Below are positions 1-64,000 of a stretch of DNA of 64,000 nucleotides, piece after piece. Numbering within the stretch: position 1 is the first letter of the stretch; every line of letters begins with the position of its first letter. The notes below the pieces were generated by a model. The model was not told the origin of the DNA. It made no database searches and worked only from the letters and a program-made list of their open reading frames with translations. The DNA is from Thermosipho africanus Ob7. Lineage in GTDB: Bacteria; Thermotogota; Thermotogae; Thermotogales; Fervidobacteriaceae. The translations under genes and the position numbers were made by a program. The stretch spans positions 62,001 through 126,000 of the forward strand of contig NZ_NKRG01000004.1 in NCBI RefSeq assembly GCF_003351105.1, written 5' to 3'.

Positions 1-1
1 G

Positions 2-322
2 ACCGATGATGAATTAAATCAATATTTTTGGCATCTTGTTGAAAAGGTTGTAGATCCTCTGATAGAACTTGCAAAGACCCATACATCTCCATCTGTTGAA
101 AGATCAGTTCTTTTGAGGATGGGTTTTAATAGTATTGAGGCATCAAAACTTGTTGACATGATATTCCAGAGAGGACTCCTTGGCAAAGGCGCTGGTCATA
201 TTGTTTGGAAAATTGCAAAAGAGAAAAATTTGGATATTATAGAAGCAGGTAGGGCCTTGATTGAAGGAAAATATTGGGAAGATGTTGATAGGATCTTCAA
301 AGGGGTGAATAATAATGCTTGA
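2..322 (+). CDS. oraS: D-ornithine 4,5-aminomutase, small (alpha) subunit OraS, 5' truncated by window edge
   Basis: Only the C-terminal 106 residues are in the window; the frame is open to base 2 and the start lies upstream. OraS is the small subunit of the adenosylcobalamin- and PLP-dependent enzyme that moves the terminal amino group of D-ornithine to C4, giving 2,4-diaminopentanoate in ornithine fermentation. The call rests on the family-like helical C-terminus (segments around GLLGKGAGHIVWKIAK and the GKYWEDV end) and on the oraE gene that overlaps its stop codon by 8 bases. The other ort/ord genes of the pathway would be expected upstream, outside the window. Confidence 0.85.
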   Translation, partial: TDDELNQYFWHLVEKVVDPLIELAKTHTSPSVERSVLLRMGFNSIEASKLVDMIFQRGLLGKGAGHIVWKIAKEKNLDIIEAGRALIEGKYWEDVDRIFKGVNNNA

Positions 323-2507
323 TCCAAAAAAGCCAATAGATATAGATGAAATATTGAAAGATTTGGACAAATATCGCCCAAAGAGAAAAGGATGGACTTG
401 GAGAAAAAGACTCCCAGAAGGTTCAAAAATTGGGGATTATGAATATTACCAAGTCAGCGAAAATTTAAAAAATTCTATTCCACTTCCAGCTGCACATTAC
501 TTTGGAAATATTGATCCTCAACCGGAAGTAGTAATTACCTCAGAAATAGCTTCGGGAAGGTTCGAAGATGATATAAGAAGGATGAGGATGGCAGCTTGGC
601 ATGGTGCAGATCATATTATGGTTATACGAACTCTTGGTCAATCACACTACGATGGACTTATAGAAGGTACACCAGAAGGTGTTGGTGGAATTCCTATAAC
701 AAGAAAGCAACTTCGTGCAACAAGAAAAGCTCTTGATCTTATTGAAGAAGAAGTAGGCCGCCCAATTAATTTTCACAGTTACGTTTCAGGCGTTGCAGGG
801 CCGGAGATAGCTGTTTTATTTGCTGAAGAAGGAGTTAATGGAGCACACCAGGATCCACAATACAATGTTTTGTATAGAGGTATAAATCCTATTAGATCTT
901 TTGTTGATGCAGCTGTTGCAAAAAAGATAATGGCGTCTGTTAATATGCTCCAAATTGACGGTGCACATAATGCAAATGCATCAGCAAAACTTGCGTGGAC
1001 GGTAATGCCTGAACTTCTTGTCCAACATGGAATAAACTGTATGTATTCTTTAAAAGCAGGAATGAAAAAAGAATATATAGCACTATCCACAGTTCCACCA
1101 GTTGTTGCTCCAATGCCTGAGTTTAGATATAACCTACCATATGCTGTAGCATTAAGAGAATTGTTTGATGGATTTAGATTTAGAGCCCAAATGAATACAA
1201 GATACATAGAATCTGACCTTTTCGATGCTACAAGAATACACGTTTTAAATACATTAATTTCAAGACTTACATCAGCAGATTTACAATCAACTATTACTCC
1301 AGATGAAGGAAGGAATGTTCCATGGCACGTAAATTCAATTCGTGGCGTTGAAACGGCAAAACATACATTGGTTGCATTAGATGGAATGAAAAAATATGTA
1401 AAAATTGATGAGAAAAAAATAAGGGAAAAAGTAAGAGAATTGAAAATGAGAGCTATTCTCATGCTGGAAGAAATTTTGGATATGGGTGGGTACTTTGAAG
1501 CATTAGAGGCTGGAATGTTTGTAGATAATGGATACTACCCAGAAAGAATTGGTGATGGAATAGCAAGGAAAAAGGATGGAGAAATTGCCGCTGGAACAGT
1601 TGTACCAAGGGATGAGGACTATATGGCTCCTGTTTGTGAGCATTTTGGATACAACAATCTTCCTGAAGATATTGAAAAACCTTGTGATCTTATAGGCGGT
1701 TGTACGCTTCATAACCCTGATAAAATTCAGTTTATTGACGAATTAGATGAAACAGATAATGTAAATGTAAGACTTGAAAGAATCAGAGATATGAAAAAAA
1801 GAAATGTAATAAAACCTGAAGTTGAGTGGTTTGCAGATGGTTGGATTCAACTTGATATGACATTTGCATTACCTGAAGAATTAGCAGAAGCTGCTGCAAT
1901 TTCTTTGTGTAAGAAACTTGGGTTAGAGGAAATTACAGTAATACACAAGGGAGTTCTTCATCCTGCAGAAGGAACATATATTGAGGTAAAAGCAAAGGTT
2001 CCATTTGAAATTGAAGTTGATAAATTGGAGATTCCAAAGAAACCTGAAACATTACCAGAAGAGGAAATTTTTGAATATGTCAAAAACAATCCATTTCATG
2101 TTGTAGCAGGTACTGTTGGTAACGACGAACATTCAGTTGGATTAAGAGAAGTTTTGGATATAAAGCATGGTGGAATTGAAAAATATGGAATTAAGTATAC
2201 TTATCTTGGAACAAGTGTTCCGCCTGAAAAACTCATTGATGCAGCAATAGAAACAGGTGCAAAAGCTATTTTAGCATCTATGATTATTACACACAACGAT
2301 GTTCACGTTCAAAACATGAGAAAGCTCCATGAGCTTGCTATAGAAAAAGGAATTAGAGATAAGATTATTATAGTTGCAGGTGGAACTCAAATAACAGATG
2401 ATCTTGCAAAAGAAAATGGAATGGATGCAGGTTTTGGAAGAGGAACAAAAGGAGTACATGTTGCATCATTCTTGGTAAAAAAATTAAAAGAGATGGAAAA
2501 TAAATAA
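315..2507 (+). CDS. oraE: D-ornithine 4,5-aminomutase, large (beta) subunit OraE
   Basis: This 730-residue protein is the catalytic subunit that binds both adenosylcobalamin and PLP. The N-terminal 500 or so residues form the TIM-barrel mutase domain, and the last 120 form the B12-binding Rossmann domain. The cobalamin motif DxHxxG is present as DEHSVG, with the cobalt-ligand histidine at residue 606. Lys617, eleven residues later in DIKHGG, matches the spacing of the PLP-binding lysine of the clostridial enzyme. The start ATG follows AGGGGTGA and overlaps oraS. The gene is followed directly by a terminator, so it ends the operon. Length and key residues look intact. Confidence 0.95.
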   Translation: MLDPKKPIDIDEILKDLDKYRPKRKGWTWRKRLPEGSKIGDYEYYQVSENLKNSIPLPAAHYFGNIDPQPEVVITSEIASGRFEDDIRRMRMAAWHGADHIMVIRTLGQSHYDGLIEGTPEGVGGIPITRKQLRATRKALDLIEEEVGRPINFHSYVSGVAGPEIAVLFAEEGVNGAHQDPQYNVLYRGINPIRSFVDAAVAKKIMASVNMLQIDGAHNANASAKLAWTVMPELLVQHGINCMYSLKAGMKKEYIALSTVPPVVAPMPEFRYNLPYAVALRELFDGFRFRAQMNTRYIESDLFDATRIHVLNTLISRLTSADLQSTITPDEGRNVPWHVNSIRGVETAKHTLVALDGMKKYVKIDEKKIREKVRELKMRAILMLEEILDMGGYFEALEAGMFVDNGYYPERIGDGIARKKDGEIAAGTVVPRDEDYMAPVCEHFGYNNLPEDIEKPCDLIGGCTLHNPDKIQFIDELDETDNVNVRLERIRDMKKRNVIKPEVEWFADGWIQLDMTFALPEELAEAAAISLCKKLGLEEITVIHKGVLHPAEGTYIEVKAKVPFEIEVDKLEIPKKPETLPEEEIFEYVKNNPFHVVAGTVGNDEHSVGLREVLDIKHGGIEKYGIKYTYLGTSVPPEKLIDAAIETGAKAILASMIITHNDVHVQNMRKLHELAIEKGIRDKIIIVAGGTQITDDLAKENGMDAGFGRGTKGVHVASFLVKKLKEMENK

Positions 2508-2526
2508 GTAGTAAAATTAATAGTTT

Positions 2527-2560
2527 AAAAGCGGCCTTTTATGGGCCGCTTTTAATTTTT
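2527..2560 (+). terminator. Rho-independent terminator after oraE
   Basis: Perfect stem AAAAGCGGCC / GGCCGCTTTT around a 7-base loop, followed by a T-rich tail. It lies 20 bases after the oraE stop and closes the ornithine operon. Confidence 0.9.
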
Positions 2561-2610
2561 TGAAAAAATAATAAAGATGAAACACAGAATTTTTTGAGTA
2601 TGATTATGAT

Positions 2611-2641
2611 TTGCAATTACTTGGTTTTTTAGTGGTATAAT
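2611..2641 (+). promoter_or_regulatory. Promoter of the tatD-ruvA unit
   Basis: An extended -10, TGGTATAAT (2633-2641), has a TTGCAA-like -35 at 2611-2616 with a long 19-base spacer. It sits 22 bases upstream of the tatD start, and the Shine-Dalgarno AGGGAGGG lies between. The extended -10 probably compensates for the poor spacing. Confidence 0.7.
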
Positions 2642-2663
2642 AAAAATTGAAGGGAGGGTTTTT

Positions 2664-3422
2664 GTGAAAATAGTAGATACACACGCGCATTTGCACATGA
2701 AGCATTTTAATGAAGATAGAGAGAAAATTATAAAAAATTTTGAAAATGATGGTATTGAATTTATAGTTAATGTAGCTACAAATATAGAAGATAGTTATCT
2801 ATGTATTGATCTTTCAAAAAAGTATGAAAGGATATTTACAACAGTAGGTGTTCACCCACATGATAGCAGTAATGTACCAGATGATTATCTTGGAATATTG
2901 GAAAAGCTAGCAAAGAATGAAAAAGTTGTGGCAATTGGGGAGATAGGATTGGATTATTATAGAAACTTTTCCCCAAAAGAAGTACAACAGAAGGTATTTG
3001 CAGAGCAGTTAATGCTTGCAAAGGATTTGAAATTACCAGTTGTTGTTCATGTTAGAGATGCATATGAAGATGCATACAGTATACTTGAAATGATCGGTCC
3101 GTTTAATGGTGTAATTCATTCCTTTAGTGGTGATAGAGAGTATGCTTTAAAATTTGTTAAATTGGGTTTTTATCTAGGAATTGGTGGGCCATTAACATAC
3201 AAGAAAAATCAGCAATTAAGAGATATTGTAAGATTAATTGGAGAGGAAAATATAGTTACTGAAACTGATTGTCCATATCTTCCTCCACAACCTTATAGAG
3301 GAAAGAGAAATGAGCCCTCATATGTAAAATATGTAGTAGAAGAAATAAATAAATTGATCGGTGAAGATGTTTCTGAAAAGTTAATAAATAATGCTAAGGA
3401 ATTATTTGGGGTGAATATATGA
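2664..3422 (+). CDS. TatD family metal-dependent hydrolase (deoxyribonuclease)
   Basis: This 252-residue TIM-barrel metal hydrolase is of the usual length for TatD/YcfH. Visible metal ligands are the N-terminal THAHLH (HxH), GEIGLDYYR with its Glu, the histidines of VVHVRDAY and IHSFSG, and the C-terminal TETDCPYLPP Asp. Family members have 3'-5' exonuclease or DNA-repair related activity; the exact substrate cannot be told from sequence. The start is GTG behind AGGGAGGG. It is the first gene after the promoter and its stop overlaps ruvA (ATGA), which suggests a DNA maintenance pair. Confidence 0.9.
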   Translation: MKIVDTHAHLHMKHFNEDREKIIKNFENDGIEFIVNVATNIEDSYLCIDLSKKYERIFTTVGVHPHDSSNVPDDYLGILEKLAKNEKVVAIGEIGLDYYRNFSPKEVQQKVFAEQLMLAKDLKLPVVVHVRDAYEDAYSILEMIGPFNGVIHSFSGDREYALKFVKLGFYLGIGGPLTYKKNQQLRDIVRLIGEENIVTETDCPYLPPQPYRGKRNEPSYVKYVVEEINKLIGEDVSEKLINNAKELFGVNI

Positions 3423-3988
3423 TTCATGCTTTGAATGGAAAAGTTGAAAGTATAGAAAATGGTAAGGTATATGTAAATGTAAATGATTTAATATATGAAA
3501 TAATTGTAGGAGATACGGGAGATTTTGAGGAATATATAAATAGGAATGTAAAAATATATACAAAAATGGTTGTAAATGATGATGGAATAAGTTTGTATGG
3601 CTTTTTAGAGGTTATTAAACTAAAACTTTTTGAAAAGTTAATTGGTGTGAACAAGCTTGGGCCAAAAAGCGCTTTGAAGATTATTTCATCAAACAGTGTT
3701 GAGTCAGTCGTAAGTGCTATAATCAATGAAGATGTAAAGGCACTCTCGAGCCTACCTGGAATAGGGCCAAAAACTGCAGAGAGAATAGTTTTAGAACTAA
3801 AAGATACAATTAAAGAGTTAGATGTAAGTATTAATGAAAAAGATAGGAAAGTCCTAGAAGCTATAGAAGCTTTAGTTACTTTGGGCTTTAATAGGAATCA
3901 GGCTAAAAAGGCTGTTAATAAAGTTGCCGCAAAGGACGATAAGTTAGATGATATTATTAAAAAGGCGTTGAGATTTTTAAGCAGGTGA
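3419..3988 (+). CDS. ruvA: Holliday junction DNA helicase subunit RuvA
   Basis: This 189-residue protein binds four-way DNA junctions as a tetramer and loads the RuvB motor for branch migration. The N-terminal OB-fold covers about residues 1-62. The helix-hairpin-helix domain II is visible, with the second motif LPGIGPKTAERIVLELK around residue 110. Domain III, the RuvB-binding three-helix bundle, is the last 45 residues. The ATG overlaps the tatD stop by four bases, so translation is probably coupled. ruvB and ruvC are not nearby. Confidence 0.95.
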   Translation: MIHALNGKVESIENGKVYVNVNDLIYEIIVGDTGDFEEYINRNVKIYTKMVVNDDGISLYGFLEVIKLKLFEKLIGVNKLGPKSALKIISSNSVESVVSAIINEDVKALSSLPGIGPKTAERIVLELKDTIKELDVSINEKDRKVLEAIEALVTLGFNRNQAKKAVNKVAAKDDKLDDIIKKALRFLSR

Positions 3989-3992
3989 TACT

Positions 3993-4490
3993 ATGAAAGT
4001 ATCTGCTATTTCAAATCCAATGCTTGGTTATAAGCTTGATCCTGGAGAGCCGGGCCTTTCTCATGGTGCGCCGGCAAGTAGGAGTGTTTTAAGAGTTTTA
4101 TCTCAAGAATTGAGCAATTATTATGCCTTTGAAAGAAAAGCCCAAAAAGAAGGCGGATATATTATATATGGTGGAATATATCTTGATCTTAGAAAAAGAG
4201 GCTCTTTTCTTGCTGCTGTTGCAGGCAAGACAAGAGTTTGGATGTATATTCCAGGAAAAAATGATCAAGACAGGGAAAATTCTGAAAATGAAGGTTTAAA
4301 GGTTGATACAAGGCATGTTTCTGAAAAAATTAGGCAGCTGCAGTTAAAATTACAAATTGAAGAGGACCCAGTAAAAAGAGAAGAATTGGAGAGGCAGATT
4401 TTAATGCTTGAAATAGCAAAAAATGCGTTGCAGTTTGGTATGAGTTTTCCAAAATATTTACTTGGAATATTGTTTGATCAAACCGCATAG
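3993..4490 (+). CDS. Conserved hypothetical protein (165 aa)
   Basis: I do not recognise this family. The protein has no signal peptide or membrane segment. The N-terminal 35 residues are Gly/Pro-rich (GYKLDPGEPGLSHGAP). A mixed core follows (YIIYGGIYLDLRKRG, residues about 50-65), then a charged, probably coiled-coil stretch (about 108-145) with heptad-like Leu/Ile and Glu/Lys. It sits four bases after ruvA and 22 bases before the DRTGG gene, inside one transcription unit. A cytosolic, possibly structural or regulatory role is conceivable, but no function can be assigned. Confidence 0.75.
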   Translation: MKVSAISNPMLGYKLDPGEPGLSHGAPASRSVLRVLSQELSNYYAFERKAQKEGGYIIYGGIYLDLRKRGSFLAAVAGKTRVWMYIPGKNDQDRENSENEGLKVDTRHVSEKIRQLQLKLQIEEDPVKREELERQILMLEIAKNALQFGMSFPKYLLGILFDQTA

Positions 4491-4512
4491 ATGAAATATG
4501 AGAGGTGTAAAA

Positions 4513-4842
4513 ATGAAATTATCCGAAATTATAGAAAAGATAAATGCAGAAGTTGTTTATTTAAAAGAGGATTGCGATATTCTCCATGGTTGTACCGGTG
4601 ATTTGTTAAGTATGGTAATGAAAAATGCCAAAAGTGATTCTATCTGGATCACAGTGCAAAATCATGTAAATATTATTGCAGTCGCGTCAATGGTTGGAAT
4701 AAAGGCTATTGTTTTGTGTGAAGGACTAGAGTATTCGCCTGATACAATTGAAAAAGCAAAGGAAGAAGGAATTAGTCTCTTAAAATCAAATGAAAGTTCT
4801 TTTGTTGTTTCAGGTAAAATCTATTCACTTGGAATAATATGA
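4513..4842 (+). CDS. DRTGG domain protein
   Basis: This 109-residue stand-alone DRTGG-type domain belongs to the small alpha/beta fold also found in phosphotransacetylase-linked and HPr-kinase-related proteins. The characteristic region is around DILHGCTGDLLSMV (about residues 21-34), followed by alternating strands and helices (ITVQNHVNIIAVASMVGIKAIVL). I chose ATG 4513 because GAGAGGTG precedes it; an in-frame ATG at 4498 lies upstream of that site. Its stop overlaps the PHP gene (ATGA). In anaerobic Firmicutes and Thermotogae the trio DRTGG, PHP and HATPase commonly sits beside NADH-dependent FeFe hydrogenase genes. The function of the domain here is unknown. Confidence 0.75.
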   Translation: MKLSEIIEKINAEVVYLKEDCDILHGCTGDLLSMVMKNAKSDSIWITVQNHVNIIAVASMVGIKAIVLCEGLEYSPDTIEKAKEEGISLLKSNESSFVVSGKIYSLGII

Positions 4843-5534
4843 AATGTGACTTACATGTTCATTCTTGCCTTTCACCATGTGCCGATATTTCAATGGTACC
4901 TGGTGTTTTTAAAAATTCATTTCTTGATGTAATTGCCCTTTGTGATCATAACAGTGGAAAAAATGTAAGAATATTTTCAAATGTGTTAAAAGAATTTGGA
5001 AAGGTAGTAATTCCAGGCATCGAGATACAAACAATTGAAGATGTCCATATTTTAGGATATTTCTATGATATAGATTCGCTAGAAAATTTAACCGATATTG
5101 TTTATACTCACCTTCCAAAGATTAAATACGATCCTGAAAAATTTGGTTATCAACTTTATATAAATGAAAAAGACGAGTTTGTTGGTATGGAATTTATCCC
5201 CCTTTCTTTTCCTACCGATTTATCCTTAAGTCAAGCCGTTAATTTAATAAATAAGTATAATGGTATTCCCGTATATGCTCATATTTCAAGAAAATTTGGC
5301 GTTTTATATCAACTGGGAATTTTTCCAAATGAAGATGTGAAAGTTGTGGAAGTTAACAGTAAAGATGATTTGTTTTTGGCGAGAAAACATGGCTTTGTTG
5401 CTCTAAGTTCTTCTGATGCACATTTTATAAATCAAATTGGTGAAAGGTATAGTATAATTGAAGGTGAAAAAAGCGTGAAAAATATTTTAGATAGTATTAT
5501 TGAAGGCAAGGTGAAAACTATATGGGACTTGTAA
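4839..5534 (+). CDS. PHP domain metal-dependent phosphoesterase
   Basis: This 231-residue protein has the PHP fold of the histidinol-phosphatase / polymerase alpha-chain group. Metal-site motifs are DLHVHSCLSP near the N-terminus, CDHNSG, PGIEIQT, a central AHISR and the C-terminal SSDAHF. The ligand set looks complete, so the protein is probably enzymatically active, perhaps on a nucleotide or small phosphoester. It overlaps the DRTGG gene upstream by four bases and the HATPase gene downstream by 13. This coupling suggests the three products work together, but the substrate is unknown. Confidence 0.8.
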   Translation: MKCDLHVHSCLSPCADISMVPGVFKNSFLDVIALCDHNSGKNVRIFSNVLKEFGKVVIPGIEIQTIEDVHILGYFYDIDSLENLTDIVYTHLPKIKYDPEKFGYQLYINEKDEFVGMEFIPLSFPTDLSLSQAVNLINKYNGIPVYAHISRKFGVLYQLGIFPNEDVKVVEVNSKDDLFLARKHGFVALSSSDAHFINQIGERYSIIEGEKSVKNILDSIIEGKVKTIWDL

Positions 5535-6052
5535 CTCTTGCTGACCATGTTCAAGATATTACTGAAAATTCAATTAAAGCGGGGGCAAAAAATGTAACTT
5601 TGGAGATAAATGAAACAGATGATGAGTTCACATTTATTGTCGCTGATGATGGACCGGGTATAAAGGATGTTGATAAGGTGTTTGATCCTTTCTATACAAC
5701 AAGATCTAAAGAGATTCGAAGGTTTGGTTTGGGATTGCCATTTTTAAAGCAAGCGGCAGAAATGACAGGCGGAGAGGTAAAAATTGAAACAAAGCTTGGA
5801 ATAGGGACAAAAGTCTATGCAAATTTTAAAAAATCGCACATTGATTGTCAACCTGTGGGAGACTTAACAATGGTATTTTTAAGTCTTTTAATGAACCAAG
5901 ATGTTAATTTGACAATCAAAAGATGTAGGTATAATGACTGCTATGAAATTAGCAGCGAAGTTGTTAAAAAGTACTTAGGAAGTCTAGATAGTGCAGAAAA
6001 AATTAACATTTTAAAGGAAATGATCGAAGAATTAGAAAAACAAGGAGGTTAG
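5522..6052 (+). CDS. Stand-alone histidine-kinase-type ATPase (HATPase_c) protein
   Basis: This 176-residue GHKL ATP-binding domain lacks a sensor and lacks a phospho-acceptor helix. The N box is at ENSIKAGA (residues 16-23), the G1 box DDGPGI at about 42-47, the F-like segment FDPFYTTR, the G2 box FGLGLP and the final GIGTKV. Beyond residue 105 it carries a short C-terminal extension with two cysteines (RCRYNDCYE). Without a dimerisation/His domain it may act like an anti-sigma-type or partner-dependent kinase. It completes the DRTGG-PHP-HATPase triad and is followed after three bases by the Omp85 gene. Confidence 0.8.
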   Translation: MGLVTLADHVQDITENSIKAGAKNVTLEINETDDEFTFIVADDGPGIKDVDKVFDPFYTTRSKEIRRFGLGLPFLKQAAEMTGGEVKIETKLGIGTKVYANFKKSHIDCQPVGDLTMVFLSLLMNQDVNLTIKRCRYNDCYEISSEVVKKYLGSLDSAEKINILKEMIEELEKQGG

Positions 6053-6055
6053 GTT

Positions 6056-8224
6056 ATGAAAAAAGTGTTGGTCGTTGTTTTGAGCCTTTTTTTTGTTTTA
6101 TCATTTTCATTTGTGCTTGAGAAAGTATCTTTTAACGGATTGAATTCTCTCAACGAGGAGGATTTAAAATTTGCATATGAAGAGTATTTAGGGATGGATG
6201 TAAATGATTATGCTATAAATAACATTGTAAGGAATTTAAAATCAACAGGTTATTTTTCAAGTGTTGAATGGGAAAAAGTTGAAAAAGATAATGTTGTGGA
6301 ATTAGTCATAAATGTGGTTGAAAATAGAAAAATAGAAAATGTTAGTCTAGAAATTAATGGAGTTGGGTTAATTGAAAAAGAGACTCTTGAATCATCAGTT
6401 ACATTGAAAGAAGGTAAGCCTTTTAGTTTTGTAAAGTTTAAAGAGAGTATTGAAAATATAACAAAGCTGTATAAAGACAATGGATATCTTGTTGCTAATG
6501 TATTTTCTAAAAATAAGGATCAAGCATTTGTATACGTTAGCGGTACTGTTGGGTCAACAGAAGTAACTTTTAAAGTAACAGAATATGCATTATACGATAT
6601 AGAATTTTCTGGAAACACAAAAGGTATAGAAGAAGTTTTGTATGATATTAAGAAAGAAACTAAAATAAAAGAATATAAAGATTATCTTGAAAAAAATTGG
6701 TTTTTGAGATTGTTTGACAGTGAAAAAGATTACTATCCAAAACTCTCAGACATACAAAAAGTTTACCAGCAATTAAGTAAATATGTATATTTTTCACCAT
6801 ATACGAATTTACAATTTTTAGAGGTGGATACGGAGAAACCTTCTAAAAAGTTGAATTTCGTAATTGTTCAAAATACCATTACAAGGGAGCCAGTTTATAT
6901 ACAAAAGGTTGATATTGAAGGTAATACATTAAATGACTTTAGTGATTTAGAAACATTATCAGGAACATTTACAAATATCGAGCTTTTAAATATTGTTCAA
7001 AAAGTAAAAAGTTGGTACGATTCGGAAGAATATTTTATTGAGATTAATCCAAAACTTGAAAATGGAATTTTCAAAGTGGAAGTTTTGGAGTATAAATTTG
7101 GAAAATTAAATATTGATGGTTTAACAAGGACAAAGGAATATACATTTGATGATTTAATAAAAGTTAAACCGGGTGATTATGCAAATAGAAATAGTCTTAG
7201 AGATACATATGTTGAGATCTATAAGGCTCAATTTTTTGAAAACATAGATTTTGACATAACTCCTTCTTCGACCGATACTTTAGATGTAACATTGATTGTC
7301 AAAGAAAAAGAAAAAAGGTTTAATTTTGTTGGAGGAGGTGCTTGGGGACCTCCTGGAGATGATAGACCTTGGTATGAAGGTTTTGCAGCCCAAATACAAC
7401 TAAAGACGACTAATCCTTTTGGCCTTGGGCAAACAATAGGCTTAAATGTTTCACTTGGATTGACTAATAAGGTTGTTGGTTTAGAATATTCAATAAGGAA
7501 GCCTTTTGGAAAACCTGTAATTTTTGGCAGTACTTTAAATTATAGTTATAAGAGTGATTCATTGGAAGATGCAACGAGTAATAATTTTGGTTTTAATGTT
7601 TCTCTTAGCACTTTAAAGATAAACAACAACAGTTTTAGTTTTGGAGGGGGCGTAAATTACAAGAAAACTATTTCTGCAACTCCGACAGAGTATTTTGGTG
7701 CAAATGTACTTGTTGGGTACAATTATGAGAATCTTGATGATTTGATTATTCCTACAAAAGGAATTAATTTAAATTTTGTGGGACAAAAATATTTTAAATT
7801 AACAGGTGATGCACCAGTTGCTTTAAAACTTCAAGAAGAATTTTCTTTACATATTCCATTTAGCAACATAGTAGTTGCTTCAAGGTTATATGCTTCCCAA
7901 CTTTTCCAAGAAGAAGGAAGTACAATTTACAATTATTTAAACGGTTTAAATGGTCTTAGAGGTGCAACTTTAGAAGGAAACAAAACATTGTTATTAAATA
8001 ATGATTTAAGGTATGTTTTAAAAGAAAATACTAATATGCCGTTCTATGTTGCTCTATTTTCAGATTTTGCATATGCAGGAGAAGATTATATCTTTGATAA
8101 GTTGAATTATTCATTTGGGGTTGAGCTTGGAATTAATGTCCCAATGTTTGGCCTTTTGAGATTTGGAGAAGCATATTACAATGATAATTGGAACTTTTTC
8201 TTCCTAATGGGGAAAACATTTTAA
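6056..8224 (+). CDS. bamA: Outer membrane protein assembly factor, BamA/Omp85 family
   Basis: This 722-residue precursor inserts beta-barrel proteins into the outer membrane (the toga of Thermotogales). A signal peptide (lysines, then about 15 hydrophobic residues) leads into what look like five POTRA repeats: residues about 22-95, 96-175, 180-275, 280-345 and 346-425, each with the GN/GL turn and strand-helix-helix-strand pattern. The barrel follows from about residue 425 (FVGGGAWGPPGDD) to the C-terminal Phe. A GLRGA segment near residue 638 corresponds to the conserved VRGF/Y motif of loop 6. The Shine-Dalgarno AAGGAGG is strong. The gene lies in the same unit as the triad and alaX. Confidence 0.9.
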   Translation: MKKVLVVVLSLFFVLSFSFVLEKVSFNGLNSLNEEDLKFAYEEYLGMDVNDYAINNIVRNLKSTGYFSSVEWEKVEKDNVVELVINVVENRKIENVSLEINGVGLIEKETLESSVTLKEGKPFSFVKFKESIENITKLYKDNGYLVANVFSKNKDQAFVYVSGTVGSTEVTFKVTEYALYDIEFSGNTKGIEEVLYDIKKETKIKEYKDYLEKNWFLRLFDSEKDYYPKLSDIQKVYQQLSKYVYFSPYTNLQFLEVDTEKPSKKLNFVIVQNTITREPVYIQKVDIEGNTLNDFSDLETLSGTFTNIELLNIVQKVKSWYDSEEYFIEINPKLENGIFKVEVLEYKFGKLNIDGLTRTKEYTFDDLIKVKPGDYANRNSLRDTYVEIYKAQFFENIDFDITPSSTDTLDVTLIVKEKEKRFNFVGGGAWGPPGDDRPWYEGFAAQIQLKTTNPFGLGQTIGLNVSLGLTNKVVGLEYSIRKPFGKPVIFGSTLNYSYKSDSLEDATSNNFGFNVSLSTLKINNNSFSFGGGVNYKKTISATPTEYFGANVLVGYNYENLDDLIIPTKGINLNFVGQKYFKLTGDAPVALKLQEEFSLHIPFSNIVVASRLYASQLFQEEGSTIYNYLNGLNGLRGATLEGNKTLLLNNDLRYVLKENTNMPFYVALFSDFAYAGEDYIFDKLNYSFGVELGINVPMFGLLRFGEAYYNDNWNFFFLMGKTF

Positions 8225-8238
8225 GGGAGGTCTAGCTG

Positions 8239-9339
8239 TTGAAAATAAGGATTGAAGAAGTTTTGAAAGAAAAAGGAAAAATTTTTGCAATTTCCTCTGA
8301 AAGTCCATTTTATGTTGACTATAAAGGTGGACAATTAGGAGATAGAGGAAAAATAGGTAATGCTAGCGTTTTATCAGTAATGTCAAAGAATGGTAAAATC
8401 TATCATGAAATTGATAGGGAGGTAGATCTCGGAGAAAATGATGTTGAGATAGATTTAAATCATCAGTTGTTTGTAAGGCAACATCATACAGGACAGCACA
8501 TTCTGTCGGCTGTATTTGAAGAGCTTGCAGATATAAGTACTGTTGGATTTAGAATGGGATTTGAATATACTACTATTGATTTAAATGTTCCTTACATTGT
8601 GGAAGAATTGTTGGATGAAGTTGAAGAAAGAGTAAATAGTATAATTACCGAATGTGTTGATGTTCAAGAAATATTGGTTGAAAAGGAAGAGGTTGATAGA
8701 TTCCCTTTAAGGAAGAAATTAAGTGATAAAGTTGAAGGAATGGTAAGGATAATAAAAATTGGTGAGTATGATTATTCCCCTTGTGGAGGATACCATGTTA
8801 AAAATACTGGTCAAATAGGACTTTTAAAAATTTTAAAAACAGAAAAAGTAAAAGGAGAATTAACTAGGGTTTATTTTGTTGCAGGATTTAAGGCGATGGA
8901 ATATTTTAGAAAGTATTCTAAAATACTTAAAAATATTTCGGTAAGCCTTACAAGTTCAATCTTCGAAGTTGAGGACAAAGTTAGATCCCTTTTGAGTGAA
9001 GTGAAAGAAAAATCTTCAAGGCTTGAAAATTTGGCGGAAAAGCTAGCATGTTACAAAAAAGATGATCTAAAAAAATTAAAAGAAGATGTTTATTTTCTGC
9101 AGGAAGACCCAGAAATTTTGAGATATATTCCAAAGTATTTTGATAAAGAAGGACTTCTTGTGCTATATGATGGTAAAAGTTACAGTTTTACATCAAATTC
9201 TTCAAAGTATATAGTAAGGAATATAATATCTGATCTTAGGGAAAGATTTGGTGGAAAAGGTGGAGGAGGAAAAGAAAAGGGAAATTATTTACCTAGTGAT
9301 GGTGTAAATATAAATATGATCTTGGAGGTGTTAAAATGA
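8239..9339 (+). CDS. Free-standing alanyl-tRNA editing protein (AlaX-like, long form with DHHA1 domain)
   Basis: This 366-residue protein resembles the editing half of alanyl-tRNA synthetase without a synthetase domain. It would hydrolyse Ser- or Gly-tRNA(Ala). The zinc ligands are visible as HHTGQHIL (residues about 79-86) and the CGGYH motif near residue 180. A helical linker (about 225-285) and a C-terminal DHHA1 domain with the glycine-rich GGKGGGGK tail follow. The start is TTG at 8239 behind AAGGGAGG, 14 bases after bamA. Its stop overlaps the next gene by four bases (ATGA). Confidence 0.85.
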   Translation: MKIRIEEVLKEKGKIFAISSESPFYVDYKGGQLGDRGKIGNASVLSVMSKNGKIYHEIDREVDLGENDVEIDLNHQLFVRQHHTGQHILSAVFEELADISTVGFRMGFEYTTIDLNVPYIVEELLDEVEERVNSIITECVDVQEILVEKEEVDRFPLRKKLSDKVEGMVRIIKIGEYDYSPCGGYHVKNTGQIGLLKILKTEKVKGELTRVYFVAGFKAMEYFRKYSKILKNISVSLTSSIFEVEDKVRSLLSEVKEKSSRLENLAEKLACYKKDDLKKLKEDVYFLQEDPEILRYIPKYFDKEGLLVLYDGKSYSFTSNSSKYIVRNIISDLRERFGGKGGGGKEKGNYLPSDGVNINMILEVLK

Positions 9340-10520
9340 AAAAGTTGACTGTTGTGTTTGGTGTGTTTTTATTTGGCATACTTCTTTTTTCCAATGCATT
9401 AGATTTTATGCCTAAAGAATATGATGTTGTAATGTATATACCAGATATTTCAAAATTGTATGATGCAGTAAAGCAAACTAATGCAGGAGATATTTTGGCA
9501 AATCAAATAGGACTTGAGCAAATGTTTACTGGAGTAATTGAGCAACAATTAATGATGCAAGGATATACTTTAGATGATTTGGATATTTTTAAAGAACTAC
9601 TTATTGTAGCTGGAAAAGAGAGTACACTTTTAGTTTTAGGTCCATCAAAGAATACAAATAAAATTAAGGAGCTTTTTGAGAACTTTTCAGGACAAAGCCT
9701 TCCAGAAGAGGTAAAGATTATTGATGGATATTTTGTCGTTGGCGAAAATTATGGAGGAGGAACTCTTCCTGAGGAATTGGAAGATTTCTTGAATAAAGGT
9801 TATCTTGCTGTTTCATATATTAATACGAATGAGGAAGATTTTAAAGTAAAGGGCTTTGGATATGCCACTTTAAAAGGTAACGAGGTAGAATTCCATCAAG
9901 AGATTGTTCCGCAAGATGATAAAACTAAGCAACTTTTTAATGATATTGCATCAAAAGATGGGATTGACATTTTAAAGGATGAAAATATTGGTGGAGATTT
10001 ATTTGGCTTTATTAATAGAAAATTACCTGATTCATTTTTGAAGAGTCTACCAGTTGATTTACCTGAGGTTTTGGAAGGTTTTAGTGGAACAGCTTATATA
10101 TGCGGTGATATATCAAGTGTTTTAACAAATGCTTTATCTGGAATGCAAGTTTCTAATGTTCCATTCTACGGTGTGGTTTATTACAATAATCCATCGTGGG
10201 ATATGATTGAAGGGGAAAAGAGATTTGAAAATATTGGTGGTAAGAAATATGGAATTGTCGAAACAGATGAAGGAACACCTATTTTATACATTAATCTTTC
10301 AAATGAAAAGATAACATTCTATGGAGTATCACCTGATGAATATGTGGCTGGTGATAAGGATTTCATAAAAGAAAATTACAGTTCTGATTATGTGGTGGGG
10401 TTATTTGTGAATTTAAGACCTATGATATTTAATTTTATAGGAATTGATAGTGAGTCTTATTTAAAATTTTATGGCTATTTTAAAGATGGAAAACTCATAG
10501 AAAAAGCTGTACTAAAGTGA
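9336..10520 (+). CDS. Exported protein of unknown function (394 aa)
   Basis: A cleavable signal peptide (MKKLTVVFGVFLFGILLFSNA) precedes a soluble 370-residue domain of alternating strands and helices with no recognised motif. The mature protein starts with LDFMPKEYDVVMYIPD and ends with a segment around GLFVNLRPMIFNFIGID. Both ends resemble the exported protein at 26291-27688, which points to a shared family. The layout recalls DUF3352-type surface proteins, but I cannot confirm membership. It is the last gene of the tatD unit, before a hairpin terminator. A periplasmic location in the toga space is likely. Confidence 0.8.
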   Translation: MKKLTVVFGVFLFGILLFSNALDFMPKEYDVVMYIPDISKLYDAVKQTNAGDILANQIGLEQMFTGVIEQQLMMQGYTLDDLDIFKELLIVAGKESTLLVLGPSKNTNKIKELFENFSGQSLPEEVKIIDGYFVVGENYGGGTLPEELEDFLNKGYLAVSYINTNEEDFKVKGFGYATLKGNEVEFHQEIVPQDDKTKQLFNDIASKDGIDILKDENIGGDLFGFINRKLPDSFLKSLPVDLPEVLEGFSGTAYICGDISSVLTNALSGMQVSNVPFYGVVYYNNPSWDMIEGEKRFENIGGKKYGIVETDEGTPILYINLSNEKITFYGVSPDEYVAGDKDFIKENYSSDYVVGLFVNLRPMIFNFIGIDSESYLKFYGYFKDGKLIEKAVLK

Positions 10521-10539
10521 AAAATAATTAATTTAGAAC

Positions 10540-10570
10540 AAGCCCCCTCGTAGAGAAAAAGAGGGGGCTT
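10540..10570 (+). terminator. Hairpin terminator between the tatD unit and gatA
   Basis: Perfect 10-bp stem AAGCCCCCTC / GAGGGGGCTT with an 11-base A-rich loop, 20 bases after the stop codon. The tail is only moderately T-rich (GTGTTATAAT) and doubles as the next promoter. Confidence 0.7.
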
Positions 10571-10571
10571 G

Positions 10572-10580
10572 TGTTATAAT
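10572..10580 (+). promoter_or_regulatory. Extended -10 promoter of gatA
   Basis: TGTTATAAT gives a full extended -10 (TG, one base, TATAAT) directly at the foot of the terminator hairpin. No good -35 is visible because that position falls in the hairpin loop. It is 45 bases before the gatA start. Confidence 0.6.
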
Positions 10581-10624
10581 ATATAATTGAAACTTATAAA
10601 AAATTAACGGACGAGGTGATTTAG

Positions 10625-11995
10625 TTGAAAAATTTCAAAGATATGACTATATCTGATGTTTTAAAAGAAAACAGGTCTTTTGTTGGAGAGTCTATTTCAA
10701 GAATAAAGAAGATCGATGAAAAGATAAATGCTTTTATAACGGTAGTTGAAAATGCAAATGGCAAAATACCAATAGCGATAAAGGATAATATTGTAACAAA
10801 GGGAATTAGAACTACTTGTGCCTCAAAAATTTTAGAGAATTTTGTGCCTCCATATAATGCAACAGTGGTTGAAAAATTAATTGCAAATGACTTTGCAATA
10901 GTCGGAAAAACAAACTTAGATGAATTTGCAATGGGGACTGGAACAGAATATTCTGCATTTTTTGTAACAAAAAATCCTTGGGATCATGAAAGAGTGGCCG
11001 GGGGGAGCAGTGGGGGATCTGCGGCAGCTGTCGCCAGTGGACAGGTTGTTGCTGCGCTCGGAAGTGACACAGGAGGATCTATACGACAGCCTGCCGCATT
11101 TTGTGGAGTTGTTGGATTTAAACCAACCTATGGACTAGTCTCAAGATATGGCCTTGTTGCATTTGCATCATCTCTTGATCAAATAGGACCTATTACAAAA
11201 ACAACAAAAGATGCAGCATACCTAATGAATGTAATATATGGAAAAGATGAAAAAGATGCAACAACTGTTGATAGAAAGATAAATTTTGAGGAATATCTTG
11301 AAAGTGATTTTTCAAACGTTAAAGTAGCTTATCCAGAAGAGGTTTTTGCAGAAGGAGTTGAAGAAGGGGTAAAAGAAAGATTCGAAGAATTTGTAAAGTT
11401 TTTGCAAAAAAAAGGAATTAAAGTAGATAAGGTATCTTTTAAAGAACTTTCATATTCAGTTGCAACTTACTATATAATTGCTCCATCAGAAGTAAGTTCT
11501 AACCTTTCAAGGTTTGATGGAATAAGGTATGGTAAAAGAGATGAACAAGAGGGCTTATTGCAAACATATTTGAATAGTAGAAAAAATCTTGGAAAAGAGG
11601 TAATCAGAAGGATAATGATTGGAACATTTACATTGAGTGCAGCATATTATGATGCATATTTTGAAAAAGCACAAAAGGTAAGAAGGATCATTTCAAATAA
11701 ATTGAATGACTTATTGAAGGAATATGATTTTATAATAACTCCTACTTCTCCAATTACTGCATTCAAAATAGGTGAAGTGAAAGATCCACTTGTTTACTAT
11801 ATGATGGATATTTTTACAATTCCTGCAAATTTAGCAGGTATTCCTGCAATTAGCATTCCTTTTGGATTTTCTAATGGACTACCAGTAGGAATGCAGATAA
11901 TGGGGAAACGATTTGATGATGCAAAGGTTCTCGGATTTGCAAATTATATAGAAAAAGATATTCCAGTTGTTTTACCAGGGGAGGAGAAAATATGA
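10625..11995 (+). CDS. gatA: Aspartyl/glutamyl-tRNA(Asn/Gln) amidotransferase subunit A
   Basis: This 456-residue amidase subunit hydrolyses glutamine and passes ammonia to GatB, so that Glu-tRNA(Gln) becomes Gln-tRNA(Gln) (and Asp-tRNA(Asn) likewise). The Ser-cisSer-Lys triad is complete: Lys53 in IAIKDNI, Ser128 in AGGSSGGS and nucleophile Ser152 in TGGSIRQPA. The TTG start is chosen because GAGGTGAT precedes it. gatA overlaps gatB by four bases. No gatC is present in the window, so the small subunit must be encoded elsewhere. Confidence 0.96.
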
Positions 11996-13422
11996 GATTT
12001 AAACCTGTAATTGGGCTAGAAATACATGTTCAACTTAATACTAAGACAAAGGCTTTTTGTTCTTGTCCAGCTGATGTGTTTGAACTTGAGCCAAACAGCG
12101 CTATTTGCCCTGTATGTACAGGACAACCAGGGGCCCTTCCAGTTCCTTCAAAGGAAATGTATGAGTATGGAATATTACTTGCAAGTGCATTGAATTGTAG
12201 AATAAATGAATATACAAGATTTGATAGGAAGAATTACTTTTATCCAGATCTTCCTAAGGGGTATCAGATAACTCAATATTTTTATCCTCTTGCAAATGAT
12301 GGCTATTTAGAACTTGATGGCGAAAAGATAAGGATTAATAGAATTCATCTTGAAGAGGATGCTGGAAAGCTTGTTCATTCTTCTGAAATGATTACAGAAG
12401 CTGAAAGTTCACTTGTAGATATGAACAGATGTGGTGTTCCTTTGGCTGAAATTGTAACAGAACCAGATATTAAGTCTCCAGAGCAGGCAAGAAAATTTTT
12501 AGAGAAGTTGAGACAAATATTGAGATATTTGGGTGTAAGTACCGGTGATATGGAAAAAGGTGCTTTAAGATGTGATGCAAATATTTCTGTTATAGATACT
12601 GAAACTAATAGGCAAAGTAACAAAGTGGAAGTTAAAAATATGAATTCTTTTAAATTTGTTGAGAAAGCACTTGAATTTGAATTTGAAAGAATAAAAAATG
12701 CAATGCTTGAAGGAAAGGATGTAGAAAAGGAGACAAGAGGTTGGGATTTATCTACAAAAACGACAATTTCAATGAGGAGCAAGGAAGAAGCAAATGATTA
12801 TAGATATTTCCCTGAGCCGGATATTCCTCCTGTTGTGTTATCATCCGATGAAATAAAGAAAATTGTAGAAAAAATGCCTGAACTTCCAGATCAAAAGAAA
12901 GAACGTTTTATGAAAGATTATAACTTGTCAGAATATGAAGCAAATATTTTAACTTCATCTAAGGGCCTTGCAGATTTTTATGAAGAATGTGTTGAAGTTA
13001 CAAATGATCCAAAAGAAACTTCAAATTGGTTCTTAACAGAGCTTTTAAAGTATGAAAGTGCAGAAAGTAATTTTGAAGAATTAAAAATAAAGCCTATACA
13101 CTTTAAAGAATTGTTTGATTTAATTTCTTCGGGGAAAATTACAAGAAATATTGCAAAAGAGGTATTTGAAGAAGTATACAAAACGGGGAAATCTCCTAAG
13201 GAAGTTGTAAAAGAAAAAAATATTGAAGTTGTTGGCGATGCATCGTTAATAGAAGAAATTCTCAAGAAAATGTTAGAAGAAAATCCTGATAAAGTTGAAG
13301 CTTATAGAAATGGTAAAAAAGGCTTACTTGGATTTTTTGTTGGTGGTGTGATGAAACAAACTAAGGGAAAAGCTGATCCAAAAGTTGTAAACGAAATAGC
13401 AAAAAAACTTCTAGGGGACTGA
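11992..13422 (+). CDS. gatB: Aspartyl/glutamyl-tRNA(Asn/Gln) amidotransferase subunit B
   Basis: This 476-residue subunit binds misacylated tRNA, activates the acid side chain with ATP and transfers ammonia delivered from GatA. The signature GLEIHVQL opens the cradle domain. The zinc-type cysteines are at CSCPADVF and [12 protein letters not shown]. The C-terminal helical and YqeY-like tail domain (about residues 295-476) contacts the tRNA elbow and ends in the [17 protein letters not shown] motif. Full length, with ATGA coupling to gatA. The tRNA-Gln gene at 39965 fits use of this indirect route. Confidence 0.97.
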
Positions 13423-13427
13423 TATTT

Positions 13428-14204
13428 ATGAAAAAACTAAATGTAATATTATTAATATTGTTTGGTATTTTTGCTTTTTCTGGGAATTTTTTGGTTTTTG
13501 ATAATACTATAATTATTAATCATTCGCCAATATTTTTAGTCTTGGGTGATGGCTTTGGTGTTGGATATTCGTATGCTACAAATACTACATATTACACAGA
13601 ACAAAAACTAGGTTTTTTGAAAATAAAAAAGCCGGCCAAAGTAGAGAATATGAATTTTTCCCTTTTTGCCGGTACAAGTTTTGGTATCTATTTATCTATA
13701 GGTTATGAAAATCTGAATTTTCCAACATCAAGCCAAGGCTTGGAGTTTTTTGTTTCTGATCAATACAGTTTCTTTACATCGAATTCTAATTCCTTTGTTG
13801 CTGTTGGTCCGATATCTTTAAGTGCTGAAAAGTTATTTTTAAGAAAAGGAAAAGATTTTGGATATTCGCTTGATAGATATTTTGTTAAGTACAAAGATTT
13901 TTCTGGATATATTCTTTTGCTAAATGGAAAGAACTTTTTAGGATATTTGTATTCTTTAGATAATTCTCTACAGCAAGGAATATTAGCGGGGTTGGGAACG
14001 GATTTTGGCGGTTTTTATTTGAATATTGGAGCAAGGAAATATTTTTCAGCGGGTGAGTTTAGGGGGTTTGGATACGGATATATTTACTCATCAACTAATG
14101 ATATATTTAATATAAATTATTTGTTCGGAGTAAAGTTTATAGTTCCTTTGAAAGGGGAATTTTTAGTCTGGGATGGAAAAATTGCTTTCAGATTTAATTG
14201 GTAA
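13428..14204 (+). CDS. Exported protein, probable small outer-membrane beta-barrel
   Basis: This 258-residue protein has a signal peptide (MKKLNVILLILFGIFAFS). The rest is made of alternating short strands rich in Gly, Tyr and Phe, such as GDGFGVGYSYATNT, GLGTDFGGFYLNIGARKYF and YLFGVKFIVP. It ends in FRFNW; a C-terminal aromatic residue is the usual BAM recognition signal of barrel proteins. No family is recognised. The gene follows gatB by five bases and its 3' end overlaps the likely hemW start. It resembles the protein at 62266 in style. Function unknown. Confidence 0.7.
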   Translation: MKKLNVILLILFGIFAFSGNFLVFDNTIIINHSPIFLVLGDGFGVGYSYATNTTYYTEQKLGFLKIKKPAKVENMNFSLFAGTSFGIYLSIGYENLNFPTSSQGLEFFVSDQYSFFTSNSNSFVAVGPISLSAEKLFLRKGKDFGYSLDRYFVKYKDFSGYILLLNGKNFLGYLYSLDNSLQQGILAGLGTDFGGFYLNIGARKYFSAGEFRGFGYGYIYSSTNDIFNINYLFGVKFIVPLKGEFLVWDGKIAFRFNW

Positions 14205-15301
14205 TGTCAACACTCTTTCAGTGTATATACACATACCATTTTGTAAAAAAAAAGTGTTACTACTGTGATTTTGTAAGTTATGAAGAAGGAAGTGTAGAAA
14301 ATTATATTAATGCTCTTTCAAAAGAAATTGAGCTCTATGGTGATTATTTAAAAAGGGGTATTAGAACACTTTATATAGGTGGTGGAACACCAAGTTATAT
14401 TAATGAACATTATATAGAACAGTTAGTAAAAAAGCTAGAAAAGTATTTGATTCTTGAAGAATTTACTATAGAGGTAAATCCTGACTCTTTTGACAGGCAA
14501 AAAGCACAGTTTTACAAAGAAATAGGTGTTAGTAGATTAAGTATAGGGATTCAGTCATTTGATAATGAAGTTTTAAAAAAAGCTGGGCGAAGCCATGATT
14601 CAGCCCAAGCGTTGAAAGCTTATAATGTTGCAAGGGAATATTTTGAAAATGTTAATGTAGATTTTATAATAGGTCTTCCTGGAGAAAGCTGGAGTAGTAT
14701 AGAAGAAATTGTAAAGTTTATTCGAGAAAATCATCCACCACATATTTCTGTATACTTACTAGAAATTCATGAGGGTACAATTCTTTCAAATTTTTACAAG
14801 AAAATTCCAGAAGAATCTTATAACAGATATGAGGTGTTACTTGATTTTTTGAAATCTGAAGGGTATGAAAGATATGAAATTTCGAATTTTGCTTTAGATA
14901 AAAATTATAGTAAACATAATTTGGTTTACTGGGCAAATCTAGATTATATAGGACTAGGATTATCATCCGGAGGACATATAGGAAATCTTAGATATAATAA
15001 CGTTTCGGATTTTGAAACTTATTATTCTATGTTAAAACATGACAAATTTCCCAGAAGTTATGAAAATGAGAACACTTTGGAACGTGAAGTATTAGAAAGT
15101 ATTTTTATGATGCTTAGAACAAAATGGGGAATAGATAGAAAACTGTTACCTATACTCCCAGGATTTGAAAAAGTAATTGAACTATTAAAGAAAAAGTATG
15201 ATTTTTTTGATGGTCAAAAGTTAAACGAAATGGGTATGGATTTTTCCTCAATTTTCTTTACAAATCTACTTGAAATCTGGGAGGACTTTTATGAGATATA
15301 G
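14173..15301 (+). CDS. hemW: HemW/HemN-like radical SAM protein, apparently frameshifted in a run of nine A
   Basis: The product is a HemW-type radical SAM protein, probably a heme chaperone rather than a coproporphyrinogen dehydrogenase. Landmarks are IGGGTPSYI, EVNPDSF, LSIGIQSFD and FIIGLPGESW. The frame carrying the body opens at TTG 14198 but lacks the first motif cysteine. That residue lies in the neighbouring frame (ATG 14173 onward, reading SVYIHIPFCKKK), which stops at 14268. Removing one A from the nine-A run at 14245-14253 restores CKKKCYYCDF, the intact CxxxCxxC cluster motif. So this is a sequencing slip, a real inactivating frameshift or a slippage-read gene. I see no strong ribosome site for 14173. 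The end overlaps ftsW by 11 bases. Confidence 0.75.
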
Positions 15302-16382
15302 TATTATGCTTTTAGTTACTGCAATATTTGTGTTATTTATAATTGCATCAGTTGCTTTGTATAGTATAGATTTTGCAAGAGAATATTATTCTACTGGTAG
15401 TAATTCAAATTTTTTCTTTAAATATATAGTTTACATAAGTTTAAGTATGATTTTGGCGTTATTAATTATTTTCTTTTTACCTGAGAGGTTTATAGAAGAT
15501 AAAAAATATGTCTGGTTTTTTTACATAATTGTTTTGGCAATGCTTGTTTTGCCTTTGTATGGTCCATTTTCAAGTTATAAGAATGGTGCAAGACGCTGGA
15601 TAGAAGTTTCTGGTAATACATTTCAGCCTTCAGAGTTAGCTAAAATATTTGTTATTTACTTTATAGCTCATTATATAAAAGATAATAAAGAAAAACTATC
15701 TTCTTTTTGGGATGGTTTGATAAAGCCACTACTTTTGATTTCTCCAATTTTGTTATTAATATTTGTTGAACCTGATTTAAGCACTACTTTTATAATATTT
15801 TTGACAGCGGTTGTAATGCTTTATTTTGGAGGTACACGTTTTTCTCATGTATTATTTTTATTTGTATTGATTGGATTGCTGTTTATATTTGGGATTCAAT
15901 TAGGCCTAATACGCAGCTATCAGATAGGAAGGATAAAAAATTATGTTTCAAATGAAATTCCCTGGCAGCTTGAGAAAGCTTATGAGGCAATAGGAAATGG
16001 TGGAATCATTGGCTCTGGACCGGCGTTAGGTAAATATTATATACATGTTCCACAGGCAGAGTCTGATTTCATTCTTGCAACAATTGGAGAAAGCTTCGGA
16101 TATTTGGGAATAATAATTGTAATTTTATCTTATCTTGCGATAGTTACTTCTTTAATAAAAATTTCAGATGAGATCGATAATGAGTTTATTAGATACTTTA
16201 TTTGGGGATTTTCAACACTTATGATGCTTCACGTTGTAGTAAATACTGGTGTTGTTAGTGGATTGTTTCCAATTACGGGGATTCCTCTTCCTTTTGTAAG
16301 CTATGGTGGCAGTTCTATTTTATCTTTTTCGATAGGATTTGGTATAATTTTTAGTGAAATTTTTATTGAACGTGGTCGATAA
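15291..16382 (+). CDS. FtsW/RodA/SpoVE family peptidoglycan glycosyltransferase
   Basis: This 363-residue integral membrane protein has about ten transmembrane segments and is a SEDS-family lipid II polymerase acting in septation or elongation. Family motifs are NGARRWIEVSGNTFQPSELAK near residue 100, the large loop with SNEIPWQLEKAYEAIGNGG, and GIPLPFVSYGGSS near the end. The ATG at 15291 is chosen for its GGGAGGA ribosome site; an upstream TTG would extend it by seven residues inside hemW. FtsW versus RodA cannot be decided, because no partner transpeptidase gene is adjacent. Confidence 0.9.
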   Translation: MRYSIMLLVTAIFVLFIIASVALYSIDFAREYYSTGSNSNFFFKYIVYISLSMILALLIIFFLPERFIEDKKYVWFFYIIVLAMLVLPLYGPFSSYKNGARRWIEVSGNTFQPSELAKIFVIYFIAHYIKDNKEKLSSFWDGLIKPLLLISPILLLIFVEPDLSTTFIIFLTAVVMLYFGGTRFSHVLFLFVLIGLLFIFGIQLGLIRSYQIGRIKNYVSNEIPWQLEKAYEAIGNGGIIGSGPALGKYYIHVPQAESDFILATIGESFGYLGIIIVILSYLAIVTSLIKISDEIDNEFIRYFIWGFSTLMMLHVVVNTGVVSGLFPITGIPLPFVSYGGSSILSFSIGFGIIFSEIFIERGR

Positions 16383-16402
16383 TTATTTTGGGAGGTGATA
16401 AT

Positions 16403-16624
16403 TTGAGAGTAAATGGTATAAACAATGTTTACAGTTCAGTCAATACTTTGCAAATTAGCTCAGGCAAAAATGCAGCAGCTAATGTAAAAGCACCTGTAAT
16501 GACAAAGGATCAGATGGCTCAACTTTTAAGCTTTATGACTTATCAACAAAACAAAATGAATTTAAAATTAGTAAGGATCGCATCACAATTGTACACAGGA
16601 AAAAGTATTGATCAATTAGCATGA
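16403..16624 (+). CDS. Small hypothetical protein (73 aa)
   Basis: The TTG start at 16403 sits behind a very strong GGGAGGTGAT; an in-frame TTG upstream would place the ribosome site inside the gene. The protein is soluble, with a polar Asn/Ser-rich first half and an amphipathic second half (MAQLLSFMTYQQNKMNLKLVRIASQLYTGKSI). No family recognised. It is the last gene of the gatA unit, and the terminator begins at its stop codon. It might be a flagellar or cell-division accessory protein, but that is only a guess. Confidence 0.65.
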   Translation: MRVNGINNVYSSVNTLQISSGKNAAANVKAPVMTKDQMAQLLSFMTYQQNKMNLKLVRIASQLYTGKSIDQLA

Positions 16625-16657
16625 AAGCTAGTGGCTTAAAGCCACTAGCTTTTTTTT
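16624..16657 (+). terminator. Strong intrinsic terminator of the gatA-ftsW unit
   Basis: Perfect 12-bp stem AAAGCTAGTGGC / GCCACTAGCTTT with a 5-base loop and a run of T. The stem begins at the last base of the preceding stop codon. Confidence 0.95.
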
Positions 16658-16687
16658 AAGAATATATTAACAAAGAGGGGGATACAC

Positions 16688-17611
16688 TTGGATATACTAG
16701 AAAAAATTGTCAAAAATGTCTCAGTTGTTATTAAAGGAAAAGAAGAGAAGATAAAAATTATTGTTGCGGCGCTTTTTTCAGGTGGACATGTATTACTTGA
16801 GGATGTTCCCGGTGTTGGAAAAACAATGCTTGCAAGAGCCCTATCAAAAACGTTTTCTTTGGATTTTAAAAGGGTTCAATTTACACCTGATCTTTTACCA
16901 TCAGATGTGACGGGTTTGTATATTTTTGATAAAGAAAGTGGGGAGTTTGTTTTTAATAAAGGACCTATATTTACGAATGTTTTGCTGGCAGATGAAATTA
17001 ATAGGGCAACTCCTAGAACTCAATCGGCATTACTTGAGGCAATGGCAGAAAGTCAAGTAACTGTGGATGGCATAACTCACAAGCTTTATGATGTTTTTTT
17101 TACGATAGCTACTCAAAACCCTATTGAATCAGAAGGGACTTTTCCGCTTCCTGAAGCACAACTTGATAGATTCATGGTGAAATTATCATTGGGATATCCA
17201 GACGAGGCGGCTGAAAAAGAGATGCTTTATTCTCAGCTCTATGAACATCCTATTGTTGAACTTGGCTCCGTAGTTTCAAAAGAGGAGTTTTTAAATCATC
17301 TTTCTAATGTAAAAAATGTTAAGGTTTCTGATGATATAATGAGATATATAGTTGATATAGTTAGTGCTACAAGAAAGCATAAGGATATTATGGTAGGTTC
17401 AAGTCCAAGGGGTTCTATATTTTTATTGAATATTTCAAGAGCATATGCATATTTACATGGAAGAGATTTTGTTTTACCTGATGATGTTAAATACCTTGCA
17501 CCTTATGTATTGAATCACAGGATCATTTTAAGCGTTGAAGCTAGAATAAAGAAAGTTGATAAATACAAGGTGATTGAAGAAATTTTGGAAGAAGTAAAAG
17601 TGGTGAAGTAA
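16688..17611 (+). CDS. MoxR family AAA+ ATPase
   Basis: This 307-residue MoxR/RavA-type AAA+ chaperone-like ATPase has Walker A at PGVGKTM (about residues 41-47) and Walker B at LLADEINRA. Sensor 1 is ATQNPIESEGTFPLPEAQLDRF and the arginine/sensor 2 region is GSSPRGS. The start is TTG behind GAGGGGG. MoxR proteins usually mature or remodel partner complexes encoded beside them; here those are a DUF58 protein and a membrane protein, the classic trio but without von Willebrand A proteins. Its stop touches the DUF58 start. Confidence 0.92.
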   Translation: MDILEKIVKNVSVVIKGKEEKIKIIVAALFSGGHVLLEDVPGVGKTMLARALSKTFSLDFKRVQFTPDLLPSDVTGLYIFDKESGEFVFNKGPIFTNVLLADEINRATPRTQSALLEAMAESQVTVDGITHKLYDVFFTIATQNPIESEGTFPLPEAQLDRFMVKLSLGYPDEAAEKEMLYSQLYEHPIVELGSVVSKEEFLNHLSNVKNVKVSDDIMRYIVDIVSATRKHKDIMVGSSPRGSIFLLNISRAYAYLHGRDFVLPDDVKYLAPYVLNHRIILSVEARIKKVDKYKVIEEILEEVKVVK

Positions 17612-18808
17612 ATGCAGATTGAAAATGTCAGGCTAGTATTTTTAACTGTTTTAGTTTTATTTTTAAATTTTTTTAGAATAAATGGTTTTACAATTTTCCT
17701 AGATGCTTTTGTTATCATTCAATGGATTAATTATTCAAGGATTGTAAATATATTTAAGGATGTTGATATTGATGTGAAATTGGATAAAGATAGAGTTTTT
17801 ATAGACGAAGATTTTAATTTAATTATATCTCTTTGTGGAGGGAAAATACTACTGTATTTGTCTGTTCCAGAGCTTGGAGAGGGGAAAGTGTATTTAAAAG
17901 ATGTTGTTGTCTTAAAACATAGTTTTGCAAAGAGAGGAAAATTTAATATTGAGAAATTTTTCCTAAAGTATGATGCTGCCTTTTTTAATATAATAAAGAA
18001 AGTTGAGAAGAAAGATATACAGGTAAAGGTTTTTCCTAATTATGAGGAAGTTTATTTTAGAAAAGAAAAATTACTTGATTTAGTTCCAAATGTTGTTTCG
18101 AAAATAAGACTTTTAGAAGATCCAACAAGTATTATAGGAGTAAGAAAGTATGAAAAAGATCCTATAAAGATGATAAATTGGAAGATTTCTGCAAAACTTG
18201 GAGATATTTATGTAAAACAAACAGAATATACTTCTCAGGGTAGATTATTTCTGGGGTTATTTTTAAACCTACACTCGCAGATCTTTTCTAAGACTGCATG
18301 GAGACCGATATTAAACAAATATGTAGAAGATGCAATACTTGCAGCAAATAGCATTGTAAAAGAAGTTTCCGCTAGAAATATTCCTGTTAAGTTGATAGCT
18401 GATACGTCTGAAGGAATAAAAAAGGAATTTTCAAGCGATTGGATAGACTATTATGAAGTTTTATCCACTTCATATGGTTCTTTAGAAGGCTTTAGTTTTG
18501 AAGTTTATAACGAAATAGAGAGGGAAATAATTTTTAATGACACTCTTCTTATTATTACAATGTTTCTTAGTGAGAAAGATCTGGAGAAAATTATGCGTAT
18601 TAGAGAAAGGGTTTCTAGAATAATAATACTTGTTATGCCTTATGGTTTTAGAAGGTATAATACCAAAAAATTTAAGAGTTATTTAGACATTCCGCAAGAT
18701 ATCGAGGCAATAAAGAAAAACTGTGCGATTTTGAGGGAAAATGATATTCATGTGATCGTATATTTGGAAAATATGTTACTTCAGGAGGGAATAGAACTTG
18801 TTAATTGA
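17612..18808 (+). CDS. DUF58 domain protein
   Basis: This 398-residue protein has two N-terminal hydrophobic stretches (about residues 6-40) that anchor it. A beta-rich middle and the DUF58 core follow; the signature DPIKMINWKISAKLGDIYVKQ (split around residues 188-208) precedes a vWA-like fold. DUF58 proteins are the usual partners of MoxR ATPases and probably work at the membrane in envelope complexes; their biochemistry is unsettled. The ATG follows the moxR TAA directly, and the 3' end overlaps the next gene by 11 bases. Confidence 0.85.
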   Translation: MQIENVRLVFLTVLVLFLNFFRINGFTIFLDAFVIIQWINYSRIVNIFKDVDIDVKLDKDRVFIDEDFNLIISLCGGKILLYLSVPELGEGKVYLKDVVVLKHSFAKRGKFNIEKFFLKYDAAFFNIIKKVEKKDIQVKVFPNYEEVYFRKEKLLDLVPNVVSKIRLLEDPTSIIGVRKYEKDPIKMINWKISAKLGDIYVKQTEYTSQGRLFLGLFLNLHSQIFSKTAWRPILNKYVEDAILAANSIVKEVSARNIPVKLIADTSEGIKKEFSSDWIDYYEVLSTSYGSLEGFSFEVYNEIEREIIFNDTLLIITMFLSEKDLEKIMRIRERVSRIIILVMPYGFRRYNTKKFKSYLDIPQDIEAIKKNCAILRENDIHVIVYLENMLLQEGIELVN

Positions 18809-20042
18809 TACATTGACAGTTTTTTTAGTTTCTTTTTCATTTTGGAAGATTAACATACTTTTTGTAATACTATTTACGCTACTTTTTTTATCTTTTTATA
18901 GATTTAAATGGTTGTATTTTTTAGTGATTATTTTGAGTATTATTTGGTTTAAAAATCCTTTCCCTGCCTTTTTGATTTATTTATATGAAAAAGTGAAAGC
19001 AAAAGAATATTTTTTGATTGCGTTTTTATCAGTTGCAGCTTTTTTTTATAGTATAAAAGTTGCATTAATTTCTTCGTTAATTGTCTTTCTTTATATTTTT
19101 AGAAAAAGATCATATATTTTACTTTTTTTAATTCCGCTCATTTTTATACCAAGCATTTTTTCACCTATAAAAAGTGTTGGAACAGTAGAATATGAGGTTA
19201 CCCAAAATTTGCAAGTAGATATGACGCAATCGTCTAAAGTCCAGGAAAATTCAACTGAGCCAGTCAAAAAAGAGGAAGTTAAAAAACAGGTTATTACTGA
19301 TGTGACAGTTTCTGAGGATTCTAACCTTGAAAAGAGCAAAATTTTTGGTTTGTTTTTTGTTTCCTTGGCTGGTCTAATAATTTTGTATATATTTTTGAGG
19401 TTGAAAAAGGATTTTTCTTTTAAAATTTTAGCTATTGGATTTTTAACATTTTTATACGCCTTTTTAATATACTTTGTTTTAGTTCCGTACATAGCAAAAG
19501 CTAACAATAGTAATTTATTATCTTTTGGTACTTCAAATGTTGCGGTAGAAGAGCTTAAGACTGGCGAGTTTGAAAAAAACATGCAAGCAACTAAGACTGA
19601 AATTACTATTGAAGAAAAGCCGTTGATTAAACCAATTTATATTTTAAGATTTATTAACATAATATCGGTAATTGTATTTGCAATTTCACTGTACATTCTC
19701 TTTATGTTTTTAACTGCTCCCAAAAAACAAGTAGAAGTCATAAAGGGGAAAGAAAATATTTGGAAGTCAGAAGATACTTTTGAGGATTTAATAGATATAG
19801 AGGATGGTAGAGACTTTATAAGGCGAGCTTATTTGTACTTAAGAGCAAAAATCTTTAAAGAATTTTTCTATTTGACTCCATATGAATTAATGAATGTCAT
19901 AAATGACAAAAATTTGGAATATTTTACGGAAATTTTTGTAAAAAGCCAATATAAACTTGAAGATGTAACTTTTAATTTAGAAGTTGCAAAGCAGAAACTT
20001 AAGGAATTAATTGAAAAATACACACCCCCCTCTCAAGTTTAG
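18798..20042 (+). CDS. Membrane protein of the MoxR-DUF58 operon, DUF4129-like C-terminus
   Basis: This 414-residue protein has five to six N-terminal transmembrane segments (residues about 1-125) and an extracytoplasmic acidic/Lys-rich loop (about 130-180). A second cluster of three segments follows (about 188-310), with a cytoplasmic C-terminal helical domain after it. The C-terminal part (RDFIRRAYLYLRAKI, then LTPYELMNVI) resembles the DUF4129 tail that follows transglutaminase-like proteins in such operons. No transglutaminase Cys-His-Asp core is visible. The start is TTG 18798, with AGGAGGG upstream inside the DUF58 gene. Function unknown beyond operon context. Confidence 0.75.
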   Translation: MLIDTLTVFLVSFSFWKINILFVILFTLLFLSFYRFKWLYFLVIILSIIWFKNPFPAFLIYLYEKVKAKEYFLIAFLSVAAFFYSIKVALISSLIVFLYIFRKRSYILLFLIPLIFIPSIFSPIKSVGTVEYEVTQNLQVDMTQSSKVQENSTEPVKKEEVKKQVITDVTVSEDSNLEKSKIFGLFFVSLAGLIILYIFLRLKKDFSFKILAIGFLTFLYAFLIYFVLVPYIAKANNSNLLSFGTSNVAVEELKTGEFEKNMQATKTEITIEEKPLIKPIYILRFINIISVIVFAISLYILFMFLTAPKKQVEVIKGKENIWKSEDTFEDLIDIEDGRDFIRRAYLYLRAKIFKEFFYLTPYELMNVINDKNLEYFTEIFVKSQYKLEDVTFNLEVAKQKLKELIEKYTPPSQV

Positions 20043-20056
20043 AGGGGGCTGTGTGT
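20020..20056. terminator. Bidirectional terminator between the MoxR unit and pepF
   Basis: An imperfect long stem, ACAC..CCCCCTCT / AGAGGGGG..GTGT, around a 7-base loop lies exactly between two convergent genes. It overlaps the stop of the first and ends three bases before the stop of the second. T-rich flanks occur on both sides. Confidence 0.8.
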
Positions 20057-20058
20057 TA

Positions 20059-21798
20059 TTATATTATTTCATTGAGCATGTTATTTAGAAATTCAAATGC
20101 ACCTTGCCAGAATTCTTCTTTTGTTATGTCAATTCCAATCTTGTTAAGTAGCCTTTCTGGGCTGTCTTTTCCACCTGATTCAAGTAGTTCAATATACTTT
20201 GGAACAAATTTTTTACCCATTTCAAGGTATTTCTGATAAAGTCCTATTACAAGGCAATTGGCATAGTTGTATGCGTATACATAAAATGGCGTGTGGAAAA
20301 TGTGTGGAATAGAAGACCATTCATATGTATATTCTTCGGGTATTTTTACACTATCTGCAAACATTATTTTTAATTCATTTTCATATAGTTTTGAGAGTTC
20401 CTCAAAACTTGCCATTCCATTTTTTTCTATAAGTTCATGAGCTTGTATTTCAAATCTTGCAAACATGTTTTGTCTGAACATTGTAGCAAATGTATCTTCA
20501 AGTGTGGAAGCAATAAAGTATTTCTTTTCTTTTCCCTCAAGTTCATTTTTTATCTTATCAAAAACTAGAAATTCACCAAAAACGGATGCAAGTTCTGCCA
20601 TAGTAAGAGGTGTATGGTAATTTATGAAACTTTGTTTTTGGGATAAAGTCCCATGGAGTCCATGTCCTAACTCGTGAGCCAATGTCATAACATCGTTAAT
20701 ATTACCATTGAAGTTTAAAAGAACAAAAGGTTTGATTTGAGTCGTATAATATGAACAAAATGCTCCACCAACTTTTCCAGGAACAATTTCAGAGTGGATT
20801 CTATTTTCTTTAAAGAAACTTTCAACTATTTTTCCTGCCTTTTCATCAAAACTATAATATGCGTCTAAAACAATTTCTTTTGCTTCATCGAATGTATACT
20901 TTTTTTCTGAGCTGCTGAATGGTGCATAAATGTCAGCAAGTGTTAGTTCTTCATTCATTTCTTGAGCTTTCCATTTGTAGTATTTGTGGACTATGTTTGT
21001 GTTTTCTGTGGTTATCTCAATTAGTTTTTCAACACTTTCGTCTGATACAGCATTTTCTAAGTTTCTCATAGAAATTGGTTTTGGATAATTTCTTAATCTT
21101 GCTTCTGTGTCATAGTCTTTTACTACTATGTTGTAAGTTTCACCTATGGTGATTTCATCGGCTTTGTACCTTTCAAAGAAGAGTTTCATAGCTTTTTTTC
21201 TTAAATTTCCATCTGGGGATCTTCTTAAAGCTCTTACTTGACTTCCAGATAACTCTTTTTCTTCACCATCAATTTCAATTTTGAATCTATAAGATGAAGT
21301 CAATTTTTCATATAAATTTGAAAGGGCATCTCTTCTTGAAATGCTTGTGGCAGCGAGAATTCTTTCTGCATCTTTAGACAAAATATGTTTTTTCTCAAGT
21401 TTAATTTTTTCTATAGCGTATGAGTACTCAGGAATTTCTTTTGAGAGTGCATCTAGCTTTTCTTCCGAAAGTTGTGCAAAAGCAGATTGTAGTGGAGAAA
21501 GTATTTCAGAAATTTTTGAGCCATATTGTTCGGAAATTCCATATAGTTGTTGTGCAACTTTATCTGTTGTATTTTCAGAAAATAGAAGACTTGAATATTG
21601 TATAGGTTTTAAACCATCTTCCATTAATTGTTCAAATTCTTTGAAATAATTTCTTACCTGTTCAGCTGAAATATTTTCATTGATTAATTTTTCATATTTT
21701 TCAACGAAGTTTGTTGCTCTTTTAAAAATATCTTCTAGATCTTTTTTTATTTTTTCAATATCTGGTGTTTCGTAAAAAACTGTTAAATCCCACTTCAT
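20059..21798 (-). CDS. pepF: Oligoendopeptidase F (M3 family zinc peptidase)
   Basis: This 579-residue cytosolic metallopeptidase degrades short peptides. The zinc motif HEXXH is at LAHELGHGLHG, with the downstream Glu in LASVFGEFLVFD. The N-terminal M3 helical domain and the C-terminal YVYAYNYANCLV segment are typical. I chose ATG 21798 because AAGGAGGAA precedes it; longer starts would add an unrelated 18-residue N-terminus. It is a monocistronic gene on the minus strand with its own -35/-10, and it shares a terminator with the convergent MoxR unit. Confidence 0.95.
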   Translation of the reverse strand: MKWDLTVFYETPDIEKIKKDLEDIFKRATNFVEKYEKLINENISAEQVRNYFKEFEQLMEDGLKPIQYSSLLFSENTTDKVAQQLYGISEQYGSKISEILSPLQSAFAQLSEEKLDALSKEIPEYSYAIEKIKLEKKHILSKDAERILAATSISRRDALSNLYEKLTSSYRFKIEIDGEEKELSGSQVRALRRSPDGNLRKKAMKLFFERYKADEITIGETYNIVVKDYDTEARLRNYPKPISMRNLENAVSDESVEKLIEITTENTNIVHKYYKWKAQEMNEELTLADIYAPFSSSEKKYTFDEAKEIVLDAYYSFDEKAGKIVESFFKENRIHSEIVPGKVGGAFCSYYTTQIKPFVLLNFNGNINDVMTLAHELGHGLHGTLSQKQSFINYHTPLTMAELASVFGEFLVFDKIKNELEGKEKKYFIASTLEDTFATMFRQNMFARFEIQAHELIEKNGMASFEELSKLYENELKIMFADSVKIPEEYTYEWSSIPHIFHTPFYVYAYNYANCLVIGLYQKYLEMGKKFVPKYIELLESGGKDSPERLLNKIGIDITKEEFWQGAFEFLNNMLNEII

Positions 21799-21835
21799 GT
21801 TAAATTCCTCCTTTGTAGATAATCTTGTTACTTTT

Positions 21836-21865
21836 ATTCTAACATGTTTCAAAAAAAATCGTCAA
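21836..21865 (-). promoter_or_regulatory. Promoter of pepF
   Basis: On the minus strand TTGACG (21860-21865), an 18-base spacer containing eight T, then TAGAAT (21836-21841). It lies about 38 bases upstream of the start codon. Divergent to the gene at 21900. Confidence 0.8.
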
Positions 21866-21899
21866 ATTTTCAATAAAAAATGTTAAAATATTATAGTAA

Positions 21900-23555
21900 A
21901 TGGTTGTGGGGGGGATTGCTATTAAGAACAAGAAGATTTTATCAATTGTCTCAATTATAGCTGCAGTAGTGTTTTTAATTTTGTCTAAGCGATTTGTCTT
22001 TACTACAATCTGGTTTTACGATATAACTTTTTTACTGCTGCTTTATTTTACTAGTTTGATTGATTTGAAACTTAATAGGGCAAGTTTCATGTTTGAGATG
22101 CTGGTTATAATTCCTTCTCTACTTTTTATTTCTCCAGAAACAATTGCATTATTAACTCCTATTTTTTACTTGATTTTTCAAAAAGAGCATCGTTTAACAA
22201 GGTTATCAATGCGATTGTTAATGTATTCTTTCGGGACCTATTTATTTTACAGTGTACCGCACGATTATTTAAGAATTCCTTTTTTTGCCTTGGGAGTAAT
22301 AATAACTAATTTTATGTACTTGTTTTTTTACTTTTTCAAAGATATTAAATTATACTTAACTGCAATATTTAATAGTTATGTTATGATATCTCTTGGAGCA
22401 TTATTAGTAGCTAATGTTTATTTATATTCTGAAATAAAAATGTCTAACTTAATATTGTTTTTTTTGGCATATTCTTTATATCTAATTTTTGTTATACTGT
22501 ATGCAGATAGTTTTAATATGAGTATTCTTGAAAAGATTGAAAGGGAAAAATTAAAAAAAGAAAATGATAATTTTTTGTTGTTGCTAGATCTTGCTTTTAA
22601 AGAAAAATCTTTGAATTTTGATGGGCAGTTAAATAAAATTTTGGAAGTTATTTGTGAGATATCGGGTTTTGAGACAGCTTTGCTTAGTATTATGGATTAT
22701 GAAAAGAATAGAGTAATAAGAGTAGCTGGCTATGGGCTTGAGGAAGAGGTATTTAACAATCTTAAAAATCAGCAGGTAAGTATTGAAAATGTTCTTCCTT
22801 TGTTTTCTAAAAGATTTGAAGTTGAAGGGGTTTATTTTATTCCGGAGGGTTCAATTTCTTTAGATGAAGAAGGTGTATATGTTTTTGACGATTATTACAC
22901 AGATTTTAATTATGAAATTTCTTGGAATCCAAAAGATTTATTACTTGTTCCTCTAATTGATGAAAATTCAAGGATAGTTGGATACATTAGTTTTGATAAA
23001 CCAATATCTGGTAGAAGGCCTGTTTCTAACGAATTAAAATTATTAAAGTTTTTGTCATGGTTTGTAGTTCAATTTTTAAGAAAAACTCCATATGCAAAAT
23101 ATCTAATTTCAAAAAGTGAAGTAAATATGACTACATATCCTGAATTTGTAAGGCTTTGTGATAGTATAATAAGCGAAAATGATGAGGCATCAGTTGCATT
23201 TTTAGATATCGATGATTTTGATAAGATTAATATTAAAAAAGGTCCAGAATTTGCAGAACATGTATCAAATTTTATAACTGAGTATTTTAAAGATATTAAA
23301 AATGTTTATTTCTACAAATTGAATGGTGAAAATTTTGTGTTTTTCATGCCTAGTACGAATAAACTAAGAGCATTAACAGTCTTTGGAAAATTTGGAGAAT
23401 CATTAAAGGATAAGTTTGAGGATGTTTCAACCAGTATAGGAGTAGCGTATAAAGACCCAGGGCAAAATAAATCTTTTTTTGAACTTCTCAGAGAAGCAAA
23501 AGAAGCTTTATTGGTTGCAAAAAAATCTGGTGGTGGGAGGACTATGATTAAATGA
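21900..23555 (+). CDS. Membrane protein with GAF domain and degenerate GGDEF domain
   Basis: This 551-residue protein has about seven N-terminal transmembrane helices (residues 10-200) and a short coiled coil (about 203-225). A GAF-like domain (about 235-395) and a C-terminal GGDEF fold (about 410-551) follow. The fold's first metal motif is kept (VAFLDIDDFDKIN), but the catalytic GGDEF loop reads NGENF, so cyclic-di-GMP synthesis is unlikely. It may bind nucleotide or act as a sensor scaffold. The start is uncertain: ATG 21900 has no ribosome site; only a poly-G stretch lies just inside. It leads a unit running to fliQ and overlaps truA (ATGA). Confidence 0.8.
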   Translation: MVVGGIAIKNKKILSIVSIIAAVVFLILSKRFVFTTIWFYDITFLLLLYFTSLIDLKLNRASFMFEMLVIIPSLLFISPETIALLTPIFYLIFQKEHRLTRLSMRLLMYSFGTYLFYSVPHDYLRIPFFALGVIITNFMYLFFYFFKDIKLYLTAIFNSYVMISLGALLVANVYLYSEIKMSNLILFFLAYSLYLIFVILYADSFNMSILEKIEREKLKKENDNFLLLLDLAFKEKSLNFDGQLNKILEVICEISGFETALLSIMDYEKNRVIRVAGYGLEEEVFNNLKNQQVSIENVLPLFSKRFEVEGVYFIPEGSISLDEEGVYVFDDYYTDFNYEISWNPKDLLLVPLIDENSRIVGYISFDKPISGRRPVSNELKLLKFLSWFVVQFLRKTPYAKYLISKSEVNMTTYPEFVRLCDSIISENDEASVAFLDIDDFDKINIKKGPEFAEHVSNFITEYFKDIKNVYFYKLNGENFVFFMPSTNKLRALTVFGKFGESLKDKFEDVSTSIGVAYKDPGQNKSFFELLREAKEALLVAKKSGGGRTMIK

Positions 23556-24286
23556 AACGATTTGCTATTGAATTTGCATACGATGGCACAAAGTTTTTTG
23601 GGTATCAAGGGCAACCTAATGTAAGGACAGTTCAGGGCGATTTGGAAGATGCTTTGGAAAGAATTTTTAAAGAGAGAATATATACTCAAGCTGCTGGAAG
23701 AACAGATGCGGGTGTTCATGCAAATGGTCAGGTTGCAGCTTTTAATTGTCCAATTGAAAGATTAACCGAAACAGATATAAAAAATGCCTTGAATGCGAAT
23801 TTGCCTGATGATATTTATGTAAAAAAGGCTTGGGTAGTAGACAAGAGTTTTAATCCAAGATTTGCGGCGACTAAGAGAATTTATCATTATTTCATTAGCA
23901 CTAATGAAAAGGATGTTTTCATGAGAAATTATGTTTGGAATTTTAGATATGATTTAGATATTGAAGCAATGAGAAAGGCTGCAAGTTTTTTAGAAGGCGA
24001 GCATGATTTTTCTTCATTTAAAAAAGGCAAAGATGAAAAAAATCCGGTTAGAACAATTTACAGAATAAGGATTTTGACTTTGAAAAAAGGTTTAATACTA
24101 ATTAGAGTAGAAGGTAGATCTTTTTTAAGAAGTATGGTAAGAAATATAGTCGGAAGTCTTGTTAGGGTGGGATTAGGTCAATGGAAACCAGAAAAAATTT
24201 TGGAAGTCTTAGAGAAACGCTCAAGGCAAGAAGCGGCTGGTACCGCGCCACCACATGGATTGTACTTATACAAAGTCTTATTTTAA
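23552..24286 (+). CDS. truA: tRNA pseudouridine synthase A
   Basis: This 244-residue enzyme converts uridines 38-40 of the tRNA anticodon stem to pseudouridine. The catalytic aspartate is Asp52 in AGRTDAGVHA. The second signature (RSFLRSMVRNIVGSLV) and the C-terminal AAGTAPPHGLYL are intact. The ATG overlaps the stop of the preceding membrane protein gene. The next gene either starts at its stop codon (TAATG) or overlaps its end more deeply. Confidence 0.97.
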   Translation: MKRFAIEFAYDGTKFFGYQGQPNVRTVQGDLEDALERIFKERIYTQAAGRTDAGVHANGQVAAFNCPIERLTETDIKNALNANLPDDIYVKKAWVVDKSFNPRFAATKRIYHYFISTNEKDVFMRNYVWNFRYDLDIEAMRKAASFLEGEHDFSSFKKGKDEKNPVRTIYRIRILTLKKGLILIRVEGRSFLRSMVRNIVGSLVRVGLGQWKPEKILEVLEKRSRQEAAGTAPPHGLYLYKVLF

Positions 24287-25515
24287 TGGGGTTAACTATT
24301 GAGGCAAGTGGTGTTATCTTTTTCATGGGAGATAAAGTTACAAAAGAGGCAAGCGAAATTATTTCATCATGGATGAAACAACCTGTTTTAACATTATTAT
24401 ATGAAGGTCCAAAAGAATACAAGCTTGAATTAGAAGAGTATTTTCATAGAAAAGGATATCTTTTAGGAGATGGTGAAAAAGTTTATATTTTAATATCAAA
24501 GGGTGAAAAAATTGCTTGGAGAGTAATTTACAAGGATGTGGATATTGATAATTTTAAAAGTCCTTCTTTAGATTTGACTTTACTGTATCAAACTTTGGAA
24601 AATTTATTTGAAGACAAAACTTTACCAGATAAATCTATTGCTTTTGATCCAATTACAAATCAGAGTTATATAGTTGAAAATCAAATATATCCGTTTATTA
24701 TAAAGCATAAAAAAGGAAGTTATAAAGTAGAGATTGAAGGGAAAGTTTATACTTTTTCAGAAGGGTTCCATACAGTTGAAGGACAAGAGCTTTACGTTGG
24801 AAAGGATCTAAAAATTGAAAAGAAAGATAATTTACTTGTAGGAGTTTTTGGAGTATTTGGAGATTATTATTATGATGGAAAACAAGTTATCGGTAAATCG
24901 TTTAATATAGATTTTCCAGAGATTCCCTTGTATGTTGATAAAGGTATAGTTATTTCGAGAAACTTTTGGTACGAAAATGGTATTTTACAACAAAATAAGA
25001 TTCCAGTATTAGATGTTTTTAATGGTTTTGTTTTGTATTCTGATGGAAGCATAAGTGATATACATAAGCTTTGGCGATATGAATTTGATAGTGTACCTTT
25101 TGATTGGTATTATAAAGACGGGATTGTTTCTTTTGCTTTTTTAAATGGAAATGTTGTACTGTTTGATCTAACAAAAAGGAGAAAGTTATTTGAAGGGAAA
25201 TATAAAAAGGTTCTTGGAGTAGGATTTTTGAAAGATGCTTTGTACATAAGAACAATGGATAAAATTGTGAAACTTGATACAAGAACTGGACGCATACTTG
25301 AAAGTTATAATGAAAATAGGGACTTTATTCTGATAAATGACAGTATAAAGTTTGTAGATGGAATAGTTCTAAGGCCACGGTATAAAAATGTTTGGTTTGA
25401 TGGAATAGATTATTATTTTGAAGATTTAAAAATTAATGGATTTAAAGAGGTAATCGCTGGGAATAACTATTACTATATAATATTAGAAAACGGGACATGG
25501 AGGATAAAAAAATGA
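24286..25515 (+). CDS. Hypothetical protein with beta-propeller-like repeats (409 aa)
   Basis: No family recognised. The C-terminal 250 residues consist of short strand repeats with hydrophobic-Asp/Asn-Gly turns, for example VVLFDLTKRRKLFEGK and IVKLDTRTGRILES, which resemble PQQ/WD-type propeller blades. The start is ambiguous. ATG 24286 overlaps the truA stop (TAATG) but has no ribosome site. The frame is open back to ATG 24181 inside truA, which would add a basic stretch and a hydrophobic segment (TTWIVLIQSLILMG), making it a membrane-anchored protein. It overlaps tlyA by four bases. Confidence 0.7.
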   Translation: MGLTIEASGVIFFMGDKVTKEASEIISSWMKQPVLTLLYEGPKEYKLELEEYFHRKGYLLGDGEKVYILISKGEKIAWRVIYKDVDIDNFKSPSLDLTLLYQTLENLFEDKTLPDKSIAFDPITNQSYIVENQIYPFIIKHKKGSYKVEIEGKVYTFSEGFHTVEGQELYVGKDLKIEKKDNLLVGVFGVFGDYYYDGKQVIGKSFNIDFPEIPLYVDKGIVISRNFWYENGILQQNKIPVLDVFNGFVLYSDGSISDIHKLWRYEFDSVPFDWYYKDGIVSFAFLNGNVVLFDLTKRRKLFEGKYKKVLGVGFLKDALYIRTMDKIVKLDTRTGRILESYNENRDFILINDSIKFVDGIVLRPRYKNVWFDGIDYYFEDLKINGFKEVIAGNNYYYIILENGTWRIKK

Positions 25516-26294
25516 AGAAAGAACGTTTGGACGTTTTACTCGTTGAAAGAGGATTGATAGAATCAAGAGAAAAAGCCAAGAGAATTATAATGAGTGGTAA
25601 TGTTTTTGTTAATGAACAATTGGTAGATAAACCGGGAAAGCTTGTTGATGTTGAGTCAAAAATAAGGATAAAAGAAACTGAAAAGTACGTTAGTAGGGGT
25701 GGCTATAAAATAGAAGGGGCATGGGAATCGTTTAAATTTAAAATTGAAGAAAGAGTAGCTTGTGACATAGGTGCATCCACGGGAGGGTTTACAGATTTTT
25801 TATTACAACATGGAGCTAAAAAGGTGTATTGCGTTGATGTTGGATATAATCAACTTCATTGGAAATTAAGAAGTGATGATAGAGTTGTCGTTATGGAAAA
25901 GACTAATGCAAGAAATTTAAAACTACCTGAAAAGGTAGATTTGGCGGTTTGTGATGTTTCATTTATTTCTTTGAAAAAAATTTTTCCAACGATAAAGGAA
26001 ATATTAAAAGAGGATGGTGAAGCAGTAGTTCTTGTAAAGCCTCAATTTGAAGCGGGTAAAGAAAAAGTTGGAAAAGGTGGAATTGTTAGGGACAAAAGTG
26101 TACACAAAGAGGTTTTATATGATATTATTGATAGTGCAAAAGAAGTTGGTTTATCACCAATAAATATTGATTTTTCAAAAATAACAGGTACCGATGGTAA
26201 TATAGAGTATTTTTTGCATTTGTTAAATATAAAGAAAGAAGTGACTCTGAAAATAGATGAAGTAATTGATAGAGCATGGGAGGAGTTGAAATGA
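25512..26294 (+). CDS. TlyA family rRNA 2'-O-methyltransferase (S4 + FtsJ-like)
   Basis: This 260-residue protein has an N-terminal S4 RNA-binding domain (residues 3-60, LDVLLVERGLIESREKAKR) and an FtsJ-type methyltransferase domain with the SAM loop CDIGASTGGFTDFLLQ near residue 84. Members methylate ribose positions in 16S and 23S rRNA; some are labelled hemolysin A. I chose ATG 25512, which has ATGGAGGAT in front and overlaps the previous stop (ATGA). Its own stop overlaps the following exported-protein gene in the same way. Confidence 0.9.
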   Translation: MKKERLDVLLVERGLIESREKAKRIIMSGNVFVNEQLVDKPGKLVDVESKIRIKETEKYVSRGGYKIEGAWESFKFKIEERVACDIGASTGGFTDFLLQHGAKKVYCVDVGYNQLHWKLRSDDRVVVMEKTNARNLKLPEKVDLAVCDVSFISLKKIFPTIKEILKEDGEAVVLVKPQFEAGKEKVGKGGIVRDKSVHKEVLYDIIDSAKEVGLSPINIDFSKITGTDGNIEYFLHLLNIKKEVTLKIDEVIDRAWEELK

Positions 26295-27688
26295 GAAAGA
26301 TAGGAATTTTTCTTCTAATATATTTATCAATATTTTCATTTTCAAACATCTTAAATTTTGTCCCATACGATTTTGATATTTTTATACATTTTAATAATGA
26401 AATAGTAAGTATAGAAAAGATAAAAAATGTTCCATTTTTAAATTTTATTGTTTCTGATAATGGACTAGCTTTTGAAAATTATCTCTTAAGCTATTTAGAA
26501 AACGTAGATTATGAAAGTGGCCTAAAGAAAGAAATCTTTTTAGATGCACTTTCATCGAATATTTTGTTTTTATCAAAAGGTGGGGAAATAAGAATAGATG
26601 AAAATGTATCTTTTGATTTGAACTATTACATTGACATCATACGCAACCTTTCAAAAGATTCTGCTTTGATTTTTGAAACGGAAAATGCAACAAGTTTGGC
26701 ATATTATCTTGGAGCATTATTAGACGAAAAAATAACTTTAAATGGTAATATATTCAATATAGGTGACTCTTTATTTGTTTCTAAATTTAAAAATTATTTA
26801 ATTGTTACTGGAAGTAAAAGCATTTTAGATTATCTAGTATCTACATATATGACAGATGAATTAAAATTTACAAAAAAATATCCTGATATTTTGGAAAAAG
26901 TACCTTCAGACTATTGGTTTTTAGGTTATTCAAAATCTAATGCAATAAAAATTACATTTCCGGTTGAGACAATTAAAACTGATATAAAAACCGAATATTT
27001 GTTGTTTTATGGTAGAATTGATGAAAGTGTCTTAAAGATCACTGTAAATCAAAAATCTAATAAGTTTTTTGAAAAAAGTTATGTGATAGACGATTTAATG
27101 GAGAATATTCCAGTCTTGGGAAATTATTTTGGTGGAATTAGTGTGGATGACTCTAAAGAAGCTATTGACTTTATTAAACCATGGATATTTACCTTTGAAA
27201 GCACTAGTGTCACAAAAATATATGAAATTACAAATACAATATTGAATAATTCAACGTCTACATTTTATGTAGTAGGAGATGTTGATGATGCTACAAATGT
27301 TTCTCTAGCGTTTCTTTTTAAATTGTCGGATGGAAGAACTGGTATAAAAAAAATATTGGAAAAATATAGTGCAAAATATGATAAAATAAAAGATGAGTGG
27401 TTAATGAATATTGCTGATGATGTAGATATTTACTTCTTTGAGTATGGTGGATTTTTTGTTATAAGTAATTTAGATAAGAGCATTTATGAAAGAAAAGCTA
27501 GGGTTAAGAGGTTAATGGATATACCAGCTTATAATTTCCTTGATAGAAAAAAGAATTATGATGTTAAAATATTTCTAGATGTAGGAGATTTAATATATAA
27601 GTTTTTGGGTATGGATATTGATTCGAAAGTGATTTTTTGGCAGGAAAAAGATGGATTTTTTGTTAATTATTATTTGGATATAATGTAG
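26291..27688 (+). CDS. Exported protein of unknown function (465 aa), related to the 9336 protein
   Basis: The signal peptide (MRKIGIFLLIYLSIFSFS) is followed by a mature N-terminus ILNFVPYDFDIFIHF and a C-terminal block with IFLDVGDLIYKFLGMD. Both correspond by eye to the ends of the protein at 9336-10520. The middle has repeated strand-helix units and no motif I know. ATG 26291 has GGGAGGAG upstream and overlaps the tlyA stop. It lies four bases before the cheA ribosome site, so it is transcribed with the chemotaxis genes. A periplasmic or toga-associated role is inferred. Confidence 0.75.
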   Translation: MRKIGIFLLIYLSIFSFSNILNFVPYDFDIFIHFNNEIVSIEKIKNVPFLNFIVSDNGLAFENYLLSYLENVDYESGLKKEIFLDALSSNILFLSKGGEIRIDENVSFDLNYYIDIIRNLSKDSALIFETENATSLAYYLGALLDEKITLNGNIFNIGDSLFVSKFKNYLIVTGSKSILDYLVSTYMTDELKFTKKYPDILEKVPSDYWFLGYSKSNAIKITFPVETIKTDIKTEYLLFYGRIDESVLKITVNQKSNKFFEKSYVIDDLMENIPVLGNYFGGISVDDSKEAIDFIKPWIFTFESTSVTKIYEITNTILNNSTSTFYVVGDVDDATNVSLAFLFKLSDGRTGIKKILEKYSAKYDKIKDEWLMNIADDVDIYFFEYGGFFVISNLDKSIYERKARVKRLMDIPAYNFLDRKKNYDVKIFLDVGDLIYKFLGMDIDSKVIFWQEKDGFFVNYYLDIM

Positions 27689-27700
27689 GAGGTGACATAT

Positions 27701-29743
27701 ATGTCGTATGAAGAATACTTAAGTGTTTTTATTGATGAAGGTCGTGAGTACGTTCAACAACTGAACGACGCTCTATTAGATTTAGAAAAAAATCCAGAAG
27801 ATATGGAATATATAAACGTAGCATTTAGAGCTTTACATACCTTAAAAGGAATGGCAGGAACAATGGGATTTGAAAATATGGCAAAATTGTGCCATAGAAT
27901 GGAAAATTACCTGGATGCCGTTAGATCTGGAAAGGTATCTATTGATTCAGACAAGTTGGACTACCTGTTTAACGGGTTGGACTTAATTGAGAAAATGCTT
28001 GAAAAAATAGCTTCTGAAGGAAGTGAAGAGATAGAAGAAGACGTTTCTGGACTAGTTGAGATTTTTGAAAAGCTTGCACAAGGTGAAAATGTTGGAAAGA
28101 AAGAATCCAAACCTGCAGGTACTGTTGAAACCTCTCAGACTAATAATGATTCTGAAAAAAGTGAATCTAAGGAAAAACCGGAAAATGAAGCAGACTACAT
28201 GTATGAAGAAGATGAAGCTCTTTTACATGTTGTAAATGAAGCAAAGAAAAAAGGGTATGACGTTATTTATACAAAGGTTATTTTAGCTGAAAATGTGCAA
28301 TTAAAATCTGCAAGAATGTATATGGTGTTTCATGGGATTGAAGAATTAGGTGGAGAAATAATAAAGAGTGTCCCAAGTGTTGAAGATATTGAAAACGAAA
28401 AATTTGATAGAGAAGTAGAACTTTATGTTATTGCAAAGGTAGAACCCTTAAAATTGCAAGAAAAACTTTCTGCAATTTCAGAAGTTGAGAAAGTTATAGT
28501 AAAGAAAGTAGAAATAAAGCATAAAAGTGAAGTTAAAGAGAAGGAAAAAGAAGAAAAGAAAGAAGAAAAGCATGAAGAGAAGAAGAAAAACGTTAAAATA
28601 ACACAAACGGTCAGAGTTGATATTGAAAAATTAGATACACTGATGAATTTAATGGGCGAGCTTGTTATCGCAAGAAGTAGAATAATAGATATTTTGAAGA
28701 AATATAATATAAAAGAAGTTGATGAATCTTTGGCACAGCTTAGTAGAATAACTCTTGACTTGCAAAATATTGTTATGAAGGTTAGGATGGTTCCAATTTC
28801 TTACGTATTTAATAGATTTCCTAGAATGGTTCGCGATATTTCAAAGAATTTAGGTAAGGAAATAAACTTTGTTATGAAAGGTGAAGATACAGAACTTGAT
28901 AGAACTTTTGTTGAAGAAATAGGAGATCCTCTCGTTCATTTGATTAGGAATGCTCTAGATCATGGAATTGAAACAAAAGAAGAAAGAATTGCAAAAGGTA
29001 AGCCTCCTGTTGGTACATTGATTCTTTCTGCACGCCATGAAGGTAATAATGTGGTAATAGAAGTTGAAGATGATGGTAGAGGGCTTGATAGGGAAAAAAT
29101 ATTGAAGAAAGCGATTGAAAGAGGGCTAGTTGATGAAGTAAAGGCTTCAGGTTTACCTGACGAAAAAGTTTACGAATTTTTATTCATGCCTGGTTTTTCT
29201 ACCAAAGAGCAAGTAAGTGAGCTTTCGGGTAGAGGAGTTGGAATGGATGTTGTTAAGAATACGGTAGAGTCATTAAATGGAACGGTTCACATAGAGTCTA
29301 AAAAAGGTTTAGGAACGAAGGTAATAATAAAATTGCCGTTGACGCTTGCTATAATTCAGGCATTGCTTGTGAAAGTTGATAAATATATTTATGCTATACC
29401 AATTTCAGTTATAGACAGCACATTAATTGTTTTACCTGAGGAAATCCAAATGGTTCAAAATAAGGAAGTAATAGTTAAAAGAGGAGAAGTAATTCCAATT
29501 ATTAAACTTTGGGATGTTTTGGGAATGAAACACAACGAAGAACTTGATGAATTAAATGTAGTTGTAGTTAAAGTTGCAAATAGAAAATATGGAATTGCTG
29601 TTGATACATTAATAGGGCAGGAAGATATTGTGATTAAATCCCTTGGAAAATTATTTGCTGATGTTAAGGAATTTAGTGGTGGTGCTACTTTGGGTGATGG
29701 CAGTATTGCCTTGATTATTGATACGCTAAATTTAGTGGAGTGA
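27701..29743 (+). CDS. cheA: Chemotaxis histidine kinase CheA
   Basis: This 680-residue kinase has all five domains. P1 carries the phospho-acceptor His46 in [15 protein letters not shown] linker follows, then P2 (about 170-265, CheY docking) and a charged Lys/Glu linker. P3, the dimerisation helices, is about 300-365. The P4 ATPase has [12 protein letters not shown] (N), DDGRGLD (G1), [19 protein letters not shown] (F/G2) and GLGTKV. P5 is the CheW-like domain (about 545-680). ATG 27701 follows AGGAGGTGAC; a GTG nine bases upstream overlaps that site. Signals pass from receptors and CheW to CheY, encoded immediately downstream. Confidence 0.98.
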
Positions 29744-29753
29744 GGTGAAAAAC

Positions 29754-30209
29754 ATGAATGTTGAAACCGAATTTGAAGTTTTAAGTTTTAATATTTGTAG
29801 TCAAGAAATGAGTTTTGATGTTGATTACGTAGAAATTGTTATAGATAAGGATGAAATTACACCCGTTCCAAAATCAAAAGAAGTTATTGAGGGAGTTATA
29901 AATTTAAGGGGAAGAATTATTCCTGTTGTCAATTTAAGAAAGATACTTGGTGGAATTTGTTCAAATATGGACGAAAATAACTTTAAAAAGATCATAATCA
30001 CAAAGATAAGAGATATTGAAATGGGGTTTCTAGTAGAAAATGTAAAAGGAGTACTTAGAACATCAAATTCAGAAATTGATAGAGCCTTTAGAGATGTTGA
30101 TACTTATGGAAAGAAAGCAAAAGGATTAATAAAAAAAGGTGAAAGACTTGTAGTATACTTAGATATTGAAGAGATATTAAATGAAATAATTGGTGTAGAG
30201 GAGGTATAG
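29754..30209 (+). CDS. cheW: Chemotaxis coupling protein CheW
   Basis: This 151-residue scaffold of two SH3-like barrels links chemoreceptors to CheA. Conserved stretches are VDYVEIVIDKDEITPVPKS, the IEGVINLRGRIIPVVNLRK core and a C-terminal LVVYLDIEEIL. I chose ATG 29754 behind GAGTGAGGTGA; a GTG three codons upstream falls within that site. It sits between cheA and cheY in one unit. Confidence 0.96.
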   Translation: MNVETEFEVLSFNICSQEMSFDVDYVEIVIDKDEITPVPKSKEVIEGVINLRGRIIPVVNLRKILGGICSNMDENNFKKIIITKIRDIEMGFLVENVKGVLRTSNSEIDRAFRDVDTYGKKAKGLIKKGERLVVYLDIEEILNEIIGVEEV

Positions 30210-30213
30210 AAAA

Positions 30214-30576
30214 ATGGGAAAAAGAATTTTGATTGTTGACGACGCAGCTTTCATGAGAATGATGTTAAAGGATATTGTAACAAAAGCTGGTCATGAAGTA
30301 GTTGGAGAAGCTGCAAACGGAAAAGAAGCTGTTGAAAAATACAAAGAATTAAAACCTGACATTGTTACAATGGATATTACAATGCCTGAAATGAATGGTA
30401 TCGATGCTATTAAAGAGATAAAAAAGATAGATCCAAACGCTACTATTATTGTTTGTAGCGCTATGGGCCAACAAGCAATGGTTATTGAAGCAATTCAAGC
30501 AGGGGCTAAGGATTTTATAGTAAAGCCATTCCAGCCTGCAAGAGTTATTGAAGCAATTCAAAAGGTTTCTGGTTAG
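30214..30576 (+). CDS. cheY: Chemotaxis response regulator CheY
   Basis: This 120-residue single receiver domain has the acidic pocket Asp9/Asp10, phospho-acceptor Asp54 (TMDITMPEMNG), the conserved Ser82 (CSAMGQ) and Lys104 (IVKPFQ). The phosphorylated form binds the flagellar switch. AGGAGG precedes the ATG, and the gene begins four bases after cheW. No DNA-binding domain is present. Confidence 0.97.
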   Translation: MGKRILIVDDAAFMRMMLKDIVTKAGHEVVGEAANGKEAVEKYKELKPDIVTMDITMPEMNGIDAIKEIKKIDPNATIIVCSAMGQQAMVIEAIQAGAKDFIVKPFQPARVIEAIQKVSG

Positions 30577-30618
30577 GGGGCGAACGTTATTTCTTCTTTA
30601 GTTGGTTTTGCAATATCA

Positions 30619-30906
30619 ATGCTCATTTTCGTAGCTGTAATGTTAGGTACTTATTTGGTTATAAAGAACAGGGTCCCCCGAAATGTAGGGGGACATTTTA
30701 TCTCTGTTATTGAAAGAAAATTTCTTACTAGAAATAGCTATATAGTTGTAGTAAGAATAGTTGAAGAATATTATGTAATTTTGGTGACTGAAAATGGTGG
30801 AACTGTATTAAAAAAGCTTGATTCAATTGAAAGCGGGGAGTTTGAAAATTCAAATTTCAAACTTGAATTTTTCAAAAACATAGTAAAAAAAGGTGACAAA
30901 AAGTGA
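30619..30906 (+). CDS. fliO: FliO-like flagellar export apparatus protein
   Basis: This small 95-residue protein has one N-terminal transmembrane helix (MLIFVAVMLGTYLVI) followed by a cytoplasmic beta-rich domain (VIERKFLTRNSYIVVVRI). This is the layout of FliO, which helps assemble FliP. Assignment rests mainly on the position between cheY and fliP. No ribosome site precedes ATG 30619. The frame is open upstream to an ATT at 30589 lying nine bases after AGGGGG, which would lengthen the membrane segment by ten residues. A hairpin at 30673-30694 lies inside the gene. Confidence 0.65.
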   Translation: MLIFVAVMLGTYLVIKNRVPRNVGGHFISVIERKFLTRNSYIVVVRIVEEYYVILVTENGGTVLKKLDSIESGEFENSNFKLEFFKNIVKKGDKK

Positions 30907-31658
30907 AGCGGCTGTTTGTTTTAGTATTTCTTGTAATTGTTTTTGTTTCATTTGCGCAAGATGAAGTTCCACTTCCAAATATTAGTATACAACTGAGTCC
31001 ACCTCAGCAACCGAGGGATTTGGTTAATACATTAGAAATTCTTTTACTTTTAACCGTATTATCTCTTGCGCCTAGTATTCTAATATTATTTACATCGTTT
31101 ACAAGGATTATAATAGTATTTTCCTTTTTGAGAAATGCTTTAGGAACCAGACAAACGCCTCCGAATCAGATTTTAATAGGTCTTGCGTTATTTTTAACAT
31201 TTTTTATAATGCAACCTGTTTGGAACGATATTTATAACAATGCAATTACTCCTTATTTAAATTCAGAAATTGGTTACCAAGAGCTATTTTCTAGAAGTAT
31301 GGATAGACTGAGAACATTTATGATAACTGAATTGAAAATTCATCATAACGAAGATAATGTTTTTATGTTAGCTGATAATGTTGGCAAGGAAATAGATTCT
31401 GTAGAGGAGGCACCTAATTCTGTTCTGATTCCGGCCTTTGTTATTGGCGAGCTTGAAATAGGTTTTAAGATGGGGATTTTATTATATATACCCTTTATTG
31501 TAATGGATATGGTTGTTGCTAGTATTTTGCTTTCTCTTGGTATGATTATGATCCCTCCAGTATTGGTTTCATTGCCATTTAAAATTCTCTTGTTTGTTCT
31601 TGTTAACGGATGGGATATGTTGATTGGTAGTTTGATTAAAAGCTTTGGAGGCGGTTAA
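30903..31658 (+). CDS. fliP: Flagellar type III export protein FliP
   Basis: This 251-residue core export-gate protein has a cleavable signal peptide, as is typical for FliP, and four transmembrane segments. Signatures are LFTSFTRIIIVFSFLRNALGTRQTPPNQ (around residues 62-89) and a C-terminal MDMVVASILLSLGM with PPVLVSLPFKI. FliP forms the export channel with FliQ and FliR. The GTG start overlaps the fliO stop by four bases, and fliQ follows after two bases. Confidence 0.96.
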   Translation: MKRLFVLVFLVIVFVSFAQDEVPLPNISIQLSPPQQPRDLVNTLEILLLLTVLSLAPSILILFTSFTRIIIVFSFLRNALGTRQTPPNQILIGLALFLTFFIMQPVWNDIYNNAITPYLNSEIGYQELFSRSMDRLRTFMITELKIHHNEDNVFMLADNVGKEIDSVEEAPNSVLIPAFVIGELEIGFKMGILLYIPFIVMDMVVASILLSLGMIMIPPVLVSLPFKILLFVLVNGWDMLIGSLIKSFGGG

Positions 31659-31660
31659 AA

Positions 31661-31927
31661 ATGACTATAGAAGTATTTTTAGATGTATTTGGACTTGGAA
31701 TTAAAACCTTATTAACGGTAATTTTACCACCTCTATTAATAAGTTTGATTGTTGGACTTTTAATTAGTATATTTCAAGCAGCTACACAAATAAATGAGCA
31801 AACTCTTACGTTTGCTCCAAGGATTATTGTTTTATTTTTAACGTTACTTTTTTTAGGAGGATGGATGATTCAGCAGGTAATTGATCTTGCAAGGGAAATT
31901 ATAACAAAATATTTTTCGATGATTTAG
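31661..31927 (+). CDS. fliQ: Flagellar type III export protein FliQ
   Basis: This 88-residue protein with two transmembrane helices is of typical FliQ length. The conserved VGLLISIFQAATQINEQTLTFAPRII bridges the helices. It forms part of the export gate with FliP. The stop codon overlaps that of the convergent tmk gene, and no terminator lies between. fliR, flhB and flhA are not in the window. Confidence 0.95.
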   Translation: MTIEVFLDVFGLGIKTLLTVILPPLLISLIVGLLISIFQAATQINEQTLTFAPRIIVLFLTLLFLGGWMIQQVIDLAREIITKYFSMI

Positions 31928-32529
31928 GATTGTAAATATTTCTCTACAATTGATTTTATTTCAGCAAAAACACTGTCTATGCTTTTTGTCCCGTCTATTA
32001 TAAAGAAATTATCTCTTAATTCTGATAACTTTAAATACGTACTTCTCACTTTTTCAAGAAATATTTGTCCTTCCTTTTCAAGCCTATCTAGATTTTTATC
32101 TTTAAGTCTTTCCATTGCAATTTTTGTTGGAATATCTATATAGAAAACTATATCTGGATAAATATTGTCTGTTGCAAAATCATTTAATGTAGATACGGTT
32201 TCAACTCCGATGTTTCTTGCTCCACCTTGATATGCAATGCTTGAATCAGAGAATCTATCTGCCAAAACAAAAAAACCTCTTTCAAGATGAGGTTTTATAA
32301 CTTCTTCTACTAATTGAGCTCTTGATGCGAGGAATAGTAATAACTCACTTCTTTTGTTTATATTTAAATTATTATCAAGTAGAATTTCTCTAATTTTTTC
32401 GCCTAGGATAGTTCCTCCAGGTTCTCTAATATTTAGCACTTTTTTCCCTTTTGATTTTAAATATTGTGAAAGAAGATTAAGTTGAGTGCTTTTTCCAGAA
32501 CCATCAATCCCTTCAAAAGCAATAAACAA
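31924..32529 (-). CDS. tmk: Thymidylate kinase
   Basis: This 201-residue enzyme phosphorylates dTMP to dTDP. The P-loop is FEGIDGSGKST (residues 5-15), the DRF motif is LADRFSDSSIAYQG, and there is a lid region after IPTKIAMERLK. The TTG start at 32529 has CAGGAGGGA just upstream. It lies 47 bases beyond the rpsB stop with the rpsB terminator between, so its expression may depend on read-through or on an unseen promoter. Confidence 0.95.
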   Translation of the reverse strand: MFIAFEGIDGSGKSTQLNLLSQYLKSKGKKVLNIREPGGTILGEKIREILLDNNLNINKRSELLLFLASRAQLVEEVIKPHLERGFFVLADRFSDSSIAYQGGARNIGVETVSTLNDFATDNIYPDIVFYIDIPTKIAMERLKDKNLDRLEKEGQIFLEKVRSTYLKLSELRDNFFIIDGTKSIDSVFAEIKSIVEKYLQS

Positions 32530-32546
32530 TTAATTTCCCTCCTGTC

Positions 32547-32576
32547 AAAAAAGCCCCCTTTTCGGGGGCTATTTGG
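32547..32576 (-). terminator. Terminator after rpsB
   Basis: On the minus strand AGCCCCC / GGGGGCT with a 5-base loop and a six-T tail, starting right at the rpsB stop. The tmk ribosome site begins a few bases further on. Confidence 0.9.
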
Positions 32577-33356
32577 TTACATTTCTTCACTTTCATCTAC
32601 ATCTTCAATTTCAAATATTTCTTCATTATCTTCTTTTTGATTATTTTCTACAGCTTCTTCACTACCGAAGGATACTCCTTCTCTTCCTTCAAGATATGCA
32701 TCTGCGATTTTTGAAGTGATAAGTTGGATTGCTCTGATTGCATCATCGTTTCCTGGAATTATATAATCAATTTCATCAGGATCACAGTTAGTGTCTACGA
32801 TAGCAACGGTTGGGATTTTTAAAAGATTTGCTTCGTAAACTGCGTTTCTTTCTTTTCTTGGGTCAACAATATAAATAACGTCTGGAAGACTTGTCATATT
32901 TTTTAAACCACCAAGGTTTTTTCTGAGTTTTTCGAGAATTCTTCTTAATCTGCTCTGTTCTTTTTTTGGTAAATGATCAAATTCTCCATTTGCTTCCATT
33001 TCTTCAAGTTCAATTAATTTGTCAATTCTTTTGCGGATTGTTTCGAAATTTGTTAAGAGTCCACCGAGCCATCTGTGATTTACGTAGAATGCACCGCATC
33101 TTTCTGCTTCTTGTTTAATAACTTGTTGAGCTTGTTTCTTTGTTCCAACAAAGAGGATTGTTCCTCCTTCAGCTGCTTTATCTCTTACAAAGTTGTATGC
33201 TTCATCAAGAAGTTTGGAAGTTTTTTGAAGATCGATTATATAAATACCTTTTCTAGCACCAAATATGTACTCTTTCATTTTTGGGTTCCATCTTTGAGTT
33301 CTGTGACCAAAGTGAACACCCGCTTCCAAAAGTTGTTTCATTGTAAGTACTGCCAC
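32577..33356 (-). CDS. rpsB: 30S ribosomal protein S2
   Basis: This 259-residue S2 opens with [21 protein letters not shown] after a five-residue lead-in. It contains the coiled-coil insertion ([16 protein letters not shown]) and the [17 protein letters not shown] segment. The last 30 residues are a strongly acidic tail. GTG 33356 is preceded by AGGAGGTG. S2 is usually followed by tsf (EF-Ts), but here a terminator and tmk follow, and the gene sits behind infC-rpmI-rplT. Confidence 0.97.
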
Positions 33357-33454
33357 AATATACACCTCCTGATTTGGTTAAACCCTCCCCTTCCTTCAAC
33401 TCCATTGCCGACCCTAATAAGGGCACCGAGGCAGGGATCCAGAAGGGTGAGTTA
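33357..33454 (-). other. rplT-rpsB intergenic leader with inverted repeats
   Basis: 98 bases without a gene. On the transcribed strand a CCC..GGG stem (TGCCCTTATTAGGGTCGGCA) is flanked by complementary pyrimidine-rich and purine-rich tracts (ACCCTTC.. and GAAGGAAGGGG). It could be a regulatory leader for S2 or a processing site. No U-tract follows, so it does not look like a terminator. Confidence 0.35.
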
Positions 33455-33811
33455 TTATTTTCCGATTGCTTGTTTTGCAATATTTACGTATTCCTTAAAT
33501 GACTCGGGGTCATTTACAGCAAGTTCAGATAACATTTTCCTATTAATCGCTACTCCAGCTAATTTTAATCCGTGAATTAATTCATTATATTTTAATCCTT
33601 CATTTCTAGCAGCAATATTTATTCTGGTAATCCAAAGTTTTCTAAAGTCTCTTTTCTTTAATTTTCTACCAACATATGCATGTTTTTTTGCTTTGATATA
33701 TGCTTGTTTTGCAAGTCTATACCTTCTACTTAAAGCTCCATGGTATCCTTTAACTGCCTTTAGTATTTTTCTTCTTTTTTTCTTAGCGTTTACTGCATTT
33801 TTTACACGCAT
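33455..33811 (-). CDS. rplT: 50S ribosomal protein L20
   Basis: This 118-residue protein has the long basic N-terminal helix ([28 protein letters not shown]) and a globular C-terminal half ([22 protein letters not shown]) that binds 23S rRNA. In many bacteria L20 also represses its own infC-rpmI-rplT operon. It follows rpmI by 29 bases. Confidence 0.97.
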
Positions 33812-33840
33812 GATTTATCCTCCCTTCAAGTCGTTTTATT

Positions 33841-34044
33841 TTATTTTTTACCAAGCATTCTAAGTACTCTGTCTTTGTCGCAAGCTTTTACTTCTGTTTC
33901 AACTTTAAGTCTTCTAAGTGTTGATCTTCTCTTTTTGCCCGTCTTGTGCCATGCATATGCTTTTCTTCTAATAATTTTTCCATTTTTAGTAACTCTAAAT
34001 CTCTTTGCGGCTGACTTATGCGTTTTCATCTTTTGTTTAGCCAT
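33841..34044 (-). CDS. rpmI: 50S ribosomal protein L35
   Basis: This 67-residue, very basic protein starts MAKQKMKTHKSAAKRFRVT, the L35 signature. ATG 34044 is chosen for the GAGGAGGGA in front; a longer reading into infC adds an unrelated N-terminus. It lies between infC and rplT, the standard order. Confidence 0.97.
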   Translation of the reverse strand: MAKQKMKTHKSAAKRFRVTKNGKIIRRKAYAWHKTGKKRRSTLRRLKVETEVKACDKDRVLRMLGKK

Positions 34045-34055
34045 ATTTTCCCTCC

Positions 34056-34565
34056 TCAACTTTTTGGTTTTAACATCATCCACATGTCTCTTCCTTCAAG
34101 TTTTGGTGCTTTTTCAACACTAGCTACATCTTGCAAATCTTTAATAATTCTATCTAAAATTTCTTTTCCTTTATCAGCAAAAGCCATTTCTCTACCTCTA
34201 AACATTATTACAACTCTTACTTTATTTCCTGCTTCAAGGAATCTTTTAATATGCTTTAACTTTGTTTGGTAATCATGTTCGTCTATTTTTATACGGAATT
34301 TCATTTGTTTTACTTCAATAATTTTTTGATTTTTCTTTGCCTTTTTCTCCCTTTTTGCTAGTTCGTATTTGTACTTTCCATAGTCCATTATTTTAGCAAC
34401 CGGTGGTTTAGCATTTGGAGCAACCAAGATCAAATCTAATTTTTGAGAATATGCAAGATCCAAAGCTTTTTGCGTTGGCATAACCCCTAGTTGTTTTCCC
34501 TCTTGATTTACCACCCTTACCTCTGGTGCCGTAATTTCCTCGTTTTTAATTATCTTATCGATAAT
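34056..34565 (-). CDS. infC: Translation initiation factor IF-3, AUU start codon
   Basis: This 169-residue factor keeps 30S subunits free and proofreads initiation codons. The N-terminal domain runs to the Lys-rich linker ([12 protein letters not shown]), and the C-terminal domain holds [15 protein letters not shown] and [12 protein letters not shown]. The first conventional start (GTG 34514) would cut off the conserved first strand. The frame continues upstream to an ATT at 34565, five bases after AGGAGGG, giving a normal-length IF-3. AUU starts are known for infC and allow IF-3 to repress its own translation. A hairpin leader precedes the gene. Confidence 0.93.
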
Positions 34566-34717
34566 TCATCCCTCCTAACATAAAAATATCGGCGCGCAAA
34601 ACGCCCGCCGATACATTACTCATCCTATTAACGTTAATCTAAAACCTCATTTAGTGCTTTATAACCCCTTCGCTTTCGCTTGGGGTGGGAAGCGGGCGCT
34701 TCCACTTTACTATAACC
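34566..34717 (-). ncRNA. infC operon leader RNA, candidate L20-type attenuation leader
   Basis: About 150 bases lie between tRNA-Lys and infC. In the transcribed strand there is an upstream hairpin (ACCCC..GC GAAA GC..GGGGT) with a GAAA loop, a linker ending in GATGAGTAATG and then the terminator-like hairpin at 34581-34612. Low-G+C Gram-positive infC-rpmI-rplT leaders controlled by L20 have this kind of layout. Whether L20 binds here is inference. Confidence 0.45.
34581..34612 (-). terminator. Attenuator-like hairpin in front of infC
   Basis: On the minus strand ATCGGCGGGC and GCGCGCCGAT pair over ten positions with a single G-G mismatch and a 5-base loop. ATTTTTA follows. It lies 16 bases before the infC start, where premature termination would switch the operon off. 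Confidence 0.65.
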
Positions 34718-34793
34718 TGGTGGGCCGTGTGGGACTCGAACCCACAGCCCCCTGATTAAGAGTCAGGTGCTCTACCTGTTGAGCTAACGGCCC
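34718..34793 (-). tRNA. tRNA-Lys (anticodon CTT)
   Basis: On the minus strand the acceptor GGGCCGT / ACGGCCC with discriminator A and an encoded CCA encloses a full cloverleaf. The anticodon loop is CTCTTAA in the stem CCTGA/TCAGG. It reads AAG. It is the last of three tandem tRNAs ahead of the infC leader. Confidence 0.97.
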
Positions 34794-34801
34794 AGATTTC
34801 A

Positions 34802-34876
34802 TGGTGCCCCAGGGAGGAATCGAACCTCCATTTGCGGATTAGGAATCCGCCGTTCTATCCGTTGAACTACTGGGGC
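34802..34876 (-). tRNA. tRNA-Arg (anticodon CCT)
   Basis: Acceptor GCCCCAG / CTGGGGC with discriminator A and encoded CCA. The anticodon loop is TTCCTAA in the stem GCGGA/TCCGC, reading AGG. The T arm is GGAGGTTCGATTCCTCC. It lies eight bases from the tRNA-Lys gene. Confidence 0.97.
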
Positions 34877-34882
34877 TTTCTT

Positions 34883-34957
34883 TGGCAGCCCCACGGGGAA
34901 TCGAACCCCGACCTTCGGACTGAGAATCCGATGGACTAGCCGTTATCCTATGGGGCC
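34883..34957 (-). tRNA. tRNA-Glu (anticodon CTC)
   Basis: Acceptor GGCCCCA / TGGGGCT with discriminator G and encoded CCA. The anticodon loop is TTCTCAG in the stem TCGGA/TCCGA, reading GAG. The T arm is CGGGGTTCGATTCCCCG. It is the first of the tandem trio after the promoter at 34972. Confidence 0.97.
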
Positions 34958-34971
34958 ATACATCCGTTAAT

Positions 34972-34999
34972 ATGATACCATAAAAGTTTTATTTGTCAA
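34972..34999 (-). promoter_or_regulatory. Promoter of the tRNA-Glu-Arg-Lys / infC unit
   Basis: On the minus strand TTGACA (34994-34999), a 16-base spacer and TATCAT (34972-34977) preceded by TGG, which makes an extended -10. It lies 15 bases upstream of the tRNA-Glu 5' end. A consensus -35 of this kind suits a stable-RNA promoter. Confidence 0.85.
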
Positions 35000-35023
35000 C
35001 ATTTTTAGTAAAAAGGTCTTGAT

Positions 35024-36436
35024 TTATATTATTTCATGAACTTGAAGTGTATTTGTTGTTCCAGGTCTTCCCCAAGGAATTCCTGCGGTTATAATTACTT
35101 TATCGCCTTTGCTAGCAAGATTTGTTTCTTTTGCTTTTCTCATTACTTCTATAATCATTTCATCAGTTGAAAGTGTTTGATTGATCATAACAGGGATTAC
35201 TCCCCACACAAGACTTAATCTATAATAGGTCGAAAGGTTTGGAGTGGCAGCCATTATAGGAACTGAAGGTCTTAAGCGAGCAATATTTATTGCAGTTTTT
35301 CCTGTACTAGTTGCAGTGATGATTAATTTTGCATTTATATCTCTTGAGAGGTTATATACCGCATGTGAAATAGCATCTTCTATATTTTCTGATATATAGT
35401 AATTTCTTATCCATTCTAGTTCAATTGAGTCGTAATCTAAAAGAAATTTTTCAGTATTTTTTGCTACCTCATCCATTACAGCTACTGCTCTAAGTGGATA
35501 TTTTCCTATCGAAGTTTCTGCGGAGAGCATAATAGCATCGGTTCCATCTAGTATAGCATTTGCTATGTCAGATACTTCAGCCCTTGTTGGAGTCATATTG
35601 TTGATCATTGATTCGAGCATTTGAGTGGCAGTTATAACAGGTTTTGACATTCTATTAGCTGTTTCTATTATTCTTTTTTGGGCGATTGGAACTTGAGATA
35701 GTGGAATTTCTACACCAAGATCACCTCTTGCTACCATAACACCATCAGCAAATGAAATTATTTCTTCAAGATTGTCCAATGCTTGGGCAGTTTCAATTTT
35801 TGCAATTACTGGAATGCCATTGCTTAATGACTTTGCGTATTTTACGTCTGAAGCTTTTCTTACAAATGACAAAGCAATGTAGTCAAGATCTTCTTCGATG
35901 GCAAGGTCAATAAATTTTTTATCTTTATCTGTGACAGCAGAAATTGAAAGATCAACGCCTGGAAGGTTAACACCTCTATGGTGTGTTATTTTTCCGCCTC
36001 TTATAACTTTAGTGTATACTAAATTATCTTCAACTTTTTCAACAGTCAGTTCAATTGCGCCGTCATTTAATAAAATTCTATCACCACTTTTTACTTCAAG
36101 TGGAAATCTTTTGTAATTTACAGATAATATACTCTCGTCACCTAATAAATCTTCTGTTGTTATTTTTAATATAGACCCTTCTTTTAGGGTTATATATTCT
36201 TCTTTGAGCTTTCCTGTTCTAATTTTTGGACCAGAAAGGTCAATAAGGATGGAAAATGGTGTGTTTAATTTTTCTCTGATTTTTTTTAGTCTTCTAATTC
36301 TTTCTCTGTGAATTTCAATGGTATCATGAGATGAGTTCAATCTAAAAACGTTTACACCCGAATTTACAAGTTTTTCCAGCATTTCCTCAGATTCTGTTGC
36401 CGGTCCTATAGTGGCTACTATTCTTGTTTTCCTCAT
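35024..36436 (-). CDS. pyk: Pyruvate kinase
   Basis: This 470-residue glycolytic enzyme makes ATP and pyruvate from phosphoenolpyruvate. It starts MRKTRIVATIGPATES. The active-site stretch AKIETAQALDNLEEI with its catalytic Lys is present, with VMVARGDLGVEIPL and MLESMINNMTPTRAEVSDIANAILDGTDAIMLSAE after it. The C-terminal regulatory domain is the usual length, without the extra PEP-utiliser domain seen in some bacteria. ATG 36436 has AAGGGGAG ahead. Its first 50 bases overlap the end of the DUF5693-like gene, so the two are translationally linked. Confidence 0.97.
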   Translation of the reverse strand: MRKTRIVATIGPATESEEMLEKLVNSGVNVFRLNSSHDTIEIHRERIRRLKKIREKLNTPFSILIDLSGPKIRTGKLKEEYITLKEGSILKITTEDLLGDESILSVNYKRFPLEVKSGDRILLNDGAIELTVEKVEDNLVYTKVIRGGKITHHRGVNLPGVDLSISAVTDKDKKFIDLAIEEDLDYIALSFVRKASDVKYAKSLSNGIPVIAKIETAQALDNLEEIISFADGVMVARGDLGVEIPLSQVPIAQKRIIETANRMSKPVITATQMLESMINNMTPTRAEVSDIANAILDGTDAIMLSAETSIGKYPLRAVAVMDEVAKNTEKFLLDYDSIELEWIRNYYISENIEDAISHAVYNLSRDINAKLIITATSTGKTAINIARLRPSVPIMAATPNLSTYYRLSLVWGVIPVMINQTLSTDEMIIEVMRKAKETNLASKGDKVIITAGIPWGRPGTTNTLQVHEII

Positions 36437-37673
36437 AATATTCTCCCCTTTCAAAAAAGATTTTGAAAATTGAATAGATAATAAGTGTTAAGAATAAAGT
36501 TATCAGTTCGCGGTAGATGTTTACAAATAGAGGAGCTCTTATATGACAAAAGGTGTTAAAGGTTGATAAAAATGCAATACTTGCAAATATTTCAAAAAGT
36601 TTTTTGTAAAAGTCACTCTTTAAATATGGAATTAAAAATGCAAGAGGATAAAATAACAATTCTTTTGTTCTTGGCCTGATGATGAACAAATCTTCGATAA
36701 ACTCACGTATGTTTCTTTCAAAGTCTGTAACAAATCCAAAATTACCGCTTCTAATTATATAATATATTCCAAAAATGGTAAATAGAGGTATTAAAAACTT
36801 AAGATGTGATTTTATCTTTTTGTTTTCTTTTATTATTAACTGTATTAGCAATATTGATGGTAATAACACTAGCGAAAGTTTTACTCCCCAGTATGTTTTA
36901 ATATTGTTTAAATGTTCAAAATCATACAATGATAGATTTGTTAAAATACCTAAGGTGAAATAAGAAAAGAATTTTAAAACATTGTCTTTTATTTTAAAAA
37001 ATATTACCACTGTTCCTAATATGCTGACTAATGAAATAAAAATTTCGTAAGAAAAATATAAAGTTGGTAAGAGAAAAATTGCGTAAGGAAAAAGATATAA
37101 AACGAATAGTATTAAAACTGTTGAAAAAAAGTATTTGAATTCAATGTTTGGTATATAAGGTGAAGCGTCAGAAATTTTAAAGTAGTTTTTGAATTCATTT
37201 ACTACGGATTCAGTCATAGGTGTTTTTGGAAGAACTATTAAGTCAATACTTCTTTCAACAACTGCTCTCCAAAGTCTTTTAAATAAAGTTTTTTCATTGT
37301 ATTTTGAAAGTTCTTCTGGTTTTATATAATGAACTGTTATTACCATATCTTTTGAAAGATTTTTGGCAAATTCTTTTGAAATAGTTTCAGAAATATTAAA
37401 TTCTAGGATTCCAAATTTTTTTCCGTTTAAATTTATACCTTCCAAATTAATATTGGTAGCATCTTTAGGGATAATATATATTGCATCTTTATTTTTAATA
37501 TTTTTCCCATCAAAAAATTCAATCTTGCTTGAATTTTCAAAAACAATATCAACTTTCATATTTTCTAAATCATTGTTAGTTCTTAATAATGCTCCGATTA
37601 AACCAATGATTAAAAATATCGAAAGAAAAATAGTTTTACTTTTCGATGTTGATAATATATCTTTTATCTTCAT
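36387..37673 (-). CDS. Polytopic membrane protein, DUF5693-like
   Basis: This 428-residue protein has an N-terminal transmembrane anchor and an extracytoplasmic domain of about 170 residues. That domain contains the segment RLWRAVVERSIDLIVLP. Nine or so transmembrane helices follow. The loop IRPRTKELLFYPLAF near residue 345 resembles the DUF5693 family of Firmicute membrane proteins, which often neighbour cell-wall polymer genes; its biochemical role is unknown. The ATG has GAAAGGAGGA. The gene overlaps its upstream neighbour by 38 bases and pyk by 50. Confidence 0.7.
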   Translation of the reverse strand: MKIKDILSTSKSKTIFLSIFLIIGLIGALLRTNNDLENMKVDIVFENSSKIEFFDGKNIKNKDAIYIIPKDATNINLEGINLNGKKFGILEFNISETISKEFAKNLSKDMVITVHYIKPEELSKYNEKTLFKRLWRAVVERSIDLIVLPKTPMTESVVNEFKNYFKISDASPYIPNIEFKYFFSTVLILFVLYLFPYAIFLLPTLYFSYEIFISLVSILGTVVIFFKIKDNVLKFFSYFTLGILTNLSLYDFEHLNNIKTYWGVKLSLVLLPSILLIQLIIKENKKIKSHLKFLIPLFTIFGIYYIIRSGNFGFVTDFERNIREFIEDLFIIRPRTKELLFYPLAFLIPYLKSDFYKKLFEIFASIAFLSTFNTFCHIRAPLFVNIYRELITLFLTLIIYSIFKIFFERGEYYEENKNSSHYRTGNRI

Positions 37674-38859
37674 AAATCCTCCTTTCGATATTAGGATTAA
37701 CCCAAGATATAATATATGGAGATTTTATTAACACCCCTCCAATATTAATCCATCTTTTTTCATCAAGAAAGGTTAGTGTCGAGTCTAATGTTTGATAATT
37801 ATAAATACTAACATGTTTTAATTTATAATTGTCAAAGGTGTCTTTTGACATTACAATCAGTAAATTTTTGCCTTTTTCAAGCTTTACAACCCCGTTATTA
37901 ATTGGATTGTTGTTTAAAAGTATTACATTTTTTGTTTTATTAAGGTCATTTGATAAAACTTTTATGGAGTAATAATCATTGAAAAGTTTTTTGATTGATA
38001 CGTTAATTGTTGGAGAAGTTGTATCTTTGGAAGTTATTGTTGTAATAGTTGATGTTAATGGAGTAATTTCGTAAAAATTTCTGGTTCCTATGTAGTTTAT
38101 TTTTCCAAATTCAGTTTCTTTTCCAAATTCTACCTCGATTTTTTGAAAGTTAATTTTCGATTTTGGAATGTCTAAAAAAGTTGTTTTGGAAGATTCATAT
38201 CCTAGTTCATCCATGCATTTGACAAATATTTTATATGTCCCGCTTGTAAGAGTACCACTTTTTTTTGAATCTTTTCCATTTACATACACTTTAGTATAGA
38301 CGGCACTTTTGTCATGTATTTTGACATTGTAATATCCAATGTTTGGAAATGAGAAGGTAGTTATTTCTATCTTAGGGTAATCGGGAGTAATATAATATGT
38401 ACCGAGGTAGTAATCTAAATTTGTGATTTCAAAATTGTTTTTAAAAATCTTTAAATATGATATTAATTTATCTCTGGAAATTAATTCTTTTACAATTATT
38501 TTATCATCATATATCTCAACTGGAAAACGGTCTATTATAACTTTTTCAATATCGTTATTTGTATACAATTCAACAATTTTGTCAAAAACATCTTTAGAGA
38601 CTACTATAGTGCCATTTTGTCCGATTGTTTGCCCATCTTCAAGAACTAATAAGTCATTCGGAATGTCTACATTTCCAATTTCTATAGAAGGAGATTTAAA
38701 GTACGTTATAATTTTACCTTTAAAAGGCAGAGCTTCACCCGAAAATTTATATACTTTTTGGTTGATAATAAGTGAATTATCGAAGGTATTAAAATATATA
38801 GTAATAGAAAATAATGTGCTAAAAAAATAGAAAATAATGAGAGAAACTATTCTTTTCAA
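37636..38859 (-). CDS. Exported protein of unknown function with Ig-like segments (407 aa)
   Basis: The signal peptide (MKRIVSLIIFYFFSTLFSITI) precedes a beta-rich protein. Segments such as GYYNVKIHDKSAVYTKVYVNG (in part), TSGTYKIFVKCMDELGYESS and NLLIVMSKDTFDN look like successive bacterial Ig-type domains. An earlier part (about 60-110) has a copper-amine-oxidase-N or stalk-like pattern. TTG 38859 is preferred because AGGGTGA lies five bases before it; GTG 38868 is the alternative. It lies between the pseudouridine synthase and the DUF5693-like gene, overlapping the latter, so the two may act together at the cell surface. Confidence 0.65.
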   Translation of the reverse strand: MKRIVSLIIFYFFSTLFSITIYFNTFDNSLIINQKVYKFSGEALPFKGKIITYFKSPSIEIGNVDIPNDLLVLEDGQTIGQNGTIVVSKDVFDKIVELYTNNDIEKVIIDRFPVEIYDDKIIVKELISRDKLISYLKIFKNNFEITNLDYYLGTYYITPDYPKIEITTFSFPNIGYYNVKIHDKSAVYTKVYVNGKDSKKSGTLTSGTYKIFVKCMDELGYESSKTTFLDIPKSKINFQKIEVEFGKETEFGKINYIGTRNFYEITPLTSTITTITSKDTTSPTINVSIKKLFNDYYSIKVLSNDLNKTKNVILLNNNPINNGVVKLEKGKNLLIVMSKDTFDNYKLKHVSIYNYQTLDSTLTFLDEKRWINIGGVLIKSPYIISWVNPNIERRIYEDKRYIINIEK

Positions 38860-38860
38860 A

Positions 38861-39742
38861 TTATTCACCCTTTTCGAGATTTTTTAATACATTTTTTAGG
38901 TCTTTTGAAAGTGGAGCAGTGGCTGTTATATGTTTATTTTTAAAGTAAAATTCCATGGAGTGACAATGTAAAAAATATCTTTTTAGACCATATTCTCTTT
39001 TAAATTCACGGTTGAGCTTTTTATCACCATAGACGTCATCTCCGATTATTGGATGATTTATTAGGCTTAAATGTTTTCTTATTTGGTGTTTTCTTCCTGT
39101 TTTAATATTTACATTTAAAAGAGAAAACTCTCCCAAATGTGTTTTATATACTTTTTGTGTTATAAATGTTGTTAATGCTTGTTTATTTTCAAGAGGTATA
39201 TCAATTTTTCCTTCTTTGGATAATTTGCCTTTGCAAAGAGCGATATATTCTTTTTTTATGCTACGGCCGGCGATTATATCTCCTAATTCTCTTGCACTTT
39301 GGGTGTTTTTTGCAATTATTAATATACCGGATGTATGTTTATCTAATCTATGGACAAGATGTGGAGTGAAATTTTTTTCTTGACCATAGTACATTAATCC
39401 TTCGATTAATGTAGCGATATGTGTTCCTTTGCCAGGGTGTATTGGAATACCTGCTGGTTTATTTATTATTAGAATATCATTATCTTCATATACAATATCA
39501 AGGTCCATTTTTATTGGAACCACTTTGTTGTTAATTTCCCTATTGTATTTTGATATATCCTCTTCAATAGTAATTTCATCACCTATTTCTATCTTGTATG
39601 AAGGATTTTTTACTTTTTTTCCGTTTACTTTTATTTTTCCGGTTCTGATTAATTTATAGATTGCACTCAAAGGTAAATTTAAAAGTTTTTTTCTTAAAAA
39701 TTTGTCTAATCTTGAGTAGTAATTTTCTTCGGTTACTATCAT
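38861..39742 (-). CDS. RluA family 23S rRNA pseudouridine synthase (RluC/RluD type)
   Basis: This 293-residue protein has an N-terminal S4 domain (residues 1-60, LDKFLRKKLLNLPLSAIYKLIRTGKIKV). The catalytic domain carries LVHRLDKHTSGILIIAK with the essential Asp and, later, TGRKHQIRKHL. The target uridines cannot be told from sequence, but the S4-fused type usually modifies 23S rRNA. The start ATG has GAGGTGA. It is the first gene of a four-gene minus-strand unit ending with pyk. Confidence 0.92.
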   Translation of the reverse strand: MIVTEENYYSRLDKFLRKKLLNLPLSAIYKLIRTGKIKVNGKKVKNPSYKIEIGDEITIEEDISKYNREINNKVVPIKMDLDIVYEDNDILIINKPAGIPIHPGKGTHIATLIEGLMYYGQEKNFTPHLVHRLDKHTSGILIIAKNTQSARELGDIIAGRSIKKEYIALCKGKLSKEGKIDIPLENKQALTTFITQKVYKTHLGEFSLLNVNIKTGRKHQIRKHLSLINHPIIGDDVYGDKKLNREFKREYGLKRYFLHCHSMEFYFKNKHITATAPLSKDLKNVLKNLEKGE

Positions 39743-39775
39743 GACTTCACCTCACAAAGCTTTTTTTCATTTATT

Positions 39776-39803
39776 ATTATACCTTTAAAGAAGAAAAATT
39801 CAA
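39776..39803 (-). promoter_or_regulatory. Promoter of the rluA-family / pyk unit
   Basis: On the minus strand TTGAAT (39798-39803), a 16-base spacer and a perfect TATAAT (39776-39781). It lies 34 bases upstream of the start codon and is arranged back to back with the tRNA-Val promoter. Confidence 0.75.
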
Positions 39804-39822
39804 AAAAATTTTTGTATAACTC

Positions 39823-39850
39823 TTGACAATATTTTTTTGTGTGTTAAAAT
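39823..39850 (+). promoter_or_regulatory. Promoter of tRNA-Val / tRNA-Gln
   Basis: Consensus TTGACA at 39823-39828, a 16-base spacer and TAAAAT at 39845-39850. It lies 13 bases upstream of the tRNA-Val 5' end. Confidence 0.85.
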
Positions 39851-39862
39851 AAAATTCGGTCT

Positions 39863-39937
39863 GGGTGCGTAGCTCAGTGGGAGAGCGCTTCCTTGACGCG
39901 GAAGAGGCCGCAGGTTCAATCCCTGCCGCACCCACCA
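39863..39937 (+). tRNA. tRNA-Val (anticodon GAC)
   Basis: Acceptor GGGTGCG / CGCACCC, discriminator A and encoded CCA. The anticodon loop is TTGACGC in the stem CTTCC/GGAAG. The D arm is AGCTCAGTGGGAGAGC and the T arm GCAGGTTCAATCCCTGC. It reads GTC and GTT. Confidence 0.97.
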
Positions 39938-39964
39938 GTGGGGTTAGTCCCCATCTTTTTTAGT

Positions 39965-40039
39965 TGGGGCGTCGTCTAACTGGCAGGACACTGGACTTTG
40001 GCTCCAGCAGTGTAGGTTCGAGTCCTACCGCCCCAGCCA
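39965..40039 (+). tRNA. tRNA-Gln (anticodon TTG)
   Basis: The acceptor TGGGGCG / CGCCCCA with the U-A first pair is typical of tRNA-Gln; discriminator G and encoded CCA follow. The anticodon loop is CTTTGGC in the stem CTGGA/TCCAG. Its charging would use the GatAB amidotransferase encoded at 10625-13422. The terminator stem begins at its last A. Confidence 0.97.
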
Positions 40040-40066
40040 GAGGGCTTGTATAAGCCCTCTTTTTTT
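40039..40066 (+). terminator. Terminator of the tRNA-Val/tRNA-Gln unit
   Basis: Perfect AGAGGGCTT / AAGCCCTCT stem, a 4-base loop and a run of T, starting at the CCA end of tRNA-Gln. Confidence 0.95.
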
Positions 40067-40150
40067 CTAAGAACCTTTATTAAAACGCACGAAAGAGTGG
40101 ATGAAACAAAATCTTCACTTATTTTTCAAGAGATTTTATATATAAATATG

Positions 40151-40156
40151 TATAAT
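40151..40156 (+). promoter_or_regulatory. Candidate -10 of the rpsL superoperon
   Basis: A perfect TATAAT lies 68 bases before rpsL in a 156-base gene-free stretch. No convincing -35 is visible at the right distance. The leader between it and rpsL contains a tRNA-like stretch (40174-40190) and a strong AAGGGAGGG ribosome site. Confidence 0.5.
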
Positions 40157-40223
40157 TTAGTTTGTAAAGTTTTGCGGCGTGGCTGAATCGAACAATTTAA
40201 GAGTTTTCGAAGGGAGGGTTTAG

Positions 40224-40598
40224 ATGCCTACAATTAATCAGTTGGTAAGGCACGGTAGAAAGGTTATTAAGGAAAAATCAAAATCTCCAGCACTTCAAGG
40301 ACATCCACAAAAAAGAGGAGTTTGTGTCAGGGTTTCTACGATGACACCAAAAAAACCTAACTCAGCTTTGAGAAAAATTGCTAGGGTTAGATTAAGCAAT
40401 GGAATAGAAGTTACAGCATATATTCCAGGTATAGGTCATAACTTGCAGGAACACTCAGTTGTTTTGGTAAGAGGTGGAAGGGTTAAAGACTTACCAGGTA
40501 TTAGGTATAAGATTATTAGAGGAGCATTGGATGCAGCAGGTGTTGAAAATAGAAAACAATCCAGAAGTAAATACGGTGCTAAGAGACCTAAGAAATAA
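40224..40598 (+). CDS. rpsL: 30S ribosomal protein S12
   Basis: This 124-residue decoding-centre protein contains [16 protein letters not shown] with Lys43/Lys44 and the [12 protein letters not shown] loop, the positions where streptomycin-resistance changes occur; both are of the wild-type, sensitive form. It is the first gene of the str-S10-spc-alpha superoperon, with AGGGAGGG in front. Unlike many bacteria, rpoBC does not precede it; two tRNA genes do. Confidence 0.98.
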
Positions 40599-40616
40599 GT
40601 CGGGAGGGAATAACAA

Positions 40617-41084
40617 ATGAGAAGAAGGAGAGCAGAAGTTAGAAAAGTTCCACCTGATCCAATATATAACGATGTATTGGTTTCAAAACTTATAAATAGA
40701 GTAATGTGGGATGGAAAAAAATCAATAGCACAAAAAATTGTATATAAAGCAATGGAATATTTGTCAGAGAAAACAAAAAAGGATCCGCTTGAAGCTTTAC
40801 ATCAGGCAATTGATAATGTAAGACCACTTGTCGAAGTAAGGCCAAGAAGAGTCGGTGGTGCAACTTATCAGGTTCCAATTGAAGTTGAAGAGCCAAGAAA
40901 GACCTCTCTTGCTTTAAGATGGATTGTTGAAGCAGCAAGATCAAAAAAAGGTAGACCAATGGCTGAAAAGCTTGGGGAAGAGCTTGTTAACGCATTTAAT
41001 AATACAGGAACTGCGATTAAGAAGAAAGAAGATGTTCACAGAATGGCCGAAGCAAACAGAGCATTTGCACACTTCAGATGGTAA
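40617..41084 (+). CDS. rpsG: 30S ribosomal protein S7
   Basis: This 155-residue 16S rRNA binder of the 30S head starts [19 protein letters not shown]. The hairpin is [16 protein letters not shown] and the C-terminus [18 protein letters not shown]. It lies 18 bases after rpsL behind CGGGAGGGA, in the standard str order before fusA. S7 is the classical autorepressor of this segment in E. coli. Confidence 0.98.
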
Positions 41085-41097
41085 GTAGGAGGAGAGT

Positions 41098-43173
41098 ATG
41101 AAGGAGATACAGGCTATATACGTTGACTTGAAAAAATTAAGGAACATTGGAATAATGGCTCATATTGATGCTGGTAAAACTACTACTACTGAAAGAATAC
41201 TTTTTTACACAGGTAGAAAGCATAATATTGGTAGCGTTGATGATGGCACAGCGACAATGGACTGGATGGTTCAGGAAAAAGAAAGAGGTATTACCATAGT
41301 TTCTGCTGCAACCACATGTATGTGGAAAGGCCATCGTATTAATATTATTGACACTCCAGGGCACGTTGACTTTACAATAGAAGTTGAACGTGCTTTAAGA
41401 GTTTTAGATGGAGCAGTTGCTGTTTTTGATGCTGCAGCAGGTGTTGAACCACAATCTGAAACAGTTTGGAGACAGGCTGATAAATACAACGTTCCAAGGA
41501 TTGCCTTCATGAACAAAATGGATAAACTTGGAGCAGATTTTGAAATGGCTGTTCAAACAATGGTGGACAGGTTAAAAGCAAATCCTATACCTGTCCAAAT
41601 GCCGATGGGTGCTGAAGATTCTTTTGAAGGCGTTATAGATTTAATAGAAATGAAAGCAATTAGATGGCTAGATGAAAATGGTACAGAAATGGTTTACGAA
41701 GAGATTCCAGAAAAGTATAAGGCAAAAGCTGAGGAAATGAGAGAAGATTTGTTAGAAAAAGTTGCTGAATTAGATGACGAGATAATGATGCTTTATCTTG
41801 AAGGAGAAGAAATATCAAATGATCTTATTAAAAAGGCACTTAGAAAAGCAACTATTGAAAATAAAGCAACACCAGTATTTTGTGGTTCTGCAAAAATGAA
41901 TAGAGGTGTTCAACCTCTCTTAGATGGAATATTGGAATATCTTCCATCACCACTTGATATGCCACCAGTTAGAGGTTGGAATCAAAACGGTGAAGAAGTA
42001 CAAATTAAACCATCAGAGGATGAACCATTTACAGCTTTAGCTTTTAAAATACAGGCAGATCCATATGTAGGAAAATTAACATTCTTTAGAGTTTACAGTG
42101 GTAGACTCGAAAAGGGAAGTTATGTATATAACTCAACTAAAGGTAAAAAAGAAAGAATTTCAAGGTTAATATTCATGCATGCAGATAAAAGAGAAGATGT
42201 TGAATATGTAAGAGCTGGTGATATTGTAGCGGCAATAGGATTAAAAGATACAAAAACTGGAGATACCCTTTGTGATGAAAAAAGACCAGTTATCTTAGAA
42301 AAAATGGAATTTCCGGAACCAGTTATTTCAATAGCAATTGAACCTGAAACAAAGAATGATCAAGACAAGCTTTCTAAAGCATTAACATTATTGAGCGATG
42401 AAGATCCATCTTTTAGAGCTTATGTTGATCACGAAACAGGTGAAACTATTATTTCTGGAATGGGTGAATTGCATCTTGAAATAATAGTGGATAGATTAAA
42501 GAGAGAATTTAACACTAAAGTAAGAGTTGGTCAACCTCAAGTTGCATATAGAGAAACTATTCAAGAACCGGCAGAAGCAGAAGGAAAGTATATCAGACAG
42601 AGCGGTGGTAGAGGACAATACGGTCATGTTATAATGAGATTTGAGCCAATTGACTTAAGTAAAACTTTTGAATTTGAAGATAGGATCGTTGGTGGAGTTA
42701 TTCCTAAGGAATATATTCCAGCTGTTGAAGAAGGTGTAAGGGAAGCTGCACAAAGTGGTGTGCTTGCAGGATATCCAATGGTTGGAATAAAGGCAATACT
42801 CTTGGATGGTTCATATCACGAAGTTGACTCATCTGAAATGGCATTTAAAATTGCAGCAAGTATGGCTTTTAAAGAAGCAGTTAAAAAGGCTAAACCAATT
42901 TTACTTGAACCAATTATGAGAGTAGAAGTAACGACTCCTGAAGAATATATGGGTAACATAATAGCAGATTTAAACTCAAGACGTGCACATGTTGAAACAC
43001 TTGAGTCAAGAGGACATTTGAGAATAATAAAGGCGCTTGTTCCATTGTCTGAAATGTTTGGGTATGCAACCGATTTGAGATCATTATCTCAAGGTCGTGC
43101 AACATACACAATGGTTTTGGAACGTTATGCAAAAGTTCCAGATAAATTAGCGGAAAAAATTATTTCAAAATAG
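41098..43173 (+). CDS. fusA: Elongation factor G
   Basis: This 691-residue translocase GTPase has G1 [10 protein letters not shown], switch [10 protein letters not shown] and NKMD. Domain II contains [14 protein letters not shown], domain [18 protein letters not shown], and domain V ends with the [17 protein letters not shown] segment. ATG 41098 is 13 bases after rpsG and has GGAGGAGA. Normal length, one copy in the window. Confidence 0.98.
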
Positions 43174-43203
43174 TTATCCACAAAGGATAAAGGAGGGTGA
43201 ATT

Positions 43204-44406
43204 ATGGCAAAAGAAAAGTTTGTGAGAAGCAAACCTCACCTTAACGTAGGTACCATCGGACACATTGACCACGGAAAAACAACATTAACAGCAGCTATAA
43301 CAAAGTATCTTTCATTCTTTGGTAGAGCAGATTATACTCCATACGAACAAATCGATAAGGCACCAGAAGAAAAAGAAAGAGGAATTACAATTAACATTTC
43401 ACACATCGAATATGAAACAGAAACAAGACACTATGCGCACATTGACTGTCCAGGTCACGCAGACTACATCAAGAACATGATTACTGGTGCTGCTCAAATG
43501 GATGGAGCGATCCTTGTTGTTGCTGCAACAGACGGACCAATGCCACAAACAAGAGAACACGTTCTTCTTGCAAGACAAGTTAACGTTCCTGCAATGATAG
43601 TCTTCATTAACAAAACAGATATGGTTGATGATGAAGAATTAATTGACTTAGTTGAAATGGAAGTTAGGGAACTTCTCAACAAATACGAATTCCCAGGTGA
43701 CGATCTTCCAGTAGTAAGAGGTTCTGCACTTAAAGCAGTTGAAGGTCCAGATGATCCAAACGATCCAGTATACGCACCTATAAAAGAATTACTTGATACA
43801 ATGGATTCTTACTTCCCAGAACCACAAAGGGAAACAGACAAACCATTCTTAATGCCTGTTGAAGACGTATTTTCAATCACAGGTAGGGGTACAGTTGTTA
43901 CAGGAAGAATCGAACGTGGTGTTATCAGACCCGGTGACGAAGTTGAAATTATTGGTATGAGCTACGATATAAAGAAAACAGTTGTTACAAGTGTTGAGAT
44001 GTTCAGAAAGATCCTTGACGAAGGTCTTGCTGGTGACAACGTTGGATGTTTGTTAAGAGGTATTGACAAGGACGAAGTTGAAAGAGGACAAGTTCTTGCA
44101 AAACCAGGATCAATTACTCCTCACACAACATTCAAAGCACAAGTTTACGTATTGAAGAAAGAAGAAGGAGGAAGACACACTCCATTCCAAAAAGGTTACA
44201 AACCACAATTCTTCATTAGAACAGCTGATGTTACTGGAGAATTAATTGACTTCCCAGCAGGTGTTGAAATGGTAATGCCTGGTGACAATGTTGAAATGAC
44301 AATTAAACTTATCTATCCAGTAGCTATTGAAGAAGGAATGAGATTTGCTATCCGCGAAGGTGGAAGAACAGTCGGAGCAGGTGTTGTAACAGCAATTGTT
44401 GAGTAA
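43204..44406 (+). CDS. tuf: Elongation factor Tu
   Basis: This 400-residue factor delivers aminoacyl-tRNA to the ribosome. GTPase motifs are [18 protein letters not shown] and NKTD. Domain II has [13 protein letters not shown] and domain III carries [16 protein letters not shown]. Codon use is visibly more biased than in neighbours (AAC, GAC, TTC frequent), as expected for the most abundant protein. GGAGGGTGA precedes the ATG. A hairpin lies between it and rpsJ. Confidence 0.98.
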
Positions 44407-44416
44407 AATAAATTTT

Positions 44417-44441
44417 AGAAAGGGGGAATTTCCCCCTTTCT
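44417..44441 (+). terminator. Hairpin between tuf and rpsJ, candidate partial terminator
   Basis: AGAAAGGGGG / CCCCCTTTCT over a 5-base loop, with only a short TT tail. It is ten bases after tuf and 28 bases before rpsJ. It may lower read-through from the str part into the S10 part or serve as an mRNA processing or stability element. Confidence 0.55.
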
Positions 44442-44468
44442 TCCTGAAATAAAAAGGGAGGGAACAAA

Positions 44469-44777
44469 ATGCCAGGACAGAAGATAAGAATTAGGTTGAA
44501 GGCATATGATCATAAATTGTTAGATGAATCAGCAAAAAAAATTGTTGAAATTGTAAAGCAAACAAATGCAAAGGTTTCAGGTCCAATTCCATTGCCAACT
44601 GAAAGAACACTTTATGTTGTTTTAAGATCACCATTAAAGCATAAGGATTCAAGGGAACAATTTGAAAAGAGAATTCACAAGAGATTAATTGATATTTTGG
44701 AACCATCACCAAAAACTATAGATGCTTTGATGAAGATTAATCTTCCAGCTGGAGTTGACGTTGAAATCAACTTGTGA
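44469..44777 (+). CDS. rpsJ: 30S ribosomal protein S10
   Basis: This 102-residue protein starts [21 protein letters not shown]. The conserved loop [28 protein letters not shown] (in two parts around residues 39-66) is intact. S10 also pairs with NusB in antitermination. It is the first gene of the S10 part, with AGGGAGGGA in front. Confidence 0.98.
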
Positions 44778-44799
44778 TTTGAACTTGGAGGTGCTAGAG

Positions 44800-45417
44800 A
44801 TGAAAATGATTATTGGAAGAAAAGTTGGAATGACCCGAATCTTTAAGGATGATAAAGTCATTCCTGTAACAGTTATAAAAGCTGGTCCTTGTTATGTTGT
44901 TCAGAAGAAAACAATAGATACAGATGGATACAATGCAATACAGATTGGTTTTGAGGAAGCAAAAAAAGTTAATAAGCCAATGGAAGGTGTTTTCAAAAAA
45001 GCAGGTGTCAAACCATTGAAAATATTAAAAGAATTCAGAGTAGAAAATCCAGAAGAATTCGAACTTGGACAAGAAATAAAGGTTGATATTTTTGCCGAAG
45101 GTGATAAAATAGATATTACAGGTTGGTCCAAAGGAAGAGGTTTTGCTGGTGCAATGAAAAGATGGGGATTTAGAGGCGGACCAAAATCTCATGGTGCAAA
45201 ATTCCATAGAGAACTAGGTTCTGTTGGTCAGCACTCAGAACCTGCAAGAATTTTCAAAGGAAAAAAGATGCCGGGACAATATGGTAACGAACGTGTAACA
45301 ATATTGAACTCAGAAATTGTTAAAATAGACGTAGAGAATAATTTAATAGCAGTAAAAGGTGGCGTCCCAGGAGCGAGAGGCGGCCTTGTCCTTATTAGAA
45401 CTGCTAAAAGAGGATAA
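44800..45417 (+). CDS. rplC: 50S ribosomal protein L3
   Basis: This 205-residue protein starts MKMIIGRKVGMTRIF. It has the WSKGRGFAGAMKRWGFRGGPKSHGAK loop (about residues 121-146), which reaches towards the peptidyl-transferase centre, and the C-terminal VPGARGGLVLIRTA. I chose ATG 44800 behind GGAGGTG; the frame is open further upstream into rpsJ but without a ribosome site. Confidence 0.97.
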   Translation: MKMIIGRKVGMTRIFKDDKVIPVTVIKAGPCYVVQKKTIDTDGYNAIQIGFEEAKKVNKPMEGVFKKAGVKPLKILKEFRVENPEEFELGQEIKVDIFAEGDKIDITGWSKGRGFAGAMKRWGFRGGPKSHGAKFHRELGSVGQHSEPARIFKGKKMPGQYGNERVTILNSEIVKIDVENNLIAVKGGVPGARGGLVLIRTAKRG

Positions 45418-45454
45418 GTGCAAGCCTCGAAAATGAAAAAAGGAGGCATTAGGG

Positions 45455-46120
45455 ATGGCAAAAGTTAGTTTGTTTAACTCAAAAGGTGAAAACATCGGAC
45501 CAATTGATTTAAAAGATGAAGTATTTGCTATCGAGCCAAATTTTGATGTTATTTGGCGCTATGTTGATATGCAACTTACAAATGCAAGAGCAGGAACAGC
45601 TTCTACAAAAACACGCGGAGAAGTGTCCGGCGGCGGAAGAAAACCTTGGATTCAAAAACACACAGGTAGAGCAAGACAAGGTTCAATTAGAGCACCACAT
45701 TGGAGACACGGTGGTGTAGCCCACGGTCCAAAACCAAGAGTTTATTTTAAGAGATTGAACAAAAAAATGAAAAGACTTGCATTAAAGTCAGCTTTATCTT
45801 TAAGACTCAAAGAAGGAAATCTTATCGTTGTTGATGAGATTAAATTCAAAAGACCAAAAACAAAAGACTTGAGAGAAGTTTTAAAGAACTTGGGACTTGA
45901 AAATCAAAAAGTTTTGGTTGTTCTTCCAAAGAAAGTTGAGGAATATGTTAATGTTAAGATTTCTGGACGCAATATTCCAGGAGTTAAAGTTATCATTGCA
46001 GACAATCCTGGTGTTGACAGAACAAACATTGATGGATTGAACGTATATGATATTTTGAATCATGACAAACTTGTGCTCCTCCAAGGTACCGTCCAGAAGA
46101 TCGAGGAGGTGCTTGGCTAA
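45455..46120 (+). CDS. rplD: 50S ribosomal protein L4
   Basis: This 221-residue protein carries the long extended exit-tunnel loop around [25 protein letters not shown] (residues about 50-75). It continues with [16 protein letters not shown]. In E. coli L4 represses the S10 operon; a corresponding leader is not obvious here. Its TAA overlaps the rplW ATG (TAATG). Confidence 0.97.
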
Positions 46121-46425
46121 TGAAGAACTACGCAGATGTTATTATTAGACCAATTGTTAGTGAAAAATCATATTATGCCAGAGAAGATAGAAAGTACGTT
46201 TTTGAAGTTTCTAAAGATGCCAATAAACCACTTATAAAGGAAGCTGTAGAAAAATTGTTTAATGTAAAAGTTGAAAAGGTTAACGTGATAAACGTAAAGC
46301 CAAAACCAAAAAGAGATTTAAGACGCGGTGCAATGGCAAGACAAGGATATACTAAATCTTGGAAAAAGGCTATAGTAACTCTTAAAGAAGGGTACACGAT
46401 TAAGGAATTAGAAGGAGAACATTAA
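46120..46425 (+). CDS. rplW: 50S ribosomal protein L23
   Basis: This 101-residue protein sits at the tunnel exit and docks trigger factor and SRP. It has the IIRPIVSEKSYYARED start, KYVFEVSKDANK and an internal extended loop (KPKPKRDLRRGAMARQGYT). The start overlaps rplD by one base and its ribosome site lies within rplD (GAGGAGG). Confidence 0.97.
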   Translation: MKNYADVIIRPIVSEKSYYAREDRKYVFEVSKDANKPLIKEAVEKLFNVKVEKVNVINVKPKPKRDLRRGAMARQGYTKSWKKAIVTLKEGYTIKELEGEH

Positions 46426-46437
46426 AAGGGGTGAATA

Positions 46438-47265
46438 ATGATGGGTCTTAGAAGATTTAAACCAACAAGCCCTGCAAGAAGACAAATGATAATACCTGAT
46501 TTTTCCGAAATTACTAAAAAAGAACCGGAAAAATCATTAATTGCTCCACTTAAAAAGACAGGTGGAAGAAATAGCTATGGAAGAGTAACTGTAAGATTTA
46601 GAGGTGGCGGGCACAAAAGAAGATACAGAATCATTGATTTTAAAAGAGATAAAGTAGGAGTACCAGCTAGAGTTGTATCTATTGAATACGATCCAAATAG
46701 AACGGCAAGAATAGCATTGCTTGTCTATGCAGATGGTGAAAAAAGATATATATTAGCTCCTCAGGGTTTAAATGTTGGTGATACAGTATTGAATGGTCCT
46801 GATGCAGAGATTAAGCCAGGTAATGCATTACCACTTGAAAATATTCCAGTTGGTACAATTGTTCATAACGTTGAGTTTATTCCTGGAAAAGGTGGTCAAA
46901 TAGCAAGATCCGCTGGAACATCATGCCAATTGATGGCAAAAGAAGGGAAATACGCATTATTGAGAATGCCATCAGGTGAGCTTAGAAAAGTTCCAGTAAA
47001 ATGTTACGCAACAATCGGAGTAGTTGGAAATGAAGATCACAAAAACGAAGTTGATGGAAAAGCAGGAAGAGTAAGATGGAAAGGTAGAAAACCACATGTT
47101 AGAGGTGTTGCAATGAATCCAGTTGACCACCCACATGGTGGTGGTGAAGGAAGAGGAAAAGGACACCATCCACAAAGTCCATGGGGTCAACTTGCTAAAG
47201 GTTATAAAACAAGAAGAGGAAAGAAAGCATCAGATAAATTGATTGTAAGAAGAAGAAATGGTTAA
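46438..47265 (+). CDS. rplB: 50S ribosomal protein L2
   Basis: This 275-residue 23S rRNA protein is needed for subunit joining. The conserved C-terminal [25 protein letters not shown] contains the histidine implicated near the peptidyl-transferase centre. [17 protein letters not shown] ends the protein. ATG 46438 follows AAGGGGTGA; the next codon is also ATG, so either may be used. Confidence 0.98.
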
Positions 47266-47280
47266 TGAGGAGGTGCAACG

Positions 47281-47568
47281 ATGGGCAGGTCCACGAAAAA
47301 GGGACCTTATGTAGATCCCAAGTTACTAAAAAAAATAAGACAACTTAACGAAGCAGGCGAGAAGAAAATAATTAAAACATGGAGCAGAGCAAGTATGATA
47401 GTACCTGAAATGGTTGGGCATACAATAGCAGTATATAATGGTTTAAAACACATTCCAGTATACATTACAGAAAATATGGTTGGTCATAGATTAGGTGAAT
47501 TTTCATTTACCAGAAGATTTGGAGGACACGCTGATAAGTCTGCTAGCAAGGGTCAGGTTAAAAAGTGA
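47281..47568 (+). CDS. rpsS: 30S ribosomal protein S19
   Basis: This 95-residue 30S head protein starts [19 protein letters not shown] and includes [28 protein letters not shown] with [11 protein letters not shown]. The ATG follows GAGGAGGTG. It ends where the ribosome site of rplV begins. Confidence 0.98.
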
Positions 47569-47582
47569 GGAGGGTGGAAACA

Positions 47583-48029
47583 ATGCAAGTTCTCATAAAG
47601 AGAAACGGAATGAAACGTTCCAAATTCCATAGAGAGAGAAAAGAAAAATTAGCAACAATGCCAGTGTATGAAGCAAAAGCAGTAGCAAAATTTGTTAGAA
47701 TTTCTCCAAGAAAAGCAAGAAGTGTTGCAAATTCAATTAAAGGTAAAAATGTTTCAGAAGCTTTTACAATTCTTGAGTTTTCTCCAAAAAAGGCTGCAAG
47801 ACTTATAAAAAATGTGTTAAAATCAGCAGTGGCAAATGCTGTTAATAACCATGGGCTTAACGAGGAAAATTTATATGTTTACACATGCTATGTAAACGAT
47901 GGTCCAAGAATGAAAAGAATTTGGCCAAGAGGTAGAGGAAGTGCAGATATAATTCAAAAAAGGATGTCCCATATTACAGTAATTGTTAGAGACAAGGAAG
48001 CCGAAAAGGCTGCAAAGGAAGAAAAGTGA
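47583..48029 (+). CDS. rplV: 50S ribosomal protein L22, with N-terminal extension
   Basis: This 148-residue protein has its conserved core starting at about residue 27 ([24 protein letters not shown]). The tunnel hairpin is [19 protein letters not shown]. Most L22 proteins are about 110 residues; here about 25 basic residues are added at the N-terminus and a charged Lys/Glu tail at the C-terminus, as I recall also for Thermotoga L22. ATG 47583 is chosen because GGAGGGTGG precedes it; a GTG at 47565 overlaps rpsS. Confidence 0.95.
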
Positions 48030-48049
48030 TAGAAAGGTGAGGTGGTAAG

Positions 48050-48679
48050 GTGGGTCAAAAAGTTCATCCACGCGGCTTCAGGCTCGGGATAACAGCAGAT
48101 TGGCAGGCAACATGGTTTAATGAAAAGAATTACAAGGAATACTTGCTTGAAGACGAAGAAATTAGAAAAGTTATAAAGAATAAATATGCACAAGCAGGAA
48201 TTAGTGAGATTGTTATTGAAAGGCCAGACTCAGAAAGAGTAATTGCAATTATAAAATCTGCAAGACCAGGAATAATCATAGGTAAAAAAGGTGCAGAAAT
48301 AACAGAATTAAGACAAGAACTTGAGAAGAGATTTAACAGAAGATTTATAGTCAATGTTGAGGAAATTAAAAATCCTGAAGTTGATGCACAATTAGTAGCA
48401 GAAAATATTGCAAGCAGAATTGAAAAACGTGCATCTTACAAAGTAGTAATGAAAAAAGCTATCTTTAATGCTATGAAAAAAGGTGCAAAGGGTATAAAAA
48501 TAATGGTTTCTGGAAGACTTGCAGGTGCAGAAATTGCAAGAACAGAGTGGTATTTGAAAGGAAGACTTCCACTTCAAACTATAAAATCAATAATCGATTA
48601 TGGCACAGCTAGAGCTGAAACAAAATATGGTACAATTGGTATTAAAGTATGGATTTATAAAGGCGACGCCGATATCTGA
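48050..48679 (+). CDS. rpsC: 30S ribosomal protein S3
   Basis: This 209-residue protein starts with GTG ([18 protein letters not shown]). It has the KH domain with [19 protein letters not shown] and a C-terminal domain with [24 protein letters not shown]. It helps form the mRNA entry site. The ribosome site is GAGGTGGTAAG. Confidence 0.98.
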
Positions 48680-48701
48680 CGTCTAAAGGAGGTAGTACGA
48701 C

Positions 48702-49130
48702 ATGTTAATGCCAAAAAGAGTTAAGTACAGAAAACAACACAGAGGTAGAATGAAAGGAAATGCAAAGGGCGGAGCATTAGTAAACTTTGGAGAATATGGG
48801 CTTAAAGCTATGGAGTCACATTGGATTACAGCACAACAGATAGAAGCATGTAGAATTGCAATTACAAGAACTTTAAAGAAAACAGGTAAACTTTGGATTA
48901 GAGTTTTTCCTGATAAATCATATACAAAACACCCGGCTGAGAGTAAGCTAGGTAAAGGTAAAGGAAACGTTGAAGGTTGGGTAGCAGTAGTAAAACCAGG
49001 TAAAATATTATTTGAAATTGGAGGAGTAGATGAAAAGCTTGCTAGAGAAGCATTAGAATATGCTGCTACAAAACTTCCAATAAGAACAAAAATAGTAAAA
49101 AGACATGAGATAGGTGGTGAAGCAGTATGA
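48702..49130 (+). CDS. rplP: 50S ribosomal protein L16
   Basis: This 142-residue protein contacts the A-site tRNA and includes [18 protein letters not shown] and [27 protein letters not shown] 48702 has AAGGAGGTAG; a second ATG two codons later is the more usual family start. Its stop overlaps rpmC (ATGA). Confidence 0.98.
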
Positions 49131-49327
49131 AGGCTGCTGAACTTAGAAATTTAACAAATGAAGAATTGATGAATTTATTAGAAGAAAAGAAAAGAACACT
49201 CATGAACTTGAGATTCCAGAACGTTTTGGGACAACTTACGGACTACAGTCAAATTTCAAAGACAAGGAAAGACATAGCAAGAATCAAAACAATTCTCAGG
49301 GAAAGAGAATTGGGTGTAAGGAGGTAA
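49127..49327 (+). CDS. rpmC: 50S ribosomal protein L29
   Basis: This 66-residue two-helix protein starts [22 protein letters not shown] and ends [17 protein letters not shown]. It lies next to L23 at the tunnel exit. The start overlaps the rplP stop by four bases. Confidence 0.97.
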
Positions 49328-49332
49328 TTGAC

Positions 49333-49632
49333 ATGCCTAAAAAGAAATTGATTGGCGAAGTTGTAAGCGATAAAATGGATAAAACAGTTGTAGTTGCAGT
49401 TAGTACATTAGTAAAACACCCGAGAGTGGGGAAATATATTAAGAGAACAAAAAAGTATTATGCACACGATGAAAATAACGAATGTAGAGACGGAGATATA
49501 GTTGAAATTATTGAATCAAGACCTTTAAGTAAATTAAAAAGATGGAGAGTACTTAGAATAGTGGAAAGATCAGTTTTTGCAGATGAGACTTTAGACGAAG
49601 AATTGGAAGGAGGTAGTAGTGATGATAATTAA
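49333..49632 (+). CDS. rpsQ: 30S ribosomal protein S17, with acidic C-terminal tail
   Basis: This 99-residue OB-fold protein has [31 protein letters not shown] (in two blocks) and [16 protein letters not shown]. The usual length is about 85; here the protein ends in an acidic tail of some 18 residues ([16 protein letters not shown]). The 3' end overlaps rplN by 11 bases, and the tail codons contain the rplN ribosome site. Confidence 0.97.
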
Positions 49633-49990
49633 TGAAAGCTACCTCAATGTTGCAGACAACTCGGGAGCAAAACTTTTAAGAGTTATTAGAGTAATGGGCG
49701 GTTCAAGGAGAAAATGGGGAACAGTAGGAGACGTAGTTGTATGTAGTGTTAGAGATGCAGTACCAAACGGAGATTTAAAGAAAGGTGATGTTGTAAAGGC
49801 TGTTATTGTTAGAACGAAAAAAGAAATTAGAAGACCAGATGGTACTTATATTCGTTTTGATGATAATGCCGCTGTCGTACTAGATAAATATAACGAGCCT
49901 AAGGGGACACGTGTTTTTGGCCCAGTTGCAAAGGAATTAAGAGAAAAAGGATTTATGAAAATTGTCTCCTTAGCGCCTGAAGTATTTTAA
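49622..49990 (+). CDS. rplN: 50S ribosomal protein L14
   Basis: This 122-residue barrel protein at the subunit interface has [23 protein letters not shown] at the start, and [24 protein letters not shown] in the middle. ATG 49622 lies at good spacing from GGAGGT inside rpsQ; the preceding GTG is an alternative start one codon earlier. Confidence 0.98.
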
Positions 49991-50003
49991 GGGGTGATGT
50001 GAA

Positions 50004-50324
50004 GTGGCAAGGAAAATAAGAAAAGGCGATACAGTAATGGTACTTTCTGGAAAAGATAAAGGAAAAACAGGTGAAGTTGTAAGAGTAATTCCAAAAGAAG
50101 ATAAAGTAGTTGTAAGAGGAGTAAATGTTGTAAAAAGACATCAAAGACCAAATGCACAAATGAGACAAGGTGGAATTATTGAGAAAGAATCACCAATTTA
50201 TGCTTGTAAGGTTGCATTAGTGTGCCCAAGCTGTGGAAAAGCAACAAGAGTTGGATTTAGATTTTTAGAAGATGGAACAAAAGTAAGGTACTGTAAGAAG
50301 TGTGGAGAAGTCATAGATAAGTAA
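50004..50324 (+). CDS. rplX: 50S ribosomal protein L24
   Basis: This 106-residue assembly initiator has the KOW motif ([19 protein letters not shown]). The C-terminal segment carries two CxxC pairs ([13 protein letters not shown] and CKKCGE), the zinc-ribbon-like form kept in many bacteria. GTG start behind GGGGTGATG. Confidence 0.97.
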
Positions 50325-50337
50325 GGAGGCATAGAGC

Positions 50338-50883
50338 ATGCAGTACATACCATTGAAAGAAAAGTATGAAAATGAAATCAAACCTGCAATGATGAAAGAA
50401 TTTGGATATAAAAATATTCATCAAGTTCCAAGACTAGAAAAAATAGTTATTAATATGGGTATCGGTGAAGGTTCAAGAAATAAAGATGTTATTGATATCC
50501 ATGCAAAAGAATTAGCACTTATTGCAGGTCAAAAACCTGTTGTTACAAAAGCAAAAAAGAGTATCTCTAACTTTAAAATAAGAAAAGGAATGCCAATAGG
50601 TTTGAAAGTAACATTAAGAGGAGTTAACATGTACAACTTCTTGTACAAACTTATTAATTTGGTTCTTCCAAAAGTTAGAGACTTTAGAGGATTGAATCCA
50701 AATGGTTTTGATGGTAGAGGAAATTATTCATTTGGATTGACGGAACAGTTGGTCTTTCCTGAAATATCTCCAGATCAAGTTAGAAGAGTCCAAGGAATGG
50801 ATATTGTAATTGTTACAACTGCTAAAACAGATGATGAAGCAAGAAAATTATTAGAGCTCTTTGGATTCCCGTTTAAAAGATAA
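50338..50883 (+). CDS. rplE: 50S ribosomal protein L5
   Basis: This 181-residue 5S rRNA binder has [44 protein letters not shown] and [11 protein letters not shown] near the end. ATG after AAGGAGGC. Normal length and motifs. Confidence 0.98.
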
Positions 50884-50898
50884 TAAGGAGGTTTAAAT

Positions 50899-51084
50899 AT
50901 GGCAAGAAAAGGTCTTGTTGAAAGATGGAAAAAGCCAAAGAAATTTAAAACCAGAGAATATACAAGATGTAAGATTTGTGGAAGAGCACATTCCGTGTAT
51001 AGAGAATTTGGTATTTGTAGAGTTTGTTTCAGAAAAATGGCCAATGAGGGAAAACTCCCGGGAGTTAGGAAGGCAACATGGTAA
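50899..51084 (+). CDS. rpsN: 30S ribosomal protein S14, zinc-binding (type Z)
   Basis: This 61-residue short S14 has four zinc cysteines at positions 24, 27, 40 and 43 (CKIC and CRVC). This is the form typical of Thermotogae, low-G+C Gram-positives and thermophiles. AAGGAGGT precedes the ATG. Confidence 0.98.
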
Positions 51085-51099
51085 AAGGAGGGGAATACA

Positions 51100-51504
51100 A
51101 TGTGGAGCGATCCAATAGCTGACATGCTCACTCGAATAAGGAATGCAAATGTTGCATTAAAAGAACAAGTAGATGTACCAGCATCAAACTTGAAAAAAGA
51201 AATTGCTGAAATATTAAAAAGAGAAGGATTTATAAAAGATTACACATATATTGAAGATGGAAAACAGGGAATAATAAGAATTCACATGAAATACAAAGGT
51301 ACAAGAAGAAATAGAGAAAGGGTAATTCATGGTATTGTAAGAGTTTCAAAACCTGGAAGAAGAATATATGTTGGAAAAGATAATCTTCCAAAGGTTAAGA
51401 ATGGATTAGGTATAGCTATTTTAACAACATCAAAAGGTGTGTTAACTGACAAGCAAGCAAGAGAAATCGGTGTTGGCGGAGAAGTTATTGCCTATATTTG
51501 GTAA
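51100..51504 (+). CDS. rpsH: 30S ribosomal protein S8
   Basis: This 134-residue central-domain 16S rRNA binder has [16 protein letters not shown] at the start and the C-terminal [31 protein letters not shown]. In E. coli S8 represses the spc operon. AAGGAGGGG precedes the ATG. Confidence 0.98.
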
Positions 51505-51517
51505 GGAGGTGTACTCA

Positions 51518-52072
51518 ATGTCCCGTATAGCAAATAAACCTATTGTTATACCAAACGGAGTAGAAGTAAAAGTTGAGGGAAATGTCTTAAAAGTAAAAGG
51601 ACCACTTGGTGAATTAAAACAAGATTTTTTACCATACGTTAAAGTTGAAATTAATGGCAATGAAATGAATGTAAAACCTAATGTTGATTACATGAAAAGA
51701 AGATCAGATTTGAAAAAGATGAAGATGTTTACAGGAACATATTGGAGATTATTTAACAATATGGTAATTGGAGTTACTAAAGGATTTAAAAAGGAACTTG
51801 AAATTGTTGGAATAGGTTACAGGGCACAGTTACAAGGAAAGAAACTTGTTATGAATCTTGGATATGCCCATCCAGTAGAAATGGAAATTCCTTCTGATGT
51901 AAAAGTAGAAGTACCAAGTCCAAATAAAATAATTGTTAGCGGAATTGATAAACAAAGAGTAGGACAAGTTGCAGCAGATATTAGAAAATGGAGAGAACCA
52001 AATGTCTACTCAGGAAAAGGTATTAGATACGTAGGAGAAGTAGTAAGATTGAAAGAAGGAAAGAAAGCATAA
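51518..52072 (+). CDS. rplF: 50S ribosomal protein L6
   Basis: This 184-residue protein of two similar domains starts [17 protein letters not shown]. The C-terminal signature KRRVGQ-like segment appears as [33 protein letters not shown] 51518 follows AAGGAGGTG; upstream in-frame ATGs lie inside rpsH. Confidence 0.98.
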
Positions 52073-52087
52073 AGGGGGTACACTGAG

Positions 52088-52456
52088 ATGATAAAAAAAG
52101 AGAACAGGAATTGGAGAAGGAAAAAGAGACACCTAAGTATCAGAAAAAAAATCCATGGAACTGCAGATAGACCAAGATTGTGTGTATACAAAAGCGAAAA
52201 ACATATTTATGCTCAAATAATAGATGATGATAAGGGACACACGTTGGTTGCAGCATCAACATTGGATAAGGAATTAAGAGAAACTTTGAAAAAGACCTGG
52301 AACAAGGAAGCAGCAAGAGAAGTTGGGAAATTAATTGGTAAAAGAGCAATTGAAAAAGGCATTAAGAAAGTAGTATTTGATAGAGGTGGCTACAGATATC
52401 ACGGAAGAGTTGCAGAACTTGCAGAAGGTGCCAGAGAAGCAGGCTTGGAATTTTAA
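52088..52456 (+). CDS. rplR: 50S ribosomal protein L18
   Basis: This 122-residue 5S rRNA binder has [21 protein letters not shown] and a C-terminal [26 protein letters not shown]. The N-terminus is strongly basic. AAAGGGGGT precedes the ATG. Confidence 0.98.
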
Positions 52457-52470
52457 GGGAGGTGCACTGA

Positions 52471-53001
52471 ATGGCAGACATTGCACAGAAGATAAGAAAT
52501 ACAAGGGAAGACTTTGAAGAAAGAATAGTTGAAATAAGAAGAACAACAAAAGTTACTAAGGGTGGAAAAAATTTATCATTTAGAGTTTTAGCTGTTGTTG
52601 GAAATAGAAATGGAAAAGTAGGAGTCGGAGTAGGTAAAGCAAGAGAAGTACCAGATGCAATAAGGAAAGCTTTATCCGCTGCAAGAAGAAATGTATTTGA
52701 AGTACCAATTTATAACGGAACAATTCCTCACGAAATTGTTGGAAGACAAGATGCAGCAAAAGTTTTACTTAAACCAGCAGCACCTGGTACAGGTATAATC
52801 TCAAATGGAACCGTCCGTGCTGTTGTTGAGCTTGCAGGAATTCACAACATTCTTACAAAAACAAGCGGTTCAACAAACCCTGTTGTGCTAGCACAAGCAA
52901 CAGTTAATGGTTTGAAAAACCTCCTATCATTGGAAAAAATTGCACAGTTGAGAGACATTACTCCACAAGAAGTTATCTATGGTGTAAAAAAGGAGGGTTA
53001 A
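52471..53001 (+). CDS. rpsE: 30S ribosomal protein S5
   Basis: This 176-residue protein has the dsRNA-binding-like N-terminal domain ([22 protein letters not shown]). The conserved [18 protein letters not shown] and [21 protein letters not shown] follow. It shapes mRNA entry and decoding accuracy. AAGGGAGGTG precedes the ATG. Confidence 0.98.
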
Positions 53002-53004
53002 TAA

Positions 53005-53190
53005 ATGAAAAAATTAAAAATTACACTTGTTAAAAGTCCAATAGGTTATAAATATGATCAAAAAGATACAGTAAAAAGATTGGGATTAAGAAAGTTAAAT
53101 TCAACAGTAATAAAAGATGATGTTCCTCAAATTAGAGGTATGATTAGAAAAGTAAGGCATTTAGTTAAGGTAGAGGAAATAGAGGAATAA
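53005..53190 (+). CDS. rpmD: 50S ribosomal protein L30
   Basis: This 61-residue short bacterial L30 has [30 protein letters not shown] and [16 protein letters not shown]. It lies three bases after rpsE, whose last codons contain its ribosome site (GGAGGG). Confidence 0.97.
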
Positions 53191-53204
53191 GGAGGTAATA
53201 TAAT

Positions 53205-53648
53205 ATGAGGTTATCAGATATAAGACCTACTCCTGGTTCCATGAGAAAAAGAATTAGAGTGGGTAGAGGAATTGGTTCTGGAAAAGGAAAAACATCTGGT
53301 AAGGGTCACAAAGGTCAAAAAGCAAGAGGAACTGGAAAAGTTCATCCATGGTTTGAAGGTGGTCAAACACCTATTCATAGAAGACTTCCAAAATTTGGAT
53401 TCAAAAACTTTACTAAGAAAGTATATACAGTTGTTAACGTTGAAGATCTTGAAAGAAAATTTAATTCTGGTGATGAAGTAACACCTGAAAAATTACTTGA
53501 AGTTGGTTTAATTAAGAAAATCAATGATGGAGTTAAAATTTTAGGAAATGGAGAAATTACAAAACCTCTGACAGTAGTAGCCCATGCCTTTAGTTCAAGT
53601 GCCAGGAGGAAGATTGAAGCCGTAGGCGGCAAGGCAGAGGTGATTTAA
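53205..53648 (+). CDS. rplO: 50S ribosomal protein L15
   Basis: This 147-residue protein has a glycine- and lysine-rich N-terminal extension ([21 protein letters not shown]) that threads the 23S rRNA. The globular C-terminal domain ends in [22 protein letters not shown]. It lies two bases before secY. Confidence 0.98.
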
Positions 53649-53650
53649 TA

Positions 53651-54937
53651 ATGTGGAAAGCGTTAAAGAACGCATTTAAAATTCCTGAATTGCGCGATAG
53701 AATAGTATTTACTCTGTTAATGTTAATTGTTTTTAGACTAGGTATATATATTCCGGTTCCTGGGGTGAACTTAAAGGCATGGGGGGCTGCCTTTTCTCAA
53801 ATGGGTACAGGTAGTGCAGGGGGCTTGTTAAGTTTTTATGATGTATTTACCGGTGGTGCGTTTAGAAGTTTTTCTATTTTTGCTTTGAGTGTTACACCTT
53901 ACATTAACGCGTCTATTATTTTGCAATTGCTTTCTTCAGTTATTCCTTCATTAAAGGAAATGTTGAAAGAAGGAGAAGAAGGAAGAAAGAAATTCCAAAG
54001 AATAACAAGAAATTTAACAGTTTTACTTGGTGCAATTCAAGCATTTGTTATTTCCTTTGGACTTGCAAGAGGGTTTGAAAATATTCTTGTCATTCCACTT
54101 TGGACTTTTGTATTTTTGGCAACAGTTTCTCTTCTTGCTGGAACAATGTTCTTACTTTGGATTGGTGATAGGATTACCGAAAAAGGTATTGGAAACGGAA
54201 TTAGTGTTTTAATATTTGCTGGAATTGTTGCAAGATATCCAACTTACTTTAGAACAGCAGTTCTTGGTGGTTTGAATATCTTTGAATGGATTTTCTTACT
54301 TGGTGTAATGTTCTTGATGGTTATTGGAATTATTTATGTACAACAAGCAGAAAGAAGAATAATGGTTCAATATGCTTCAAGAATGGTTGGAAGAAGAATT
54401 TATGGTGGAACATCAACCCATATACCAATTAAAGTTAATCACAGTGGTGTTATACCTATAATTTTTGGTTGGGCAATTGTTTCCATTCCAGTTGGAATTG
54501 CACAACTTACAAACTCTGAGACGGCAAAATCCTTATTCTCAATGACCAGTCCATTAGTAATTACAATTTATGCAGTGTTGATTTTCTTCTTTACGTACTT
54601 TTATAGTGTTGTTGTCTTTGATCCAAAAGATATTGCACAGAATATTAAGAGCTACGGAGGTTACATTCCTGGTATAAGACCTGGAAAACCAACAGAACAA
54701 TATATAACAAGAGTATTAAATAGAATAACATTTGTCGGAGCACTCTTTTTGGTAGCAATAGCACTTGTTCCTTATCTTGTTCAAGGTGTGACGGGGGTAA
54801 ATATTTGGTTAGGTGGAACAAGTGCCTTGATTGCAGTTGGTGTGGCTCTTGACATAGCTCAACAAATGGAAGCACACTTGATTATGAGAAATTACGAAGG
54901 TTTTGTTAAAAAGGGTAAACTCCCAGGAAGGAGATGA
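53651..54937 (+). CDS. secY: Preprotein translocase subunit SecY
   Basis: This 428-residue channel protein has ten transmembrane segments. The plug and segment 2 region is [27 protein letters not shown]. Further markers are the cytoplasmic loop [16 protein letters not shown] and the C-terminal [25 protein letters not shown]. It exports the signal-peptide proteins found elsewhere in this window. The start lies two bases after rplO; the stop overlaps the adk leader ATG. Confidence 0.98.
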
Positions 54938-54942
54938 TAAAT

Positions 54943-55587
54943 ATGAATATGGTCTTCCTGGGGCCCCCCGGGGCAGGTAAAGGAACATATGCTAAAAGAT
55001 TAGTAGAAATGCTCAATATACCACACATATCAACTGGTGATATGTTTAGAGAAGCAGTTGCTTCTAAAAGTGAGCTTGGAAAAAAGGTTGAGGAAATATT
55101 AAAACGCGGGGATCTAGTGCCAGATGATTTAACTAACTCAATTGTCAAAGATAGATTGTCTAAAGAAGATTGTAAAAATGGCTTTATCTTGGACGGTTTT
55201 CCAAGAACGGTAGCTCAAGCAAAAGCATTAGATGAAATAATGAGGTCGCTTGGAAAAGATTTAGATTATGTGATTTATTTTGAAGTTGATGAAGAGGAAG
55301 TAGTTAAAAGAATTAGTAATAGAAGAATATGTAGTAATTGTGGAAAGATATACAATTTAATTACACTACCTCCAAAGGTTGATGGAAAATGTGATGTCTG
55401 TGGTGGTAATCTTTACCAAAGAGAAGATGATAAAGAAGAAGTAGTAAGAAAAAGATACAAAGTTTATATGGAAAACACATATCCTGTAATAGAATATTAT
55501 CAAAAATCTAACAAACTTTTTACAGTTAATGGTGCTTTAGATGTTGATTCAGTAATAAAAGAAGTATTAAATATTATCAGAAGGTGA
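54943..55587 (+). CDS. adk: Adenylate kinase, zinc-type LID
   Basis: This 214-residue nucleotide kinase balances ATP, ADP and AMP. It has the P-loop [34 protein letters not shown] and a long LID with four cysteines (CSNCGKIYN and CDVCGG) that bind zinc, common in thermophiles and Gram-positives. ATG 54943 is preferred since AGGAAGGAG lies at good spacing; ATG 54934 overlaps the secY stop. Confidence 0.97.
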
Positions 55588-55592
55588 GGAAG

Positions 55593-56360
55593 TTGATTTA
55601 TATTAAATCAAAGGAAGAAATTGAAAAGATAAAAATAGCTTCTCAAGCGGTTGGAACTATATTATCAGAGGCTAAAAAAGTAGCAGTTGAAGGAGCTAGT
55701 GCTTGGGACATTGAGCTTCTTGCTGAAAAAATTTTGAAAGAGTTGAAATGTGCACCTGCATTTAAAGGTTATAACGGTTATCCATATATTACAACTGTTT
55801 CAGTAAATGACGAAGTTATTCATGGTTTTCCTTTGAAAAAGAAAGTGTTTAAAAAAGGGGATATAGTTTCAATAGATGTTGGTGCAATATATGAAGGGTA
55901 CTATGGTGATGGAGCGTATACGTATATAATCGGTGAAACAGATGAGATTGGTACAAAGTTAGTAGAAGTCACAAAAAAGTCTTTGGAAATAGCTATAGAG
56001 ACTGTAAGAGCTGGAATTAGATTAGGAGATGTATCATACGAGATACAAAAATATGTTGAAGAAAATGGATTTAATGTTGTTAGAGATTTTGTGGGGCATG
56101 GAGTCGGGAAAAAATTACACGAAGATCCTCAAATACCAAATTATGGTAAAAAAGGAACGGGAGTAATACTCAGAGAAGGTATGACAATTGCTATAGAACC
56201 AATGGTTACTGAAGGCGGCTGGCACGTAGTAATTTTGGATGATGGTTGGACTGTGGTTACTAAAGATGGGAAAAGAGCGGCACATTTTGAACACACATTG
56301 TTAGTAAAAAAGGATGGATGTGAAGTTTTAACCCGGCGGGGTGATGGATTTGTCGAATAA
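55593..56360 (+). CDS. map: Methionine aminopeptidase, type I
   Basis: This 255-residue enzyme removes N-terminal Met from nascent proteins. Metal ligands are in [19 protein letters not shown] (two Asp), [18 protein letters not shown] (His), [10 protein letters not shown] (Glu) and the final [10 protein letters not shown] (Glu). TTG 55593 gives the standard [12 protein letters not shown] start with GGTGAGG ahead; GTG 55584 is three codons earlier and overlaps adk. The stop lies 17 bases inside infA. Confidence 0.97.
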
Positions 56361-56574
56361 GGAAGATATTATTAAGATGGAAGGTACAATTGTTGAGGCT
56401 TTACCTAATGCAATGTTTAGAGTAGAGCTTGAAAACGGCCACAAAATCTTGGCACATATTAGTGGAAAAATGCGAAAGAATTTTATAAGGCTAGTGCCTG
56501 GAGACAAAGTTGTTGTTGAACTTACTATCTACGACTTAACTAAGGGAAGAATAGTCTATAGGAAAAAGTCATAA
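56344..56574 (+). CDS. infA: Translation initiation factor IF-1
   Basis: This 76-residue OB-fold protein blocks the A site during initiation. It has [38 protein letters not shown] (in two blocks), followed by [22 protein letters not shown] 56344, or the GTG one codon before it, lies within the end of map behind GGCGGGGTG. Confidence 0.97.
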
Positions 56575-56594
56575 AAAGAAAGGAGAGAGGAACT

Positions 56595-56711
56595 ATGAAA
56601 GTGCAATCCTCAGTAAAGAAAAGATGCGAGCATTGTAAGATAATAAAAAGAAAAGGAAGAGTATATGTAATTTGTAAAGTAAATCCAAAGCATAATCAGA
56701 AGCAGGGTTGA
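56595..56711 (+). CDS. rpmJ: 50S ribosomal protein L36, zinc-binding form
   Basis: This 38-residue protein is easy to miss because of its size. It begins [15 protein letters not shown] and keeps the zinc ligands Cys11, Cys14, Cys27 and His33 (CKVNPKH). AAAGGAGAGAGG precedes the ATG. It holds the standard place between infA and rpsM. Confidence 0.97.
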
Positions 56712-56723
56712 GGAGGGAGATAG

Positions 56724-57092
56724 ATGGCTCGTATCGTCGGTGTTGAAATACCAAACGACAAGAAGGTAGAAATAGCGCTTACATATATATACGGTATTGG
56801 TAGAACAAGAGCAAAACAAATTTGTGAAGCAACAAATATTGATCCAGATAAAAGAGTTAGAGAATTAAACGATGAAGAAATAAGTAAAATAGCAACATAC
56901 ATTCAACAAAATTTCAAAGTTGAAGGTGAATTGAGAACTGAAGTTATGCAAAATATAAAAAGGCTAATTGACATTGGATGTTATAGAGGATTTAGACACA
57001 AATTGGGTTTGCCAGTTAGAGGTCAAAAAACAAAATCAAATGCAAGAACTAGAAAAGGTCCAAGACCAAGCAGAATCAAAAAGAAAAAATAG
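56724..57092 (+). CDS. rpsM: 30S ribosomal protein S13
   Basis: This 122-residue 30S head protein starts [26 protein letters not shown] (split here by its helix turn). It has the C-terminal [29 protein letters not shown] typical tail, which touches the P-site tRNA. GAGGGAGA precedes the ATG. Confidence 0.97.
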
Positions 57093-57104
57093 GGAGGGAC
57101 ATAA

Positions 57105-57494
57105 ATGGCCAAAAAAACACGTAGAGTAGTAAAAAGAAAAAAGAAATTAACAGTTGATCGTGGAGTAGTTCACATAAAATCAACATATAACAATACAATA
57201 ATTACTTTGACCGATCCAGATGGTAAAGTAATCACCTGGGGTAGTGGAGGAACTGCAGGATTTCAAGGAACAAGAAAAGGTACTCCATATGCAGCACAGC
57301 TTGCAGCTGACCAGGTTGCTAAAGAAGCAGTCAAGCTTGGTATGAAAAAAGTTGACATTTTGGTAAAAGGTCCAGGTTCAGGAAGAGAAGCTGCAATAAG
57401 AACATTCCAAGCAGCTGGACTCGAGATAGGAGTAATAAAAGATGTTACACCAATTCCATTCAATGGCTGTAGGCCAAAGAAGAAAAGAGTTTAA
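57105..57494 (+). CDS. rpsK: 30S ribosomal protein S11
   Basis: This 129-residue platform protein has [21 protein letters not shown], the [20 protein letters not shown] motif and C-terminal [24 protein letters not shown] precedes the ATG. Standard alpha-operon position. Confidence 0.98.
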
Positions 57495-57507
57495 GGGAGG
57501 GAAATAA

Positions 57508-58137
57508 ATGGCTAGATATACAGGTCCACAATGTAAACTTTGCAGACGCGAAGGAATGAAGTTGTACCTGAAAGGTGAAAGGTGCTTTACAGATAAATGT
57601 GCTTTTGATAGAAGACCTTTTGCTCCAGGTGATCATGGAAGAGACAAGAAAAAATTAACTCAATACGGAATTCAATTGAGGGCAAAACAAACAATGAAGA
57701 GAATTTACGGAGTTCTTGAAACGCAATTTAGAAGATATTATGAAACAGCTTCCAGAAAATCAGGAGATACCCGTGAAAATCTTGTAGTTCAAGTAGAAAG
57801 AAGACTCGATAACGTAGTATATAGACTCGGATTTGCAGTTAATAGAACAACTGCAAGGCAGCTAGTAAATCATGGACATGTTTTGGTAAATGGTAGAAAG
57901 GTTACTATTCCTTCTTACCAAGTAAGACCAGGTGATGTAATAGAAATAAGGGAAAAGAGTAGAGATATTTTACCAGTTAAAAACGCAATTGAGTTGAATA
58001 AAGATAAAAATAGAATGCCTTGGCTCACAGTTGATTATGAAAATTATAAAGGTACATACGAAAGAAATCCAAAACTAGAAGAAGTTATTGATCTTCCAGT
58101 TGATGTACAAGCAATTATCGAATTGTACTCGAGGTGA
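57508..58137 (+). CDS. rpsD: 30S ribosomal protein S4, zinc-type N-terminus
   Basis: This 209-residue primary 16S binder has four N-terminal cysteines (9, 12, 26 and 31) that form the zinc knuckle of the C+ type. The S4 RNA-binding domain is [35 protein letters not shown] (around residues 96-130). In E. coli S4 represses the alpha operon. AAGGGAGGG precedes the ATG. Confidence 0.98.
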
Positions 58138-58143
58138 TAAAAT

Positions 58144-59136
58144 ATGGAATTTGTTATGCCTAAAAGACTTAAGATGGAGGAGCACAAAGAATCGGATGAT
58201 TACTATTATGCACGTTATGTGCTTTCTCCTCTTGAAAAAGGTTATGCTACAACAATTGGAAATACATTGAGAAGAGTTTTGCTATCTTCAATACCTTCTC
58301 TTGCAATAACGGATGTAAAATTTGTAAGGCCAGAAAAATATCATGAATTTGATACTATCGAAGGTGTAAAAGAAGATATTCTTGAGATTCTTTTAAATTT
58401 AAAAAAGGTTCAGCTTTCAATGGAAGATTATGTAGAAGAGCCAGTTGAGTTGACAATTCAACATAAAGGTGCTGGTGAGATAAAAGCAGGGGATATAATA
58501 GTCCCAGCAGGTGTGAGTGTAACAAATCCTAATTTACATATTGCAACTTTAAATGAAGATGCAGACCTAGAAATAAAGCTTTATGCAACTATAGGGAAAG
58601 GATTTGTACCTGCAGCAGAAAGAAACGAAAAACCTGATATAGGCTGGATAGTTTTAGATGGAGTTTATAACCCAGTTTTAAAAGTTAACTGGATTGCAGA
58701 GAATGTTAGGGTTGGTAAAAAAACAGACTATGATAAGTTAGTATTGGAAATATGGACAAAGAAAAACATTAAGCCATCAGATGCATTAAAGAAAGCTGTT
58801 AAAATAATAAATGATCACTTTAGGATTATTGAAGAAAGTTTCGGAGAATTTGATGAAGAAAATGATATCGCTGAAGTAAGTGAAGTAAGTACAGTTGAGG
58901 AAGAAGAAGTTGTTGATGAAAATGATATTTTGAGTAGAAAAATTGATGAGTTAGATTTATCAATGCGTGCACTAAATTGCTTAAAACGCGATAAAATTGA
59001 AACAATTGGTGATTTGTTGAGTAGAGGAGAAGAGGAACTATTGAAAATCAAAAATTTTGGTCAAAAATCACTTGATGAAGTAAAAGAAAAGTTGATGGAA
59101 AAGTTTGGGCTCAGCTTCGGAAAGGGGGAAAGTTGA
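58144..59136 (+). CDS. rpoA: DNA-directed RNA polymerase alpha subunit
   Basis: This 330-residue protein has an N-terminal dimerisation domain (1-230) with [24 protein letters not shown] and [17 protein letters not shown] long acidic linker (about 236-262, rich in Glu/Asp/Val) and the alpha-CTD follow, with [41 protein letters not shown]. The linker acidity is more marked than usual. It lies six bases after rpsD, and rplQ begins just after its stop. Confidence 0.98.
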
Positions 59137-59137
59137 A

Positions 59138-59521
59138 ATGAGACATCGAATGAAAAGACACAGAATAGGTAGATATGGAAGTCATAGAAAAGCAACTTTA
59201 AGAAATCTCTCAAGAGAAATTGTTGAACACGGTAGTATAATTACAACAACTCCAAAGGCAAAGGCTGTACAAATTTTCTTTGAAAAGTTAATGACAAAGG
59301 CTGTAAAAGCAAAAAAAGCTGATAAAAAGGAAAGAGAAGTTGCATTGAGAAGAGAAATATTCAAAGCACTTGGAGATAGAAGATTGGTGAACAAATTAGT
59401 CGATGAAATTGCTCCAAAATACTTAGACAGACAAGGTGGATATACAGCAATTTATAAGGTTGGCCCAAGAAGAGGCGACGGTGCAGAAATGTCATTAATT
59501 AAGCTTGTAATAGAAGAGTAA
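59138..59521 (+). CDS. rplQ: 50S ribosomal protein L17
   Basis: This 127-residue protein starts [28 protein letters not shown], the L17 signature, and ends with a [25 protein letters not shown] segment. ATG 59138 has AAAGGGGGAAAG ahead inside rpoA. It is the last gene of the superoperon; a terminator begins at its stop. Confidence 0.98.
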
Positions 59522-59541
59522 GGGGGAATACCCCCTTTTTT
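59522..59541 (+). terminator. Terminator of the ribosomal superoperon
   Basis: Short GGGGG / CCCCC stem with an AATA loop and six T, immediately after rplQ. The stem is only five base pairs, so some read-through into tig is plausible, since no clear promoter precedes tig. Confidence 0.75.
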
Positions 59542-59560
59542 ACTCTTGAGGAGGTGCGGT

Positions 59561-60868
59561 ATGGAAATTAAAGAACTTAGTGTTGATAAAAACATTGTGA
59601 CAAAAGAATTTATATTTGATTCTGCAGAGATACAAAGAGCTGAAAAGAGAACATTAAACGAACTTAATAGAAAGTACACTATAGAGGGATTTAGGAAGGG
59701 TAAAGTTCCTCTTTCTGTTTTTAAAGCTAGATTTGGAAAGGATTTTTATGATTATTTTGTTTTCGAACAATTAGTTGAAGAAACATATAAATCATTTGAG
59801 GAAGAGTCAAATTTGTTACTTATACCAGAAATTGCAGAAAAAGAAATAAATAGTGAAAGTGCAAGAATAGTTGTTAATTTTCACAAAAAACCAGTAGCAA
59901 AAGTAGATTTTGAGAAAATTAAGGTGAAAGTAGCAAACAAAGATCAAGTTTTAGAAAATTATCTTGATTTAAGATTAAAAACATTAAGAGAGGAAAATGC
60001 AGTATTAGAGCCAAAAGAAGGACCAGCAGAGTTTGATGATTTAGTAAGAGTTAAGACATACGTAACTAACAAAGAAACGGGAAAGGTTTTGGTCGATGGT
60101 AATGAAGATGAGTATGTACTCTATAAAGATGATGAAAGACCTACGATTCAAAATCTTGTAGGACACAAAAAAGGCGATGTTGTTGAATTTGATAGAGAAT
60201 TTCAAAAAGGTGAAGAAGAAAAAATAGTTTATAACTACAAAATAGAGATTTTAGATGTTTACAAGAGAATTCTTCCTGAACTTACCGATGAATTTGTAAA
60301 GAACAATTTGGCTGAAATGCATTTAGAAACACTTGATGAATTGAAAAATAAAATTTTAGAAGAAGGTACAAAAATATACGATGATGAAATAAAGCATTCA
60401 ATTAGAGAGCAAATTCTTGCACAACTTCCAGAAGCAACAGAATTGTTTATTTCAGAAAAAACGATTGATTATGCAGTAAGATTGATTGTAAACAACATGA
60501 AAGAGGAAGGTAAATACGAAGAGTACGTAAAAAAATACGATAGTGAAGATAAGGCTAAAGAAGCAATTAGAGAATACTATGTTAGCGAATTGAAAAAGGA
60601 AGCAGCAATTGAAAAGATTGCTAAAGAATACAATATTGAAAGAAAAGCAACTGATGAAGAGCTTGAAAAATATGCAGAAATTCTTGCTCCATATTGGGGT
60701 ATTAGTGTTGAAAGGGCAAAAGTATTAGTTAAAGAAAGGGCAGAAGTAAGAAATGAAGTAGAAAATATGATTTTTGTTGATAAGGTTTTAGATAAGATTT
60801 CAGAAAATGTTGAGAGGGAAATTGTTGATATAAACAAAGAAGGTGGCGAGGATGAAGGAAATAATTAA
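59561..60868 (+). CDS. tig: Trigger factor
   Basis: This 435-residue ribosome-bound chaperone has the ribosome-binding motif [17 protein letters not shown] (about residues 43-59, the GFRxGxxP signature). The peptidyl-prolyl isomerase domain (about 150-235) follows, and a long helical C-terminal arm domain. It docks on L23, encoded in the same region. ATG 59561 has TGAGGAGGTG; upstream starts overlap it. The 3' end overlaps clpP by 17 bases. Confidence 0.96.
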
Positions 60869-61457
60869 TCAGTACGTTCCAATGGTTGTTGAAAGCAACG
60901 GAAAATATGAAAGAGCATACGATATATACTCAAGGCTTCTTAAAGATAGAATAGTATTTTTAGGAAGTGCAATAGATGATCATGTCGCTAATTTGGTTGT
61001 AGCCCAGCTCTTGTTTTTAGAAGCAGAAGATCCTGATAAAGATATTCAACTTTATATAAATTCGCCTGGTGGTTCTGTAAGTGCAGGGCTTGCTATATAT
61101 GATACTATGCAGTATATAAAATGTGATGTTGCTACAATTTGTATAGGCCAAGCAGCATCTATGGGAGCTGTTTTGCTTGCTGGAGGTACAAAAGGAAAGA
61201 GATTTTCTTTGCCAAATAGCAGAATAATGATTCATCAACCACTTGGTGGAGCAGAAGGTCCTGCAAAAGATGTGGAGATAATGACAAAAGAGCTTTTAAG
61301 AATAAAAAATAAAATTAATGAGATACTAAGTTTTCATACGGGCCAACCAATCGAAAGAATTGAAAAAGACACAGATAGAGACTTTTTTATGACACCTGAG
61401 GAAGCTTTAGACTACGGTTTGATAGATAAGGTTATAAAACCGGAAGATAGAAAATGA
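60852..61457 (+). CDS. clpP: ATP-dependent Clp protease proteolytic subunit ClpP
   Basis: This 201-residue serine peptidase forms the double heptamer ring served by ClpX or ClpC. Catalytic Ser103 lies in [11 protein letters not shown] and His128 in MIHQPLGG; the third residue, Asp, is in the [10 protein letters not shown] region. SPGGSVSAG forms the oxyanion strand. ATG 60852 follows AAGGTGGCGAGG inside tig; a GTG three codons upstream is less likely. clpX is not adjacent, unlike in many bacteria. Confidence 0.97.
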
Positions 61458-61461
61458 TTTA

Positions 61462-61470
61462 TGGTATAAT
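61462..61470 (+). promoter_or_regulatory. Extended -10 promoter of yebC
   Basis: TGGTATAAT lies five bases after the clpP stop and 36 bases before yebC. There is no good -35. It has the same TGGTATAAT form as the tatD promoter. Confidence 0.6.
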
Positions 61471-61505
61471 GTAGATGATAAGGATTTTTTGAAGGAGGTA
61501 AAAAA

Positions 61506-62264
61506 ATGTCAGGTCACAACAAGTGGGCAAATATTAAGCACAGAAAAGCTGCCCAAGATGCGAAAAAATCAAAGATTTTTACAAAGTTGATTAGGGAAAT
61601 TATAGTTGCTGCTAAAGAAGGTGGGGGAGATCCAGAAACAAACCCAAGATTAAGGGCAGTCTTAGAAAGAGCAAGAGCAGCAAATATGCCAAAAGATACT
61701 ATTGAAAAATCAATAAAGAAAGGTACCGGAGAATTAGAAGGTGTAGATTATCAAGAAATCATATATGAGGCATATGCTCCAGCCGGAGTGGCACTCTACA
61801 TTTATGCAATGACAGATAATAAAAATAGAACTGCTCAAGAGTTGAGACACCTTTTAAGTAAACACGGTGGTTCATTAGCAGAAAGTGGTTCAGTTGCATG
61901 GCTATTTGAAAGAAAAGGAATAATTGAAATTCCAAAAGAGAAAATTGCTGATTTTGAAGAATTTGCAATGGTTGCAATCGATGCTGGTGCAGAAGACATA
62001 ATTGAAGATGATCCAATTCAAGTTATTACAGCTCCAGATATGTTAACTGAAGTAAAAGATAAATTAGCAGAAAACGGCTTTGAAGGTGAGGCAAAAGTAA
62101 CATTTATTCCAAAAAATACCGTTAAAGTAACAGGTGCAGATGCTGAAAAAGTATTAAAATTGGTTAGTGTTCTTGAAGATAATGATGATGTACAGGAAGT
62201 TTATGCAAACTTTGAAATTGATGATAAAGAACTTGAAGAAATAATGTCAAAACTAGAAGGATAA
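61506..62264 (+). CDS. YebC/PmpR family protein
   Basis: This 252-residue protein has the characteristic start [24 protein letters not shown] and the [20 protein letters not shown] block. The C-terminal part has acidic surface patches. Members are described as transcription regulators; more recent work ties the family to relief of ribosome stalling at proline runs. GAAGGAGG precedes the ATG. It is followed after one base by a barrel-like protein gene. Confidence 0.95.
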
Positions 62265-62265
62265 G

Positions 62266-62985
62266 ATGAAGAAAATTGTAATATTTTTCTTTTTGTTCCC
62301 TCTAACAATTTTTTCAAATATTTTAGGTTTTTGGGTTGATCCATTTAATGCATTATATGGATTTAGTATAAGTCAAAATATAGAATTTTGGAATATAAAA
62401 GCCCTGCTTCGTTATGATTTGCCTGTTAATTGGGAGCAGGGCTTTCCATTATTGAGACCAGAACAATTAGATATAAATTTTGAATTATATTCTGAAACAT
62501 ACTCGGTTGAGTATGGTTATTTTCATAAGAAGATACCATTTTATGTAAGTGTAAATCCTTATGAAAAAAATTTAAATATTGTTTGGGGATTTACTGGATT
62601 TTATGGCAATTATAGTTACTTTAATAGCGATATTTTTGATTTTATATTTAACGAAGATATGTACGGATTTGCATTAAAATATAATGATTATAGATTCTTT
62701 TTCGAAAATAGTACAGAAAATATTTTGGGGCTTGAATATAATGGTATAGTTGTTTATTTCGATAGATTTGGTTTAGAGTTTGCATTAAATATTAACAATG
62801 AAAATATGGGATTTTATTTTGTACCGGTTAATGGAAATTTTGGTTTTGTTTTAAAAGATAATGAAAATTTTTTGTTTTTAAACGATGATGAGGTAAATTT
62901 TAATTGGAAATGGGGTGAAATATATGTCGTTGGAGGATTTCAAAAAGAAAAGAGACAGTTTTCAATTGAATTCTCTATCTGGTAA
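62266..62985 (+). CDS. Exported protein, probable small outer-membrane beta-barrel (239 aa)
   Basis: The signal peptide ([18 protein letters not shown]) is followed by a Tyr/Phe/Asn-rich protein of alternating strands: [50 protein letters not shown]. It ends FSIEFSIW, an aromatic C-terminus as in barrel proteins. No family recognised. The gene contains a perfect 11-bp inverted repeat at 62398-62445, and its last 62 bases hold the start of cheR. It shares its style, though no clear alignment by eye, with the protein at 13428. Confidence 0.65.
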
Positions 62986-63778
62986 TACACAAGAATTTTC
63001 AATGGAAGAATTTAACTGGTTTTTAGAAGTTGTGAAAAAAGATTTCAATTTTGATCTTACAGGTTATAAGCCCCATAGAGTTAAAAGAAGAATAGAGATG
63101 TTAATAAGAAAGTATGGTTTAAAGTCATACAAAGAGTATTATGAGCTTATAAAAAAAGATGAAAAAAAGAAGGATGAATTTTTTGATAGGATGACTATAA
63201 ATGTTACTGAATTTTTTAGAAATCCAGAAAAATGGTGGGAACTTAGAGATAAATTTATACCTGAACTTTTAAAGGAAAGTGGCTCAAAATTTAAAGCATG
63301 GAGTGCAGGATGTTCAACAGGAGAAGAACCATACTCGCTTGCAATACTTCTTGAAGAACTCAAGGCACCATCTAGTGCAAAAGTTTATGCAACAGATATT
63401 GACATCGGTGTTCTTACTAAGGCAAGAATGGGGGAATATGAGGAAAGATCATTTGTAAGTACTCCGCCACAATATTTAAAGAAATACTTCGAAGTAACAA
63501 GTAGAGGAACATACAGGGTAAAACAAAATGTGAAAAATAGAGTGATTTTTAAAAGGCACAATCTTCTCCAAGATAGATTTGAAACTGGATATGATTTGAT
63601 TCTTTGTAGGAACGTTGTTATATATTTTGAAATGGAGACAAAAATGGAATTGTATGAAAAATTTGCAAAAGCTCTTAGACCGGGTGGAATATTATTTATT
63701 GGAAATACAGAAAGAATTTTTAATTACAGACAACTTGGATTTGAAGTGGCATCACCATTTATATACAGAAAACTGTGA
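62924..63778 (+). CDS. cheR: Chemotaxis receptor methyltransferase CheR
   Basis: This 284-residue SAM-dependent enzyme methylates glutamates of chemoreceptors. An all-helical N-terminal domain (about 20-85) precedes the methyltransferase core with [15 protein letters not shown], the SAM loop [16 protein letters not shown] and [14 protein letters not shown] 62924 follows GGGGTGA and lies inside the preceding gene. CheR complements the cheA/W/Y set 30 kb away. cheB is not in the window. Confidence 0.96.
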
Positions 63779-63787
63779 GGTGGTTTT

Positions 63788-64000
63788 TTGTTCTGGCTTA
63801 CTCTTGCTTTTGTTATTGATCAAATTACAAAATATATTGCAACAGAATATTGGAGATTTAATCCAACGCGGCTTTTTAACTTTTTTTATTTAACTTATGC
63901 AACAAACAAAGGTGTAGCATTTGGTTTATTTTCCAGCTCTAAGGAAATAGTTATTTATTTAACGCTTGCGATTATTATTGGTCTTTCAATTATACCGCTT
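63788..64000 (+). CDS. lspA: Lipoprotein signal peptidase LspA, 3' truncated by window edge
   Basis: The first 71 residues of signal peptidase II are visible. The first membrane segment is MFWLTLAFVIDQITKYI, with DQITK the usual first motif, and TNKGVAFGLFS corresponds to the conserved N-x-G-x-A-F-G-x-F block. The catalytic aspartates lie beyond the window end. The start is TTG 63788 behind GTGAGGTGG, nine bases after cheR. It cleaves prolipoproteins in the inner membrane. Confidence 0.9.
   Translation, partial: MFWLTLAFVIDQITKYIATEYWRFNPTRLFNFFYLTYATNKGVAFGLFSSSKEIVIYLTLAIIIGLSIIPL

Follow-up and report, generated by a model that had tools for sequence, protein, structure and literature searches.

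In bacteria, RNA polymerase slips strongly on runs of nine A or T, and the dnaX gene of Thermus makes use of this (PMC5009743); the tssM gene of Citrobacter is rescued by an A11 run (PMC4256274). On A/T runs, slippage mainly inserts bases, and no frame-restoring case was found in Buchnera (PMC5574713). Long runs are also places of sequencing error: the Ion Torrent PGM was reported to be unable to count homopolymers of more than 8 bases (PMC3431227), and its long-run errors were reported to be mostly under-calls (PMC3623719). The genome of Thermosipho africanus Ob7 (NKRG00000000; 1,933,435 bp, 23 contigs, GC 30.6%) was obtained from Ion Torrent PGM reads by Newbler assembly (PMC6211235). The source assembly studied here (G000) has 1,933,435 bases in 23 contigs, with a GC content of 30.7% in the sampled contigs; from these matching statistics, and not from the accession, we infer that it derives from this platform, which is prone to run-length errors.

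The window, the whole stretch of 64,000 nucleotides that was analysed, contains only one 9-base run of A or T, and this run splits the gene hemW (Table 1). It lies between TTTTGT and GTGTTACTACTGTGAT. The frame of ATG 14173 reads MEKLLSDLIGNVNTLSVYIHIPFCKKKVLLL before its stop, passing through ...IHIPFCKKK, and the corresponding 31-aa ORF in the program-made ORF list (14173-14268) ends with ...SVYIHIPFCKKKVLLL. The remainder of HemW, reading ...HFVKKKCYYCDF..., is carried by a 367-aa ORF (14198-15301). As assembled, the CX3CX2C motif does not lie in one open frame, whereas it is unbroken in the relatives with A8. When run lengths from A7 to A12 were tried, CKKKCYYCDF was obtained from A8 alone; A11 also restored the frame, but gave CKKKKC, with one surplus residue between cysteines 1 and 2. 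The frame break is therefore confirmed as first described: the sequence-only reading had given the early stop, the junction of nine A and the perfect motif with A8, and the sequence and the ORF list agree with it on all of these. The break is beyond chance, because relatives keep one frame at the same place.

The 5′ part of hemW overlaps the end of an upstream gene (13428-14204), and ATG 14173 is conserved as the start across the genus (MEK.LSDLIG). Another ATG, at 14204, belongs to the downstream frame and shares bases with the stop of the upstream gene; of the members of the genus compared, only the nearest relative (G001) also has it. It was rejected as the true start: its product, MSTLFQCIYTYHFVKKKCYYC, would lack both the IHIPFC strand and the first cysteine, and two further relatives, G002 and G003, do not have this ATG.

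Table 1. Features of the split hemW gene (positions in the window) and seven further genes of the Ob7 assembly carrying A9 (contig:position)
Feature	Location	Strand	Basis or observation
hemW 5′ part, conserved start to first radical-SAM cysteine	14173..14244	+	ORF list; start and sequence conserved in G001, G002 and G003
A9 run, frame-change site (A8 or interrupted 8-base stretch in relatives)	14245..14253	+	Sequence, alignment
hemW remainder, intact in other frame: cysteines 2 and 3, radical-SAM domain, HNLVYW, stop included	14254..15301	+	TIGR00539, PF04055, dN/dS
Premature stop TGA, in frame of ATG 14173	14266..14268	+	Sequence, ORF list
M42 peptidase	C1:236382		A9, +1
Lipase-like, 791 aa	C1:207228		A9, +1
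Glutamate-synthase-like oxidoreductase	C3:142290		A9, +1
PEGA-domain-like	C5:14941		A9, +1
Permease-like, 1110 aa	C5:26776		A9, +1
CitMHS/ArsB-type permease	C5:54594		A9, +1
Sigma-factor gene, near start	C2:102599		A9, +1

The 367-aa frame scored 225 bits against TIGR00539 (HemW), above the cut-off of 205.4, and Radical_SAM (PF04055) was matched in the downstream part of the gene. By these profile matches the split gene is hemW, encoding a predicted heme chaperone; both this assignment and the genus had been named correctly from the letters alone. The TIGR00539 match ends at residue 317 of 367. HemN_C (PF06969) is the usual domain of HemN and HemW; no match to it was found at an E value of 0.001 anywhere in the Ob7 assembly, and the C-terminal part of the protein may be divergent in Thermosipho.

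Comparison with relatives found no other case of the broken arrangement, hemW being in frame at this place in all of them. The nearest relative has A8 and a single open hemW frame, with 98% identity at the protein level and, over 4 kb, 95% in DNA; G003, likely T. melanesiensis BI429, likewise has A8 and one open frame, and in other members of the family the lysines are partly spelled with G and hemW is in frame. A hemW match was present in 61 of the 61 genomes searched in the class (weak matches counted), nearly all of the matches being strong and full-length, and the gene is single-copy in the Ob7 assembly, where the next radical-SAM match is 23% identical. With the lysines excluded, the hemW sequences of Ob7 and its nearest relative show 49 synonymous against 6 nonsynonymous differences (dN/dS 0.025); this ratio gives no sign of decay, though a very recent loss would leave no trace. 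A contig scan for further genomes turned up a single additional Thermosipho MAG, along with distant relatives, but no second T. africanus. The comparison with related hemW genes that had been proposed as a check thus gave eight A in the nearest species, which favours a sequencing slip without closing the matter.

Runs of A were then surveyed across the assembly, which has 41 A or T runs of at least nine bases. The Ob7 sample comprised the DNA around all of these runs, the whole of contig C4 and the first parts of the other large contigs (0.66 Mb with overlaps), and that of the nearest relative 1.74 Mb; the Ob7 stretches were partly picked around A9 runs, so that A9 totals are not comparable between the two genomes while frame-breaking fractions are. 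Among sense-strand coding runs that could be aligned between the two, the frame was broken at 9 of 15 A9 runs, in every case by +1, and at 2 of 70 A8 runs (p = 6e-7). One of the nine (C6:72732) is a case in which the split frame is that of the relative, and leaving it out gives 8/14; another (C2:102599) is close to the start of a gene, which may use a different start codon.

A strict ORF-switch survey missed hemW, whose upstream part is short. Dicodon statistics on both sides of each run were therefore used for a survey independent of any comparator, although this too misses hemW, which does not have 120 coding bases upstream of the run. Frame switches were found at 7 of 14 A9 runs in Ob7, all +1, and at 2 of 59 A8 runs, against 1 of 9 and 3 of 184, respectively, in the nearest relative; in both genomes, a baseline rate of a few per cent comes from ordinary gene junctions, and for A9 runs by themselves the two genomes differ only weakly (p = 0.09). 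The same type of lesion as in hemW is thus present at other long runs of the Ob7 assembly and rare in that of its relative.

Besides hemW, seven genes carry A9 where the frame of the relative needs one base fewer (Table 1); the oxidoreductase among them is glutamate-synthase small-subunit-like. At C2:6976, A8 in Ob7 versus A7 in the relative splits a 1124-aa helicase-like gene (RecQ-like by eye). A further A9 with a +1 switch, between ORFs of 325 and 784 aa, was seen at C3:15927, its counterpart lying outside the sample of the relative. In the window itself, Ob7 has two T more than the relative within 20 bases (2595-2612), at the beginning of a 275-aa ORF of the relative or close to it; the cause is a pair of small indels or else another start.

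A single broken run could stem from mutation as well as from error. Roughly one in two coding A9 runs in this Ion Torrent assembly carries the +1 lesion, from the very length at which the platform is reported to lose count, and this points to error. We consider it probable (roughly 80%) that the A9 of hemW is a homopolymer overcall made in sequencing or assembly. The chromosome would then carry A8 and one intact hemW, and the ninth A would be a run-length error of the Ion Torrent PGM reads and Newbler assembly; the other +1 breaks at A9 would, with that of hemW, be miscalls rather than mutations. Several points count against a miscall: the Ob7 cases are over-calls, opposite to the mostly under-calls reported for the PGM (PMC3623719); the difference from the relative at A9 is weak when taken by itself; and genuine A9 runs whose breaks are tolerated by slippage would yield the same +1 asymmetry. 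A literature search on Ion Torrent, Newbler and frameshifts found nothing specific. A sequencing slip had been offered by the sequence-only reading as an alternative, and of its explanations this is the best supported.

If A9 is real, hemW may have been newly inactivated, or be phase-variable, in this isolate through replication slippage from A8 to A9. Runs of A8 are prone to such slippage and the lesion is single and clean, but inactivation is unlikely for a single-copy gene that is present in every genome searched and has no decay, and it leaves unexplained why several unrelated genes in the assembly share this +1 lesion.

Distinctly unlikely, too, is the explanation first preferred, in which RNA polymerase slips on a real A9 and yields some A8 (or A11) transcripts, so that a fraction of the mRNAs encode full-length HemW. 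The strong conservation of the downstream part would suit it, and the fact that A9 breaks throughout the assembly are exclusively +1 would fit tolerance. However, a correct HemW product needs the loss of one base, while two added A alter the cluster motif, CX3C becoming CX4C; moreover, the arrangement occurs in no relative, and the nearest relative, of the same genus, has few frame switches at A9. The platform of the assembly and the +1 breaks at its coding A9 runs, rare in the relative, leave slippage unsupported. Very unlikely in its wider form is that Ob7 truly has A9 in hemW and several other genes and that its polymerase slips enough to keep all of them working, a free-living thermophile tolerating A9 breaks genome-wide; were the runs real, such an organism would lend itself well to the study of slippage rescue.

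Scarcely credible is a +1 shift of ribosomes on a real A9, for although AAA AAA AAA G allows the Lys tRNA to re-pair one base on, the well-known A_AAA_AAG shift goes the wrong way (-1; PMC5009743), the site is unconserved in relatives, and the 77 bases 3′ of the run form no fold more stable than those of shuffled sequences (z 0.38), so that a shift with a stimulating structure was rejected.

If the overcall explanation is right, several genes of the representative genome of the species are recorded in databases as split purely because of run-length errors, and T. africanus should not be counted as having lost HemW. Most likely, the finding is mainly a caution and not a real feature of the genome.

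Compared with known systems, the gene resembles HemW, the radical-SAM heme chaperone, in its CX3CX2C-DF when read with A8 and in HNLVYW, akin to the HNxxYW motif given for this protein in PMC11834973; it differs in that the first cysteine is out of frame with the remainder in the assembled sequence and HemN_C is undetected. With the poly(A) slippage rescue of Thermus dnaX, Citrobacter tssM and Buchnera pseudogenes it shares a frame change at A9 in an A+T-rich genome, but here one base must be lost where slippage mainly adds, and relatives do not conserve the site. Homopolymer errors of the Ion Torrent PGM and 454 are matched, apart from an over-call where under-calls are reported to dominate in long PGM runs (PMC3623719), by a long A run altered by one base, by intact genes in relatives, and by many genes of one assembly being hit at runs of nine.
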